A DNA stretch of 64,000 nucleotides from Rhodoferax sp. GTDB lineage: Bacteria > Pseudomonadota > Gammaproteobacteria > Burkholderiales > Burkholderiaceae_C. Position numbers and translations under genes: made by a program. The notes under the pieces are model-generated. The model had not been told where the DNA came from, ran no database searches, and saw only the letters and a list, made by a program, of their open reading frames with translations. This document shows, piece after piece, positions 1-64,000 of this stretch (positions within the stretch are counted from its first letter, which is position 1; every line of letters begins with the position of its first letter). Location: the NCBI GenBank assembly GCA_020048895.1, contig JAIFLV010000052.1:1-64000 (forward strand), given 5' to 3'.

Positions 1-239
1 CGCCGTACCACGCCAATGTGCCGAGCTTTGGCGAATGGGGCTACGTCATTGCCAGCCACCGGCCCTGGCGCAATCCGACGGTGCTGCCGCCCGGGCTGCG
101 TTTTTTAAGTCTACAGACCCTGCCCTTGCTGTTTGATTTTCCCAACGACATGGTGCGCGTACCCGCCGAAGTGAATCGCCTGTCGAACCAGGTGCTGGTC
201 AGCACCTATGAGCACGAGTGGGGACGCGCGCTGCCCTGA
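1..239 (+). CDS. Membrane-type spermidine synthase / polyamine aminopropyltransferase, C-terminal end (5' truncated by window)
   Basis: Open from window start; C-terminus ...LRFLSLQTLPLLFDFPNDMVRVPAEVNRLSNQVLVSTYEHEW is typical of long membrane-associated spermidine synthases. Confidence 0.75.
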   Translation, partial: PYHANVPSFGEWGYVIASHRPWRNPTVLPPGLRFLSLQTLPLLFDFPNDMVRVPAEVNRLSNQVLVSTYEHEWGRALP

Positions 240-240
240 C
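83..240 (+). repeat. Direct repeat copy 1 of spermidine synthase 3' end (putative attachment site)
   Basis: 83-142 is identical to 11698-11757 (60 bp); the remainder matches with about 13 mostly synonymous differences. Confidence 0.9.
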
Positions 241-485
241 CAATCGGGCTGGTGGGCATGAAACCACGCGGCGATTTTCTAGCTGGCAAGCACACAGGGG
301 CGTGGGGTCGGATCCCGATTCAGGACAGTGAAGTGGACGGAGCGCTCAATCTGACTACGAAATCGGGCTCTGACCCCAGGCACCGGCGCAGTCGGCGCAA
401 GGGGAGCCCAAAGATCTTCGGTCTGATCTACCTGGCTGGCATCAGCGACACGCCCTGTCGCACACATTCAGAGAATTGCAGGTCT

Positions 486-2249
486 ATGCCAAGTGACCTT
501 TCATCCGCAAACTTCGCTTCCGCTGAACTCCACGCCTTTCAGCATGATTTGTTCCCGCTGGATCCTTGGGGTGCCGGCCATGTGGTGGGCATTGTCGAAA
601 GACCTTGCGCTGGAATAGCACGGGCCTTGATTGGACCGGTGAGCCTTGGGTGCTGGCATATTCCCCAAGGTGCCGTGGTTCGATGCTTGGCTGTCGCAGA
701 GGACAGAACATTTGCGTCCTTGGCGTTCTTGCCGCAGACTCTCTTTAACGAGGCACCGGGGGAGTTTTGGACGAGGGTGGTAGATAGCATCACCTCAGCC
801 TGCGAAAGTGCTATGTCTTCCAAGGACCCCGGTATGTGCCGCACGCCTCCCGACTGCGTGAAGAGTTGGTCATCCCCATTGGTCTGGATTCCAAATCCAC
901 TATGTGGTGATCCCGTCCATGCCTCTGTCCGTTCACTCTCTCAATTGCACGCTTACAGACCGACCGAAATGGGGCTTATCCACGATCTTGCCGATCCCAT
1001 GCAGATCGAGGCACAAGCCCATGCGCATGCTTGCGAGCAAATTGCATTTGGCGTGCGCCGCTTACTCCAGGCACTTGATCCGGCACTTTTCCAAATTCTG
1101 GTGCAGCGCCCAAAGTTGAGCATCACGGTCGCGCACCAAATCCTGTGCATGGCCAAACGGCATAGCCCGAAGGCCGTCACATATGCTCTGCAAGCAATGC
1201 GAACAGAATCGCAGGGACTCCTGCACCTGATTGCAAGCGACAACCCAAAGAAGGACGCAGAAAAGGTGCGGGAAGCTGTTTTCAGTGGCCAGAGCTTGCC
1301 GGATGCCTTTGTGAGTCTTGGGATCGCCAAAGCGGCACACCGAAAATCCCTCTGCAAGCCAGTGTGTCGCAGCGAGCAATGGAAAGAGCCGGAACCGTCA
1401 TTGAGCGATCTTCCGATGGCGGGTCAGGACTGGTTAGCTGCGATGCGCCTGACCCGGCACGTGCCACTGCACGACAAACACGACTGGACCGAATTCAGCC
1501 GGACTGTTCAGCTTGTTCTTGAGCAAGGTTTCCAGAAGGAGTCCACTGCGCTGCAATTGTTGACGTGCTGCACCCGACCGACCGTCCGAGGAAGTGGCAC
1601 TCGGTTGGAGCGGATCATTTCACACGCCCGGACGCTTTCAAACGGTGTCAAGGGGCTAGCCAATATGGCTGTCACTCTTGATGATGTTGTTTCCAAGTTC
1701 CTGGAAACGGTCGGAGCGGCTGGTGACGATGGACCTTATGGAACAAACTTCCCTTTGTCCCTTGATGCACAAGACTCTTGGCAGCTTGCTGCGGGTGTCG
1801 CGCAAATCACTGGCAAATCGTTGTGCGAAATCCTGGCGAGCCTCTTCGATGCACATCCAACGCTCCCTCATTCGTTCGTAGCCCCTGAACATCTCAGCGT
1901 GTATCCGCTCAACAGCCTGGATCTGGTGGTTGCTCACGGCGCTGACTGCAACACTTGCCTCCAACACCATAGGTTTGCGTTGCGCTATGTGACCGGCGGC
2001 GTTGCGCTCTACGGCCTGCGATCTGGTTCAGAAGCGGTCGGCACGATTGCCTTTCAATATGACGTTTCTGAAGACAAGCCAAGGGTGCAAGTTCAAGAAA
2101 TCACGACCAAGGCCGAAACTGACTTGGCATTTTGTCGTTTGACGCGATCGCTGGAGGATGCATTCAATACAGACCAGGCAATTCCAGCCTGGGTCGCGTA
2201 CCAGGATCAGTGCGCTCAATGGCGCCGACGCGCCACTTCTGCGTCATGA
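486..2249 (+). CDS. Hypothetical protein, ~587 aa, possibly PcfJ-like at C-terminus
   Basis: Long ORF; ATG at 486 chosen over 252; C-terminal 'CNTCLQ...GGVALYGLRSGSEAVGTIAF' weakly resembles PcfJ-like C-termini. Confidence 0.55.
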   Translation: MPSDLSSANFASAELHAFQHDLFPLDPWGAGHVVGIVERPCAGIARALIGPVSLGCWHIPQGAVVRCLAVAEDRTFASLAFLPQTLFNEAPGEFWTRVVDSITSACESAMSSKDPGMCRTPPDCVKSWSSPLVWIPNPLCGDPVHASVRSLSQLHAYRPTEMGLIHDLADPMQIEAQAHAHACEQIAFGVRRLLQALDPALFQILVQRPKLSITVAHQILCMAKRHSPKAVTYALQAMRTESQGLLHLIASDNPKKDAEKVREAVFSGQSLPDAFVSLGIAKAAHRKSLCKPVCRSEQWKEPEPSLSDLPMAGQDWLAAMRLTRHVPLHDKHDWTEFSRTVQLVLEQGFQKESTALQLLTCCTRPTVRGSGTRLERIISHARTLSNGVKGLANMAVTLDDVVSKFLETVGAAGDDGPYGTNFPLSLDAQDSWQLAAGVAQITGKSLCEILASLFDAHPTLPHSFVAPEHLSVYPLNSLDLVVAHGADCNTCLQHHRFALRYVTGGVALYGLRSGSEAVGTIAFQYDVSEDKPRVQVQEITTKAETDLAFCRLTRSLEDAFNTDQAIPAWVAYQDQCAQWRRRATSAS

Positions 2250-2689
2250 CAACTATCACAATAGGTTTTTCTCCAACGGCTACCGCGCAGCAGGCCGGGA
2301 GCGCCACATTGCTCACAAATGCATCGACTCTCGCGCTCAGCTTGCGCCTTTTGTTCTTGCAGTACTTCCGAAACCCGTCCGGTGACGTAGAAACGAAGGG
2401 TTCCGGTTTTTTCCTTGATCTGGCCCACCCGCGGCCAACGCTCTTTGGCAACACCCAGAGCAATCAATCCATCAATTTCTGCCTCGCAGGCTTGGCACAA
2501 ACGATCAACCAAGCCGAACCAGCCGTCGCCGCACTCGATTCCCCACTCATCATAGGGACCCGTGTCATCTTCCAAGTGACTTTCGGCGCAAGATTGGTTC
2601 TCAGGCTCGGGATCGACGAGCCGCTTAACCGGTGAGCGAAAGAATTTCGGATATTGCCGTATCAGTTCAGCCTGCAGGTGTGGGGTCAT
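2216..2689 (-). CDS. Hypothetical protein with C-terminal Cys-rich motif
   Basis: 157 aa; 'DEWGIECGDGWFGLVDRLC...RVGQIKEKTGTLRFYV...CEQCGAPG...YCDSC' pattern of a phage/island-associated conserved hypothetical. Confidence 0.6.
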   Translation of the reverse strand: MTPHLQAELIRQYPKFFRSPVKRLVDPEPENQSCAESHLEDDTGPYDEWGIECGDGWFGLVDRLCQACEAEIDGLIALGVAKERWPRVGQIKEKTGTLRFYVTGRVSEVLQEQKAQAERESRCICEQCGAPGLLRGSRWRKTYCDSCHDAEVARRRH

Positions 2690-2847
2690 TGTCTTGGCTT
2701 TCTATAGGGTGTGCGCCCATTGTGTCCCGAGCATAGGCCCATCAGGGGCATCTCAGTTTCCAGCTTGGACCGGACGCATTTGATTGTGGATAGCAATGCG
2801 TCACTTTGTGTCGGGTCCGTCTCCATCGCCAATAGGGGATTGCAAAC

Positions 2848-3348
2848 ATGATTCTGTTTCTCGACTTCGACGGTGTCCTACACCCGCAATACGAAGGCCA
2901 ACCAGTGCCCGTCGACGTGGCGTTCTGTCACCTCCCGCGCTTTGAGACCGTCATGCGCGATTTTCCGAGTGTGGAAATAGTCATCAGTTCTACGTGGCGC
3001 GAGCAGTTCAGCCTCGACATTCTTCGTGCGAAGTTCTCGCCCGATATTGCGGAGCGCATCACCGGCACCACTCCATTGGCTGCAGAGGCTTTACCGCCCC
3101 ATATGGTGGAAGTGCGGGAATGGGAAATTGTCACTTGGTTGCGAGTCAACAATCGACAAGGCGAAGACTGGATTGCACTCGACGATTGCGCTTGGCAGTT
3201 CAAAGACCACCGGGACCGGGTGGTGGCTTGCACGGGTTACATCGGGCTGGATTGTGGTGCTGAATGCCGATTGAGGGCAATGTTTTTCGCGCCTCAAACT
3301 ATCGGAAATTTGACCTACACGAGGTACCCACGGTGCCCGCCCGCTTGA
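2848..3348 (+). CDS. HAD-superfamily protein (HAD domain of the 'Swiss Army Knife RNA repair' type)
   Basis: N-terminal MILFLDFDGVLHP motif I; 'ISSTWRE'; 'WIALDD' motif. Confidence 0.7.
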   Translation: MILFLDFDGVLHPQYEGQPVPVDVAFCHLPRFETVMRDFPSVEIVISSTWREQFSLDILRAKFSPDIAERITGTTPLAAEALPPHMVEVREWEIVTWLRVNNRQGEDWIALDDCAWQFKDHRDRVVACTGYIGLDCGAECRLRAMFFAPQTIGNLTYTRYPRCPPA

Positions 3349-3356
3349 TTGCGACA

Positions 3357-4025
3357 CTAATCTTGTGTGAGCCATTCCACGATGTGCTCTTTCACTTTGC
3401 CGCGGCTGTCTAATGGCGAGTAACGGCTCAGATGCGGAAGCCCGTAGACACGAACTTTACGACCGAGATGTGTCGCAACGAATGAACGACACTTCCAATT
3501 GCCATGTCCAGCCAAGATAATTGACTCAAATGCGTTCGAACCGAACTTGTCGAATAAAAAACGATAGGGTGATCGACTGGAATTTCCGAAAACAAGAATG
3601 CGTTTTGGCTGAACGATCTCCAATAGCTTTTCATGAACGGGCCAACAGAGGGCAGCATCTTCTGGAAACTGAATTCCACTCGCATCCCGGCTCTGCATAA
3701 AAATCAAATTGCTTGCACAAACATCTTCAATATAGTGATTCCAGACTTTCAGTAGCTCGGCAAGCCGAATCTGAAGAGGAGCTAGCGTTCCATCCCTATT
3801 ACCCCAGTCTGTTGCCAGATAGTCATTGTCAATTTTGGCGGGAAGCTTTTCAAGATGTTCCGCAAGAGTTGGACCTTGCGTCCCACCAGGATTCAAACCC
3901 AAAATGTAGACATCACCTTTCGTGATCGTTTTGGCCGCGCTGTACAAAACGGCACCGCTTCTGTTCAATAGGTTTTGCTGAGAGAGCAGTCCGCTAACTT
4001 TTTTGACAAGTTCATTTGTATCCAC
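3357..4025 (-). CDS. Uracil-DNA glycosylase superfamily-like protein
   Basis: 'VYILGLNPGG' and 'YGLPHLSRY' resemble UDG motifs A and B; 222 aa. Confidence 0.5.
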   Translation of the reverse strand: MDTNELVKKVSGLLSQQNLLNRSGAVLYSAAKTITKGDVYILGLNPGGTQGPTLAEHLEKLPAKIDNDYLATDWGNRDGTLAPLQIRLAELLKVWNHYIEDVCASNLIFMQSRDASGIQFPEDAALCWPVHEKLLEIVQPKRILVFGNSSRSPYRFLFDKFGSNAFESIILAGHGNWKCRSFVATHLGRKVRVYGLPHLSRYSPLDSRGKVKEHIVEWLTQD

Positions 4026-4113
4026 TATTTTTCCTTTGATTTGAAGCTTCCAGAAATTCTTGAGTGCTATCTAGATTTGCGGCATTTCGAAATGGGAGCA
4101 TGGCTTCGCTGCT

Positions 4114-5103
4114 TCAACGGCAATATGTTACAGCCAGTCGCGTGACCTCACTCACCCCATCCCCAAAACTATTGAGCCACCGCCCGAGCACATCAGTGTC
4201 GGCCACCGTCGCCATGATCTCATACCCATCAGGCAGTTCTTTGTATGTCTGGTCCGTCGACAACGGGCATTCCAAGATGTGCAACCCGTTGGGCTTGTCG
4301 ATGCGAAACCGCAAGCGAATCATTTTGGGCGGGCCGTCACCGAACCCCATGTCGTCGTTCAACTGCTGCAATTCAAAATCTTTCGGGCGATCAAACTGGA
4401 AGGTTGACGCTTTTGCGGACTTGATCCGGTGCAGTGCCAGGCTGCGGTTGTCGTCGTAGCCTTCAAAGCGGCAGGCCAAATACATGCGCGGGCCTTGCTG
4501 CACCAAGCCCAGGGGCATTACGCGGTAGCCGCTTGCTTTTGTCACGTTGGCGTTCTGATAGGTCACATCGAGCCAGCGGTTGTCATACAAGGCGTCGCTG
4601 ACCTGCTGAAATACTTCTGGCATGACTTTGGGCGGAAGCAGCGGCTGGCCGGTGCTGACGACACGAATCTTGTCGAGCCATTGCCGTTCAAGCTGCTTCG
4701 TGGCACTATCATCCAGACGGCCGCGTGCCTGACTGAAGAAACCCTCCATGGACTTCATGAGCCGGGCTGGCAACAGATGGCCGAGCTGTTGTTCGGCAAG
4801 TGTCAGCAGCAATGATTCCTGTGGACTCAGGCCGCCAATGCTCAGGGCTTTGGCTGATTCTTTCCAGCGGTAGCGGTATGGCTTGCTGCGCTCATCGCGC
4901 TCAATATCGAGTGTTTTGAAATCAGGGTCAGACAGTGTTTCGAGCAGGTGCTGAATGGTGCGCAGCTCGCGTGTGAACCGGGTGTCGGTGTCGATCAGCT
5001 TTTGGCGCAACTCTGCGGCAGTGACGGCACGGTCCTTTCGGATGCGCTTCAACAGCTCCAGCGTGAGTTGCAGGGTTTCCAGGGAGTCAGGGCGAATTGA
5101 CAT
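4114..5103 (-). CDS. WYL-domain transcriptional regulator
   Basis: 329 aa, N-terminal HTH region, central 'YQNANVTKASGYRVMPLGLVQQGPRMYLACRFEGYDDNRSLALHRI' typical of WYL. Confidence 0.85.
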   Translation of the reverse strand: MSIRPDSLETLQLTLELLKRIRKDRAVTAAELRQKLIDTDTRFTRELRTIQHLLETLSDPDFKTLDIERDERSKPYRYRWKESAKALSIGGLSPQESLLLTLAEQQLGHLLPARLMKSMEGFFSQARGRLDDSATKQLERQWLDKIRVVSTGQPLLPPKVMPEVFQQVSDALYDNRWLDVTYQNANVTKASGYRVMPLGLVQQGPRMYLACRFEGYDDNRSLALHRIKSAKASTFQFDRPKDFELQQLNDDMGFGDGPPKMIRLRFRIDKPNGLHILECPLSTDQTYKELPDGYEIMATVADTDVLGRWLNSFGDGVSEVTRLAVTYCR

Positions 5104-5115
5104 GGTGTCGGGCGG

Positions 5116-6612
5116 CTAAAGTTTCAGATCAGTACGGCCTGCAAACACCTGCCACAGACGTACCATGGCATAGGTGTCAAGCCAGCAATAGGCCAGCAGT
5201 TGTTGTTCGATTTGGGTCTTGCGCTCTGGCAAAGTTTTGGGGTGAATGGCCTCCAAATAGGCGTCCATCGCCATGCCGCCGTCTTGCACGCCATCCAATG
5301 CGTCATATCGCAGTTCGGGCACCACGGCTGGTAAAACTTTCTTGATGCTCCAGCTTCCCTGTTGGCTGGGGTGGTAGTAACGCTTCCTGGCAATGGGCAG
5401 CAAATCCACCATGCGGGCATTGATAGCCAGTAGCGCATCACGCAAGCTTGGGTATCGCGTTGCAAGCTCGTGAATGCGCGATGCCTCAAAGGCGGCGTTG
5501 TAAACATACACCGGGCCACTGGTGCCGCAGCTTGCAATCAAAGCGTAGGCGAATGGCTCAGCGGGATCAGCACCTGAGAGATCAAGAAACCCCTGGTGGT
5601 CAAGCTGACCCGATTCAGACAGGGTATGCAGGCTGAACTGGAAGCTGTTTTGCTGATATGGACGGGTGCCAGCCCAGATGGGCACGGCAAACTGGATGGT
5701 CTCGAAGTCCAGAAAATAGGCAGGCAGCCCATGCATGGCCAAATCGGCGGCGGCACCTTCGGCATCGAAAAACACCGTGTTGGCCAGGGTGTGGGCTTTG
5801 ACTCGCAACTGCCTGGGGTTGAGCAGGTCGTCAGGGACATCTGCCAACTCGATGACGCCCTGTGATGCCAGCTCCTGCGCCTTGGCACCAAAGTACGGCA
5901 GCCAAAGGACTGGGTACTGCGCCTTGGGCTCATCCTGGCTGCAATGGTCATAAAAGCCGCAGGCATAGGGCGTGTCGCAATGTGCTCCTGTATCGATAGC
6001 TGGTGGCGCAATACTGGCGCTGGTTAGCTGGGCTTTTTGTATCCAGGCTTTGACCTCTTCGGTGCGTGAGAAGGCTTCTGCCGTCAAGTCGTTTTCTTTC
6101 AGCAAACCGCTGTAATCCTCGTTGCCCGAATAGGTCCATGAACTGTCAATGTGCGCCAGGGCAATGCTGTGCAACATAACACCTGCCGACTGGGCCACAA
6201 ACGCTTGCACGGCAACGTCGTCGCGGTGATAGTCTTTGACACTGGTGGAAGATTTGACTTCTACCATGCGCCAGACCTGCTGGCCGTCGATGGTCTCGGG
6301 CAGCATGACGTCGGCAAAGGCCAGCGCACCAGCCGCACAAAACCCTGCTTCAAAAATCGGGTTGGGGTGTTTCAACAGTTGGGTGCTGCGCTCGAAGGCC
6401 TTTTTGAAACCATCGCTTTGCACGTCAATCAGGGCACCCAGGTTTTTGGGGTCATAGATGCGGCGGGCAATGTCTCCGACCTGATGGCCAATCTGGAAGC
6501 TGGCTTCGGTGGCGGCAGAATCCTCGCGCAACTCCGGTCGGTGAATCTCCAGCCACAGCCGCTTGGGGCACTGGCGCAAGGCCAGCAGTTTTGATTTTGA
6601 AAAGTTGCGCAA
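5116..6612 (-). CDS. DUF2779 protein, Cas4/RecB-like nuclease fold with exonuclease-like C-terminus
   Basis: 'SKSKLLALRQCPKRLWLE', 'YACGFYDHC' (candidate Fe-S Cys cluster), 'YFLDFETIQFAVPIWAGTRPYQQNSFQFSLH'. Confidence 0.8.
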   Translation of the reverse strand: MRNFSKSKLLALRQCPKRLWLEIHRPELREDSAATEASFQIGHQVGDIARRIYDPKNLGALIDVQSDGFKKAFERSTQLLKHPNPIFEAGFCAAGALAFADVMLPETIDGQQVWRMVEVKSSTSVKDYHRDDVAVQAFVAQSAGVMLHSIALAHIDSSWTYSGNEDYSGLLKENDLTAEAFSRTEEVKAWIQKAQLTSASIAPPAIDTGAHCDTPYACGFYDHCSQDEPKAQYPVLWLPYFGAKAQELASQGVIELADVPDDLLNPRQLRVKAHTLANTVFFDAEGAAADLAMHGLPAYFLDFETIQFAVPIWAGTRPYQQNSFQFSLHTLSESGQLDHQGFLDLSGADPAEPFAYALIASCGTSGPVYVYNAAFEASRIHELATRYPSLRDALLAINARMVDLLPIARKRYYHPSQQGSWSIKKVLPAVVPELRYDALDGVQDGGMAMDAYLEAIHPKTLPERKTQIEQQLLAYCWLDTYAMVRLWQVFAGRTDLKL

Positions 6613-6814
6613 ATTGCGTGCCTCCCTGTTTTTGATCTCAGTCTATCGCCCAACCCGCCTCGAGCAAAGCGTCCACATCGTCAAACCACAGTTTTTCTTC
6701 GTCGGTTTTGGTTCCTGTGGGTTGATCTACTGATTGTTCACAGAAGTGCGATGCGCTGTGTCGCATGTCTTTGGCCACTTGGCACATCGACCAACGCTGC
6801 GAGACAACCCTGAA

Positions 6815-7216
6815 TTACGATGAAACCAGCTCAAATCGCCGACCATCAAAATGCCAGCAATGAAAGCCGTCTTGCCGCTGCAGGCCAAGCACCAATGATT
6901 GTGGTGATCTGAAGTACGGCGAATAGCTTGCAGAGACATCGTCCATCACCGGTGGGTCCAGACATTCGACCACCACCGCTGATTCTCCGTACTGCGGCCA
7001 TTTGACATATTTCAAACCTGGCTGCCAGCGCACCAGATCACCGGGGCGGAACTTGCCAGGCTCGGTACCATGGATGCGGCGGTACGCATCGCGCAGTGCC
7101 TCGATCTTTTGTGCCCGTGCCTCGCCCGGCGCATCAAGTTCGGGCTGAGTGTTTGCAGCAGCCAGACCATGCAGCATGCTTTGCACGGCCGGATCCAATC
7201 TACGACGTTGATTCAT
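6815..7216 (-). CDS. Small island protein B, paralog of the gene at 7213-7632
   Basis: 'FRPGDLVRWQPGLKYVKWPQYGESAVVVECLDPPV...HCWHFDGRRFELV'; ATGA overlap with upstream gene. Confidence 0.7.
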   Translation of the reverse strand: MNQRRRLDPAVQSMLHGLAAANTQPELDAPGEARAQKIEALRDAYRRIHGTEPGKFRPGDLVRWQPGLKYVKWPQYGESAVVVECLDPPVMDDVSASYSPYFRSPQSLVLGLQRQDGFHCWHFDGRRFELVSS

Positions 7217-7632
7217 TTGGATACCTCCACATCATGCGTCACTTCAAAACGACGGCCATCAAAATGCCAAGTGTGAAAATCACCATCAGCACCCTGGATG
7301 CCAAGCACCAAATTCAATGGCTCGCGGTACAGGTTGGTTCCGTCGAGTTCCTTGCTGGTGTCGAGAACCGGTGGATTGAGTACATCCATGACGATGGCAG
7401 GTTCGCCATAGGATGGATGCGCCCTGTTTTGCATGCCAGACTTCCACTGAACAATCTGGCCTGGGTGAAAACCCATTGCGGGCGCCAACGCAAACCGACG
7501 TTGAAACGCCAGCAGGTTCTCATCGCGATCATTGACCAGTTCTTGTGCAAGTTCAGCCGTGTGGTCCGCGCTCTTGAGCATGTTGTCAAGCAGGTGGCTG
7601 AAAGCTGCGTCATTTTTGTATTTGGGTGCCAT
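7213..7632 (-). CDS. Small island protein A, paralog of the gene at 6815-7216
   Basis: 'FHPGQIVQWKSGMQNRAHPSYGEPAIVMDVLNPPV...HTWHFDGRRFEVT'; start re-set to MAPKYKND at 7632. Confidence 0.7.
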   Translation of the reverse strand: MAPKYKNDAAFSHLLDNMLKSADHTAELAQELVNDRDENLLAFQRRFALAPAMGFHPGQIVQWKSGMQNRAHPSYGEPAIVMDVLNPPVLDTSKELDGTNLYREPLNLVLGIQGADGDFHTWHFDGRRFEVTHDVEVSK

Positions 7633-7664
7633 GGTTTTTCCTCGTTCTTGTGGATGGTGACCGC

Positions 7665-9938
7665 TCAGGCGGTCACCGGGATATTTCTGTTTGCTGCGGG
7701 CATGCCATAGGCGCTCACGTACACGGATGAACCTGCCTGACCGGGGCGCCTGCTCACCAACTCGGCATGCAGCCGCTCCAACAGCTCCTGCGGCGTGGGA
7801 ATGTGGCGCAGCAGGCGAAACTGGCGAGTGACAGGTGCGAAGTCGCCCGGCGTCAGACCATTGAGCCGCTGGCGCACCAGCGACTGCAGCGGTGCTGCTG
7901 CTTGCATGCTGCCGCCGAGCAAGTGCAGTTCCTGCAAAAAGAACGCCCAGCACTGTGAGGCGGTCATGGCATGGAATGCAATCTTCCAGTCAAAGCGACG
8001 CAGGCTTGCCGGGTCGAGCTTTTCCAGCAAATTGGTGGTGCAGATAAACAGGCCCTCGTAGTCCTCCATCTGGGTGAGCAACTCATTGACTTGGGTGATC
8101 TCCCAGGAATGCCTGGCCTCGGCGCGGGATTGCAGGAAGGAGTCGGCTTCGTCCAAAATCAATACGCTGGGCTCGGCTGCGGCCGCAGAAAACATCTCGG
8201 CAATGTTCTTTTCAGTGCCGCCAACATACATCGACAACAGGTCCGAGCCGCGCCGCAGTACCACGGGCAGTTCTAGCGCGTGCGCTAAGTAGCGTGCCAG
8301 AGCGGTCTTGCCAGCCCCCGGTGGGCCGTAGAAACACATGGAACCACCTGGTGCCACTCGCAAGGAATTCACCAGTTGGGCAATGGGTACGTTGGTGTGT
8401 AGGTAGGCCAGGTCATACGCGGTGGCCATCGGGCGACTGGCGCGCGGCCTGGGCTGATTCAATAGTTTGGCGGATCGCTCCAAGACCTGCAGAACCCGCT
8501 TTTGCGCAGGAGCAGCATTGCCTTGAGCGAGTGTTTCAGTCTCGACAAGTCTGGCGACTTTGGCGGCCCGCTGCATTTGCGCTGGGGTGAGGTTGGCGCA
8601 TTCAGCCAAGTCTTCAAGCCACGAATCGTCATCACCCTGTTTGGCGATTTCGGAATTGGCCGCGTTGGCGTTGACAATCCCTTGCAGGTGGTGACAGGCA
8701 ATTTCGCGGCGCACAGCCCTTGGCGGCATGGTGAGATGCACTGAATAGTCAAAACGCCTGCGGTATGCCGGATCCAGTGCACTGACAGCATTGGTGATCC
8801 AGATGGATGGCACCGGGTTTTCCTCCAGTGCACGGTTCACCCACGCTTTTCCGGGAACCTCACCACGTTCGAGCATGTCTTCGACCTCATCGAACAAGAC
8901 CAGAGCGTTGCTTCGACGGCTTAACAGGCGTTGACACAAATTGAAAGCTTGCAAGCGCTCGATTCCCCGAATTGGAGCACCTTCATCGTCTGCACAGGCC
9001 ACTTCGTAAAGGTCAGCTTGCAGCACCTGGGCAATCACGCTGGCCAATTCAGTCTTACCCACACCGGGTGGACCGTACAGCAGGATATTGGTGCCATGAA
9101 GACCTTGACGCATGGACTCACGCAGGATGCCTGAGATGATCGACACCTCATCGGCCAGGTGTGGAAAGTGCGATGGATTCAGCGCGCTTGGGCTGCGCGG
9201 TGTGAAGAAATGACCGACCAGTGGCTCAATGGATTCGTGCTGATCCAGCATCAGGGCGGCAAGACCACGAGGCAGCTCCAGATAGTCTTCGAGGTCTTGT
9301 GCGTCTTTGGCAAGCTTCAGTATGCCGGTGCCGCGCAAATTGCCGTGCCGGCGAAAGGCACGTTGCAGATCGGCAGTGTGGCAGCACGTGAGGCAGGCCA
9401 TCAGAGCGACGCAGTCTTTTTCGCTGCCCAGTCGCAGTCTCATTGGAACAACGTTATCGTGGAATTGCTCGTCGCCATCCAGCAATATCAATACGCAAAG
9501 AATGACCATGTCGGTCTCTGTGAGATTCAGCAACTCGCCCAGCGCCTGCACGTTCTCAAACATGGGGTGAGAAAACTCAAGTACCTTGCTGCTAACGTTG
9601 CTCTGTGCTGCTGCCAGCAATTCTGCGGTCCAGCGCTTCTTGCGACGCTGGTCCGCCTCTGGGCCATGCTCCTGATCGTCGTCGTAGTTGATCGGATCGT
9701 CATCGCGTCCATGCCAATAATCCGGATTGCCAACTTTGAACAGTCTGCGCAGGTCTGAATCTTGGGGGAGTCGATCAGCTTTGTTGTACTTCAAAATCAA
9801 GGCCAGGACCCAGCGTTGAATCAAAGGCATCAAAGCGTCGTCGCCACAAGTTGTGGATACGCCTTTGCCCAAAGGCGCGAGTTGAAGTGTGTAGGCCAAT
9901 GTGGAGACCGGGGTGACAGCGTTTGTGCGTTGCGACAT
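7665..9938 (-). CDS. AAA+ ATPase with two AAA modules, 757 aa
   Basis: Two Walker A motifs (GPPGVGKTELA, GPPGAGKTALA) and Walker B motifs (LVLFDEVED, VLILDEADS). Confidence 0.9.
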   Translation of the reverse strand: MSQRTNAVTPVSTLAYTLQLAPLGKGVSTTCGDDALMPLIQRWVLALILKYNKADRLPQDSDLRRLFKVGNPDYWHGRDDDPINYDDDQEHGPEADQRRKKRWTAELLAAAQSNVSSKVLEFSHPMFENVQALGELLNLTETDMVILCVLILLDGDEQFHDNVVPMRLRLGSEKDCVALMACLTCCHTADLQRAFRRHGNLRGTGILKLAKDAQDLEDYLELPRGLAALMLDQHESIEPLVGHFFTPRSPSALNPSHFPHLADEVSIISGILRESMRQGLHGTNILLYGPPGVGKTELASVIAQVLQADLYEVACADDEGAPIRGIERLQAFNLCQRLLSRRSNALVLFDEVEDMLERGEVPGKAWVNRALEENPVPSIWITNAVSALDPAYRRRFDYSVHLTMPPRAVRREIACHHLQGIVNANAANSEIAKQGDDDSWLEDLAECANLTPAQMQRAAKVARLVETETLAQGNAAPAQKRVLQVLERSAKLLNQPRPRASRPMATAYDLAYLHTNVPIAQLVNSLRVAPGGSMCFYGPPGAGKTALARYLAHALELPVVLRRGSDLLSMYVGGTEKNIAEMFSAAAAEPSVLILDEADSFLQSRAEARHSWEITQVNELLTQMEDYEGLFICTTNLLEKLDPASLRRFDWKIAFHAMTASQCWAFFLQELHLLGGSMQAAAPLQSLVRQRLNGLTPGDFAPVTRQFRLLRHIPTPQELLERLHAELVSRRPGQAGSSVYVSAYGMPAANRNIPVTA

Positions 9939-10073
9939 GACTCTTTCCTTTCAGTTGAAAGCCAAGTATCCATACCGAAACGACGATTTGTGTCGCACGC
10001 AACAACATGACGTGCGTCTCGTTCTGTCACATCCCTGGGGATACTTGCTGCACCTGAAATTGCCGGAATTACC

Positions 10074-10913
10074 ATGAACCAGATTGATGTGTACTACACC
10101 CCGCAACAGGTTTCATGCCCGTCGGACAGTTCATCGCCTAGCCCCCGCAAGCCTGAGTGGGTGGTGAAGGAATGGTTGTATCGCAAGCTGCCTGTGCGGG
10201 TGATAGCACCCGTTGCAGCCACGCGTGATCAGATCGCTTTGGCGCATCACCCGCGTTATGTCGATGGCATTCTGAGTTGTGAATTGATGAATGGGTTTCG
10301 GGGGCGGAACAAGGACGTCGCGCAATCCTTGCCCTGGACCTGCGGCTCGTTTTTGTCGGCAGCGCGAGGTGCATTGGAAAATGGACTGGTGGCTTGCTCA
10401 CCTACATCGGGGTTTCACCATGCTGGTGTGAAAACCGCTTTTGGCTACTGCACTTTCAATGGTTTGATGGTGGCTGCGCTCAGTTTGAAAGCCGAGGGAA
10501 AAGTGTGTCGAGTCGGGATTCTCGACTGCGATCAGCACTTTGGCGATGGCACCGCTGAGATCATCGCGGCAAAGCGGCTCGACTGGATTCGCCACCTATC
10601 CAAAGAATACGTTGACCCAGATGAAGCCGAAGCATTTATTGCCCAGCTACCGGAGTTGGTAAGGAGCTTTGTTGATTGTGATTTGCTCATGTACCAAGCG
10701 GGTGCAGACCAGCATGTGAACGATCCATTGGGTGGTTTTCTGACCACCGAACAACTTGCCAGACGCGACCAAATCGTATTTACGGTGGCCAAGGCGATGG
10801 GCGTCCCCGTAGTCTGGAATTTGGCTGGCGGGTATCAAGATTCGCTGTACGAAGTTCTCAAGATACATACCAATACGATGTTGGCGTGCTCGGCCGCATA
10901 TGGCTGTGACTGA
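10074..10913 (+). CDS. Histone deacetylase / acetylpolyamine amidohydrolase-like hydrolase
   Basis: 'SGFHHAG', 'GILDCDQHFGDGT', 'YQAGADQHVNDPLGG', 'NLAGGYQ' match class I/II HDAC-fold active-site motifs; 279 aa. Confidence 0.85.
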   Translation: MNQIDVYYTPQQVSCPSDSSSPSPRKPEWVVKEWLYRKLPVRVIAPVAATRDQIALAHHPRYVDGILSCELMNGFRGRNKDVAQSLPWTCGSFLSAARGALENGLVACSPTSGFHHAGVKTAFGYCTFNGLMVAALSLKAEGKVCRVGILDCDQHFGDGTAEIIAAKRLDWIRHLSKEYVDPDEAEAFIAQLPELVRSFVDCDLLMYQAGADQHVNDPLGGFLTTEQLARRDQIVFTVAKAMGVPVVWNLAGGYQDSLYEVLKIHTNTMLACSAAYGCD

Positions 10914-11033
10914 ACTTGTGCTCAGACGGATACGTCACGACTTGACGCACAGAGCCAGACAATTGCAAGTTGACGACAAGTTGGGCTTGCGTTCTATGGG
11001 CAAAATCAATTCTGCAACGACTGGGAGAAACAG

Positions 11034-11645
11034 ATGAACGAAAACGCGGTTCTGAAATGTGGTGGGTGTGGTGCGAATCTTCAGTATTCAGGTGAAGACC
11101 AGGCTGCGATTGTGTGCGGATTCTGCAATGCAACGACAGTGGTCGCACCGGACGCTTATGAACCCGCAGAGGCGAAGCCGCCGAGTCGAGAAGAGATCAT
11201 TGAAAAACTGCAACTGCTGCACAAAATCGCCGGGGGCATGGTGACAGCGGTTTTCGCTATCTTCTTCGTCAAGATCTTCGGTACGCCCGTCGGAATCGTC
11301 GCATCCCTCGTCTACTTCGGCCTGGACCTTGCATTGGTAGCCCCAGATTCAAGAGTCGGCAAGGCTCGCATGGCCCCCGCCGAATCGCTTTTGATTTGGG
11401 CACTGGGTTCCAAGTGGAAACCGCGCTTGGCGGCCACTGAACTTGGGACCTGTACCTATTGCGGGCTTCAACATGCTGAACAGGGTGGCGCATGCATGAA
11501 AGGTCCAAACAAGACACATCTTGTTTTGGAAATCACAAAATCAGGCAGCGTAGACCTTGCCGGCCTTCAAAGCGTTTCGTTGCTGCAGGATTGGTCAATT
11601 TGGTTGATTGCAGCCACCATAGGGTTTTGCTGGTTCCTTTCGTAA
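11034..11645 (+). CDS. Zinc-ribbon membrane protein, hypothetical
   Basis: CGGCGANL...CGFC and CTYCGLQ motifs plus hydrophobic helices. Confidence 0.6.
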   Translation: MNENAVLKCGGCGANLQYSGEDQAAIVCGFCNATTVVAPDAYEPAEAKPPSREEIIEKLQLLHKIAGGMVTAVFAIFFVKIFGTPVGIVASLVYFGLDLALVAPDSRVGKARMAPAESLLIWALGSKWKPRLAATELGTCTYCGLQHAEQGGACMKGPNKTHLVLEITKSGSVDLAGLQSVSLLQDWSIWLIAATIGFCWFLS

Positions 11646-11697
11646 CAACCCTTTTGAAGACCAAATGGGGGTCGGATGCAGTGTGTGGCGCCACAAC

Positions 11698-11855
11698 GCT
11701 GCCGCCCGGGCTGCGTTTTTTAAGTCTACAGACCCTGCCCTTGCTGTTTGATTTTCCGAACGACATGGTGCGCTTGCCCGCTGAGGTGAATCGCCTGTCG
11801 AATCAGGTGTTGGTCAGCACCTACGAGCATGAATGGGGGCGGGCCCTGCCCTGAA
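11698..11855 (+). repeat. Direct repeat copy 2: displaced spermidine synthase 3'-end fragment
   Basis: Matches 83-240; translates to PPGLRFLSLQTLPLLFDFPNDMVRLPAEVNRLSNQVLVSTYEHEWGRALP. Confidence 0.9.
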
Positions 11856-11874
11856 CCCATTGACAAAAGTGTCT

Positions 11875-12793
11875 CTACTGCGGGTCCTGCGCATCGTCAA
11901 AGTGCGCCTCCACCCCACTGGGCAGCATCTGGATGGTGGCGCGCAAGCCAGGCACGCTGCGCATCAGGGCCTGTTCGACGCTGGTGCGCAAGGTGGCGGC
12001 ACGTTGCAGCGTCCAATTCGACGGCATGTGCATGTGCAGATCCACAAACCGGCGCTGCCCGGAGCGCCGCGTGATGACGTGGTCAAAGCGGATCGCGCGC
12101 TGGTCGTAGCCAGACAGCACCTTCGCAATTTCACGCAGCACTTCGGGCTCCACCGCTTCGTCCATCAGTCCCTGCGAAGAGCGCCACATCAGGTGGCCGC
12201 CTTCCCACAAAATATTCAAGGCCACGCCAATAGCCGCCACGGCGTCCAGCCACAGCCACCCCGTCAGCGCCACGCCCGCCAGACCTAACACCACGCCAGC
12301 GGAGGTCCACACATCGGTGACCAGGTGCCGGGCATCGGCTTCGAGCGCAATCGAGCGGTGCACTTTGGCCACGCTGAACATTACCCAGGCCAGCAGGCCG
12401 TTGAGTGCCGAGCTCAAAATAGAAAGCGCCAGACCCCAGCCGAGCTCCTGCAAGGGCTGCGGCTCCAGCAGTCGCGCAATGGCGGCCCAGATGATGCCCA
12501 CTGAAACGCCCACGATCAGGATACCCTCAAAGCCGGACGAGAAATACTCGGTCGGCCTTGTGGTGCCCGTAGGGATGGTCCTGGTCTGCAGGGCGCTGCG
12601 CGATGGTCACCATCAGCAAGGCAAACAAGGCGCTTGCGAGGTTGACAAAGGACTCCATCGCATCCGACAGCAAGCCCACCGAGTCGGTGATGTACCAGGC
12701 CAGCGTTTTGAGCACGATGGTGGTGACAGCCACTGCAATGGAAGCCCATAGCAAGTGTTTTGGCGTCAGGAAGCGTGTGGGAAGAGTGGCCAT
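11875..12793 (-). pseudogene. Cation diffusion facilitator (CDF) transporter, frameshifted
   Basis: N-terminal part (12527-12793) ends DHPYGHHKADRVFLVRL*; continuation EYFSSGFEGILIVGVSVGII is in another frame; 4-bp tandem duplication TCGGTCGG at 12548-12555. Confidence 0.85.
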
Positions 12794-12978
12794 AAGTAGT
12801 TTGGGAGCCGCTGGTTTTCAAGCATACAGCGCTTCGCCCACTCAGTGCACTGGAGCACAGAGCAATGTGGTCAAAAGGCCCATGCTCCTAAGGAACCCTT
12901 AAGGCTGGCTGCCTAGTATTCAAAGGGGGCAAGAAATCGTCGTCCTGCGATCCATTTCCCCTCCCCAGCAAGACTCCG

Positions 12979-14205
12979 ATGACCGCCGCGCAGTTGTTGA
13001 CCTACATCAGTGCAGCTGTGCTGCTGCAAGTGCTGCTCGCGGCAGCGGTCACTTTGTGGAAAAGAAAAAACGCCGTGGTGCCAACCCGGGTTGACGCCCC
13101 GCCGGTTGCCACCAAAGCGGACAGTGCATGGCCGGGTTGGCGCGATTTTCGAGTTGCCCGCCGTGCGTGGGAAGACGCCAATCAGAGCCAATGCTCGTTT
13201 TACCTGGAACCGGTCGATGGTGCGGCGCTCAAGCCGTTCAAGCCCGGTCAGTTCCTCACATTTTCCTTGCCAGTGTCGCCACAGACGACGGTGACGCGCT
13301 GCTACTCGCTCTCGGACGCACCGCATCCGCAGCACTTTCGCATCACTGTCAAGCGCGCAATTGCGCCCGATCAGACGCCCGCAGTGGCTCCAGGGGTTGC
13401 TTCGAACTACTTGCACGATCACGTTCAGGTAGGGGACGTGCTACAGGTGCGTGCGCCTTCGGGACACTTCTTCCTGCATGCCGATGATCCGGCGCCAGCG
13501 GTCCTGATCGGCGGTGGCATTGGCATCACACCCATGATGAGCATGCTTCTGTGGAGCCTGCAGACACATCCGAGCCGCGTGCTGCACCTGTTCTATGGTG
13601 TGCGCAACCGCGCCGACCACGCCTACAAGGCGACGCTCGAGAATCTGGCGCAGCGCCAGGCCAATGTGCATTTGCATGTGGTGTACAGCCGCCCTGGGCC
13701 CGCCGATGCCTCGGGCCAGGACTTCCAGCACACGGGGCACGTCGACATCCATCGGATCAGGCAAACGTTGCCGCACGGACGCCATGTGTTCTATATCTGT
13801 GGATCGGCGCCGATGATGGAGAACCTGGTGCCAGCCTTGGCCGATTGGGGCGTGCAGCGCAGCGACTTGCATTTTGAAGCGTTTGGCCCGGCCAATGTGC
13901 TTTTGCCTGGAGATGCCGCAGCGCAAACCCCCGGGGCCGATGCCGCCCCGGTAGAGATCCATTTCGCCGACTCGGGCCGCACACTGGAGTGGCAATCCAG
14001 CGATGGCACGCTGCTCGATTTCGCCGAACAGCATGGCATTGCCATGGCATCAGGTTGCCGTGCCGGGGGCTGCGGTTGTTGTGAGACACGCATCACCCAC
14101 GGCGAAGTGCGCTACGACCATGCGCCCGACTACGATACCGCGCCCGGCCACTGCCTGCCCTGCGTGGCCAGGCCGGCAAGTGCCAGCTTGGGGCTGTCGG
14201 CATGA
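12979..14205 (+). CDS. FAD/NAD(P)H oxidoreductase with C-terminal 2Fe-2S ferredoxin domain and N-terminal membrane anchor
   Basis: 'RCYSLSDAP', 'GGGIGITPMMSML', 'YICGSAPMM', C-terminal 'CRAGGCGCC...C'. Confidence 0.9.
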   Translation: MTAAQLLTYISAAVLLQVLLAAAVTLWKRKNAVVPTRVDAPPVATKADSAWPGWRDFRVARRAWEDANQSQCSFYLEPVDGAALKPFKPGQFLTFSLPVSPQTTVTRCYSLSDAPHPQHFRITVKRAIAPDQTPAVAPGVASNYLHDHVQVGDVLQVRAPSGHFFLHADDPAPAVLIGGGIGITPMMSMLLWSLQTHPSRVLHLFYGVRNRADHAYKATLENLAQRQANVHLHVVYSRPGPADASGQDFQHTGHVDIHRIRQTLPHGRHVFYICGSAPMMENLVPALADWGVQRSDLHFEAFGPANVLLPGDAAAQTPGADAAPVEIHFADSGRTLEWQSSDGTLLDFAEQHGIAMASGCRAGGCGCCETRITHGEVRYDHAPDYDTAPGHCLPCVARPASASLGLSA

Positions 14206-14789
14206 GTCTGAAACTGCCCAAGCTGATGACCCGCGAGGTACTGCCGTTTTTGCTGTCCTTTGCGGCGCTGGTGTTTGCCACGCTGTTGGTGGATGTGGCA
14301 CTGCACCTGTTCAATCTGGTGTGGATTGGAAAGTACCTCGGCATCCCGGGTACGCTGCTCATCCTCGGCTCATTTGGCTATTCACTGCGCAAGCGCAAAC
14401 TGATTCAGCGCGGTCATCCGGTGAGCCTGTTGCGCTGGCATGAAGGCATGGCCTGGGCGGGGTCTCTGCTTATTCTGGTGCACGCCGGGATTCACTTCAA
14501 CTCGATTCTGGGTTGGCTGGCAGTCGTGGCAATGCTCATCAATGTGGCCAGTGGCCTGGCAGGCAAGTTTCTGCTGGACCGCGCCAGAAACCGCATGAAC
14601 GAGGCCCTGCAGACGGTACGCGAACAAGATACTCCTGCTGCACAGTGGGAAGACCGGATGTATTGGGACAGCCTGACCTTCGATGCCGTAAAGCAGTGGC
14701 GCGCCGTGCACTTCCCCATCACGCTGGCGTTTGGTGTGCTGGGGTTGGCCCATATCATCGCCGCGCTGCTTTTCTGGGGCTGGAAATGA
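14202..14789 (+). CDS. Integral membrane protein, cytochrome b-like redox subunit
   Basis: Multiple hydrophobic segments with spaced His; ATGA overlaps both neighbours. Confidence 0.55.
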   Translation: MSLKLPKLMTREVLPFLLSFAALVFATLLVDVALHLFNLVWIGKYLGIPGTLLILGSFGYSLRKRKLIQRGHPVSLLRWHEGMAWAGSLLILVHAGIHFNSILGWLAVVAMLINVASGLAGKFLLDRARNRMNEALQTVREQDTPAAQWEDRMYWDSLTFDAVKQWRAVHFPITLAFGVLGLAHIIAALLFWGWK

Positions 14790-15496
14790 CGCGTCGCCAG
14801 ATACTTGCGCTCATCAGCGGCAATTTGCTGGTTTTGCTGGCGCTGGTGTTCATCTATCCGCATCTGATGGTGGCACCTGGTCCCCTCGTGCAGGAACATG
14901 CCGCACTGGCGACCGATTGTTTTGCGTGTCATACCGCACTGCGGGGTGTTAGCGTGCAAAAGTGCATAAGCTGCCACACCCTCAAAGATATCGGTGTGCG
15001 CACTACCAAGGGCGAGCCCGTAGCGCTAAAGGAGCGCAAGGTGGCGTTCCACCAGCAATTGGAGCAACAGAACTGCGTGGCCTGCCACAGTGACCATGCC
15101 GGCCCCAAGCTGGTGCAAAAGGACCAGAAGCCTTTCTCGCATGCCATGCTGCGTCTGGCGGTGCGTGAGGATTGCAAGACCTGCCATATCGCGCCACGCA
15201 ACAATTTACACAAGGATGTGACCGTCAACTGCAAGCAATGCCATACCCAGAATGCCTGGAAGCCCGCCACCTTCGAGCACGACAAGCTGTTCCTGCTTGA
15301 CAGCGACCACAAGACCGACTGCGTGACCTGCCACACCAACAATGACTACAGTCGCTACACCTGCTATGGCTGCCACGAACACACACCCGCCAAGATACGC
15401 GCAGAACACGTCGAAGAAGGTATTTCGAACTTTGACAACTGTGTGAAATGCCACCGCAGCGCACAGGGCAAACCTGAGGGCGGGCACGACGACTGA
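14786..15496 (+). CDS. Multiheme cytochrome c (8 CxxCH motifs)
   Basis: CFACH, CISCH, CVACH, CKTCH, CKQCH, CVTCH, CYGCH, CVKCH; N-terminal signal anchor. Confidence 0.9.
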   Translation: MTRRQILALISGNLLVLLALVFIYPHLMVAPGPLVQEHAALATDCFACHTALRGVSVQKCISCHTLKDIGVRTTKGEPVALKERKVAFHQQLEQQNCVACHSDHAGPKLVQKDQKPFSHAMLRLAVREDCKTCHIAPRNNLHKDVTVNCKQCHTQNAWKPATFEHDKLFLLDSDHKTDCVTCHTNNDYSRYTCYGCHEHTPAKIRAEHVEEGISNFDNCVKCHRSAQGKPEGGHDD

Positions 15497-15559
15497 TCGG
15501 GTGGATGGGAGCCTGTCTTGGCGCCGAAGATTAGGGCAAAATGGCCCCATCGGACCCAC

Positions 15560-16828
15560 ATGAAGTTCAGTAACCTTTCCATCCGCCTCAAGCTTGTCGC
15601 ACTGCTCGGAGTGAGTGCCGCCATGGCACTGGTGGTATCGGCAATCCTGTCGCTGGTGCTGACCTTTTTCTCGGTGCGTGACGAATCCCTGCGCCACTTG
15701 CGCCAGACCGCCGACATCGCTCAGGACAATCTGACCGCCACGCTGGCTTTCCGCGACAACTCCAGTGCCACCCGCATGTTGGCGTCTCTGGCTTCGAATC
15801 CACGAATTCTGGCCGCGCTTATTACCGACGAAGAGACGCAGCTGTTCAGCATCTATGTTTCGCCTGCGGCCTCGCCACCCGACGTCGCGCACTATCTTGC
15901 GGAAGTGGCGGCGCTGGCCCGGCAGCAACACACCCAGCTTTTCTTGCAGCACGAAGGTTTTGCATCCATTGCCATGGGTTATATGTTTGCAGTCAACCCT
16001 ATCGTCTTTGACGGTCGGACCATTGGCACGCTCACCCTGCTCTCCGACAATGTGATTCTGAAGGAGCGTATCAGCGCTTTTGTATTGATGCAGTTACTGG
16101 TTTCGGTCTTGACACTGGTGATCATCGCGTTCATATCCATCCGGTTGCAGCGTGTCTTCACTACCCCGATCTTTCACATTATCGAGACGATACGCACCAT
16201 CTCGCAGACCAAGAACTACGCCGTGAGTGTGAATACTATCCAGAACGACGAGTTCAAGGTGCTCTACACCCATTTCAACGACATGATTGCCGAGATCCAT
16301 GAGCGCGACAGCCAACTGAGTCGGCTGGCTACGACCGATCCGCTCACCGGATTGGCCAATCGCCGCCACGCCATGGACGTGATGCAGACCATGGTGACGC
16401 GGGCGCGGCGCAAACAGGAGCAGTTTGGCCTGGTGATGTTCGACGTCGACCATTTCAAGCGTATCAATGACCAATATGGGCACCCGGTGGGGGATCTGGT
16501 GCTCAAGTCGGTGGCCACGACACTCACCCGTGCTGCGCGCGAGATCGATCTGGTGGCGCGCATCGGCGGGGAGGAATTTCTGGTGCTGTGCGACAGCAGT
16601 GATCTGGAGACTACCCACCAGATTGCCGAACGCATGCGGTCCGCGATCGAGCAGGCCGTTATTTCCGGCACCGACGGGACGCAGCTCAAGGTGACCGCCA
16701 GCGCTGGCGTGTACGCATCGGTGCCCGATTCGGAAGATCTGAAAGTGTCGCTGTCGCGCGTGGACGCAGCGCTGTATCAGGCCAAGGAAGCAGGACGAAA
16801 CAAGGTAGTCAACTGGGAGAAGCAATGA
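15560..16828 (+). CDS. Diguanylate cyclase with periplasmic sensor (CHASE8-like), HAMP and GGDEF
   Basis: 'DPLTGLANRRHAMDVM', 'GGEEF' active site, two TM helices. Confidence 0.9.
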   Translation: MKFSNLSIRLKLVALLGVSAAMALVVSAILSLVLTFFSVRDESLRHLRQTADIAQDNLTATLAFRDNSSATRMLASLASNPRILAALITDEETQLFSIYVSPAASPPDVAHYLAEVAALARQQHTQLFLQHEGFASIAMGYMFAVNPIVFDGRTIGTLTLLSDNVILKERISAFVLMQLLVSVLTLVIIAFISIRLQRVFTTPIFHIIETIRTISQTKNYAVSVNTIQNDEFKVLYTHFNDMIAEIHERDSQLSRLATTDPLTGLANRRHAMDVMQTMVTRARRKQEQFGLVMFDVDHFKRINDQYGHPVGDLVLKSVATTLTRAAREIDLVARIGGEEFLVLCDSSDLETTHQIAERMRSAIEQAVISGTDGTQLKVTASAGVYASVPDSEDLKVSLSRVDAALYQAKEAGRNKVVNWEKQ

Positions 16829-17355
16829 GCAATCGAGCGTGTGTGTGGGTACTGCTGCTGATGGCGCAGCTGTTTTCCGGGGGGGCACTCGCCAGCCAGG
16901 AAGAAAACAAACTGATGGCGGTGTTCCTGGGCCGATTTGCAAGTTACATCGAATTGCCGGACCGCGGATCGAAACAATTCACCATCACCCTGATCGACGA
17001 AAACCCCTTTGGCAGTTTGCTTGACGATCTCTACCTGGGCAAGCAGATCAACGGCAAACCCGTGGTCATCCGCTATGCCACACGGATTGATGACATCGGC
17101 CAAAGCGACTTGCTCTTTATCACCCTGGTCAACCCACGCACCCGCCAGGAAGCGATTGACTATGGCGCCAAAAATTCGATTCTGACCATCAGCACGTCCA
17201 CCGGCTTCGCCGAGCGCGGCGGCATCATCCAGCTGGACTTTTTGCAGCAGCAGACCCGCATCAAGATCAACCACGCGGCGGCCCTCAAGTCCAACATCCG
17301 CATTGGCGCGCCACTGCTCTCGCTGGCCACTGTAGTGAAGGGGGTTGCACCATGA
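16825..17355 (+). CDS. YfiR family protein (DUF4154)
   Basis: 'FLGRFASYIELPD...FTITLIDENPFG...LLFITLVNP...ILTISTSTGFAERGGIIQLDF'. Confidence 0.8.
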   Translation: MSNRACVWVLLLMAQLFSGGALASQEENKLMAVFLGRFASYIELPDRGSKQFTITLIDENPFGSLLDDLYLGKQINGKPVVIRYATRIDDIGQSDLLFITLVNPRTRQEAIDYGAKNSILTISTSTGFAERGGIIQLDFLQQQTRIKINHAAALKSNIRIGAPLLSLATVVKGVAP

Positions 17356-19718
17356 AGACCATTGCCCTGGCCATCACCACCGCCGTGTTGGCTGCATCTG
17401 CGCAAGCACAGGAAAAATCGCTGCAGCAAGCCAATGACTACTACCGCAGACCTTTGGATGAACTACTGCGCGTAGAGACCGCAGTCAAAGCAGAGGTCGG
17501 CTCCCGCACCGGCGCACGTGAAGCCCTGGAATCGGAAGTGCCGATCGACGTGATCACCGCAGCCCAGTTGGAAAGCAGTGGTTTTACCGAGCTCAGCAAG
17601 GCGTTGATGAAACTCGTCCCGGGCTTTAACTCGCCCAGGCCTACCGGGCACGACGGCACCGACCATGTGCCGCCGTTCACCCTGCGCGGGCTCAACCCGG
17701 ACCAGGTTTTGGTGCTGGTCAACGGCAAGCGGTTGCACCAGAGCTCGCTGCTCAATGTCAATATCTCGGTGGGCCGGGGAACGTCGGGGGTCGACATCAA
17801 CACCATCCCCTTGCGTTCCATCGAACGCATCGAAGTGCTGCGCGATGGCGCTGCCGCACAGTACGGCTCCGATGCCATCGCCGGCATCATCAACATCATC
17901 CTCAAAGGCTATGGCCATGACAGCCGGGCTTCGGTCAGTGTCGGGCGCACCGGGCAGGGCGATGGCATCGTGCGACAGGCGGATCTGTTCTACTCACTGC
18001 CGCTGCAAAACGATGGCTTCGTCAACCTGACGGCGGAAACCCGGGACCGTGGGCGCACGAACCGTGCTGGGCCGGATCCCCGCTTGGGCAATAGCATCAA
18101 CCACTTGATTGGCGAGACCCGTGCGCAGGATGGACAACTGGCGCTCAACGCAGAAGTGCCCTCTGATGCGCTGACGCTGTATGCCCACGGCTCGCTGGAC
18201 CGGCGCAACAGCAGCGCCGGTGCGCTGTACCGCTTGCCCACCGAAGCCCGCAACAACCCGGTGCTGTACCCCAACGGGTTCTTGCCGATGATCGAGCCCA
18301 CGATCAGCGACTATTCGCTCAGCGTGGGTGCGCGCGGCGTGAGCTTTGACAATCTGCGCTGGGATCTGAGCCTGACGCGCGGCAGCAACAACTACCATTT
18401 TTACGTGAGCAACACCCACAACGACTCACTGGGCAACAACTCGCCCACCTCGTTTGACAGTGGTGCCACCAGCTACACCCAGGACATCCTCAATCTCGAC
18501 CTGGTAAAGAAGTTTGGCGCACTGCACCTGGCCGGTGGGGCGGAATTGCGGCACGAAAACTACCAGATCAGTCGGGGCGAGGAAGCCTCGTACATGACCG
18601 GCACTTTCAGCACCATTGCGGGGGCCCAGGGGTTCCCGGGTTTCAGGCCCGAAAACGAGGTCAGCGCACCCCGCAGCAATCGGGCCCTGTATCTGGATGC
18701 GCGCTACGACGTCTCGCGCGCGCTGTCACTCGAGGGTGCCGCACGTTACGAAAACTACAGCGACTTTGGTGCCACGCTGGACAAGAAATTGGCCCTGGCC
18801 TACCGGCCCCATGAAGATGTATTGTTGCGCGCCAGTGCCAGCACCGGTTTCCGGGCACCTTCGCTGTCGCAGGCCAACTACACCTCCACCGTCTCGACCC
18901 TCAGCAGCACCGACTCCACGTTCCGCCAGGCGGGTACCTTTGCGGTCAACCATCCGGTGTCGATTGCGCTGGGTTCGCAGCCGCTGCGACCGGAGAAATC
19001 ACAGCACCAGACCATGGGCATGGTGTACCAGCCCACCAGCGATTTCTCGGTCAGCCTGGACTACTTTGCCGCCGACATTGACGACCGCATCATGCTCACC
19101 GGCAATATCATCGATACCGTGTCGGCCCAGGCCAAGGCAGTGCTACAGAAATATGGTGTGCAAAGCGCCCGTTATTTCACCAACGCCATTGCCACCGAAA
19201 CACGCGGCCTGGACGTTCGCCTCAACTACAAGCACGTCTTCAAGGATCACAGCAAGCTCAAGTTGGTCGCCTCCTACCACCGTGACCAGACGACGATTAC
19301 CGATGTGTACCCGCTGGCCTCGATCCTGGGCAACCAGATAAACACGGCGGTGTTGAACGACACCACGCAGTCGTTTATTGAAACCGCGCAGCCGGCCGAC
19401 GGCTACAAACTGTGGACCCAGTACGAGTCCGGGCCGTGGCGCTCCACGTTGAACCTCAACCGCGTGGGCAGCTATTACTACTTCAATGGCACCCACTTTG
19501 GGGCCAAGACCACCACCGACCTCGACCTGGCGCTGCGATTGAGTAAATCCGTGGAACTCGCCGTGGGCGGCAACAATGTATTCGGCGTCTTGCCCGATAA
19601 ATTTTTGGAATCCAGCAACCTGTTTGTCAGCGGCGGCGGCATCATCCAGTACGCACCCATCAGTCCGTTTGGCTACAACGGTGCTTTTTATTACATCCGC
19701 TTGAATCTCAAGTTGTAG
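17352..19718 (+). CDS. TonB-dependent receptor
   Basis: Signal peptide, plug domain 'RIEVLRDGAAAQYGSDAIAGIINIILK', C-terminal beta strand. Confidence 0.95.
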   Translation: MKTIALAITTAVLAASAQAQEKSLQQANDYYRRPLDELLRVETAVKAEVGSRTGAREALESEVPIDVITAAQLESSGFTELSKALMKLVPGFNSPRPTGHDGTDHVPPFTLRGLNPDQVLVLVNGKRLHQSSLLNVNISVGRGTSGVDINTIPLRSIERIEVLRDGAAAQYGSDAIAGIINIILKGYGHDSRASVSVGRTGQGDGIVRQADLFYSLPLQNDGFVNLTAETRDRGRTNRAGPDPRLGNSINHLIGETRAQDGQLALNAEVPSDALTLYAHGSLDRRNSSAGALYRLPTEARNNPVLYPNGFLPMIEPTISDYSLSVGARGVSFDNLRWDLSLTRGSNNYHFYVSNTHNDSLGNNSPTSFDSGATSYTQDILNLDLVKKFGALHLAGGAELRHENYQISRGEEASYMTGTFSTIAGAQGFPGFRPENEVSAPRSNRALYLDARYDVSRALSLEGAARYENYSDFGATLDKKLALAYRPHEDVLLRASASTGFRAPSLSQANYTSTVSTLSSTDSTFRQAGTFAVNHPVSIALGSQPLRPEKSQHQTMGMVYQPTSDFSVSLDYFAADIDDRIMLTGNIIDTVSAQAKAVLQKYGVQSARYFTNAIATETRGLDVRLNYKHVFKDHSKLKLVASYHRDQTTITDVYPLASILGNQINTAVLNDTTQSFIETAQPADGYKLWTQYESGPWRSTLNLNRVGSYYYFNGTHFGAKTTTDLDLALRLSKSVELAVGGNNVFGVLPDKFLESSNLFVSGGGIIQYAPISPFGYNGAFYYIRLNLKL

Positions 19719-19720
19719 GG

Positions 19721-21148
19721 TTACGCGCGTTGCAACCGCAGTGGTTGCCCGACATCCTCCACGGTGAAAATGGACACGGTAGAGACAAGTTCCTGCGCCT
19801 GAGATTTGAGGTCGCTGGCGGCGGCGGCCATTTCTTCGACCAGTGCTGCGTTCTGCTGCGTGACATGATCCATCTGGCGAATGGCTTCGCCGACCTGCGT
19901 CACACCCTGGCTTTGGGCACTGCTGGCAGCGCTGATGTCACCCATCAATTCTGTGACGCGCTGGATCGAGCGCACTACTTCGGCCATGGTGACGCCGGCC
20001 TGATCGACCAGCGCCGAGCCCTTGTCCACCCGCTCCACACTGGCGCTGATGAGTGACTTGATCTCCTTGGCAGCATCAGCGGAGCGCCCCGCCAGGGACC
20101 GTACCGCGCTGGCGACCACTGCAAACCCGCGGCCCTGCTCACCGGCACGCGCCGCCTCCACGGCGGCATTGAGCGCCAGGATGTTGGTCTGGAAAGCAAT
20201 GATGGATGCAGCGGTTTGCTCGAGCGTGCTCGCCTGGCTTTCGGTGCGGGCACTGAGGTCGCTATTGCCCTGGGCGATCTCGGCACTGGCGTGCGCGACC
20301 CGTTGCGAACCCTCACGAACCCGTCCCACAATGCCCGCTAGATCTTCGCGCATGGATTGGATGGCATACAGCAGACTGGAATCGTCGCCCGTTTTGAGTG
20401 CTACCTCGGTGGTCAGGTCGCCCGCAGCGATGCGATGCGTCACATCGGTCGCGTAGCCGGGTTCGCCGCCAAATTGACGCAGCAAGCTGCGCCTGATCAC
20501 AATACTGACACCGACCAGGAATCCGGCAAGCGCCGCGCAACCCACCACAATGGTCAGCAATCGCAGGTTCATGGCGGCATCAATGGTGTCAATGTAAACA
20601 CCCGAACCTATGACCCAGCCCCACGGAGTAAATCCCTTGACGTAGGAAATCTTGGGTACCGGGGCGGCGCTCCCGGGCTTGGGCCACATGTAGGGCACGA
20701 GTCCGCCACCACTGGCTTTAACCGTTTTAACCATCTCGACAAACAGGTGTTTGCCGTTGGGGTCCTTGTTATCGGTCAGGTCGGTGCCATCAAGTTCGGG
20801 TCGGATCGGATGCATCACCATTTTGGGGTGCATATCGTTGACCCAAAAATACTCGGCGTCGTTGTACCGCAACGATCTGAGGGCATCGAGGGCCTGTTTC
20901 TTGCCTTCGGCCTCGTCGATCTTGCCCTTGCCGACCAGGCTATGGAAATGCGCAACGATCGCCAATGCGGTTTCAACACTTTGCCGAACCCCATCCTGGC
21001 GCTCATCGGTCATGATCTTGCGTTCAGAGTACATGGACACGCCGGCCTGGACCATGACTCCCACCAGTGCAGCAAGCACGATGACCCACAAGCGTTTGGA
21101 AATACTCAGTGCATTGAGGTTGAACACAGTCGTCTCCTGATGGTGCAA
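19721..21148 (-). CDS. Methyl-accepting chemotaxis protein with Cache domain; signalling domain lacks ~61 aa
   Basis: Hub '[29 protein letters not shown]' follows directly after 'LEQTAAS'. Confidence 0.85.
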
Positions 21149-21332
21149 ACCAACTCCGTGCAGAACCCGCGCTATTTCTTTGACAAGTGGGAGTCAGTGG
21201 GACATTGTTGAGCAAAGCCGACGGCAATGTAAGCCCCCATAGCCGCTCGGAAACCCTTGGTTAAACCGCAGCGATACACTTTGGCATGCCTGTTTGCCGC
21301 CCGCTCTACTTCTGCTTTCGCCAGCATCCGTA

Positions 21333-22988
21333 ATGCGCCGTCGCAACTTTGTTCAGGCAGTGTTGGGCAGCGCGTTGGGGCTGTGCGGCTGTCAGGCAGG
21401 CGAAGGTCTGGCGCATATCACGGGCGGTTTCTCTGGCATGTCCCTCGAGCGCGGTCACGCGATGCGCGATTTCCTGCAAAGCGGCGCAGGTTGGTCGGCT
21501 CCCGCCAAAGTTTTCAGGACTGAAGTGCTCATTGCCGGCGGCGGCGTGGCTGGACTGGCAGCAGCGCGCGCGCTGCGCCTGCGCGGTAGACACGACTTTG
21601 CCATGCTCGAACTCGAAGACAGCGCCGGTGGCAACGCCCGTGGCGGCGCGCTCGGTGGCATCGCGTGTCCGCTGGGTGCGCATTACCTGCCCGTGCCTGG
21701 CGACGATGCACCTGAGGTACAGGACCTGCTGGAAGAATTGGGCTTGCGCCAGCGCTTGGCGGGGCGCTGGGGCTATGACGAGCGCCACCTCTGCCACAGT
21801 CCGCAGGAGCGGCTGTTTTTCAACGATGCGTGGCAAGACGGCCTGCTGCCGCTGCAGGGGGTCGAGCACGACACGCTGGCGCAGTATCAGAAATTTTCCG
21901 TTTTGGTGGAGCAGGAGCGCAAGGTGGGGGTGTGGAGTATTCCCATTGGAAATAGTGCTCTAGCGCCCGCCCAGCGTGCGTTGGCAGCTATTACCTTTGT
22001 AGCGTATCTGGACCGGCATGGTCTTACCGACCCCCACCTGCGCTGGTACCTGGACTACTGTTGCCGCGACGACTATGGTGCCGGACTTGCCACGGTATCG
22101 GCCTTTGCGGGACTGCATTACTTTGCCAGTCGCCATGGCTTTCATGCGCCTGGGTCGGAGGGGGCTGAACGCGAAGGCGTGCTCACCTGGCCCGAGGGGA
22201 ACGCCTGGCTGACCCGTCGACTGGCCGCTCCTTTGGGCGAGCGCTTGCATACCGGGCGGGTCGTACTGCGTATTTCCAACACCCGCGGCGGTGTGGAAGT
22301 AGACGCCCTCAACACCGCCACACAGGCCCTGGAGCGCTGGCAGGCGCGCATGGCGGTGGTGGCACTGCCAGTGCATGTGGCGGCCCGTGTGGTGCAAAAC
22401 CCACCCGATTTCCTCACCCTGGCGGCCCGGCAGCTGGTGCAGGCACCCTGGCTGGTGGCCAACCTGCACCTGCGCGAATCCCTGCATGACCGTCCCGGTG
22501 CGGCACCGAGTTGGGACAATGTGGTTTACGGTGACAGCGTCAGTGCGCCCGGTCTGGGCTACGTGGACGCCCGTCACCAAAGCCTGCAGAGCGTAGCCGG
22601 TGCCACGGTGCTGACCTATTACCGGGCACTGGGCGATGTTGCTGGCGGCCCGTTGGCCGGTCGCCAACTGCTGCTGCACAAGCCTTGGGCGGCCTGGCGC
22701 GACGACATCATCGCCGAATTATCACCGGCCCACCCGGACCTGGCTGGCAAGGTTACGCAACTGGAGATCACCCGCTACGGCCACGCCATGGCGGTGCCGG
22801 TGGCAAACGTTGAGGGTCAAATCGGCCTGTACCGCTCGTCTGATATGCGTAAGCAGCTATCAAAAACGGAGCGTTCTGCGACCCGACCGGTGTTGGCATG
22901 GGAGCACCTGCGCTTCGCCCACAGCGACTGGGCCGGCTACTCCGTGTTTGAAGAAGCGTTTGCTGCCGGGCATGTGGCAGGGAGTTGA
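21333..22988 (+). CDS. FAD-dependent oxidoreductase, exported/lipoprotein-like N-terminus
   Basis: MRRRNFVQAVLGSALGLCGCQ then 'EVLIAGGGVAGLAAARALRLRG'. Confidence 0.75.
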   Translation: MRRRNFVQAVLGSALGLCGCQAGEGLAHITGGFSGMSLERGHAMRDFLQSGAGWSAPAKVFRTEVLIAGGGVAGLAAARALRLRGRHDFAMLELEDSAGGNARGGALGGIACPLGAHYLPVPGDDAPEVQDLLEELGLRQRLAGRWGYDERHLCHSPQERLFFNDAWQDGLLPLQGVEHDTLAQYQKFSVLVEQERKVGVWSIPIGNSALAPAQRALAAITFVAYLDRHGLTDPHLRWYLDYCCRDDYGAGLATVSAFAGLHYFASRHGFHAPGSEGAEREGVLTWPEGNAWLTRRLAAPLGERLHTGRVVLRISNTRGGVEVDALNTATQALERWQARMAVVALPVHVAARVVQNPPDFLTLAARQLVQAPWLVANLHLRESLHDRPGAAPSWDNVVYGDSVSAPGLGYVDARHQSLQSVAGATVLTYYRALGDVAGGPLAGRQLLLHKPWAAWRDDIIAELSPAHPDLAGKVTQLEITRYGHAMAVPVANVEGQIGLYRSSDMRKQLSKTERSATRPVLAWEHLRFAHSDWAGYSVFEEAFAAGHVAGS

Positions 22989-22989
22989 T

Positions 22990-23031
22990 ATCCTTGCAAA
23001 TCATGGAATGAAACTCCATAATTGCAAGGAT
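22990..23031 (+). promoter_or_regulatory. Inverted repeat covering RBS and start of the AAA_14/DUF4143 gene
   Basis: ATCCTTGCAAATCATGGA / TCCATAATTGCAAGGAT arms (one bulge); ATG at 23030. Confidence 0.6.
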
Positions 23032-24208
23032 GTTTACACGCCACTTGCTACCCAGAATTTCGGATGAACTGCAACACTCACCGGCGGTGGCCCTGCTCGG
23101 ACCACGGCAAGCGGGCAAAACCACATTGGCACTCGAAGCCGCACGATCCATCCCCAGCATCTACCTCGATCTGGAATCCGAGCGCGATCGGGCCAAGCTG
23201 GCGCAACCAGAACTCTATTTGTCGGACCATCTCGACAAGCTGGTCATCCTGGATGAGGTTCATCGCACGCCGCATTTGTTCCCCATATTGCGGGGACTGA
23301 TCGATCAGGCGCGCCGCTCTGGGCGGCGCGCGGGTCAATACCTTTTGTTGGGCTCGGCGGCACTGGATTTGCTGCAGCAATCCGGCGAGACCTTGGCTGG
23401 GCGCATTGCCTATCTCGAACTGGGCCCCCTGAATCTGCTGGAAATCGGCGCTGCGCAGTTGGACACGCTGTGGCTGCGCGGCGGTTTTCCCGAGAGTTTT
23501 ATGGCAAGCGGCGATGCGCGTAGCCTGCGCTGGCGGCAAAACTTCATTCGCAGTTATCTGGAGCGTGACATACCCCAATTTGGACCACGCATTGCCGCCG
23601 ACACGTTGCGCCGCTTCTGGACCATGCTGGCGCACCATCAAAGCGGTTTGCTCAACGTGGCACACCTGGCGCGCAACATCGGAGTCGATGCCAAAACCGC
23701 ACAAAGCTACATCAACCTGTTGTGCGCCTTGTTGCTGGTGCGCCGACTGCCGCCGTGGCATACCAATCTGAACAAGCGCCTCGTCAAGTCGCCCAAGGTG
23801 TATGTGCGCGACAGTGGCTTGGTCCATGCCTTGCTGGACATTGAATCCAAAGAAACCTTGCTATCACACATGGTGTTGGGAGCCAGCTGGGAAGGATTTG
23901 TGATTGAAAACCTGCTGAGTTGTGCGCCAGACAACGTGCAGGCCTACTTTTACCGCACCAGCGGTGGCGCAGAAGTTGACCTGCTATTGGTTTGGCCGGG
24001 TGGTGAACTCTGGGCGATTGAAATCAAGCGCAGTCTGAACCCCAAGGTCGAGCGCGGATTCCATGCCGCCTGCGATGACTTGTCCCCACAACGCAAACTG
24101 GTGGTTTACCCCGGTACGGAATCGTTCCCGATGGGACATGACATCGTGGCGATGCCACTGGCGGCACTGTGTCAGGAACTGGCGTCGGGCATTGCCGTAA
24201 CACCCTGA
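23030..24208 (+). CDS. ATP-binding protein, AAA_14 / DUF4143 family
   Basis: 'VALLGPRQAGKTTLAL', 'YLDLES', 'VILDEVHRTPHLF', C-terminal 'EVDLLLVWPGGELWAIEIKRS'. Confidence 0.9.
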   Translation: MFTRHLLPRISDELQHSPAVALLGPRQAGKTTLALEAARSIPSIYLDLESERDRAKLAQPELYLSDHLDKLVILDEVHRTPHLFPILRGLIDQARRSGRRAGQYLLLGSAALDLLQQSGETLAGRIAYLELGPLNLLEIGAAQLDTLWLRGGFPESFMASGDARSLRWRQNFIRSYLERDIPQFGPRIAADTLRRFWTMLAHHQSGLLNVAHLARNIGVDAKTAQSYINLLCALLLVRRLPPWHTNLNKRLVKSPKVYVRDSGLVHALLDIESKETLLSHMVLGASWEGFVIENLLSCAPDNVQAYFYRTSGGAEVDLLLVWPGGELWAIEIKRSLNPKVERGFHAACDDLSPQRKLVVYPGTESFPMGHDIVAMPLAALCQELASGIAVTP

Positions 24209-24585
24209 GCCGCCCAGGCTAGGCACAGATACGCTGCGCCTGCCACGGCGTAGCCCCCAATCAGACTCCATGACAGCGGGGAGCTGAAAGTTGACAACGG
24301 ATCGGCTTGCAGCCGCACGTGCAGGGCGCAATGCACGATGCCAAACAGTGCCAGGCCGATGCGGCTGCGAGCCTGCACAGCGGCGCTTGGGTGGTATACG
24401 AGTGTCAGTACTGCCCAGAACAGCGGGACATGCAAAGCCACAAACCACCAGCGCCCCTGCACATCGCTCAGATCGCGCAGCACATACAGCAGGCGCCATT
24501 CCGACTGTGTCACTGCATCGAGTTCGTGCGCAAAAAGGAGCGCCAGCATGAGGTGGACCGTCCATTGCGCGAATTTGGCAGTCAT
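24172..24585 (-). CDS. Small integral membrane protein (DUF6713-like)
   Basis: Hydrophobic, 'HLMLALLFAHELDAVTQSEWRLL'; start at MTAKFAQW. Confidence 0.55.
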   Translation of the reverse strand: MTAKFAQWTVHLMLALLFAHELDAVTQSEWRLLYVLRDLSDVQGRWWFVALHVPLFWAVLTLVYHPSAAVQARSRIGLALFGIVHCALHVRLQADPLSTFSSPLSWSLIGGYAVAGAAYLCLAWAAQGVTAMPDASS

Positions 24586-24869
24586 GGCTTCTTCTTTGCG
24601 GTGATGAAATACAGCAGGGGACCAAATGAGCCGACGGCCAACGAAAAGAGCGCCCAAGGCCAGAACGGGCGCCCGTTTGCCTGGGCATCGCGCCGGATGA
24701 AGACCAAAAGCAGGCACATCACGATGACCAGATCGGTCAGGACTTGCCAGCCCTCTGGATGGCGCAGGTGAAAGAGCACCAGGTCCACAACGCCGCCAGC
24801 GTGGTGCACGCAGTAGGCAGTGAGTGCAGCGAAGATGATGAGCACGGCGATCAAGACAGCTTTGTTCAT
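24582..24869 (-). CDS. Small membrane protein, hypothetical
   Basis: 95 aa, overlaps next gene by ATGA. Confidence 0.5.
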   Translation of the reverse strand: MNKAVLIAVLIIFAALTAYCVHHAGGVVDLVLFHLRHPEGWQVLTDLVIVMCLLLVFIRRDAQANGRPFWPWALFSLAVGSFGPLLYFITAKKKP

Positions 24870-24973
24870 GACGGTTCCTTTTGAAGCAAAAGGCCAGTGT
24901 GCGTGGCGCTGTGAATCAATGCAATTACGTCCCAGGTAGTTGCGCCGATGTGGGTATGTGCTTCAATGGATGG

Positions 24974-25783
24974 ATGGACACCGCCAGCCCCACGCTTCGA
25001 GACACTCTGCAAACTGCACGCAAGTCGCGCCGGTTGAGCCAACTGGAACTGGCGCTGCGGATCGGTGTTTCACAACGCCATGTGAGCTTTGTGGAGAGTG
25101 GACGGTCCCAACCCAGCCGCGAGTTGCTGCTGGCGTGGTTGCTGGAGCTACAGGCACCGTTGGCATTGCGCAATGTGGCGCTGCAGCAGGCGGGTTTTGC
25201 ACCGGTGTACCGCGACAGCGAGCTGCACGATGCCGTGCTCGCGCCGGTGCGCGAGGCGCTGGGCCACCTGCTGCAAGCACACGACCCGATGCCTGCCCTG
25301 GTGCTGGATGCCTCCTGGAACGTCGTGCAGATGAACCGGGGTGCGCAGTGGATCGCTATCACCCTGATGCCCTGGATGGTGCAACTGCCGCAGGGCCAAC
25401 CGATCAACTTGCTCGATGCCATGTTGCATCCGCAAGGCATGACCAGCCGAATCACCAACCTGGAGGAAGTAGCCCCCGCCATGCTCGCCCACCTTCGGGA
25501 TGACGCCAGCGTGGTGCCTGAACTGCTGCCGCGTGTGGAGCAACTGGCGAACCAGTTTCAATCGCGTCTGGGCAACAAGCGACTCGTTGCCTGGCCGCGC
25601 CAGATGGCTCCAGTACTTACCACCCGTTTTGCAACGGATTACGGCGAGTTGGCGTTCTTTAGCATCTTTTCCACGTTTGGCACCCCGCAAGACATCACCC
25701 TCGCCTCCTTGCGTGTGGAGCACATGTTTGCCGCAGACACGGTGACCCGGCAGGTGGTGATGGAGCAGGTTCGCGGCTTTTGA
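24974..25783 (+). CDS. XRE-family regulator with MmyB-like ligand-binding domain
   Basis: 'LRDTLQTARKSRRLSQLELALRIGVSQRHVSFVESGRSQPSRELLLAW'. Confidence 0.85.
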   Translation: MDTASPTLRDTLQTARKSRRLSQLELALRIGVSQRHVSFVESGRSQPSRELLLAWLLELQAPLALRNVALQQAGFAPVYRDSELHDAVLAPVREALGHLLQAHDPMPALVLDASWNVVQMNRGAQWIAITLMPWMVQLPQGQPINLLDAMLHPQGMTSRITNLEEVAPAMLAHLRDDASVVPELLPRVEQLANQFQSRLGNKRLVAWPRQMAPVLTTRFATDYGELAFFSIFSTFGTPQDITLASLRVEHMFAADTVTRQVVMEQVRGF

Positions 25784-25927
25784 ATCAATGCAAACTTATT
25801 GGTCGCAAATATACTGATAAGTATTATTTATAACCACAAAGTTTCTAATGATACTAATTGGTAGTAAATTCTCCCTGCGCCACATTTTTGGCGGCTTGAG
25901 ATGACCTCAACACATTTGGAGAACCCT

Positions 25928-26383
25928 GTGAAAAAAACGCTGATTGCATCCATTCTTTCCCTTGGCATGGCCTTCTCTGCACATGCCAAAGACATTGTCG
26001 ACACCGCCGTGGCAGCCGGCAGCTTCAAGACCCTTGCGACCGCTCTGGGCGCTGCGGGCCTGGTCGACACACTCAAGGGCAAGGGCCCGTTCACGGTATT
26101 TGCGCCGACCGACGACGCGTTTGCCAAAATCCCGAAAGCCGACCTTGACGCTTTGCTCAAAGACAAGGCCAAACTCACCGCCGTGCTGACCTACCACGTG
26201 GTTGCCGGCAAAGTGATGGCGGCGGACGTGAAGGCCGGCAAGGTCAAGACCGTGCAGGGCTCCGAGCTGACGGTGACCACGACGGACGGCGTCAAAGTGG
26301 ACAATGCCAAGGTCGTCAAGACCGACATCGCGGCTGACAACGGCGTCATTCACGTCATTGACACCGTAGTGATGCCCAAGTAA
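25928..26383 (+). CDS. Fasciclin-domain secreted protein (GTG start)
   Basis: Signal peptide [20 protein letters not shown]; '[18 protein letters not shown]', '[10 protein letters not shown]'. Confidence 0.9.
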
Positions 26384-26451
26384 GACGGCTATCCGATAGT
26401 GGGCAGAAGGCGCCAACGTGCACCTTCTGCCCCCAAAAACCCATCACATCC

Positions 26452-27135
26452 ATGAAAAATCTCGCCATGCCCTACGCGCTTACGTCCAAGCTGCAACCGC
26501 TACGTTGGTCTTACGCGTGGTTTTCCGTGTTTTTCGTCCTCGTTGCCCTCACCATCTCCATGCCTAGCCACGCCATTGAAGAGCCCGAATACACCGTGGT
26601 GCGTCAGTTTGAGGGTATCGAGATTCGCCAGTATCCCGCCTTCACTGTGGCGGAAACTGTCGTGCAAGGGTCTGCCAGTGAGGCCGGCAATCGGGCATTT
26701 CCGATACTGGCCGGATACATCTTTGGCAAGAACAAGGGTGAGCGTAAGTTGGAAATGACGGCACCCGTCACGCAGGCCGCAGTACCGGTCAAACTGGAAA
26801 TGACCGCACCGGTCACTCAAACTGCAGCGCCAGGTGGCTTTCTGGTGCAGTTCGTCTTGCCCCGCGGAGTGACGGTGGATACGGCGCCAGAGCCGCTCGA
26901 CGCGCGGGTGGTGCTGCGTGAAGTGCCAGGGCGCCAGGTCGCTGTGATTCAGTATTCCGGCTTCTGGTCCGAATCCAATTACAACGAACACCTTGCCAAA
27001 CTGCAGTCGGCAATGCAAACCGCTACGGTTGCCTGGACTGGAGAGCCGGTTCTGTCGCGCTACAACGGGCCGATGACACCCTGGTTTCTGCGGCGCAACG
27101 AGATTTGGCTGGCCGTGGAAGCGAAGAATTCCTGA
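26452..27135 (+). CDS. SOUL family heme-binding protein
   Basis: 'FEGIEIRQYPAFTVAETVV', 'KLEMTAPVTQ' (twice), 'YNGPMTPWFLRRNEIWL'. Confidence 0.9.
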   Translation: MKNLAMPYALTSKLQPLRWSYAWFSVFFVLVALTISMPSHAIEEPEYTVVRQFEGIEIRQYPAFTVAETVVQGSASEAGNRAFPILAGYIFGKNKGERKLEMTAPVTQAAVPVKLEMTAPVTQTAAPGGFLVQFVLPRGVTVDTAPEPLDARVVLREVPGRQVAVIQYSGFWSESNYNEHLAKLQSAMQTATVAWTGEPVLSRYNGPMTPWFLRRNEIWLAVEAKNS

Positions 27136-27149
27136 CCCTGGCTACCGCA

Positions 27150-27893
27150 TCAGTCCAGTACTGCCGCCACCAGCCGGATGCCCAGCGTCCACAAATCGAC
27201 ATCCGCGCCGGTGGATAGGAGTGTGCCGCGCTGTGCCTGTGCTTCGCGCTGTGCCTGTAGTCGGTCGCGTTCGATCATGATCAGGGCATCGGCCAACTCG
27301 GGTGCCTTGACGGCGTTGGGCGTGGTGACGGCCCGGGCATAACCCTGCAGCGCCTTTTCTACTGCTTTGGGGTCCAGCAGCGAAAAAGCCGAGCGGCAGT
27401 GTGGGCAGGCGTGGTCCTTGCGAAGATCGACAGGAGCACCGCAACTGCTGCAGTGGATGACGGCCACACGCCGGGCGATGTCGTCAACCTCCGGCTTGGT
27501 GAGTTGTCGTACAAACCCCTTTTCGATCATGAACGACGAAAACGGCGCGAAGCGACCGTCGCGATTGGGGCAGCGGTAGGTGATGTAACGGCCGCTGCGC
27601 ACCACATCAAAGCCCTGTGCCAAAGCGGCGTTGCAACGCGGACAGTGCACCTTGGCCGCAAGCGGCTGGCGCGCGGATTCACGGCGGTCGTGCAACACGC
27701 GAAACAACTCTGCCACCGCAGCCGGGGTCAGCTTGAGGTTTTCCTGCGGATCAAACCACAGGCCATGGCAGGCAAAGCACAGGTCCAGATCGACCGTTCC
27801 ACCACTCAGGCCCGGCAGGCGCAGGCTTTCCATTGCGTCGCGGCAGGAAGGGCATCGGATCGGCGTGTGCGTATGCATTTGGGAACTCCGCAA
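27150..27893 (-). CDS. Zinc-ribbon (zf-TFIIB-like) protein
   Basis: 'CPSCRDAMESLRL...VDLDLCFACHGLWFD', further CxxC pairs. Confidence 0.7.
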   Translation of the reverse strand: MRSSQMHTHTPIRCPSCRDAMESLRLPGLSGGTVDLDLCFACHGLWFDPQENLKLTPAAVAELFRVLHDRRESARQPLAAKVHCPRCNAALAQGFDVVRSGRYITYRCPNRDGRFAPFSSFMIEKGFVRQLTKPEVDDIARRVAVIHCSSCGAPVDLRKDHACPHCRSAFSLLDPKAVEKALQGYARAVTTPNAVKAPELADALIMIERDRLQAQREAQAQRGTLLSTGADVDLWTLGIRLVAAVLD

Positions 27894-27896
27894 TCC

Positions 27897-29900
27897 TTAG
27901 AGTTTAAGCACCGTCTCCATAAAGCGCACCACGGTGTAGAAGCGGAAATCGGCATTTTCTTTTCGAGCGAAGCCATGTCCCTCGTTGTCGGCACGCAGAT
28001 ACCAGACTGGAGTGCCGTTCGCGCGTGCGCGCTCGACCATTTGCTCGGCTTCAGTGACTGGCACACGCGGGTCGTTTTTGCCCTGGATCACCAGCAACGG
28101 CTTGGTGATTTTGTGGGCGTTGGTCAGTGGGGAAATCCTTTCCAGAAACGCACGCATGGCAGGATCGCGCTCATCGCCATATTCCACCCGGCGCAGGTCG
28201 CGGCGGTAGCTTTCGGTGTTGTTCAGGAACGTTACGAAGTTGGAGATGCCCACCGTATCAATCGCTCCGGCAATGCGGTCGGCATAGTGCGTGCTGACGG
28301 CCAGACTCATATAGCCGCCGTAGCTGCCCCCACTCACCATGACCCGTGATGCGTCCAGGTTCGGCTGGGTTGCGATCCAGTCGAGCAAAGCGCCGATGTC
28401 CTTGACCGAGTCCTCGCGCTTCATGCCATCATCCAGCGTCAAAAACGTTTTGCCAAAGCCGCTTGAACCCCTGACGTTAGGTTGAACAATGGCAATGCCC
28501 AGTTCGTTCAAGAAGTAGTTGTAGCGGTTCATGAAGCCGATCTTGGCCTGTCCCTCCGGGCCGCCATGAATGTCGATCAGGACCGGACGTTTTCCCTTGA
28601 ACTGCGCAGGCGGCTGGCTCAACAGCCCGCTGATAGTGCGACCGTCAAAGCTCTTCCAGCGGACAATTTCCTGCTCGACGAAGCGGGTCATATCCACGCC
28701 GGGCGGTGCATACGCCTGGGTCCACTGCTCCACGCGGCCATTGGTGACATCCAGCGTCCACAGCTGACTCGGTCCCTGGGCGCTGTTGAGGGAGAAGGCC
28801 AGTTCCGGTTGCGCGCGGTGAAAATCGGTCGAGCCTACGCTGCCGTTCGGAATCTTCGGTGTTGGCATTTCCTGGAGGGTGCGGCCATTGAAAAGACGGA
28901 GCTCGTCACGTCCGTCCACATTGAACTGCAAGGCGATCCAGCTCGCGTCTTCGGTGGCTGAACCTCCCGCAACATCCCACGGGATGTGTGCGCTGATCCG
29001 GTCAATGGCTCCGGAGCCCAGATTCAGGCGCATGGCTTCACTGAACTCTCCCGCGCGGTTGCTGGTGAAGAACAGCGCTTTTCCGTCCGGAGAAAAGTCG
29101 CGTGAAAAATGTGCAGCTTTCACCGATTCGCCGGCAGCGGGCAACACCTGACGTCGCTCGCCGCTCTGCATGTCCAGTACCCACACTTGCGACTCATTGG
29201 CCGAAAGGTAGCGTGTGAGGGCTAACTGGCGGTCATCACGGGACACCCCCGTGCCCCACCAGCCGCCGCCGGGAAGCTCGGCCACTTTGCGGCGAGCCTG
29301 TGGCTGCAGCGGGTCCATCAACCAGAAGGTGGTGGTGACTTCAGTCCGGCGTCCGCCCTGAGCCGTACGGTCCAGTGGCTGCGACGTGTAGAGCAGCTCA
29401 CTACGGCCATGCAGCCAGGTGAGGGTGTTGTGGCGCTCGTCGGGGTTGGTCAGCAGGGTGGTTTGGCGAGAAGCCAGGTCCAGTCGGAACAGTTGCGCCG
29501 CCTCGTTGCCGCCGCTGGAGCGCTCAAAGACCAGATAACCGCCGTTGCGCGGCTCGAAGGTGGCTGATGTCACGGGCTCCGTTGCATTGGTCAGTTGCTC
29601 CGGCGTTGCGAGGGGTGACTTGATGAGGTAGAGCTGCGCCAGCGTATCGCCTGCCTTGCGGTGTGCCACCACCATCTGGCGCTGTTGCGGATGCCAGTCC
29701 ACGAAAGTATGACCGCGAAAGTCCGTGTAATTGGCCACGCGATCTACCAGCGTCTGCGGTATGGGCGGGATGCCCTGTGTAAAAAGGTTGGCGTTCGGTG
29801 CGAAGACGGCGGCCGGTGCTGGTGGTGAAACCGGAGAATATGCACAGCCAGCGAGTGCTGCCGCAGCCAAAAATAGTGTCGTTGTCAGATAGCGTTGCAT
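27897..29900 (-). CDS. S9 family peptidase (prolyl oligopeptidase-like)
   Basis: 'VMVSGGSYGGYMSLAVSTHYADRIAGAID' nucleophile motif; lipoprotein-like start MQRYLTTTLFLAAAALAGCA. Confidence 0.9.
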   Translation of the reverse strand: MQRYLTTTLFLAAAALAGCAYSPVSPPAPAAVFAPNANLFTQGIPPIPQTLVDRVANYTDFRGHTFVDWHPQQRQMVVAHRKAGDTLAQLYLIKSPLATPEQLTNATEPVTSATFEPRNGGYLVFERSSGGNEAAQLFRLDLASRQTTLLTNPDERHNTLTWLHGRSELLYTSQPLDRTAQGGRRTEVTTTFWLMDPLQPQARRKVAELPGGGWWGTGVSRDDRQLALTRYLSANESQVWVLDMQSGERRQVLPAAGESVKAAHFSRDFSPDGKALFFTSNRAGEFSEAMRLNLGSGAIDRISAHIPWDVAGGSATEDASWIALQFNVDGRDELRLFNGRTLQEMPTPKIPNGSVGSTDFHRAQPELAFSLNSAQGPSQLWTLDVTNGRVEQWTQAYAPPGVDMTRFVEQEIVRWKSFDGRTISGLLSQPPAQFKGKRPVLIDIHGGPEGQAKIGFMNRYNYFLNELGIAIVQPNVRGSSGFGKTFLTLDDGMKREDSVKDIGALLDWIATQPNLDASRVMVSGGSYGGYMSLAVSTHYADRIAGAIDTVGISNFVTFLNNTESYRRDLRRVEYGDERDPAMRAFLERISPLTNAHKITKPLLVIQGKNDPRVPVTEAEQMVERARANGTPVWYLRADNEGHGFARKENADFRFYTVVRFMETVLKL

Positions 29901-30035
29901 TGGTTGTCCTGTTTCGAAGGTGCGTAGGGAGCGGCCATTGGCGTCATGCCCGCGATCCGGCGAATTATGACGTGCCAGCGTTCGCCAGCGGCGGTACATT
30001 TCTGCTTCTATCGATGCATGAAGGAGTTCCGTGAA

Positions 30036-30878
30036 ATGACTGATCGTATGACGTCGGCGGCGACGCTGGCAGGCGTCCTGACTGTTGCATCGACGCTGGT
30101 AGCGCCGTGCGTGGTTACGGCAACCACTCTGACCGAGACCATCGCAGGGCGCAACGCCATCCTGTACCAGCCGACCAACCTGTCGCCAGTGGGGAGTCGT
30201 GCGCTGGTGGTCGTGCTGCATGGCGGAATGGGCAATGCCGAACGCATTTCCAGCCTGCGGTCTGAGGGCAGCCTGAACCTGAATGCGGTGGCCGATGCAG
30301 GGGGTTTCATGGTCGCCTATCTGAACGGCACGCGCGTGTCCAGCGTGCTGGGTCCCAACATGCTTGGTTGGAATGCCGGTGCGTGCTGCGGTCTTCCCGC
30401 CGATCTGCGGGTGGACGATGTGGCTTATCTGACGCAAGCCATTGGCGCGATTGCCGAGCGTTATGGCATTGATCGCAATCGCATTTTCGGAGTGGGTCAC
30501 TCCAACGGCGCCATGATGACGCAGCGCATGCTATGCGAGACAGACGTGTTTGCCGCTGCGGTTCCGATCGCAGGGGGTCTCGAAACTGGTGCTGCGCAAT
30601 GTCCGGCGGGCAAGGGCAAGCGCCTCATGGCCATTCATGGCGAGATGGACCGCAACGTGCCGCTGGGCGGCGGCCGTGGCAAGGGTCTGGCCCGGATGGA
30701 CTTCACATCGCAAGCGGCAACTGCCACAGTGTGGCAGCGCTCGGGGGTGGTCTATGATCTTCAGGTGATCCCGGGCGCAGATCATTCGGTCGATTCCATC
30801 AACGCACAGGTTCTGAAGACGGAGTCGCAGACACTGGCGCAGAAAGTGGCACGCTTCTTTGGACTGCTCAGGCACTAG
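30036..30878 (+). CDS. Alpha/beta hydrolase, PHB depolymerase/LpqC-like
   Basis: AAGGAG RBS at 30021; 'VVVLHGGMGNAERI', 'FGVGHSNGAMMTQRMLCE'. Confidence 0.85.
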   Translation: MTDRMTSAATLAGVLTVASTLVAPCVVTATTLTETIAGRNAILYQPTNLSPVGSRALVVVLHGGMGNAERISSLRSEGSLNLNAVADAGGFMVAYLNGTRVSSVLGPNMLGWNAGACCGLPADLRVDDVAYLTQAIGAIAERYGIDRNRIFGVGHSNGAMMTQRMLCETDVFAAAVPIAGGLETGAAQCPAGKGKRLMAIHGEMDRNVPLGGGRGKGLARMDFTSQAATATVWQRSGVVYDLQVIPGADHSVDSINAQVLKTESQTLAQKVARFFGLLRH

Positions 30879-30931
30879 CCAGGCACTAGCCAGGCGAGGT
30901 GCGCTTTGCATGCAGGCAAAATAGAGCTTTC

Positions 30932-33900
30932 ATGAACTCAGACCAAACCCGGTTTTCCCGAAACCTGTGGACGACAGTGGCGCTGCTGTTCGCCCTGGCG
31001 TTTGCCATTGTGCTTTACATGGTTCTGGAGCAACGGGTCGATCAAGCCAATGAGAGGCGTTTGCAGTCGCTCTTGCTGGCCAACGAATTGCGCCAATCGT
31101 CCGATGACCTGACGCGCATGGCGCGGACGTTTGTGGTCACGGGGGATCCCAGCTACCAACAGCATTACCAGGACATTCTGGATATTCGCAACGGAAAAAC
31201 ACGCCGAAGGGGGTGGGTCCGCGCCCGGCCGGCGGTCAATCGGTCGCCCTGCTGGATCTGATGCGTCAGGCCGGATTTACCGACGAGGAATTCCGCATGC
31301 TGGAGGTGGCCAAGGCCAATTCCGACGGCCTGACACGAACCGAGTTTGTCGCCATGGAACTGATGCAAACCACCGGAGCCCAGGCGCAGGCGGATCAGGC
31401 GCGGGCCCGCAGCATCATGCACGATGCACAGTACCACCGGGACAAGGCCTCCATCATGGCGCCGATCGACGCCTTCTATGGCTTGCTCGACCAGCGCACA
31501 TTGCAGGCGGTCAAGGACGCTCGGGCGCTTGCCACCGGGTTGCGCTTGATTCTGGTGGCGTTGGGGTTGGCATTGGTGGCGATGCTGGCGCGCACCAACC
31601 GGTCGCTGTTGGATACGCTGGGGGGCTCGGTGGATGCCGTGTTTGCCCACATGTCACGCATCGGACGGGGCGACTTTTCCACGCCCATCGACGTGCAGGA
31701 CCGGACCGGCATGAGTGTGCTGGGGCAACTCGCGCTGGCGCAGGACAGTCTGCGCGCCCTCGACCAGGCGAACCGGGACGCGCGCCTGGCGCAGGATAGC
31801 GCGGCGCGAGAGTCGGAGACGCTGATGACCGCAATTGATGCGCATGCCCTGGTGTCGATGACCAACCCGGCGGGAACCATCACTTACGCCAACGCCACGT
31901 TCAGCCGTGTCAGTGGCTATTCCAATGAGGAGCTGCTGGGGGCCAATCACCGCCTTGTGAAGTCCGATGTCCAGAGCGACAGTTACTGGGAGGCCATGTG
32001 GAAGGCCATTTCCAGTGGCTATGTGTGGCGTGATGTGGTGTGCAACCTCTCCAAGAGTGGTGCCCCGTATTGGGTGGATACAGTCATCGCGCCGTTTTTT
32101 GATGAGTCCGGCAACATTGAGCGCTATATCTCGATTCGTACCGATATCACCAACGTGCTGGCGGCGCAGGAAGCGCTCGCGGTGGAGCGTTCGCGCTTGC
32201 AGAACATCATCGAAGCGACCCGTGCCGGCACGTGGGAGATCAACCTGCATACCGGTGAAAGCATTGTCAACGCGCGCTGGTACGCGCTGTTTGGCTTTAC
32301 GCCCGAGGAAGTTGGCAATGATCCGGCAGGATTTTGGCGCACGCGGGTGCACCCCGACGACTTGCAGGTTGCCAATCAGAAACTGCAGGCCCACTGCGAT
32401 GGTGGCAGCGAGAATTACGAATTTGAGGCCCGGGTGCAATGCAAGGACGGCCACTGGATGTGGCAGCAGACACGTGGCAAGTTGATGACGCGCACAGCCC
32501 GGGGCGAACCGCAGTGGATGTACGGTATCGATCTGGACATCACGCAAGCGCACCAGATGGAAGTCGATATTCGCCATAAGAACGCGCTGATGCACAGCAT
32601 TCTGGAAAATGTGCCAGTCGGGCTCTGTGTTTTTGATGCGAACCTCGAGCTGGTCGAGTCCAATGCGATGTTCCGGTCCTTGCTGGAGTTTCCGCCGTCC
32701 TTGTTCGAAGGCGCGCACACCACATTCGAGTCGTTGCTGCGCTTCAACGCCCAGCGGGGCGAATATGGCGATGGCGACGTTGAGGAGATCGTGCGTGAAA
32801 AAATGGACCGCCAATTGTTGGCGCAGGCCCACAACTTTCAGCGCTCCCGTGCCAACGGTATGACTCTGGAGGTGCGCGGCGCCCCGATGCCTGATGGTGG
32901 TTTCGTCACCACTTACGCCGACATTACCGATCTGGTCAAGGCCACGGAAGCAGCACAGGCGGCGTCGCGTTCGAAGAGCCAGTTCGTGGCCAATATGAGC
33001 CACGAAATTCGCACGCCGATGAACGCCATTTTGGGCATGCTCAAGCTGTTGCAAAACACCGAGCTCTCGGCGCGCCAGCAAGACTATGCCTCCAAGACCG
33101 AAGGCGCAGCCAAGTCGCTGCTGGGCTTGCTCAACGACATTCTGGACTTCTCCAAGATGGAGGCCGGAAAGATGGTCATCGACCCGCAACCGTTCCATCT
33201 GGACGGCATCCTGCGCGACTTGTCGGTGATTCTGTCGGCCAATGTCGGCGCCAAACCGGTCGAGGTACTTTTTGATGTAGACAGCAGTGTTCCGAAGAGC
33301 CTGTTGGGCGACTCCATGCGGTTGCAGCAGGTGCTGATCAATCTGGGGGGCAATGCCGTCAAGTTCACGGCGCAGGGCGAGGTGATTCTCCAGATCAAGC
33401 TGGTGCAGCGCACTGACACCGATGCGACACTGAAGTTCTGCGTGCGTGACAGTGGTATCGGCATTGCAACCGAGAGTCAAAGCCAGGTGTTTGACGGGTT
33501 TTCGCAGGCCGAAGCATCGACCACACGCCGCTTTGGCGGCACCGGGCTCGGGCTGTCGATCTGTAAACGGCTGGTGGCACTGATGGGTGGGGAATTGGCG
33601 TTGGAGAGTGAACTGGGCAAAGGCAGCAGTTTTTTCTTCACCCTGGTGCTGCCGGTGGTGGACGACGCAGAACGTGGCAGCCAGGATCTGGCGCAGCAGA
33701 TGCAGGAACCGATGGAGGTTCTGGTGGTGGACGACAACCCGTTTGCCCGGGACCTTCTCATCGCCATGGTCGAGTCCTGGGGCTGGCAGGTGGATGCCGC
33801 GGCCAGCGGCCGGGAAGCGCTGGAATTGGTCCAGCGTCGCATCAGCAGTGGCAAGACGCCCTACCAGACCTTGCTGGTGGACTGGCAAATGCCGGGAATG

Positions 33901-35223
33901 GACGGATGGGAAACCATTCGACGCCTGGACGAACTGGCGCCTGGCACCAAGCCCCCCATCACGGTGATGGTGACCGCCCATGGCCGCGAGTCCCTGTCGC
34001 AGCGCAGCGCCCCTGAGCAGGCGCGCCTGAATGCTTTTTTGGTCAAGCCCGTCACGTCCTCGATGCTGTATGACGCCGTCGCCGATGCCCGCGCCGGTTT
34101 GAGCAATCTGCGCAGCCGTCCGCGCACGCAAGCACAGCAGTCCGGTCGCCTGCTAGGTTTGCGGATCCTGGTGGTCGAAGACAACCTGATCAACCAGCAG
34201 GTGGCGCAGGAGTTGCTCAGCGCCGAAGGTGCCGTGGTGCAACTTGCCGGCAATGGGCAACTCGGTGTAGCGGCGGTTGCCAGCGCCAGTCCCCCGTTTG
34301 ATGTGGTGCTGATGGATCTGCAAATGCCGGTAATGGATGGCTACGAAGCCACGCAGATCCTGCGCAATACCCTGGGCCTGACACAACTGCCCGTGATTGC
34401 GATGACCGCCAACGCCATGGCGTCCGACCGTGAGGCCTGTCTGGCCGCCGGCATGAACGACCATGTGGGCAAACCCTTTGATTTGACCCACCTGGTGGAG
34501 GTGCTGCGCAACCACACCGGGCGTGCGCGCAGCGTTGAGGCCACCGCAGCGCCAAGTGCCAGTGAATCGAGGGCGTCGGCGCCGTTGACCTCTATCGCGA
34601 TAGGCCCCGCAGAAGTGGATACCGAAGGTGCACTGGCGCGCCTGGGGGGCAACGCCGAACTTTATGCCGATATTTTGCAGGCCTATCTGCAGGAAACGGC
34701 GGCACTGCCGGACCAACTCGATGCCTTGTTGGCGGCTGCCAACAATACCGCTGCGGTGCGCCTGCTGCACACCCTCAAGGGCGTATCTGCCACCGTGGGG
34801 GCGAACTATCTGTCGACGGTTGCCAAGTCGATGGAAGCCACTATCAAGGCGGACCTGAGCGCAGCGCAACCACCGGAGTTTGCTGCCGCTTTTCGCCAGG
34901 CCGTGCTGTCCACGCTCGGCCCCATCGAGGAGATTGCCCACCGATATGCGCCCGTCGCAGCGCAAGGCGGTGCGCCTGCCAATGCGGCACCGATCGACTT
35001 TGTGCGCGTGCGCGCAGATGCCCTGGAACTGCTCGAACTGCTGCGCGCCTCGGACTTGCGCGCGCTGGAAGTGCACGGCACTTTGCCTCTTGCCTCAGCG
35101 CTGCCACATTCTGACCTGGGAGCAACGCTGGTCGACTTGGGTGCGGCGCTGGCTGCCTTTGACTTTCAGTTGGGCGTTCAGTATTGCGAGTCGTTACTGG
35201 CCCAGCTCGACGCGAGCAACTGA
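30932..35223 (+). pseudogene. Hybrid sensor histidine kinase (PAS, HisKA/HATPase, two REC, Hpt) with frame break near 31195-31210
   Basis: 30932-31261 gives signal/TM region ...QHYQDILDIRNGKT; 31213-35223 continues GPRPAGGQSVALLDLMRQAGF; 'MSHEIRTPMNAILGML', 'VLMDLQMPVMDGYEA', 'LLHTLKGVSATVG'. Confidence 0.75.
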
Positions 35224-35238
35224 AGGCGCAGGAATATT

Positions 35239-35333
35239 GCGATTCCAAATCTCTCGTGTCTAGGCGCGAAGCCGAAGGCAGTGCTGTTGCACGACAAGGC
35301 GAAGCAACAACGACACGGGTGATTTAGAAACGC
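35239..35333. repeat. Imperfect palindromic intergenic element
   Basis: Ends gcgattccaaatctctcgtgtc / gacacgggtgatttagaaacgc are imperfect inverted repeats with inner gttgc...gcaac pairing. Confidence 0.5.
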
Positions 35334-35335
35334 AA

Positions 35336-36145
35336 TTAATTGGACATCAGCACTGGCAGTGTCATGTGCTGCAGCATATAACGTGTGCCGGCACCGCGGC
35401 TCTCAAACGGGAAGCCCATATTGCCATGCGCGCCCATCACCAACAGGTCGGCCCCCCGATCACTGGCGCGGTTGAGCACCATGTCCATGATGCCGAAGTC
35501 CTCGACCACGAACATATCGGTCTTGACCGCAATGCCGTGCGTACCCAGGTGGTTGGCAATTTCAGCGCTGGTAGATTCGCAATCGTCCTTGCGTGCAGAG
35601 ATCGACAGCACATGGGCCAGCGCGCAACCTTCCATCAGAGGCAGCGCATAGTTCAAAGCACGGGCAGCTTCCGGGGCATTGTTCCAGGCGATCAAAGGGC
35701 ACTCACCGATCGTCGCAAAATCGCCCACGTACGGCACCACCAGTACCGGACGCCCACAGCCCACGATCACCTCAGCGGCCAGATCGTCGTGGACATTTCC
35801 CTTGCCATGCTCGTGTTGGCCGAGAATCACCAGATCGGTATGGCGCGCCAGGTCGACAAATAGCCGCAGCACTTCTGTGTGGCTACCACGGTTGATGAAG
35901 CGCCATTCCGCCCCGTCTAGCCCTTCAGTTGCCTTGGTGAACAGAGCCTTGCTGTCCTCGCAGGCCTGCGTGAACTCGGGCGTCGGCCACGACGTCACTA
36001 CCCCCACCCGCAGCGCACGTGTCCTCTTGCCGAACACACCCACCAGCCGTGCACCGTGACGTTTTGCCAGCGCTACGGCCAGTTTCAGGCGTTCGCTGGT
36101 GCGGGGATCCTGGTCCAGGTGGACCATTACATGCTTGAGTGCCAT
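35336..36145 (-). CDS. Universal stress protein family, two-domain
   Basis: 'VVEDFGIMDMVLNRASDRGADLLVMGAHGNMGFPFESRGAGTRYMLQHMTLPVLMSN'. Confidence 0.85.
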   Translation of the reverse strand: MALKHVMVHLDQDPRTSERLKLAVALAKRHGARLVGVFGKRTRALRVGVVTSWPTPEFTQACEDSKALFTKATEGLDGAEWRFINRGSHTEVLRLFVDLARHTDLVILGQHEHGKGNVHDDLAAEVIVGCGRPVLVVPYVGDFATIGECPLIAWNNAPEAARALNYALPLMEGCALAHVLSISARKDDCESTSAEIANHLGTHGIAVKTDMFVVEDFGIMDMVLNRASDRGADLLVMGAHGNMGFPFESRGAGTRYMLQHMTLPVLMSN

Positions 36146-36257
36146 AACCTTTGACTCCTTGCTTTATTAGAAGAGATTGGGGCACAAGCGCAGACTGGTG
36201 CCGCCACAAATTTCAGTATAGGACGAAATTTGTGACGTGCCAGCGTGGTGCAGCAGT

Positions 36258-36908
36258 TTAGGCTGCCTGAACTGCGCTGGCCTGGTTGGCGGCCAACTGG
36301 GCCACGGCGCGAATTTCGATGTCGGCTGCGGCCAGCGCCTGTGTTCTGGCGGCATCGCCCATGGCGACACCCTCGGCACGTACGAAGCGCACATCGGTAA
36401 TGCCGAAGAAACCAAATACCGTCTGCAGGTAGCTTTCCTGGTGCTCCATGGCGCGTCCGCCCTCACTGGTGGAGTACACGCCACCGCGGGCCGAGGCCAC
36501 GATCACCGTCTTGCCGCCAGCCAGGCCTTGGGGTCCTTTGTCGGTGTAGGTGAAGGTGCGGCCCGCCTGGGCAATGCGGTCTATCCAGGCCTTGAGCTGG
36601 CTGGGGATGGAAAAGTTATACAGCGGGGCGCCCACCACAATGACGTCAGCCGCGAGGAACTGGGACACCAGCGCCTCCGACAAGGCGTTTTCCTGCTTTT
36701 GCACATCGGTCAACGCGGCATCACCCGCTGGCATGCGAAAACCCAGGGAGTCTGCCGAGAGGTGGCTGGGTGCGTGCGTGGCCAGGTCGAGGTACTCTAC
36801 CGTGGTGCCAGGGTGGCTGGCGCGCCATTTGGCAACAATCCTGGCGGTAAGCTGGCGCGAGGTGGAGTTGGCGGCCAGGATGCTGGAGTCAATGTGGAGC
36901 AGTTTCAT
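36258..36908 (-). CDS. azoR: FMN-dependent NADH-azoreductase
   Basis: '[21 protein letters not shown]', '[32 protein letters not shown]'. Confidence 0.9.
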
Positions 36909-37032
36909 GGTGATTTCCTTGAAGGTTACTGCGAGTTGCAGCGATGGATAAAGTATGCGGGTGGCACCAATATTTGATAAGTACGCAAAATTGCGTTAGA
37001 TTGTTCTATTGGCAGGACTATGGAGCCATGCA

Positions 37033-37953
37033 ATGCAGGATTTAAACGACCTGGTGTACTTTGCCGAGGTGGTAGATCGCGGTGGCTTTGCCGCTGCCGG
37101 GCGCGCTTTAGGTTTGCCCAAGTCGCGCATCTCGCGCCGGGTGGCGGAACTCGAGGCGCGCCTGGGCGTGCGGCTGTTGCAGCGCACCACGCGCAAGCTG
37201 TCACTCACCGCAGTGGGCGAGCAATTTCACCGGCATTGCGTTGCCATGCGCGAAAACGCGCAGGCTGCGGCCGATACCGTGGCACAGGCGCAGACCGAGC
37301 CGCGTGGCCTGATCCGCGTGGCGTGCCCGGTGACGCTGGCGCAAACCACGCTGGGGCCCATCCTGCCGCTGTTCCTGGCGCACCACCCGCAAGTGCGCAT
37401 CGACATGCGGGTGAGCAACCGCGCCGTGGACCTGGTGGAAGAGGGCTTCGATGTGGCGCTGCGGGTGCGCCCCACGCTGGAAGACAGTGGCAGTCTGGTC
37501 ATCAAGAACTTTGGCCTCACACGCACCTTGCTGGTTGCCAGCCCGGCGCAGCTGGCGCGCCAAGGGCACCCTGCGGCCGTGATGGACCTCGGCAGGCTGG
37601 ACACGGTCAATATGTCGATGGCGGGTGACCGCGCCACCTGGCAATTGGTGGGGCCGGACGGCGCCACGCACGCCTTTGTGCACCAGCCGCGCTACGTGGC
37701 AGACGACCTGCTGACGCTCAAGCTCGCGGTACTGCGCGGCACCGGTATCTGCGCCCTGCCCGACTACATGTGCAGCGATGAGCTGCGCGACCGTTTGCTG
37801 GTGCCCGTGCTGCCCGGCTGGGCGCCGCTACCCGGTATCTTTCATGCCGTGTTTCCCTCGCGCCGCGGCCTGGTGCCGGCGGTACGGGCGTTTCTGGACT
37901 TTCTGGGCGCAGCGATCGAGCGCGAGGGGCTGGCGCAGGAACTCGCTGGGTAA
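37033..37953 (+). CDS. LysR family transcriptional regulator
   Basis: N-terminal LysR HTH 'DLNDLVYFAEVVDRGGFAAAGRALGLPKSRISRRVAELEARLG'. Confidence 0.95.
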   Translation: MQDLNDLVYFAEVVDRGGFAAAGRALGLPKSRISRRVAELEARLGVRLLQRTTRKLSLTAVGEQFHRHCVAMRENAQAAADTVAQAQTEPRGLIRVACPVTLAQTTLGPILPLFLAHHPQVRIDMRVSNRAVDLVEEGFDVALRVRPTLEDSGSLVIKNFGLTRTLLVASPAQLARQGHPAAVMDLGRLDTVNMSMAGDRATWQLVGPDGATHAFVHQPRYVADDLLTLKLAVLRGTGICALPDYMCSDELRDRLLVPVLPGWAPLPGIFHAVFPSRRGLVPAVRAFLDFLGAAIEREGLAQELAG

Positions 37954-38052
37954 GAGGCAAATCAGCCTCCAGCGCCCGTGGAATGTGCGTGAGACGCTAG
38001 CAAAACTGTAGCGCAATCAGTTCGGAAAGCGCTCGGGCTCAGGGCGTACCCA

Positions 38053-38631
38053 CTATTCGCGCAGCGCATGTTCAATCCGTCGGTCAGGGACAAACCAGAT
38101 CAGCGTCACCCCAATAAGCAGTGCACCGGCTGCCCAGGAGTATCCCAGCAGCGCCAGTGGAATGGCCAGCAGGTAGGCCACCAAAGACACCTTGCCTTTG
38201 GTGTCTCCCCCAACCGCGTTGGCAAGTACCGACTCATTGCCGTGCAACGCAATAATCTGCCGCTGCAGGGTGACATAAGCAATGGCACACAGCAGCAGAT
38301 TGGTCGAATACAGTGCCACCGGGGCGGGCAGAAAATGGTTCTCCCCCATCCATCCGGTGGTGAACGGCAGCAGCGATAGCCAGAACAGCAAGTGCATATT
38401 GGCCCACAAAATGCGGCCATTGACCTGTTTGACCGAATGCAGCATGTGGTGGTGGTTGTTCCAGTACACGCCCACATTTACAAAGCTGAGCACATAACTT
38501 AGAAACACCGACCCCAGTGCCGCAAGGTCAGCCCACGCTGCACCGTGCGGCACCTTCAATTCCAGCACCATGATGGTGATGATGATGGCAATAACACCAT
38601 CGCTGAATGCCTCCAAACGTCCTTTGCCCAT
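38053..38631 (-). CDS. TMEM175 family (DUF1211) membrane protein
   Basis: 'GKGRLEAFSDGVIAIIITIMVLELKVP' motif. Confidence 0.9.
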   Translation of the reverse strand: MGKGRLEAFSDGVIAIIITIMVLELKVPHGAAWADLAALGSVFLSYVLSFVNVGVYWNNHHHMLHSVKQVNGRILWANMHLLFWLSLLPFTTGWMGENHFLPAPVALYSTNLLLCAIAYVTLQRQIIALHGNESVLANAVGGDTKGKVSLVAYLLAIPLALLGYSWAAGALLIGVTLIWFVPDRRIEHALRE

Positions 38632-38656
38632 GGGGACTCCTTTGTCTGTGGTGGTC

Positions 38657-39286
38657 TCAGTCTTTATGCAAGATGCCGAAGGCGAAGTTGCGCCCCAATC
38701 CTTGCTTGAACGCCATGTGAATCCAGGTCATTGCAAACGGCTCCACATAGCGGGCAGCAGACAAAGGCCCCAAGTCCACGGCGTCAAAACCAATGAGCGC
38801 CGCCAGGGCGATGACTTTGGCGCGCGCCTGCGCATCGTCGCCACACACCGGCATGAACGGCAGACCGCGTGCAAAGCTGGCATCGGCCATGTTTTCGGCC
38901 CCGGTGGTGTTGAACGCTTTGACCACCTTGGCCGTGGGTGCCCAGCGGGCAAGTTGCTCGGCTGCACTGGTCGTGGTGCCCACCGTCAGCCCCGCCAGGC
39001 CGGCTGCCAGCGGGTTGGTGGCATCCACCAAAACCTTGCCTTGCCAGTCCGACACGCTGCGGGCAATCGCCTCTGTGGCAGCAAATGGCACCGCCAGAAT
39101 CACCACCTCGCTAGCCGCGACGGCTTGTTCCACGGTGCCAAGCGCTGCCATGGGGCCCAAAGCGGCGGCAGCGCTTTGGTATTTTTCCGGGTTGGGCACG
39201 CCGAAGAAAACTTCTTCGCCTTGCCGAATGAACGCTTGGGCCAGAGCCTTGCCAACATTACCCGCACCGATGATGGAAATACGCAT
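38657..39286 (-). CDS. NADPH-dependent F420 reductase-like NAD(P)-binding protein
   Basis: 'MRISIIGAGNVGKALAQAFIRQGEEVFFGVPNPEK', 'VKAFNTTGAENMAD'. Confidence 0.85.
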   Translation of the reverse strand: MRISIIGAGNVGKALAQAFIRQGEEVFFGVPNPEKYQSAAAALGPMAALGTVEQAVAASEVVILAVPFAATEAIARSVSDWQGKVLVDATNPLAAGLAGLTVGTTTSAAEQLARWAPTAKVVKAFNTTGAENMADASFARGLPFMPVCGDDAQARAKVIALAALIGFDAVDLGPLSAARYVEPFAMTWIHMAFKQGLGRNFAFGILHKD

Positions 39287-39301
39287 GATGATCCTCCAAC
39301 C

Positions 39302-40108
39302 TTATCGGCCCAAGGTCTCAATGACCAGACGGGCAGTGTCCGCACCTGAGAAGTTCTGCTGCCCGGTGATGAGGTTGCCGTCGCGCACCGCAAACCCGCG
39401 CCACAGTCCAGCTTGCACAAAGTTGCCGCCCAATTCCTTCAGGCGATCTTCAATGCGCCACGGCATCACATGCTTGTCGCGCGGCAGCATGCCGTAGCTC
39501 CACACGGCGTTGTCGGCAAAGTCCTCTTCCACATTGGCAAATCCGGTCACGGTCTTGCCCTTGACCAGGTAGTCGCCATTGCTCAGTTTGGCAAACGCGA
39601 GTACGGCAGTGCCGTGGCACAGCGCGCAGGTGACCTTGCCAGCTTCATAAAACGCGACAAACTTGTTGAGCAGCGCGCTGGCCTTGTCGTATGTGAACAT
39701 GGGGGCCTGGCCGCCCGCGACCACGATGGCGTCGAACCGGGCCACCTCCAGATCGGCTACTTTTCGGGTGTTCTCCACCATAGCGTTCAATTCGGGTGTG
39801 TGAATAAAGCCCTGGGTAATCAGATCGGTCTTGCTGTAACCGCTGGCGTCGTTGGGGTCGCTCATGCCATCGGCATCGCATTTGCCGCCGTCAGGGCTGA
39901 ATATTTCCACTTCGTAACCGGCCTCTTCAAACGCCAGGTAGGGGTGGGTCAACTCGCTCCACCAGAAGCCTATGGGCCAGCCGGTGGTGGTGGACACCGC
40001 CGGGTTGGCGATGACGATGGCAACCCGTTTTTTGCTCTTGGGGTTAGAAACGTTGGGGTCTTTCAGGCTCATGGAATGCTCCGGTAGGGGTTGATCACTG
40101 CGCTGCAA
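39302..40108 (-). CDS. DJ-1/PfpI family protein
   Basis: 'ALCHGTAVLAFAKLSNGDYLVKGKTVTGFANVEE' nucleophile elbow and flank. Confidence 0.9.
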   Translation of the reverse strand: MQRSDQPLPEHSMSLKDPNVSNPKSKKRVAIVIANPAVSTTTGWPIGFWWSELTHPYLAFEEAGYEVEIFSPDGGKCDADGMSDPNDASGYSKTDLITQGFIHTPELNAMVENTRKVADLEVARFDAIVVAGGQAPMFTYDKASALLNKFVAFYEAGKVTCALCHGTAVLAFAKLSNGDYLVKGKTVTGFANVEEDFADNAVWSYGMLPRDKHVMPWRIEDRLKELGGNFVQAGLWRGFAVRDGNLITGQQNFSGADTARLVIETLGR

Positions 40109-40204
40109 AAAGCGTGAGCCCGGAGTTTCCAGTACCGCTGAAATTAGATAAATACATCAACTTGCGACATACTGTTGCACCATATAGCAACAATGGAGGT
40201 TGTC

Positions 40205-41080
40205 ATGGAGTTGCAAGAGCTGAGCGCGTTCGTCAAGGTGGTGCAAACAGGCAGCTTCACCCGCGCTGCCGAAAGCCTGGGTACCCAGAAAGCGCATTTG
40301 TCCCGCGTCATCACCCAACTTGAAAAGAAGCTGGAGGTGCGGTTGCTGGAGCGCACGACACGGTCACTGTCACTGACCGAAGTCGGGCGCGAAATGTTTG
40401 AGCGTGCGGTGGGTATTTTGGGCGCCGTCGACGACGCGCAACGCGCCGCCCAGAAAACCCAGGCCGAGCCGCGTGGCGTGCTCAAGCTGACCTGCGGCGT
40501 TGAATTCGGCATGGTTGCCGTGAGCCGCTGGATCACCGATTACCTGCAACGCTACCCCCAGGTGCAAGTCCAGGCAGAGTTCACCGGTCGCCTGGTGGAC
40601 CTGGTGCACGAAGGCTTCGATCTGGCCATTCGGGTGGGTAATTTGCCAGATTCCAGCCTTGCGGCGCGCAAACTGGGTAGCCTGGAATACGGGTTGTTTG
40701 CCAGTCCGGAATACCTGTCACGGCGCGGCGTACCGGCTACGCCCGCTGCGCTTTCCGCCCACGATCGCCTGGCGTTTAGCGGCGGAACGCAGTCGCAGAC
40801 CTGGCGTTTACGCAACGGATCAGACGAGGCCTGTGTAGAGACAGCGCCGCGGCTTTTGGTCAACAACAGTTTTGCCGTTCGTGATGCTGTGGCACAGGGT
40901 CTCGGTGTTGCACAACTGCCGCTGGTGGTGATCCAGCACCAGCTCAGCCAAGGTTTGCTCGTGCGCGTTTTACCAGACTGGAAGCCGCCGGATATGCCAG
41001 TGCACGCGGTTTTCCCGAGTGCGCGGTACTTGACGCCAAAGGTCCGGGCCTTCATTGACCTTGGGGTGGAGGCTTTTTAG
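40205..41080 (+). CDS. LysR family transcriptional regulator
   Basis: 'MELQELSAFVKVVQTGSFTRAAESLGTQKAHLSRVITQLEKKL'. Confidence 0.95.
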   Translation: MELQELSAFVKVVQTGSFTRAAESLGTQKAHLSRVITQLEKKLEVRLLERTTRSLSLTEVGREMFERAVGILGAVDDAQRAAQKTQAEPRGVLKLTCGVEFGMVAVSRWITDYLQRYPQVQVQAEFTGRLVDLVHEGFDLAIRVGNLPDSSLAARKLGSLEYGLFASPEYLSRRGVPATPAALSAHDRLAFSGGTQSQTWRLRNGSDEACVETAPRLLVNNSFAVRDAVAQGLGVAQLPLVVIQHQLSQGLLVRVLPDWKPPDMPVHAVFPSARYLTPKVRAFIDLGVEAF

Positions 41081-41308
41081 GAGGTTGCTGAGTAGATATC
41101 AGTCCAATCGGCCTCCATCGCACGGCGGATTTGCGTGAAGTGCTACTTTTTTGGGATTGAATAGATTGACGGAGTCTGGTGTGGTGGTGCTGGCTGATCA
41201 TGGCATTGTGGGCGATCTGTTTGTGGGGAAAAGCTGCGTATTTGTCCAGCAAAGGATAATGAAGCACCGGCTAACTTGTTGAAAAAAAATGACTTTCTCC
41301 GTTTTTGA

Positions 41309-41340
41309 ATTTCATTATCTTGGGCCAAAGATAATGAAAT
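41309..41340. repeat. Perfect 13-bp inverted repeat ATTTCATTATCTT-GGGCCA-AAGATAATGAAAT
   Basis: Read directly; related IR at 41688-41715 and half-motifs near 41253 and 41632. Confidence 0.85.
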
Positions 41341-41660
41341 AGAGCAATCTGTGGCCAAGCAAGCCCGTTGTTTGGCTGCAATTCCACCTGCCGCCATTGA
41401 TGCACCTGAGCCGCCAACGAGCCTGCCGGTTCGTATACGCCACCACAATCTTGTGGGCCACCGGGTGAGCCAACACCACCATGACCGGGCTGTCGGCCGC
41501 CAGTAGAACTTTTAATGCCGACTGCTCCAGTGGGGAGTGAAATCTACTGACCACAGCCAGTTAGCACGGTTTGCCCATCCCATTGCCAATGCGTTGCGGC
41601 CAAGGGTTTTCCCTCAATTAACCCATCGCTGGATAATGACTGCATCCACAAACCTTTGAT

Positions 41661-43187
41661 TTACATAGGTTTTTTGTCATTTCCATTTTCATTATCCAGG
41701 CCAAAAGATAATGAATACGTCAAATCCATCAAACCTGCCAGCTCCGGCTTGGTGTAGCTGGCCTGCTGGCGTGAAGCCGCTGGCAACGCCACCAAGACCC
41801 CCTGCGCCACCCACTGCCGCAGTTGCTTGGATGAGGCCAACGTGTCTAACCCCGAAATTTCGCGCAGCTTGCCGTTGGCGATGGGGCCATTGCGGTCTAT
41901 CCAGTCGCTCACCTGCACCCACAGCGGGGGGCGCTCTTCATTGAGCAGGGTCACCACCAAAGTGGGCACCGCTGCGTCCAACTGCTCGCGGTACAAAGGC
42001 TCGTACAAACTGGCTTGCGCCATCTGCGCAAACATCATGGGCACCCCCTCACCTGCGTCCACATTGGGTGGGTTGGGAAACTCGCGCAGGTTCCGCGCCA
42101 GCAATCCGTTGCGGGTCACGGAACCTGTCTTCTCTATCGTGGCCGGGGTCAGGCTGCCCGGAAGACGGCCTGGGCTCTCCACCTCCACCCTGTCATCAAA
42201 AATACGAATCTGTATGTCACGGTTCAACCGGTAGTCCCGGTGCACCACCGCGTTGGTAATGGCCTCTTTGATCACCCGCTCCGGAAAGCGATAGCGCGTC
42301 TTGAAACCCGAGCCCTCCATGGTCAACCCCACGGCCAAGCGGTCCAGCACATAGGCCTGCGCTTTGGCAATCTGTTCCACCGCCGGTCCGGTTATGGTCT
42401 TAGGTGGCAGCAGCAAGTTTGGCACCTCGCCACGCAAAATCACCTTGCCCTTGTAATGGAACACACGAATGTCCGCCCGCATGCCCTGCCCCGCCAACAA
42501 AGCGCCTGGCTCATCCGCAAACAACAACAGCGCAGCCAGCAAAGGCTGCTGCACACCGTCCATCGACGCCGTCAGCCCCAGCTTTGGCAAGCGTACGGCC
42601 AAGTCCATATCAGCCAAACCGCGCGTGAGGCAGTAGCTGCGCCAGGCATCGGTGTTCAGTAAGTCCAGCTCGACGGGCATGGGCAGAGTCTCTGCACTCT
42701 TCACTCCACGCTGGTAGGCCAGGTCTGCAATCTCTGCCGCGATCAACTGGCGGTTGCTGGCATCCATGCGCGTCCAGGTTCCATCGCCCACAATGGAGTG
42801 CACTTGGTTGCTCTTTTCTACCCGCAACAACACAACATGCCCAGGATGACCGGTGTTCAACGTACAGGCCACACGAATCCAATGCAGCTTGGTGATAGCA
42901 GGCGTAAAGCGGGTGAGCAACTCGGCGCAGAAGTTGTCAAAGCCTTCGAGGTTTTCTTCAATGCCAAACAAACGGCTTTGCGGCTTGTCACCCGGCTTCA
43001 TGGCCTTGGCATCGCCAATACCCATCACCAGCAAACCGCCCTCGGTATTGGCAAAGGCGCAGATGGCTTCATACATGCGCCCCTGTTTGCCACTGATGCG
43101 CTTGAAGTCGAGCGTGCGGCTCTCATGGGCCGCCAGCAATGCGGTGATGCGATCGGCGGATTGGGCGGGGGAGAGATCAATCATCGA
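41661..43187 (-). CDS. Schlafen/AlbA_2-type ATP-binding transcriptional regulator
   Basis: 'SRTLDFKRISGKQGRMYEAICAFANTEGGLLVMGIGD', 'PERVIKEAITNAVVHRDYRLNRDIQIRIFDDRVEVESPGRLP'; start taken near MSMIDLSPAQ. Confidence 0.85.
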   Translation of the reverse strand, partial: SMIDLSPAQSADRITALLAAHESRTLDFKRISGKQGRMYEAICAFANTEGGLLVMGIGDAKAMKPGDKPQSRLFGIEENLEGFDNFCAELLTRFTPAITKLHWIRVACTLNTGHPGHVVLLRVEKSNQVHSIVGDGTWTRMDASNRQLIAAEIADLAYQRGVKSAETLPMPVELDLLNTDAWRSYCLTRGLADMDLAVRLPKLGLTASMDGVQQPLLAALLLFADEPGALLAGQGMRADIRVFHYKGKVILRGEVPNLLLPPKTITGPAVEQIAKAQAYVLDRLAVGLTMEGSGFKTRYRFPERVIKEAITNAVVHRDYRLNRDIQIRIFDDRVEVESPGRLPGSLTPATIEKTGSVTRNGLLARNLREFPNPPNVDAGEGVPMMFAQMAQASLYEPLYREQLDAAVPTLVVTLLNEERPPLWVQVSDWIDRNGPIANGKLREISGLDTLASSKQLRQWVAQGVLVALPAASRQQASYTKPELAGLMDLTYSLSFGLDNENGNDKKPM

Positions 43188-43401
43188 CATCCTCAACCGC
43201 CTGCCAACCCCGCAAGTCCAGATAGCCCACGCAAAAGCCAGCACGCTTGGAAACCTGCATCGTCCCACGCACGGTGGTTAGCAGTTCTTGCTCAATGTTG
43301 TCGAAGATCCGAGTCATGATTTGGCGCGTTGTTTCCCTGTCCGCATTGTGCATTCCAAATCCACTCGACCACATTCTTTCCCGCCCGCACGGTTCGGGGC
43401 A

Positions 43402-45495
43402 TCAACGGTATCGCAGGTCCAGGCTGTAAGCCGTCAGTCCGGGCTGGTGCCGATATCGGTCGGAACTGGACTCCAAAGGGTCAGCTTGCTGCGCGCGTTC
43501 TTGCTCAACCACCGTCATGCGCTCAGATCGGCGGTCACGGGCCTCGTTCAGATCCTTGGGAAGCCCGGGGTAGGCCTCGCCTTCAGGGTGCCATTCGTGC
43601 AGCTGCACCACATACTGCGTTGGGTGAGCCGGGTGGCGCAACGTCAGTGTCAATGGTGCCTGCACCTTGCGTGTTGGATGCAGTCCGGAGCGCGGCACAA
43701 AGCTGCCGTAGCGCACACCAAACACCTTTAGCTCCCCCTGGCTGTCACGTTCAGGCCGCATGGGCAGGCGCGTATCGCCCGCGTACAAGCTCCAGTCCAG
43801 CCAGTGGGTTGCTGTGGGCTGGTCGGTCCTATCGGCAGACGGCGGCAGCCAGCGTACTTCGATCCGGGTGGTGCTGGCGTCCACCATCCTGGAACTGCCA
43901 CTTTGTTCCGGGCTGGCTGCATCACCCACCAGCGGCCAGAATTCGAGACCACGCCACAGCGCCAGGGTGCCAAAGGGCAACTCCACTTTGCCAAAGTACC
44001 GGAATTCGTTTTGCTGCAGGATGCGCTGCAGGGGCATCTCCAGCCCAAGGTCGGCCAACTCCAATTCGGCGAATACTGCGTCCAGATCAGCGCGCAAGTA
44101 AAACGGCAAAGCGAAGCGGTCATGCAGTTCGCGCCCCCATTCGATCAACGGAAGGTCGTAGGGCCTCGTTGCCAGCATGGCAATCACGGCGCGCAACAAG
44201 CAGGCGACAGCGGTGGCACGCTGCGGGGTGTGCTGCATGCGCAGGGAGCGAAATTCCACCAGGCCCAGGCAACCGCGACCGGGCAGGAAGGGGTTCCAGA
44301 GTTTTTCGATATTGATCTCGGCCCGATGGCTGTTGCCAACCGCGTCACACAAAAACGATGCAAGCGCTTTCCAAAGCAGTTCGGGAGACACATCGCCTTC
44401 GCGCTCCAGCAGTGTCAATGCCAGCAACAAATCGTCGAAAGCATCTGTGCCACGCTCGTCCGGGCGCACCGATTGGCCGCTGCCGCCGACAAAATCGTGC
44501 GAAAAGAGATAGCTCAGCGCGGGGTGCCGGTTCAGGTACCGCACCAATCGTGGCAGCAGGCGCGGGTTCTGGACGAACGGGCTCGTCGACGACGTAGCAC
44601 CGCCGAAGGTAATCTGGCCAGCGCCCCCTGAATCAGCCACCTGGCCATTGAAATACAGTCGGTAAGGCGATAGCCCCTGGGTCGCCGCGGCCGCGTACAC
44701 CTGGTTGCTGCGGCTGAGAAATTCTGCGCAATTTACGCTGGGGGCGGTGTTGATTTCGATCACCGCCGGGTCTGGCGTGACGGTGGTGAGCTCCACCGTC
44801 GCGTCCACTGGGGGTGTGGCGCCGGTCAGCACCAGCGCACGCAGACCGCAAGCGAGTGCTGCGTCTTCAATGCAGGAAAGATACGAGAGGAAAAGCCCGA
44901 CGCTTTCCAAGTGTGGAAGCTCGATGGTGATGCAGTGGAGTGGTTCTGCCTGCGACGCCACGGTGTCCGTGTGCAGGTGCAGTACAAACCTGGGTAATCG
45001 CCGTTGTGCATCCACTGCATCGGCAGCGACCGGCAAGGCCTTGGTATCGTCTCCCACTTCGATTTCGACGCACTGAGCAGGCAATTCTTTCACTGAAAAA
45101 GCGTTCGCCAGTGTTGTAGCAAAACTCGAGAATTCCCCGGGGCTGGTTGAACCCACACTTGGACTCAACATGGGATCCGGGGGGCCGTTCCACACGGGAG
45201 CGCCATCGCGCCGGTGCAGCAAGCCCAGGTTCCACCTTGGCAACTTCTCGCCGGGATAGAGCCGGCCGACGCTGCGCAGGAGCAGGCCACCCGGCCGTTG
45301 CCGACTCAGGTCGCAGATGACATCGCGTGCGCGCAACTCCTTGTCGTCGCCCAGCGCCGCATGCAGCCACGCGGGCGTTTGCGCTTCCCGGTCGGTAAAA
45401 GTGGGCTCAGACCCGACCCAGATGGACAAGCCCAGTTCGGCCACGCGCGCGTCATGCCGATGCACCGCCAACTCGAAAGCGTTGTCTGTCTCCAT
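43402..45495 (-). CDS. Stand-alone DUF2126 protein (normally fused to a transglutaminase-like domain)
   Basis: 'GLSIWVGSEPTFTDREAQTPAWL', 'GRLYPGEKLPRWNLGLLHRRDGAPVW', 'FVGGSGQSVRPDERGTDAFDDL'. Confidence 0.85.
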   Translation of the reverse strand: METDNAFELAVHRHDARVAELGLSIWVGSEPTFTDREAQTPAWLHAALGDDKELRARDVICDLSRQRPGGLLLRSVGRLYPGEKLPRWNLGLLHRRDGAPVWNGPPDPMLSPSVGSTSPGEFSSFATTLANAFSVKELPAQCVEIEVGDDTKALPVAADAVDAQRRLPRFVLHLHTDTVASQAEPLHCITIELPHLESVGLFLSYLSCIEDAALACGLRALVLTGATPPVDATVELTTVTPDPAVIEINTAPSVNCAEFLSRSNQVYAAAATQGLSPYRLYFNGQVADSGGAGQITFGGATSSTSPFVQNPRLLPRLVRYLNRHPALSYLFSHDFVGGSGQSVRPDERGTDAFDDLLLALTLLEREGDVSPELLWKALASFLCDAVGNSHRAEINIEKLWNPFLPGRGCLGLVEFRSLRMQHTPQRATAVACLLRAVIAMLATRPYDLPLIEWGRELHDRFALPFYLRADLDAVFAELELADLGLEMPLQRILQQNEFRYFGKVELPFGTLALWRGLEFWPLVGDAASPEQSGSSRMVDASTTRIEVRWLPPSADRTDQPTATHWLDWSLYAGDTRLPMRPERDSQGELKVFGVRYGSFVPRSGLHPTRKVQAPLTLTLRHPAHPTQYVVQLHEWHPEGEAYPGLPKDLNEARDRRSERMTVVEQERAQQADPLESSSDRYRHQPGLTAYSLDLRYR

Positions 45496-45627
45496 GTAGC
45501 CTTGACTCCGGAAATCCTGTCACCCACCACAGTGGGGCCCGGCCAGCGCGCGCTTCTGATGCGCAGTACAGGCGCGCTAGAGCGTCAAAGTTACAAGCAA
45601 GTTGCGCGCCACGGCTTGGGCAACGCC

Positions 45628-47238
45628 TTATGTGAGCGCGGGTAACAGGTGCCGCGCCATGGCTCCCGCAGCATGGGTTTGTGGCAGCTGTATGCCATCG
45701 ACCGTCTGCACCAGTTCTTGCGCCTGGCGTGTCAGACTGATGGTTGCTGCCGACATTTCTTCTACCAGGGCGGCGTTCTGAACCGTGGACTCGTCCATGT
45801 GGCTCACCGCATCACTGACCTTGAGCACATCGCGGCTCTGCGCAGCGTCGGCCTCGCTGAGTTCACCCAAGAGGTCGGACACCCGCTTGATAGACGCCAC
45901 CACTTCGTTCATGGTGTTTCCCGCCTGGTCCACGAGCCCATTCCCGTATTCGACCCGCTCCACACTGGCACCGATGAGCGACTTGATTTCCCGTGCGGCC
46001 GCGCCAGAGCGCCCGGCAAGAGAGCGCACCTCGCTGGCCACCACCGCAAAGCCCCGGCCCTGATCACCTGCCCTGGCTGCTTCGACCGCAGCGTTCAAGG
46101 CAAGAATGTTGGTTTGAAAGGCAATTCCGTCAATCACGCCAATGATGTCGGCGATTTTCTTGGAGCTTTCATTGATGCCGCTCATGGTGTCCACCACCTT
46201 GGCCATGACCTCGCCGCCCTTGGTTGCAACATCCGAGGCACTGCGGGCCAGTTGGTTGGCCTGCGATGCGCTTGTCGAATTGCTTTCGAAGGTTGATTTG
46301 AGTTCGTCCAGCGATACGGAGGTGGACTCCAATGCGCTGGCCTGTGTCTCGGTCCGCTGTGACAGGTCACGGTTGCCCTGGGCAATCTCGGCGCTGGCGT
46401 TGGCGATGGTATCGGTTCCGGTACGGATCTGCTGCACGATGGTAACCAGGCTGTCACGCATGGTTTTCATTGCGTACAACAGGCTCGAATGGTCCTGGGG
46501 GGCGGTATCAATCGCAATCGAAAGATTTCCGCTGGCAATGCTCTCCGCCACTTTGGCGGCATAGCTTGGTTCGCCACCGAGCTGCCGGACAAGACTGCGC
46601 GATATACCGAGCAGAAACAGGGCAACCAGCCCCGTGGCGCCGACCAAAATCAGCAACATGACCCATGAACTTTTCACGATTTCGTCTTTGGCACTGGCCT
46701 CGTCCGTCGCGTTGCGCTTATTGGCCATCTCGACCAGCGTATTGATCGAAACGCGGTGCACCGTGTAGTGCTTCTTCATGGCTTCGAGCGCCGCCTGGGC
46801 GGACGCGTTGTCACCCTTGTCAAGCGCCGGAACGAACTGTTCGAACGCAATGCGATAGAACTCCTGTGCGGGCTTGTCTGCATGGGTCAGCAGTTCCACT
46901 TTCAGGGCATCTTCCAGATTTTCCTTGCCCCAATATGCATGTCGTGTGTCGTAGTCGTTCTTGAGTGACTTGAGTGCTTCAATAAATGCCTTGCGCTCCT
47001 CGGGCGCTGCCGTCATTGCCTGCAAGGCTGTGAGGTAGGACTCGATGATGTACTTCGGTGGCGGCAGGATGTCGGCGATCAGGTCTTTGCCTTGAACAAT
47101 CCGCTGGTACACCGGCCCGTTGACTTTGAGCTCATTCAACACCTTGAAAGACCAGGCTCCATAGACAGCAAAGGCGATTACCACTGCGGTCAGTAGCAGC
47201 GCAAAGCGCTGGGTAAGTCTCATGGTTTGAAGGTTCAT
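45628..47238 (-). CDS. Methyl-accepting chemotaxis protein (4HB-like sensor, intact signalling domain)
   Basis: '[47 protein letters not shown]'. Confidence 0.95.
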
Positions 47239-47503
47239 CACAATCTCCGTAGCACAGGCCGCTCCGGGCCATTCAAGGGAACGCTTCGCGGTACTTCGAT
47301 GCAACCAGTTGTGCCGGCTGACCGTCGAGCGCGATCTTCAGAGCCTGAATTTTCGTGGTGTATCGGGTGCTGACATTGACGATGATCAGAGAATTGCTCG
47401 CTTGCGTGGCAAACTTCGTTGGCTGCTCCCGCAGCCCGCGCGGTCCCAAGGAAATCTATCTCCATGCGCACCAATGCGGTGCTGAAACCCCACCACGTGG
47501 CAA

Positions 47504-48451
47504 CTACAGCGGTGACCCGTCGGCTGCCAGCGTCTCACCCTTACGTTCCACAATCATCCCGTAGGCGTGCGGTTGCCGGTGCAGGTCAAAGTTGAAGGTG
47601 GTGCGTTTATAGATGGCACAAAAGTCGAGGTCACAACGTGCGATGGCCATCTCGTCGCCCTTGGTCAGGCAGCGCGCCACCACCTCGCCCGAGGGGGCAA
47701 TGATGCAACTGCCGCCAATGCTGTCAACGCCTTCTTCAACACCCGCCTTGGCCACACCCACCACCCAGGTACCGTTCTGGTAAGCACCGGCCTGCATCGA
47801 GAGCTGGTTGTGGAACAACGACAGGTCGTCGTGCTGCGGCGCCGGCGCATTGTGCACAGGCGTGTTGTAGCCAATCAGCACCATCTCCACGCCTTGCAGG
47901 CCCATCACGCGGTAGGTCTCGGCCCAGCGCCGGTCGTTGCAAATGGCCATGCCCAAAATGCCGCCAAAGGCCTGCGTGACGCCCCAGCCGTCGCCCGCAG
48001 TGAAGTAGCGTTTCTCCAGATGTTGGAAGCGTCGCCAGGGTTCGTGTTCCTTGTGCCCCGGCAGATGCACCTTGCGGTACTTGGCAATGATCTGGCCGCT
48101 GTGGTCCACCAGGATGGAGGTGTTGTAACGCACCTCGCCGCCGGACTCCTGCGCCAGCTCGGCGTAGCCCAGGTAAAAGCCCACGCCCAACTTGCGCGAC
48201 AAGTCGAACAGCGGCTGCGTGTCGGCATTGGGCATGCTCCGCTCGAAGTAGCTGTTGATCTCGGCCTCGTCCTCGATGTACCAGCGCGGGAAAAAGGTGG
48301 TGAGCGCCAGCTCGGGGAAAACAATCAGTTGCGCACCCACGGCGTGGGCCTGGCGCATCAACTCACAAAGGCGCGCCACCACCTGGTTGCGGGAGTCTGC
48401 GCGTTGTATGGGGCCGAGTTGGCCGAGTGCGACGTTGAGATAGCGGGGCAT
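47504..48451 (-). CDS. Nitrilase-superfamily hydrolase, N-carbamoyl amino acid amidohydrolase / beta-ureidopropionase-like
   Basis: 'VFPELALTTFFPRWYIED', 'KYRKVHLPGH', 'GMAICNDRRWAETYRVMGLQG'. Confidence 0.9.
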   Translation of the reverse strand: MPRYLNVALGQLGPIQRADSRNQVVARLCELMRQAHAVGAQLIVFPELALTTFFPRWYIEDEAEINSYFERSMPNADTQPLFDLSRKLGVGFYLGYAELAQESGGEVRYNTSILVDHSGQIIAKYRKVHLPGHKEHEPWRRFQHLEKRYFTAGDGWGVTQAFGGILGMAICNDRRWAETYRVMGLQGVEMVLIGYNTPVHNAPAPQHDDLSLFHNQLSMQAGAYQNGTWVVGVAKAGVEEGVDSIGGSCIIAPSGEVVARCLTKGDEMAIARCDLDFCAIYKRTTFNFDLHRQPHAYGMIVERKGETLAADGSPL

Positions 48452-48475
48452 GGAGGTAAAGCGACAAGGGTTGAA

Positions 48476-49782
48476 TCAGAATGGTCCGTCGGTCGGGCGA
48501 TTGGCGAGTGCCAGCACCACCTGCAGCAACAGTTGCGCGCCACGATGCAGGTCGACCGGTTCGGTGTGCTCACGTACGTTGTGGCTGAGCCCGCCCGCGC
48601 TGGGCACAAAAATCATGGCGCTGCGGCAGACACGGGCCAACATTTGCGCATCGTGTCCGGCGCCGCTGGGCATGCGGTGGTAGCTGCAGCCCATGGCTTG
48701 TGTCTGCTGCTCCACCAGGTTCACCACCATGGGGTCGAACGCCACCGGCTCAAAGCGGGCCAAGGTGCGGGAGCTCACGCGCGTGCCCTCAGTCTGGGTT
48801 GCTTGCGCAACATAAGCGTGCAAGTCGCGCTCGGCCTGCGCCAGCGCGGCACTGTCCGTATTGCGCAGGTCCACGGTGAAAACGGCTTTTTGGGCGATGA
48901 CATTGACCAGATTCGGGCTGAGCCGCACGGCGCCGACCGTAGCCAATTGATTAGCGCCCATGCGCACAGTCAATTCCCGCACAAACACCGCCACCTGCGC
49001 TGCCACCAGCGCGGCGTCGTGGCGCAGCGCCATGGGCGTGGTGCCGGCGTGGTTGGACTGGCCCTCCACCGTGAACTCGGTCCACGAGATGCCCTGCACC
49101 CCCTCGACCACACCGATCTGCAAACCCAGGCGTTCCAGCACCGGGCCTTGTTCGATGTGCAGCTCCACAAAACTGTCCACCGCTGGCGCGCCCACGGCAG
49201 CGGTGCCCTGGTAACCCATGCGTTGCAACTCGCTGTGTACCGACACGCCATCGGCATCGCGTGTTTCCAGCGCCTCTTGAAGCGGCAAGCCACCCACATA
49301 GACCAGGCTGCCCATCATGTCGGGCTGGAAACGCGCACCTTCTTCGTTGGTGAACACTGCCACGGCCAGCGGCCGACGGGTCTGCAGGGCCGCGTCGCGC
49401 AGAGTCGCCACCACTTCCAGGCCCGCCAGCACGCCGTAGTTGCCATCGTACAACCCGCCCGTACGAACGGTGTCGATGTGTGAGCCCACCATCACCGGGG
49501 GCAGGTCTTCCGTGCCGGGGAAAATGCCGACGATGTTGCCGATGGCGTCGATCGAGACCTGCATGCCGAGTTCACGCATGCGATGCCGACGATGTTGCCG
49601 ATGGCGTCGATCGAGACCTGCATGCCGAGTTCACGCATGCGAGCCACCGTCCAGTCGCGCCCCCGGGCGTCGGCATCTGTCAGCGCCAGGCGGTTGACGC
49701 CACCACCCAGCAAGGCGCCGATCTGGCCCAGTGCGTGCAGGCTGTCCAAAAGGCGCGGTCCGTTGATCTGTGGCGTGGTCAT
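48476..49782 (-). pseudogene. M20-family Zn hydrolase (hydantoinase/carbamoylase) disrupted by a 59-bp tandem duplication
   Basis: N-terminal ORF (to 49782) and C-terminal ORF (48476-49579) share MRELGMQVSIDAIGNIVGI; exact 59-bp duplication 49524-49582 / 49583-49641. Confidence 0.9.
49524..49641. repeat. Exact 2x59-bp tandem repeat
   Basis: atgccgacgatgttgccgatggcgtcgatcgagacctgcatgccgagttcacgcatgcg repeated twice. Confidence 0.95.
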
Positions 49783-51011
49783 GCGGGGGCACCGTCCTGG
49801 AGCACCTGCGCGGCACTGCGCCCTACCAGTTGCTGGTACAGCGCCGGGTCGGTATCGCCCTCGCTGCCAAACAGCAGCACACGGCTGTCGGGACCCATCT
49901 CCAGGGCGGTGCGCGCGGTGCTGTCCTGTGCTGTGAGCAGTGCTGCAACCAGGCCTGCCACAGCGGACTCGCCGGCCACGATGACAGGGTCACCTCCTTG
50001 CGCGCTGGCCAGCAATCGCATGGTGTCCACCGCGGCGGCATCGGGAATGGCGCAAAACGCGTTGGCACCGGTGTTCAGAATGTCCCACGCCAGCAAAGAC
50101 ACTTCGCCGCAGGCCAGACCGGCCATCAGCGTGTCCAGATCGCCTTTCACCGCCACCACGGTGCCAGCGCGCGCGCTTTGCAGCAGGCAGTCGGCCTGCT
50201 GCGGCTCCACCACCACAAACACCGGGCGCTGCTCTGTGCTGCGCTCCCAGAAATAGGCACAGACGGCCGCTGCGAAGCCCCCCACACCCGCTTGCACAAA
50301 CACATGGGTGGGCCACTGCGGCAGGGCGCTGACGGCCTCGTGCACCATCAGCTGGTAGCCCTGCATCACATCGCGCGGAATGTCCATGTAGCCGGGGTAC
50401 GAGGTGTCTGATATCACAAACCAGCCGTTGGTTTTGGCATCGCGGTCAGCCTGCTGCACCGAATCATCGTAGTTGCCGCTGGTGCGCACCACCTGTGCGC
50501 CATATCGTTCAATGGCGGCCTTGCGGCCTTCGCTGACCGTTGCGTGGATATAGATGACGCAGCGGCAGCCCAGCATGTTTGCGCCCCAGGCGACCGAGCG
50601 GCCATGGTTGCCGTCGGTGGCACAGGTGACGGTGATGTCTGCACAGGCCAGGCGCAGTGCGGGGTCCGTTCGCAACTGCGCATGGCTTACGCTGCGGCCC
50701 AGGCGCTGGCCCAGCACGCGGCACAGCAGACGCGCCACCGCATAGGCGCCGCCGAGCGCCTTGAAGCTGCCCAGACCAAAGCGTGAGCCTTCATCCTTGT
50801 AGTGCAGGCTGGCCACACCGGCGCTACGGGCCAGTCCCGGTAAAGAATGCAGCGGGGTGATCGCGTAGCCGCTCCAGGAGGTGATGACATCGCTGGCCTG
50901 GGACAGTGCCGCTGCGCTGAGCAACGCGCTGCGGTGTGCACCATAGGGCTCAGCGGGCTGAAAGCGGGGGTTGGCCAGCAACGTGAACGGGTGTTGGGGG
51001 AATGAGGGCAT
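49779..51011 (-). CDS. dpaL: Diaminopropionate ammonia-lyase
   Basis: PLP-lyase with 'YKDEGSRFGLGSFKALGGAYAVARLL', 'CATDGNHGRSVAWGANMLGCRCVIYIHATVSEGRKAAIERYGAQVVRTSGNYDDSV'. Confidence 0.9.
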   Translation of the reverse strand: MPSFPQHPFTLLANPRFQPAEPYGAHRSALLSAAALSQASDVITSWSGYAITPLHSLPGLARSAGVASLHYKDEGSRFGLGSFKALGGAYAVARLLCRVLGQRLGRSVSHAQLRTDPALRLACADITVTCATDGNHGRSVAWGANMLGCRCVIYIHATVSEGRKAAIERYGAQVVRTSGNYDDSVQQADRDAKTNGWFVISDTSYPGYMDIPRDVMQGYQLMVHEAVSALPQWPTHVFVQAGVGGFAAAVCAYFWERSTEQRPVFVVVEPQQADCLLQSARAGTVVAVKGDLDTLMAGLACGEVSLLAWDILNTGANAFCAIPDAAAVDTMRLLASAQGGDPVIVAGESAVAGLVAALLTAQDSTARTALEMGPDSRVLLFGSEGDTDPALYQQLVGRSAAQVLQDGAPA

Positions 51012-51246
51012 GGATAAAGGGCTTCAAAGCGGTGATTCGAGGGGTCGGCGATCCGTGTCCTGTTGGCATCCCCAGAATAGGGCGTTTGCGCACCAGTTTG
51101 GGGCTAGCGGGTAATTTCTCTGGGCCGGAGCGGCGATTCTAGGCACATTGTCAGCGTTCTGTTCGCAAGGCTCGTACCAGCCACAGCGCGTGGCATACAT
51201 CTTGCGCCCGGCAGGCATACCCCATCCTTTATTGACAGGTATCCCC

Positions 51247-52041
51247 ATGAAATTCAAATCGCTTTCTGCACTCGCTGGTGTGTTCGCCGGCGCCGTTCTG
51301 GCTTTCGCAGCGCCCGCGCAGGCCGATGATTCCCTCTCCTCCATCCTGGCCAAAAAGTCCATCGCGCTGGGTGTGGCTTCAGACTTCCCGCCCTACGGTT
51401 ATATGGGCCCTGATTTCAAGCTCACCGGTGTGGACGTGGCCACGGCGCAGTTGATCGCTGACAAGCTGGGCGTCAAGGCCGACTTCGTTCCGGTCAGCAC
51501 GCCCAACCGCATTCCGTATCTGCAAACCAAGAAGATTGACCTGATTGTCTCGGCCCTGGGCAAGAACCCGGAACGTGAAAAGGTGATAGATTTCACCGTG
51601 GCCTACGCACCATTCTTCCAGGCGGTGTTTGGCCCCAAGGCTCTGACCATCAAGAGTTTTGACGATCTCGCCGGCAAGACGATTGCCGTGACGCGCGGCA
51701 CAATTCAGGACGATGTGCTGCAGAAAGTCGCGCCGCCCACACTGAAGATCCAGCGCTTTGAGGACGATGCCACCACCGTTGCCGCCTTCATCTCGCAGCA
51801 GACGCAATTGCTGGCCACCGGCGCCGCCGTGGCTGCGGCTGCGGTGCAGAAGAACCCACAGGTGCAGGCCGAATACAAGCTGCTGCTGAAAGACTCGCCC
51901 AACTTCATTGGCGTACGCAAGGGTGAGACCGCGCTGCTGAACAAGGTGAACGAGATTCTGCGTGCCGCCAAGGCCGATGGCACGCTCGAGCAGTACTCGC
52001 AAAAGTGGCTGGGCCGCGGCACTGGCGTGCTTCCTGACTAA
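51247..52041 (+). CDS. ABC transporter substrate-binding protein (polar amino acid type)
   Basis: Signal peptide; 'GVASDFPPYGYMGPDFKLTGVDVATAQLIADKLGVKADFVPV'. Confidence 0.9.
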   Translation: MKFKSLSALAGVFAGAVLAFAAPAQADDSLSSILAKKSIALGVASDFPPYGYMGPDFKLTGVDVATAQLIADKLGVKADFVPVSTPNRIPYLQTKKIDLIVSALGKNPEREKVIDFTVAYAPFFQAVFGPKALTIKSFDDLAGKTIAVTRGTIQDDVLQKVAPPTLKIQRFEDDATTVAAFISQQTQLLATGAAVAAAAVQKNPQVQAEYKLLLKDSPNFIGVRKGETALLNKVNEILRAAKADGTLEQYSQKWLGRGTGVLPD

Positions 52042-52099
52042 TTGCCAACGTCGCAGCGGGCCCGTCCGGCACAGCCCTCACACCGTGTGATCCCATAGC

Positions 52100-52762
52100 G
52101 TGATCGAGTTCGATTTTGGAACTGTGCTGGCCCAGTGGCCTATGCTGCTGCGCGGGCTGGTGCTCACCGTTACCCTGACAGCCGCTTCGGCGGTGCTGGG
52201 GGCTTTGCTGGGAACCGCCTGCGCCTGGGCCCGACTTCACGGCGGCGCCTTCCTTAAATGGGCGGTGGGGACTTATGTTGAGCTGGTGCGCAACACGCCA
52301 TTCATCATTCAGTTGTTCTTCATTTTCTTTGGCCTGCCCTCGCTGGGGCTGCGCCTGTCGGTCGAAGTGGCGTGTGTGCTGGCGATGGTGTTCAACCTCG
52401 GGGCCTATGCCTGCGAGATCGTGCGCGCCGGCCTGCAGAGCACACCCCGGGGTCAACTGGAAGCGGCGATGAGTCTGGCGCTCACGCCCTGGCAAACCTT
52501 TTCACGTGTGGTGCTGCCGCCTGCGCTGGCACGCATCTGGCCGGCGCTGGTGAGCCAGATCATCATCGTCATGCTGGGCTCGGCGGTGTGTGGCCAGATC
52601 TCCGCGGAGGAGCTGTCGCAGGCGGCCAATCTGATATCGAGCCGTACCTTTCGCAGCTTTGAGTCGTACATCATTGTGACCATCATCTACCTGATGCTGG
52701 CCATTGCGCTGCGGCAACTGCTGTACTGGGTGGGGCCGCGCTTCATCTTTTCGCGACGTTAG
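52100..52762 (+). CDS. Amino acid ABC transporter permease (GTG/ATG start uncertain)
   Basis: HisM/GlnP-like 'GTYVELVRNTPFIIQLFFIFFGLP', 'EAAMSLALTPWQTFSRVVLPPALARIWP'. Confidence 0.9.
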   Translation: MIEFDFGTVLAQWPMLLRGLVLTVTLTAASAVLGALLGTACAWARLHGGAFLKWAVGTYVELVRNTPFIIQLFFIFFGLPSLGLRLSVEVACVLAMVFNLGAYACEIVRAGLQSTPRGQLEAAMSLALTPWQTFSRVVLPPALARIWPALVSQIIIVMLGSAVCGQISAEELSQAANLISSRTFRSFESYIIVTIIYLMLAIALRQLLYWVGPRFIFSRR

Positions 52763-52776
52763 CGAGCGCAAGCAGC

Positions 52777-53421
52777 ATGGTTCAGTTTTCGCTCTGGGAT
52801 ATTTTTACCTTTTTGCTGGGCGCGGTGCGCTGGACGGTGGCGCTCTCCCTGATCGCTTTCGTGGGTGGCGGCCTGGTCGGCATGGGCCTCTTGATGTTGC
52901 GTTTCACCAAGCTGCGCGGAGTGGCTACTGCGGTGGCCTGGTATGTACAGATCTTTCAGGGCACGCCGCTGCTGATGCAACTCTTTCTGGTGTACTTCGG
53001 GCTGGCCTTGCTGGGCATGGACACCTCGCCCCTGGTGTCTGCAGCGATCTGCCTCACACTCTATGCCAGCGCCTACCTGACCGAAATCTGGCGCGGCTGT
53101 GTCAATGCCATCCACAAAGGCCAGTGGGAAGCTTCGACCACGCTGGCGCTGAGCTACACGCAGCAAATGCGTTATGTGATTTTGCCCCAGGCCCTGCGTG
53201 TGGCCATTGCACCCACGGTAGGCTTTATGGTGCAAATCATCAAGGGCACGGCGCTGGCCTCGGTCATCGGCTTCGTCGAACTGACCAAGGCCGGACAGAT
53301 GATCTCCAACGCCACCTACCAACCCTTCCTGGCCTACACCTTTGTCGGTCTTTTGTACTTCGCCCTGTGCTACCCGCTGTCGTGGTGGAGTCAGCGGCTG
53401 GAAAACCGCCGCCTGGCCTGA
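52777..53421 (+). CDS. Amino acid ABC transporter permease
   Basis: 'YVQIFQGTPLLMQLFLVYFGLALLG', 'WEASTTLALSYTQQMRYVILPQALRVAIAP'. Confidence 0.92.
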   Translation: MVQFSLWDIFTFLLGAVRWTVALSLIAFVGGGLVGMGLLMLRFTKLRGVATAVAWYVQIFQGTPLLMQLFLVYFGLALLGMDTSPLVSAAICLTLYASAYLTEIWRGCVNAIHKGQWEASTTLALSYTQQMRYVILPQALRVAIAPTVGFMVQIIKGTALASVIGFVELTKAGQMISNATYQPFLAYTFVGLLYFALCYPLSWWSQRLENRRLA

Positions 53422-53424
53422 CCT

Positions 53425-54180
53425 ATGACTGAAACATCATCCAACCCGCCCTTTGCATTGGTGGACATCCGGGGTCTGCACAAAAGCTATGGCCCCACCG
53501 AAGTGCTCAAGGGCATTGACCTGCAGGTGGGCCGCAAGGAAGTGGTCTGCATCATCGGCAAGAGTGGCTCGGGCAAAAGCACGCTGCTGCGCTGCATCAA
53601 TGGCCTGGAGACATTCGAAAAAGGCAGCCTGTGTGTGGATGGGCAGCCCTTGCGGCACAGCGATGCGAACGCCATGCGCGAACTGCGCCAGCAGGTGGGC
53701 ATGATCTTTCAGAGTTTCAACCTGTTCCCGCATCTGAGTGCCGGGCGCAACGTGATGCTGGCCCCGACCCTGGTCAAGGACATCCCCAAGGAAGAGGCCC
53801 GTGTGCGTGCCCAGTCCCTGCTCGAACGGGTCGGGCTGGGCCAGTTCTTTGACCGCATGCCCGACCAGCTCTCGGGTGGGCAGCAGCAACGCGTGGCCAT
53901 TGCCCGTGCGCTGGCCATGGCCCCCACGGTGTTGTTGTGTGACGAGATTACTTCTGCGCTGGACCCCGAACTGGTAGGTGAGGTGCTGCAGGTCGTGGAG
54001 ATGCTGGCCCTGGATGGTATGACCCTGATCCTGGTCACACATGAAATGGCCTTTGCCCGCAAGGTGAGCGACCGGGTGGTGTTCATGCACCAGGGGTTGA
54101 TCCACGAAGCCGGAACACCCGACGAGATCTTCGGTCGACCGCAAACGCCGGAACTGCGGCAGTTTCTGTCCGCGCTATAA
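53425..54180 (+). CDS. Amino acid ABC transporter ATP-binding protein
   Basis: 'IIGKSGSGKSTLLRCINGLE', 'LSGGQQQRVAIARALA', 'DEITSALDPELVGEVL'. Confidence 0.95.
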   Translation: MTETSSNPPFALVDIRGLHKSYGPTEVLKGIDLQVGRKEVVCIIGKSGSGKSTLLRCINGLETFEKGSLCVDGQPLRHSDANAMRELRQQVGMIFQSFNLFPHLSAGRNVMLAPTLVKDIPKEEARVRAQSLLERVGLGQFFDRMPDQLSGGQQQRVAIARALAMAPTVLLCDEITSALDPELVGEVLQVVEMLALDGMTLILVTHEMAFARKVSDRVVFMHQGLIHEAGTPDEIFGRPQTPELRQFLSAL

Positions 54181-54246
54181 AGCCTCGCCAACCCGCTCGG
54201 TGCGCGCGCCTACGCGTTGTGTCTGAAAAAGGCACAATCGCTCCCC

Positions 54247-55059
54247 ATGCCTACAGAAAACCTATCCATTGCCCCGCTGAATCCGGATGCGGCGCAGGCC
54301 CCCAACGTTTTTGAAGAAATCGACGCCATCCTGGATGACATGCGACAGCGCTTTGACGAAACCCCACAGTGGGAGTTTTGTGAGGGCTTTATGGCCGCGC
54401 TGGTGTGCTGCCGCCGCGCCATTGCCGCTTCGGAATACTTCGACGTGCTGCTGGCGGTCGGTGCAACCGATGACGCCACGGCAGAAGGCTCCTTTGCCGA
54501 TGACGCACAACGCCAGCGCTTTATGGAGATTTGGGAACTGCGCTGGCGCGAGGTCCAGACCGCTCTGGACGCGCCGATAGAGTCCCTCGAGGATGAGGCC
54601 GCGTACCACCCGGAAGTGATGGACGTTCGCGGCACCGTGGCCGAGTTGTCCGACGAAGAACGTGCCGGGCTGGCCGGCGAACCTTTGCCCGCGTTTGGCC
54701 AGATCTGGGCCTTGGGTTTTATGTATGCCATAGAGGCCTGGCCCGAGGAGTGGACCGCACCCCGTGACAAGAAAGCGGCGCAATGGCTCGATGCATCGCT
54801 GCAGGCGCTGGTGGCCCTGACCGAAGACGATGAGGGCCCGCCCGAGGTGTCACCCTTCAGCGAGGACGCGCCGCCGTCGATGAGCATTGCCCGCCTGAAC
54901 GCATTTGCCGACGCAGTGTGGGCGGTGTACGACTTGCGGGAGCTGTGGAAGTCGATCAGGCCCCGTGTGGAAACGGTGCACCGCGCCGACACACCTGGCC
55001 GCAATGACCCCTGCAACTGTGGCAGTGGCAAGAAGTTCAAGAAGTGTTGCGGCGTATGA
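54247..55059 (+). CDS. UPF0149/YecA-like protein with C-terminal SEC-C motif
   Basis: C-terminal 'RNDPCNCGSGKKFKKCCGV'; 'FEEIDAILDDMRQRFDETPQWEFCEGFMAALVC'. Confidence 0.85.
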   Translation: MPTENLSIAPLNPDAAQAPNVFEEIDAILDDMRQRFDETPQWEFCEGFMAALVCCRRAIAASEYFDVLLAVGATDDATAEGSFADDAQRQRFMEIWELRWREVQTALDAPIESLEDEAAYHPEVMDVRGTVAELSDEERAGLAGEPLPAFGQIWALGFMYAIEAWPEEWTAPRDKKAAQWLDASLQALVALTEDDEGPPEVSPFSEDAPPSMSIARLNAFADAVWAVYDLRELWKSIRPRVETVHRADTPGRNDPCNCGSGKKFKKCCGV

Positions 55060-57245
55060 AGCACACGTCCTCCATGGCCTATGCCGGTGCGCTGCTGGTG
55101 TGGTGCACTGCCCCCGTGCTGGCGCAGGAAGCACAATTCGGCAGCGGCGAAGCAACTCCCCGCGCGGGTGCCAAGCTTGAGCGGGTGGAAATCTCGGGCA
55201 AGCAGGCCAGCGACGACCTGCGACGCCGCGCCCAGGTCGCCAAACAGGTCTATGGTCGCGAAGAACTCGACCGCAATGGCGACACCAACGTGGCCGATGT
55301 GCTCAAACGCCTGCCGGGTGTCACCATGCAGGGCAACGCGCCGCGCATGCGTGGCCTGGGTTCTGGCTACACCCTCATGCTCATCAACGGCGACCCGGCA
55401 CCCCCCGGTTTCGCGTTGGACCAGCTGGACCCTGCCCAGGTGGAGCGCATCGAGGTGACCAAGGGGCCGACGGCCAATCAGAGTGCACAGGCAGTGGCGG
55501 GGTCCATCAACATCATCATGAAAGACGCGCCCAAGGTCTCGCAGCGCGACCTGCGCGTGGGGCTGGGCTACAACGTGGACCGCCCCACCGTCTCGGGCAG
55601 TTTCACCCTGGGCGAGAAGTGGAATGGCTATTCGCTCTCGCTGCCGATCTCCTTGTTTCAGTGGCGCAACAGAAACGACTCGCTCACGCAGCGCGCCGCG
55701 CCAGGTTTGGATGGTGCATCTTCGCTGGCCATGCAGCAGGCAGAACAGTTCAATTACGGGCATGGCTTCAACCTCGGGCCGCGGCTGAACTGGAAGGTCA
55801 GTGACGATGAAAGCGTGGTCTGGCAGAGCTTCTTGCAAAAAGGCAACTGGAACAGCCAGACCCAGTACCGCAACCAGGTGCTGGCAGGCACCCCGACACT
55901 GGAAGACGACGGTGGCTTCCAGGGCGGTTGGCAAAACGTGCGCAGCAATCTGCAGTGGGTGAATCACCTGAGCGCTGCCGACCGGATGGAACTCAAGGCC
56001 GGCGTGTCGGCCTCCAAGGGAACTTTTGACGGACAGACTCTGCGTATGGGGCAGCCCCAGCGGCGCACCATCGCCGACAACGCCGACCTGAGCTTTACCC
56101 AGGCGGGCAACTACTCACGCCTGCTCAACGAAGCCCACAGCCTGACGGTGGGCTGGGACCTGGAATGGCGCCAGCGTGATGAAATGCGCAACGTCACCGA
56201 GAACGGTGTGCCGCTGCTGGCCGAGTTTGAAGGCCAGCCGTTTGCCGCGCGCATCACCCGCCAAGCTTTTTATGTGCAGGACGAGTGGGAGATCAGCAAA
56301 CAGTGGTCCACCTACCTGGGGGTGCGCTCCGAGCAGATCACCACCCGCAGCGAAGGCACGTTGGCCACGCTCTCCAACACCAGCAATGTGCTCACACCCA
56401 TGGTGCACCTGAACTACAAGTTCGACGCTGCCGGGCGCGACCTGCTGCGCGCCAGCGTCACCCGCAGCTACAAGGCGCCGGACCTGTCTGCACTGATGGC
56501 GCGCCCGGCGCTGAGCAGCCAGTTTGCAGATACCAGCAAGGCCAATACCGAGCTCTCGCCCGACCGCATGGGCAATCCCAGCTTGCTGCCTGAGTTGGCC
56601 ACCGGTTTCGACATTGCGCTGGAGCACTACCTGCCCGCTGGCGGTCTGGTCAGTGTGGGCCTTTTCTACCGCCAGGTGGACGACCTGATTCGCAGCGTCA
56701 CGGCGCTGCAAACGGTGGACTGGTCGGGCGTGCCGCGCTGGGTGTCGCGCCCCGTCAACTTTTCACGCGCCATGACCCGTGGACTGGAGGTCGAGCTTAA
56801 GGGTCGGGCCGGTGAACTGCTGCCTGCACTGGTGGACCCCAAATTGCCATTGAACTTGCGCGCCTCGTTCAACGTGTACCAGTCGGAGGTGGAGGCGCTG
56901 CCTGGGCCGAACAATCGTCTGGACTCCCAGCAACCCTGGTCGGGCAATTTCGGCTTTGACTACCGCTTTACCAGCGTTCCGGTCAATATGGGTGCCAGTC
57001 TGGCATTTACACCGGGCTACACCACGCAGCAGTCTCTCACCCAGTCGCTGGACCAGTCGCGCAATCGCAGCATCGACCTGTTTGCCCAGTGGGTGTTCAG
57101 CCGCACCCTGTCGGCACGTTTCTCGGTCAACAATCTGGTACCGCTGGACACGGCGTCGCGTGTGGTGACGGCCGAGGGTTATGCGACCGACACCTGGCGC
57201 AGTGGTCGCACCAACTTCAATCTCGGGATGGAAATCAAGCTGTAG
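55056..57245 (+). CDS. TonB-dependent receptor
   Basis: Plug 'DVLKRLPGVTMQGNAPRMRGLGSGYTLMLINGDPAPPGFALDQLDPAQVERIEV'; ATGA overlap with upstream gene. Confidence 0.95.
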   Translation: MKHTSSMAYAGALLVWCTAPVLAQEAQFGSGEATPRAGAKLERVEISGKQASDDLRRRAQVAKQVYGREELDRNGDTNVADVLKRLPGVTMQGNAPRMRGLGSGYTLMLINGDPAPPGFALDQLDPAQVERIEVTKGPTANQSAQAVAGSINIIMKDAPKVSQRDLRVGLGYNVDRPTVSGSFTLGEKWNGYSLSLPISLFQWRNRNDSLTQRAAPGLDGASSLAMQQAEQFNYGHGFNLGPRLNWKVSDDESVVWQSFLQKGNWNSQTQYRNQVLAGTPTLEDDGGFQGGWQNVRSNLQWVNHLSAADRMELKAGVSASKGTFDGQTLRMGQPQRRTIADNADLSFTQAGNYSRLLNEAHSLTVGWDLEWRQRDEMRNVTENGVPLLAEFEGQPFAARITRQAFYVQDEWEISKQWSTYLGVRSEQITTRSEGTLATLSNTSNVLTPMVHLNYKFDAAGRDLLRASVTRSYKAPDLSALMARPALSSQFADTSKANTELSPDRMGNPSLLPELATGFDIALEHYLPAGGLVSVGLFYRQVDDLIRSVTALQTVDWSGVPRWVSRPVNFSRAMTRGLEVELKGRAGELLPALVDPKLPLNLRASFNVYQSEVEALPGPNNRLDSQQPWSGNFGFDYRFTSVPVNMGASLAFTPGYTTQQSLTQSLDQSRNRSIDLFAQWVFSRTLSARFSVNNLVPLDTASRVVTAEGYATDTWRSGRTNFNLGMEIKL

Positions 57246-57786
57246 CCTGGGTGGATGCGCAATGCGACTCGCTTTGCAACAGCACAGTCATGCGCTGCAA
57301 CGCATGCGCAACGGTGGCAGCACGTACCGCAGCGCGGTCGCCATCAAAGGTGCGCATTTCGCTCACCACGCCCTGCGGCGTAGCCCACGCAAACCAGACG
57401 GTGCCCACCGGTTTATCCGGACTACCGCCGCCGGGACCGGCGATGCCGGTCACCGCCAGGCTGACCTGGGCGTGCGAGTGCTGCAAGGCGCCGCGTACCA
57501 TCGCGCGCGCCACATCTTTGCTCACCGCGCCACAGCGTGCAATCACCGTGGTGTCAACGCCCAGCATCTCAGTCTTGGAAGCATTGGAGTAGGTCACAAA
57601 GCCGCGTTCAAACCAGGCGCTTGAGCCCGCAATATCGGTACACGCAGCCGCGATCAAGCCCCCGGTGCAGCTCTCCGCTGTCGCCAGCGACCAGTTGCGG
57701 CTTTGAAGCAAATCGGCCAATAGAGCGCACCAGTCTTGCGTGAGCAGCTCTGACTTTGATAGCAAATCGGGTGCTTGCGGCGTCAT
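57235..57786 (-). CDS. pncC: CinA-family nicotinamide-nucleotide amidase
   Basis: 'LATAESCTGGLIAAACTDIAGSSAWFERGFVTYSNASKTEMLGV'. Confidence 0.92.
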   Translation of the reverse strand: MTPQAPDLLSKSELLTQDWCALLADLLQSRNWSLATAESCTGGLIAAACTDIAGSSAWFERGFVTYSNASKTEMLGVDTTVIARCGAVSKDVARAMVRGALQHSHAQVSLAVTGIAGPGGGSPDKPVGTVWFAWATPQGVVSEMRTFDGDRAAVRAATVAHALQRMTVLLQSESHCASTQATA

Positions 57787-58325
57787 GCAAAAAACCTCCA
57801 GAGTGCCACCACCAGCATCGTGCATAGTGCAGCCACCAGGTCATCGAGCATGATGCCAGAGCCTGCCTTGTGCCATGCCCAGCGGTCCGACTGCGGGTCG
57901 ACATGGTGAAACAACGCATCCGCCCAACCCACCGGGCCGGGCTTGACGGCGTCAAAAAAGCGAAACAAGGCAAACGCCAGCAACTGCCCCATCCAGCCGG
58001 TGGGCATAACCAGCCACAACACCAGCCAGAATGCCACCACTTCGTCCCACACGATGCTACCCGGGTCGGGCACGCCCATGTTGCGCGCAGTGACCGTGCT
58101 GGCCCACCAGCCCATGGGCAGCGTCAGTGCCAGCAGCACCGCCCAGCCGGCATCATCCATCCAGGGTGACAGTGCGGTAAAGGCAAACCAGCTCCACAGG
58201 GTACCCGCCGTACCAGGTGCGATGCGTGACAGGCCCGCGCCAAAGCCCAGCGCAATCACATGCGCTGGATGGGCCAGCATGAATTGCCAGGTTGGCTGCG
58301 TGACTCTGGGGGTCGATGCGGTCAT
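57783..58325 (-). CDS. pgpA: Phosphatidylglycerophosphatase A
   Basis: 'GFGAGLSRIAPGTAGTLW', 'DPGSIVWDEVVAFWLVLW', 'FFDAVKPGPVGWADALF'. Confidence 0.92.
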   Translation of the reverse strand: MTASTPRVTQPTWQFMLAHPAHVIALGFGAGLSRIAPGTAGTLWSWFAFTALSPWMDDAGWAVLLALTLPMGWWASTVTARNMGVPDPGSIVWDEVVAFWLVLWLVMPTGWMGQLLAFALFRFFDAVKPGPVGWADALFHHVDPQSDRWAWHKAGSGIMLDDLVAALCTMLVVALWRFFA

Positions 58326-58339
58326 GCTGCGATTATCTG

Positions 58340-58386
58340 GCTCTTGGGCTCTTGGGCTCTTGGGCTCTTGGGCACTTGGGCACTTG
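58340..58386. repeat. Octanucleotide repeat (GCTCTTGG)x4 + (GCACTTGG)x~2
   Basis: Read directly immediately upstream of pgpA start (58325, - strand). Confidence 0.95.
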
Positions 58387-58404
58387 TAGTTGCCGCGGGG
58401 GGCT

Positions 58405-59070
58405 TCAAGTGGGCGCGTCCGCGTCCACGTTGAGCAGACCCCAGCGAATGGCAAAGCGGACCAGGTTGGGCAGATCAGGGATATCGAGTTTTGTCATCAG
58501 GCGACTGCGGTAAGTCTCTACAGTCTTGGGTGACAGAGACAGGCTGACGGCAATGGTCGCACTGGTGCTGCCGCGTATGACCATCTCCAGAATTTGCAGC
58601 TCGCGCACTGACAACCGGCCCAGTGGGTTGCCTTGCACCACGTTGGCGGAGGGTTCCTGCGCCAGTGCACGCACGGCCTTGCTCAGGTATTTCTGTCCGG
58701 CGCTCACGGCCTCGATGGCCTGCAACAAGTCACTGGAGGGGGAACCCTTGAGAACGTAGCCCAAAGCTCCCAGGCGCAACGCCTCACTCACATGCCGTGG
58801 CTGGGCAGACATGGTCAGCACCACGGTGCGGACGGGCAACTTCAGATCCCCCAGCGTCTGCAAGACCGTCAACCCCGAACCCGACTCCAGATGAATGTCC
58901 AGGATCAGCACCTCGGCTTGCGAGGAGAGCAGCAAGTCTGTGATGCCTTGTGCACAGTCGCAATCCCCTACCACCACGTGCCCCGAGGCCTGCAGAACAC
59001 TGCGCAGCCCTTCGCGCACCATCTGGTGGTCATCGAGCAAAAAAAGCCGCGTCACTTGTGTGGCTCCCAT
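58405..59070 (-). CDS. NarL/LuxR-type response regulator
   Basis: 'LLDDHQMVREGLRSVL', 'VLILDIHLESGSG', HTH 'LSVRELQILEMVIRGSTSATIAVSLSLSPKTVETYRSRLM'. Confidence 0.92.
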   Translation of the reverse strand: MGATQVTRLFLLDDHQMVREGLRSVLQASGHVVVGDCDCAQGITDLLLSSQAEVLILDIHLESGSGLTVLQTLGDLKLPVRTVVLTMSAQPRHVSEALRLGALGYVLKGSPSSDLLQAIEAVSAGQKYLSKAVRALAQEPSANVVQGNPLGRLSVRELQILEMVIRGSTSATIAVSLSLSPKTVETYRSRLMTKLDIPDLPNLVRFAIRWGLLNVDADAPT

Positions 59071-60869
59071 GCAAGTTTGACGCGCGAACCATCGCCGGGC
59101 TCAGAGCCAACGGACAGGCGGGCACTGACTGCGGCCGCGCGCTCCTGCATACCCACCAGGCCTAGATGGCCCGCTCGCCGCTCCATGCCTGCGGCCGGGA
59201 ACCCCAAGCCGTCGTCGATGACCTCGACGGTCAGGCCCTCGTGCGCCACTTCAAGACGCACCTGAATCAACTTGGCGCGCGAATGTACCAGTGCATTGGT
59301 AATGGCTTCCCGCGCAATCATGAAGAACGCGTACTCGATGTCGGATGGCCAACGACGTTCCATGGCCTCGTCAGTCACATGAAAGAGCAAGTCGCACACC
59401 TGGGTGAGCGACTGCGCCCGCCGAACCTCATTGTCCAGTGCAAAGCCCAGACCGCGCTCTTCAAGCATCGGGGGTCGCAGGTCCACCAGCAGGTCGCGCA
59501 CCTGTTCCATGGCCTGGGTCATCAGTCCATCCATGCGGATGGCTGCCTCGGAAGGATGCGATTGCAGCTGCAAATCCAGCATCAGTCGCGCGGCGGTCAG
59601 GGTTTGACCCAGCTGATCGTGCAGCACTTGTGCCAGCTTTTTGGTGGTCTGCTGTTCCTGCTGCATCAGCTGCACAGTCAGGGTGGACAGTTGGCGCCGG
59701 TGGTCCAGCAGAACATGCTCGGAGCGACGCCGGTCCGTGATGTCCCAGTTCATCCCCAGCAGGGACCGTGCGCCACTGGCGGCGTTGGTGGAAACGTGGC
59801 CCCTGGAGGCCAGCCAGCGCGTCTGCCCATCGGGCCAGTGCACTCGAAATTCGATCGACAGCGAAAGACCATGCTTGAGGCTCTTGGCCAGCCAGCGGTT
59901 GCATCGTGCATAGTCCTCGTCGGACAGCGCGTCCCGGTAAATCTCCGCTGGCAGTCTGGAAGTGCCAGGGTCGTAACCGTAGATCCGATAGGTTTGCGGG
60001 TCCCAGATGGAGGTGTAGTCCTCAAACATCTCCCAGGTACCCATATTGGCCGCGGTGATCGCCAGCCAGGCCCGCTCGTTGTCGCGGATGCGATTGAGCT
60101 CGGCCACCTTGCTGGCGTGGATGTCCTCCAGCGTGCCGCGTGCATAACCCGCCGCCGCGTTGCCGCTGCGGGCGGTCGAGAGTTGACCCTGCAGACGAAA
60201 CCACTTGAAACTGCCGTTGGCGCAGATCAGGCGCAGGGGCAAATCCAGAACGCGGTTCTCCAGCTTCAATGCATCGAGCGACGCCAACAAGGTCGGCACG
60301 TCCTGGGCATGCACATAGGCCGCAAACGGGCCCGATCCACGCGCCGCCCCGGTCCGTTCAAGCAACTCCCAGGCGCTTGGTGAAAACTCCACCTCCAGTG
60401 TTTCCAGGTTGCAGTGCCATGCACCTGCCACCGTGCCCCGCAGGGCTACCGACAACTGGTCACGAGCGGATCTGAGTTCTTCTGTCAGGTGGATTTGGTC
60501 ACTGCAATCCACTATTGCCACCAGAAAACACGTCGCGCCCGAGAAGTTCACCGCTTCGATCGACAGTTCGGCATCAAACTCCTTGCCTGTGCGCCTAAGC
60601 AATCGAACCGCACGCTTGGTCAAACGCCGGTCCTCAGAAAACACATGCATCAGCCGTGAGCGGTCCATGGGCTGTGCCCACATGCCGATATCGATGGTGG
60701 TCTTGCCCAGCACGCTGGCACTGTCGCAGTCCAGAAGGGTCAACGCGGCACGGTTGGCGTCGACGATGGCGCCGCCCTCGACATTGATCAACATCAAGGC
60801 GCAGGGCGCACCGTGAAATACCAAAGAATAGTCGGGCCGGGAGGTCAGCAGGTCATGCATGCTATTCAA
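59052..60869 (-). CDS. PAS-containing NarX-type sensor histidine kinase (HisKA_3)
   Basis: 'LAQVLHDQLGQTLTAARLML', 'DGLGFPAAGMERRAGHLGLVGMQERAAAV'. Confidence 0.9.
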   Translation of the reverse strand: MNSMHDLLTSRPDYSLVFHGAPCALMLINVEGGAIVDANRAALTLLDCDSASVLGKTTIDIGMWAQPMDRSRLMHVFSEDRRLTKRAVRLLRRTGKEFDAELSIEAVNFSGATCFLVAIVDCSDQIHLTEELRSARDQLSVALRGTVAGAWHCNLETLEVEFSPSAWELLERTGAARGSGPFAAYVHAQDVPTLLASLDALKLENRVLDLPLRLICANGSFKWFRLQGQLSTARSGNAAAGYARGTLEDIHASKVAELNRIRDNERAWLAITAANMGTWEMFEDYTSIWDPQTYRIYGYDPGTSRLPAEIYRDALSDEDYARCNRWLAKSLKHGLSLSIEFRVHWPDGQTRWLASRGHVSTNAASGARSLLGMNWDITDRRRSEHVLLDHRRQLSTLTVQLMQQEQQTTKKLAQVLHDQLGQTLTAARLMLDLQLQSHPSEAAIRMDGLMTQAMEQVRDLLVDLRPPMLEERGLGFALDNEVRRAQSLTQVCDLLFHVTDEAMERRWPSDIEYAFFMIAREAITNALVHSRAKLIQVRLEVAHEGLTVEVIDDGLGFPAAGMERRAGHLGLVGMQERAAAVSARLSVGSEPGDGSRVKLAWEPHK

Positions 60870-61050
60870 TGTGAGAGCCGTTCGGTGGCATTGCCCGGAT
60901 TATGAGCGCTGGCACGCACAGTTGCCAGGCACCGACAGTCCGCATCACGCCGAAAAGTATTTTGAAAGGTGTCAAGGTTTCCCTACAGACGGGTTGTTGC
61001 AGCGTCCTTAGCATCCATGCACCGAAAAAAATACAAGATGAAGTGTCGTT

Positions 61051-64000
61051 GTGCGTCTGAACACAGAATATCAGGTTGACCCTGAAGCCTTGCGCAATTG
61101 CGCCAAAGAGGCGATCCATCAAATCCAGCGGGTGCAAACCCACGGGTTTCTGCTCGCCTGCGACCGGTACAGCGGCGTCATCAGCTTTGCCTCGCGCAAT
61201 GCCACGCAGATACTGGCGCTGGCGCGGGAATCGCTGCTGGGCGAGTACCTTGGCGAGTTGTTGCAGGACGAGCGTGCGAATGTCATGGACATTCTTGCCA
61301 AGATTGCGCCCGGTACGCCAGCCGTGGTCAATCTGAGGTTCCGCCTCGAAGGCGGCTCGACTGCGCGCTGGGAAGTTTTGGCGCACAGCGTCGACAACAC
61401 GGTGGTGATAGAGGCCATGCCGTGCGAGGAGTCCATCGACGCGGTGCATGACCGGGAAAAGATGGAGGACCTGCTGACCGAGATTGGCTCGCTGCATCGG
61501 GAAAAGTCTTTGCCCGAGTTCCTGCAGGCCTGTGCCTTGCAGGTGCGGGAATTGACGCAATACCAGCGCGTCATCATCTACCGCCTTCTTCCCGACTGGA
61601 GTGGCGAGGTTCTGGCCGAGTCGGTCGACGCTGGCGTTGAGACGCGCTTTCTGGGTTTGCGCTTTCCGGCCTCCGACATTCCACCGCAAGCCCGCGAGCT
61701 GTACCGGATCAACCTGCTGCGCATCATTGGTGATACGCAGGCAACCCCGGTGCCGCTGGAATCGGCAGTGGCCGGGGCGTTACTGGACCAAAGCCACAGC
61801 CTGTTGCGCGCACCGTCGCAAATGCACGTGGGCTACCTCAAAAACATGGGTGTGCGCGCCAGCATGACGGCATCGCTGATGAAGGACGGTGCGTTGTGGG
61901 GCGTGGTGTCGTGCCATCACCATGAGCCCAAGACGCCACCCGTGCATTTGCGCCGGATCACCCGAATGCTCTGCGCGTTGATCGCAGAAACGGCGGTTCT
62001 ACGGATTGACTCCCTGGAGCACCAGGCCAAAGTCAGCCGCAGCCTGGGCATGCATGAAATCTTGATGCGTTTGGTGACCGCGTTGGATCCCAACCAGAGT
62101 TTTCACTCCCAGGTATCGGAGGCCTTGCGCGACGCATCCCAACTGCTTCATGTGCACGCGGTAGGCCTGATGGTGTCCGGCCAATGGCTGATCAGGGATC
62201 AGATTCCCCCGGCGCTGGTGGACTCGCTGCAGCAAGCGGCGCGCAAGCTGGGCGCGGATGCAAGTTTCTTTACCCATAAACTGGCATCGGACCTGGGGAT
62301 GCGGGGCGCCGGCAAGCTGCCGTGGGCGGGCGCGGCCATCATCAGGCTCAACGGCCACGAAGACAGCTTTCTCGTCCTGCTGCGCGAGGAACTGGTGCAA
62401 CACATCCACTGGGCCGGCGCGCCGAGCACCACCGCGGAGGTATTGCCCAATGGACTGCGCGTGCTGGGCCCCAGAAATTCGTTCGACACCTGGACGCAAA
62501 CGGTGCACGAAGAGAGTGAGTCGTGGTCCGAAATCGACAAAACGCTTGTGGCAGATATCGCCCGGGCAGTGGGCGGTGCCTACCGCGACTATCGCAACGT
62601 GGTCATGCAAGCCGAGCTGCACATGCTGGGCTCGTGTATGGCGCGACTCAATGACATGGTGCTGGTGACGGAGACAGATTGCCTGGACGAGCCCGGCCCG
62701 CGCATTCTCTATGTCAACGATGCTTTCGTTGCCAAGACCGGCTACACGCGTTCCGAGGTGATTGGTCGCTCACCCCGTTTTTTGCAGGGTGAGCAGACCG
62801 ATCGGGCCACCTTGGACGTCCTGCGGACTGCCATCAAGGCCTGGAGTCCGGTGACCGTAGAACTGGTCAACTACAAGAAGAGCGGCGAGCCCTATTGGGC
62901 TGAAATCAGCATGGCCCCGATTGCCGATGACGCCGGATGGTCTACCCACTGGGTGGCGATAGAGCGGGACATAGAAGAGCGCAAGCGTGCGGAAATGGAC
63001 ATTCAGAAGCTGGTCTACTACGACAGCCTGACCAATTTGCCCAATCGACGGTTGCTGATGGACCGCTTGCGCGTAGCCTTGAGCAACAGCAAGCGTTACG
63101 GTCGCAATGGCGCGCTCATGTTTGTCGACCTGGACTACTTCAAGGATCTCAACGACACCGCTGGCCACCATGTTGGCGACGAATTGTTGCGTCAGGTCGC
63201 CATACGGCTGGTCTCCGAAGTGCGCCTGGAAGACACCGTGGCCCGGCTCGGAGGCGACGAATTCATGATCCTGCTCGAAGGACTGAGTGCAAACATCGAG
63301 GACGCTGCGGCGTCCGCGCAGCAGGTAGCCGAGAAACTCATCGCCAGCCTGGGGCGGGTCTATGAGCTCGACGGTCGTCAGCACTCCACCACGGCAAGTC
63401 TGGGCATCTCGCTCTTCAGGGACAAGGACAAGGAACAGGAGCAGACCGCCGACGAACTCGTGAAGCGGGCCGACTTTGCGATGTACCAGTCCAAGGCGGC
63501 CGGGCGCAATGCCTGGCGTTTCTACGATCCGCAGACACAGGCTGCCCTGCTGCGGCGCAGCCTGCTGGCGGCCGACCTGAAGCAGGCGTTTGAGGCCAGG
63601 GAGCTGGCGGTCCATTACCAGCCCATCATGAACCGGGACCGCAAGCTAAGTGGCGTGGAGGCGCTGTTGCGCTGGCACCACCGCGAGCGTGGTTGGGTCT
63701 CGCCGGCAGAGTTCATACCAATTGCCGAACTCAACGGCATGATTGTTCCCATCGGAACCTGGGTGCTGGAGCAGGCCTGCCAACTGCTGCATGCGTGGGC
63801 GGCCGATGCGTCGCGCTGCGACCTCACCGTGTCGGTGAATGTGAGCGCACGCCAGATCAGCCTGCCGTCCTTCGTGCAGGAGACAAAAGCGCTGATCGGG
63901 CAAGCCGGATTCGATCCAAAGTGTTTGAAGCTGGAATTGACCGAAAGCCTGTTGCAAAACAATTTCGATGCCACGGTTTCCAAAATGGAAGAGTTGCGTG
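61051..64000 (+). CDS. Bacteriophytochrome with PAS, GGDEF and EAL domains (GTG start; 3' end beyond window)
   Basis: Manual translation: NCAKEAIHQIQRVQTHGFLLA (PAS2 Cys region), LRFPASDIPPQARELY, SHSLLRAPSQMHVGYLKNMGVRASMTASLMKDGALWGVVSCHHH (GAF), DSLTNLPNRRL...GGDEF, VEALLRWHHRERG (EAL-type). Confidence 0.85.
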   Translation, partial: MRLNTEYQVDPEALRNCAKEAIHQIQRVQTHGFLLACDRYSGVISFASRNATQILALARESLLGEYLGELLQDERANVMDILAKIAPGTPAVVNLRFRLEGGSTARWEVLAHSVDNTVVIEAMPCEESIDAVHDREKMEDLLTEIGSLHREKSLPEFLQACALQVRELTQYQRVIIYRLLPDWSGEVLAESVDAGVETRFLGLRFPASDIPPQARELYRINLLRIIGDTQATPVPLESAVAGALLDQSHSLLRAPSQMHVGYLKNMGVRASMTASLMKDGALWGVVSCHHHEPKTPPVHLRRITRMLCALIAETAVLRIDSLEHQAKVSRSLGMHEILMRLVTALDPNQSFHSQVSEALRDASQLLHVHAVGLMVSGQWLIRDQIPPALVDSLQQAARKLGADASFFTHKLASDLGMRGAGKLPWAGAAIIRLNGHEDSFLVLLREELVQHIHWAGAPSTTAEVLPNGLRVLGPRNSFDTWTQTVHEESESWSEIDKTLVADIARAVGGAYRDYRNVVMQAELHMLGSCMARLNDMVLVTETDCLDEPGPRILYVNDAFVAKTGYTRSEVIGRSPRFLQGEQTDRATLDVLRTAIKAWSPVTVELVNYKKSGEPYWAEISMAPIADDAGWSTHWVAIERDIEERKRAEMDIQKLVYYDSLTNLPNRRLLMDRLRVALSNSKRYGRNGALMFVDLDYFKDLNDTAGHHVGDELLRQVAIRLVSEVRLEDTVARLGGDEFMILLEGLSANIEDAAASAQQVAEKLIASLGRVYELDGRQHSTTASLGISLFRDKDKEQEQTADELVKRADFAMYQSKAAGRNAWRFYDPQTQAALLRRSLLAADLKQAFEARELAVHYQPIMNRDRKLSGVEALLRWHHRERGWVSPAEFIPIAELNGMIVPIGTWVLEQACQLLHAWAADASRCDLTVSVNVSARQISLPSFVQETKALIGQAGFDPKCLKLELTESLLQNNFDATVSKMEELR

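What the first reader, a model, noticed from the sequence alone, without database searches (positions are those of the whole stretch)
83..11855. 11.6-kb island inserted at the 3' end of spermidine synthase, leaving a displaced gene end
83-142 and 11698-11757 are identical over 60 bp; beyond that the copies differ at about 13 sites, nearly all silent (one V->L). This is what a site-specific element produces when it integrates in a gene 3' end, supplies a replacement terminus and pushes the native terminus to the far side. A small symmetric core, GTCT-AC-AGAC (109-118), sits inside the identical block. The host gene still ends in frame at 239. No recombinase is visible, so it may be mobilised in trans, decayed, or acquired by homologous recombination.
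Basis: partly seen in the sequence, partly recalled or inferred. Interest (0 to 1): 0.7.

Follow-up and report, generated by a model that had tools for sequence, protein, structure and literature searches.

The report
Integrase-less defence-like island behind speE
An 11.6-kb block of probable anti-phage-type genes sits at the end of a polyamine-synthesis gene in a Rhodoferax-like bacterium and carries a replacement gene end, as some viruses and mobile islands do, but it has no visible enzyme that could have put it there.

Summary
Window 83-239 and 11698-11854 are a 157-bp direct repeat: 60 bp identical, then 13 differences in 97 bp (11 silent; the other two make one V->L codon). Homology stops at the stop codon in both copies. 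The identical block is the least conserved stretch among relatives, so its identity marks a recombination boundary rather than constraint (Fisher p=0.002; no relative pair of similar divergence matches it).

Between the repeats lie about 11 genes of lower GC3. None is a recognisable recombinase or transfer gene. Five form a conserved AAA-two small proteins-DUF2779-WYL cassette, also found at other sites in two relatives; a reduced AAA/DUF2779/WYL set occurs on plasmids. It is probably defence-type cargo.

No displaced speE end was found in other genus or family genomes. The best reading is a CIME-like island: integration into the speE 3' end with a replacement terminus, as for e14 in icd, recombinase lost or acting in trans. 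RecA-mediated integration fits nearly as well. The proposed core is no better than chance, no sister element was found, and the contig starts 82 bp before the repeat in a MAG lacking the rest of speE, so integration versus an excised circle is not proven. Interest is modest.

The parts
1..82 (+). speE (polyamine aminopropyltransferase, ~520 aa form), 3'-proximal coding sequence left of the repeat; the contig begins at base 1
   Evidence: own contig G000:C90 starts at window base 1
83..142 (+). left repeat, 60-bp block identical to 11698-11757; holds rare Leu codons TTA and CTA
143..239 (+). left speE terminus in use (presumed supplied 3' end); 13 differences to the right copy, 11 silent
304..377 (.). 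REPIN-like inverted pair of GGGGTC.GA.CCCGATT half-sites, one of several pairs in this genome
486..2249 (+). 587-aa protein, no Pfam/PHROG/PADLOC/NCBIfam family; diverged paralog on own contig C128 gives only a weak PcfJ-like hit
   Evidence: structure model uninformative
2216..2689 (-). 157-aa protein with a Cys-rich C-terminus, unassigned
2848..3348 (+). HAD_SAK_2 phosphatase-like protein
   Evidence: E=2.7e-25
3357..4025 (-). 222-aa protein, unassigned (only a non-significant uracil-DNA-glycosylase hit, E=0.37)
4114..5103 (-). WYL-domain regulator, last gene of the five-gene cassette
5116..6612 (-). DUF2779 protein with a Cas4/RecB-like N-terminus (predicted nuclease)
6815..7216 (-). small cassette protein 1, paralog of the next
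   Evidence: 79% and 66% to the two relatives
7213..7650 (-). small cassette protein 2
   Evidence: 71% and 59%
7665..9938 (-). tandem AAA ATPase, IetA-like
10074..10913 (+). histone-deacetylase-family protein
   Evidence: E=6.9e-31
11034..11645 (+). 203-aa protein with weak zinc-ribbon similarity, found in no other of 400 family genomes
11684..11695 (.). perfect 12-bp palindrome TGTGGCGCCACA, 2 bp outside the right repeat (post hoc, weak)
11698..11854 (+). right repeat: displaced, 5'-less speE terminus (attR-like), 20 bp from the CDF stop codon
11875..12793 (-). flanking CDF cation-efflux gene (not part of the island); 4-bp frameshift relative to G013

Best explanation
The island is accessory DNA that entered as a circle carrying a short 3' piece of a related speE gene and recombined with the resident speE end. 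The crossover in the 60-bp block left a complete hybrid speE on the left (resident body, incoming terminus), the cargo, and the resident terminus stranded on the right beside CDF. The geometry is that of a tyrosine-recombinase element with a gene-3'-end target. As no recombinase is recognisable between the ends, it is best described as CIME-like: a passenger with attL/attR-like ends whose integrase was lost or acted in trans. Cargo: a mobile, probably anti-phage AAA/DUF2779/WYL cassette plus HAD, deacetylase and unassigned genes. Shown: the repeat, the recombination boundary, lack of a known recombinase on the contig, accessory distribution. Inferred: that recombination was site-specific, that the donor was a circle, which end came from outside, and the defence role.
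For: Homology starts inside the gene and ends at the stop codon, and differences are almost all silent. The block identical between the copies is the most variable stretch among relatives (70% vs 75-76% for the tail); 0/60 vs 13/97 differences gives p=0.0019; none of 126 relative pairs of similar tail divergence has an identical block. The two termini resemble each other (86%) more than either resembles any relative compared (at most 82%), so the incoming end came from a close relative. Island GC3 is 0.61 against 0.73 for flanking genes. The cassette is conserved en bloc at other sites in two relatives and in reduced form on plasmids. None of the island genes was found behind speE in the genus loci read. 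The published e14/icd case matches closely: icd alleles with and without e14 differ by 12 SNPs, 10 synonymous (PMC4759930).
Against: There is no recognisable recombinase, excisionase or relaxase between the repeats, and the intergenic gaps are too short to hold a decayed integrase. No second element uses this site: one displaced end in 228 speE-bearing family genomes, none in phages or viral contigs and no similar tail on plasmids. No core inverted repeat exceeds background. The 60-bp identical block requires resident and incoming blocks to be the same although the tails differ by 13%. Relatives at the discriminating sites do not say which terminus is native (168 vs 146 matches).
Confidence: 0.5

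Rival explanations
1. RecA-mediated integration. Incoming DNA with a piece of a related speE recombined by homology at the 60-bp identical stretch (one crossover of a circle, or homology on one side plus illegitimate joining on the other). No site-specific recombinase was ever involved, and the block is identical because it was the crossover or repair tract or is duplicated recipient DNA.
For: No recombinase and no core. An identical tract of 60 bp bounded by a 13% diverged tail is what a homologous crossover or conversion tract leaves. The site is not a recurrent target.
Against: It does not explain why incoming DNA would carry just the last 157 bp of the gene, or why homology ends exactly at the stop codon; a one-sided event would have to place the right join at the exact start of the block.
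Confidence: 0.27
2. Acquisition en bloc of a xenologous full-length speE plus the island from a relative. The native speE lost its 5' part, and only its terminus remains beside CDF.
For: Both termini evolved under selection for coding function (11 of 13 changes silent), as expected of two once-complete genes. The left terminus is slightly closer to the nearest relative (8 vs 3 discriminating sites). Relatives carry different genes behind speE.
Against: The identical 60-bp block has no explanation without an extra conversion event. Only 82 bp of the left speE body can be seen.
Confidence: 0.13
3. Assembly artefact. The 60-bp identical block was resolved wrongly. The alternative pairing is an intact speE-CDF locus plus an excised circle, or an island from another locus.
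For: The contig starts 82 bp before the block, and the rest of speE is missing from the MAG. Pairing across a 60-bp exact repeat is ambiguous for short k-mers. Two other apparent second tails in relatives were contig-end effects.
Against: The termini differ by 13 bases, so reads or read pairs that span the 60-bp block can phase each junction. The simple circular alternative would still make the island a speE-attachment element.
Confidence: 0.1

Closest known systems
Prophage e14 in E. coli icd (PMC4759930)
   Same: Target is the 3' end of a housekeeping gene; the element supplies a working replacement terminus; alleles with and without the element differ by about a dozen mostly silent changes (12 there, 13 here).
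   Different: e14 is a prophage that excises through 11-bp direct repeats; here the identical stretch is 60 bp and no phage gene or recombinase is recognisable.
CIMEs, cis-mobilizable elements (PMC5704250; Pavlovic 2004, Bellanger 2011 as cited there)
   Same: Has end repeats like attL/attR and no recognisable integration or transfer genes.
   Different: CIMEs are explained as decayed ICEs or IMEs, often in tandem with one at the same site; no such partner or remnant was found here.
dusA integrase islands (PMC4482086)
   Same: Genomic islands in a protein-coding gene.
   Different: Target is the 5' end of dusA and a dedicated integrase is present (from the abstract).
AAA-DUF2779-WYL gene sets on plasmids of Rhodoferax antarcticus, Diaphorobacter, Sphingobium, and the full cassette in Rhodoferax STA_46 and G012
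   Same: Same AAA, DUF2779 and WYL genes (DUF2779 64%, 62% and 39% identical on the plasmids, 78% and 70% in the two relatives).
   Different: Different sites and neighbours (Nmad2/Nmad3 in both relatives, an FtsZ-like gene in STA_46); the two small proteins were seen only in STA_46 and G012; no flanking repeats of 20 nt or more at the STA_46 site.

Membership tests
Site-specific integrative element (tyrosine or serine recombinase type) | direct repeats at both ends, one inside a gene 3' end that is restored | tested here: met
Site-specific integrative element (tyrosine or serine recombinase type) | encodes an integrase near one end | tested here: not met
   no recombinase among the island proteins scanned (Pfam; PHROGs 68; NCBIfam 17); none of 16 tyrosine or 1 serine recombinase match lies on this contig; an unrecognised family is not excluded
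Site-specific integrative element (tyrosine or serine recombinase type) | same site used by other elements or empty in relatives | tested here: inconclusive
   undivided speE ends are widespread, but no same-species empty site is available and no second element was found
Site-specific integrative element (tyrosine or serine recombinase type) | excised circle / reconstituted attB | not testable with these tools
   needs DNA or reads; no separate attB or attP contig in the assembly
CIME | att-like ends with no integration or transfer genes | tested here: met
CIME | derived from, or sharing its ends with, an autonomous ICE or IME | tested here: inconclusive
   no element with the same end found in own genome, 400 family genomes, plasmids, phages or viral contigs; one genome per species was searched
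Prophage or satellite | phage structural or replication genes | tested here: not met
   significant PHROG hits only to families of unknown function
Known anti-phage systems (PADLOC) | complete described system | tested here: not met
   only domain-level hits to IetA, WYL, Cas4; no IetS partner was identified

The most novel reading that the evidence does not exclude
The island is an autonomous integrative element whose recombinase is of an unrecognised family, for instance the unassigned 587-aa protein encoded next to the left repeat, with the speE 3' end as its dedicated target.
Probability: 0.05. Interest if true: 0.7.

Novelty: new member of a known kind. Interest (0 to 1): 0.3.

Why it matters
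If the reading is right, the speE 3' end joins the protein-coding genes used as island attachment sites, and it documents a recombinase-free island carrying a mobile AAA/DUF2779/WYL cassette that I found no description of as a system (no held paper has both DUF2779 and WYL). The cassette, recurring on plasmids and chromosomes with variable partners, is a reasonable candidate for a defence assay.

Tried and rejected
Second tails in G083, G100 and G498 look like contig-end or strain-contig effects; G498 is an exact 141-bp contig overlap. Plasmid hits to the tail are four large alphaproteobacterial or Gemmatirosa replicons at <60% identity, one annotated as a polyamine aminopropyltransferase; none was inspected further. 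The GTCT-AC-AGAC core and longer inverted repeats are not above background. Assignment of the native terminus by relatedness was inconclusive. Single-sequence AlphaFold of the 587-aa protein gave pLDDT 38.5 and no usable fold, so no fold search was run. I considered GGGGTCGGAT at both edges as element termini; on the left it belongs to a genome-wide REPIN-like family, and on the right only about 10 bp match. An ancestral speE-ECF-kinase-PQ-loop-CDF order later replaced by the island could not be excluded: only one relative (G013) shares the speE-CDF neighbourhood. A literature search for speE as an attachment site gave nothing specific.

Full report
WHAT IS THERE. The window is the first 64,000 bases of contig C90 (69,266 bp) of a MAG-like assembly (4.6 Mb, 188 contigs, 91% complete). 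The genus is probably Rhodoferax: the nearest full-length cassette match in named genomes is a Rhodoferax MAG, but no tool named this genome, so this is inference. The direct repeat is exactly as reported: 83-239 against 11698-11854, 60 bp identical, then 13 differences, 11 silent plus one two-base codon change V->L, with abrupt loss of homology at 82/83 and straight after the stop codon. Nothing else in the assembly matches it.

IS IT MORE THAN A CONSERVED GENE END? Yes. Across 31 relatives the stretch corresponding to the block at 83-142 is less conserved (70% to this genome) than the rest of the terminus (75-76%), and in 528 pairs of relatives it averages 68% against 75%. Zero differences in 60 bp beside 13 in 97 bp is therefore unexpected (Fisher p=0.0019). 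Of 126 relative pairs with tail identity of 80-95% none has an identical block, and below 90% tail identity the maximum is 90%. So 142/143 marks a recombination boundary: the blocks share a recent origin, the tails do not. The block also holds the rare leucine codons TTA and CTA (0.6% and 1.9% of Leu codons in flanking genes).

WHAT LIES BETWEEN. About eleven genes with GC3 0.61 against 0.73 in the flank: an unassigned 587-aa protein, a 157-aa Cys-rich protein, a HAD_SAK_2 protein, an unassigned 222-aa protein, WYL, DUF2779, two small paralogs, a tandem AAA ATPase, a histone-deacetylase-family protein and a 203-aa protein with weak zinc-ribbon similarity. No integrase, resolvase, relaxase or phage structural gene is recognisable among them. 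The assembly has 16 tyrosine-recombinase and one serine-recombinase matches, none on this contig. The five genes AAA-small-small-DUF2779-WYL are a conserved cassette: they recur in the same order in Rhodoferax sp. STA_46 (60-79% identity) and in a lake MAG (59-75%), there followed by Nmad2 and Nmad3 genes. AAA-DUF2779-WYL occurs in that order on plasmids of Rhodoferax antarcticus and Diaphorobacter; in Sphingobium the same three kinds of gene are neighbours in another arrangement. DUF2779 is present in 4 of 103 genus genomes. The 203-aa protein was found nowhere else in 400 family genomes. This looks like mobile accessory cargo; a defence role is inferred from the IetA-like ATPase, the Cas4/RecB-like nuclease part, the WYL regulator and the neighbours, and was not tested.

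RELATIVES. Of 103 genus genomes 30 have this form of speE and, contig-end effects apart, none but ours has a second terminus. In the family sample 228 of 400 have it, again with no displaced end that survived checking except ours (the list of places was cut, but the per-genome counts were read). Relatives were read up to about 15 kb downstream of speE, many much less: no 15-mer of the speE end recurs except one chance-like match. Only G013 among them shares the speE-CDF neighbourhood (CDF 90% identical); it has an ECF sigma factor, a protein kinase and a PQ-loop-like gene between them. So the island was not seen at this site elsewhere, but a clean empty site from the same species is not available.

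MECHANISM. The geometry (homology from inside the gene to its stop codon, a working hybrid gene on one side, an orphan terminus on the other, mostly silent differences) is what integration at a gene 3' end leaves. It closely parallels e14 in icd, where the alleles differ by 12 SNPs, 10 synonymous (PMC4759930). With attL/attR-like ends and no integration genes it fits the description of a CIME in PMC5704250, except that no related autonomous element was found. The part not shown is that a site-specific recombinase did it: there is no candidate gene, no sister element, no core site above background and no evidence of a circle. A homologous crossover at the 60-bp identical tract would leave almost the same scar. 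I give site-specific integration with a lost or trans-acting recombinase 0.5, RecA-mediated integration 0.27, a xenologous speE with truncation of the native copy 0.13, and assembly error 0.10. These are judgements, not computed.

LIMITS. The contig starts 82 bp before the repeat, and the rest of speE is not in the MAG. Pairing across an exact 60-bp repeat is the one adjacency short reads can get wrong; the alternative pairing is an intact speE plus an excised circle. The relatedness of the two termini to other species does not tell which is native. Several of the boundary statistics were computed after seeing the pattern and should be read as support, not as a pre-planned test.

Noticed in passing
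L123 (own genome C128) 6732-10223, minus strand, and 4291-6144: A 1163-aa reverse transcriptase-Cas1 fusion (RVT_1 plus Cas1) lies close upstream of a diverged (28%) paralog of the island's 587-aa protein.
   Followed up: partly
window 304-377: REPIN-like inverted pair belonging to a dispersed family with 15 half-sites in this genome, mostly as pairs 56-57 bp apart.
   Followed up: partly
window ~12551-12573: CDF gene carries a 4-bp insertion relative to G013 that breaks its frame: pseudogene or assembly error.
   Followed up: partly
window 11684-11695: Perfect 12-bp palindrome TGTGGCGCCACA 2 bp outside the right repeat; one of 26 such palindromes in the window.
   Followed up: partly
L079 8790-9884: An FtsZ/tubulin-family gene directly upstream of the AAA-DUF2779-WYL cassette in Rhodoferax sp. 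STA_46, with Nmad2/Nmad3 genes downstream.
   Followed up: no
L121 (own genome C139) 7683-9158: A second DUF2779 gene (49% identical) beside a large apparent P-loop NTPase gene and a 1441-aa ORF.
   Followed up: no
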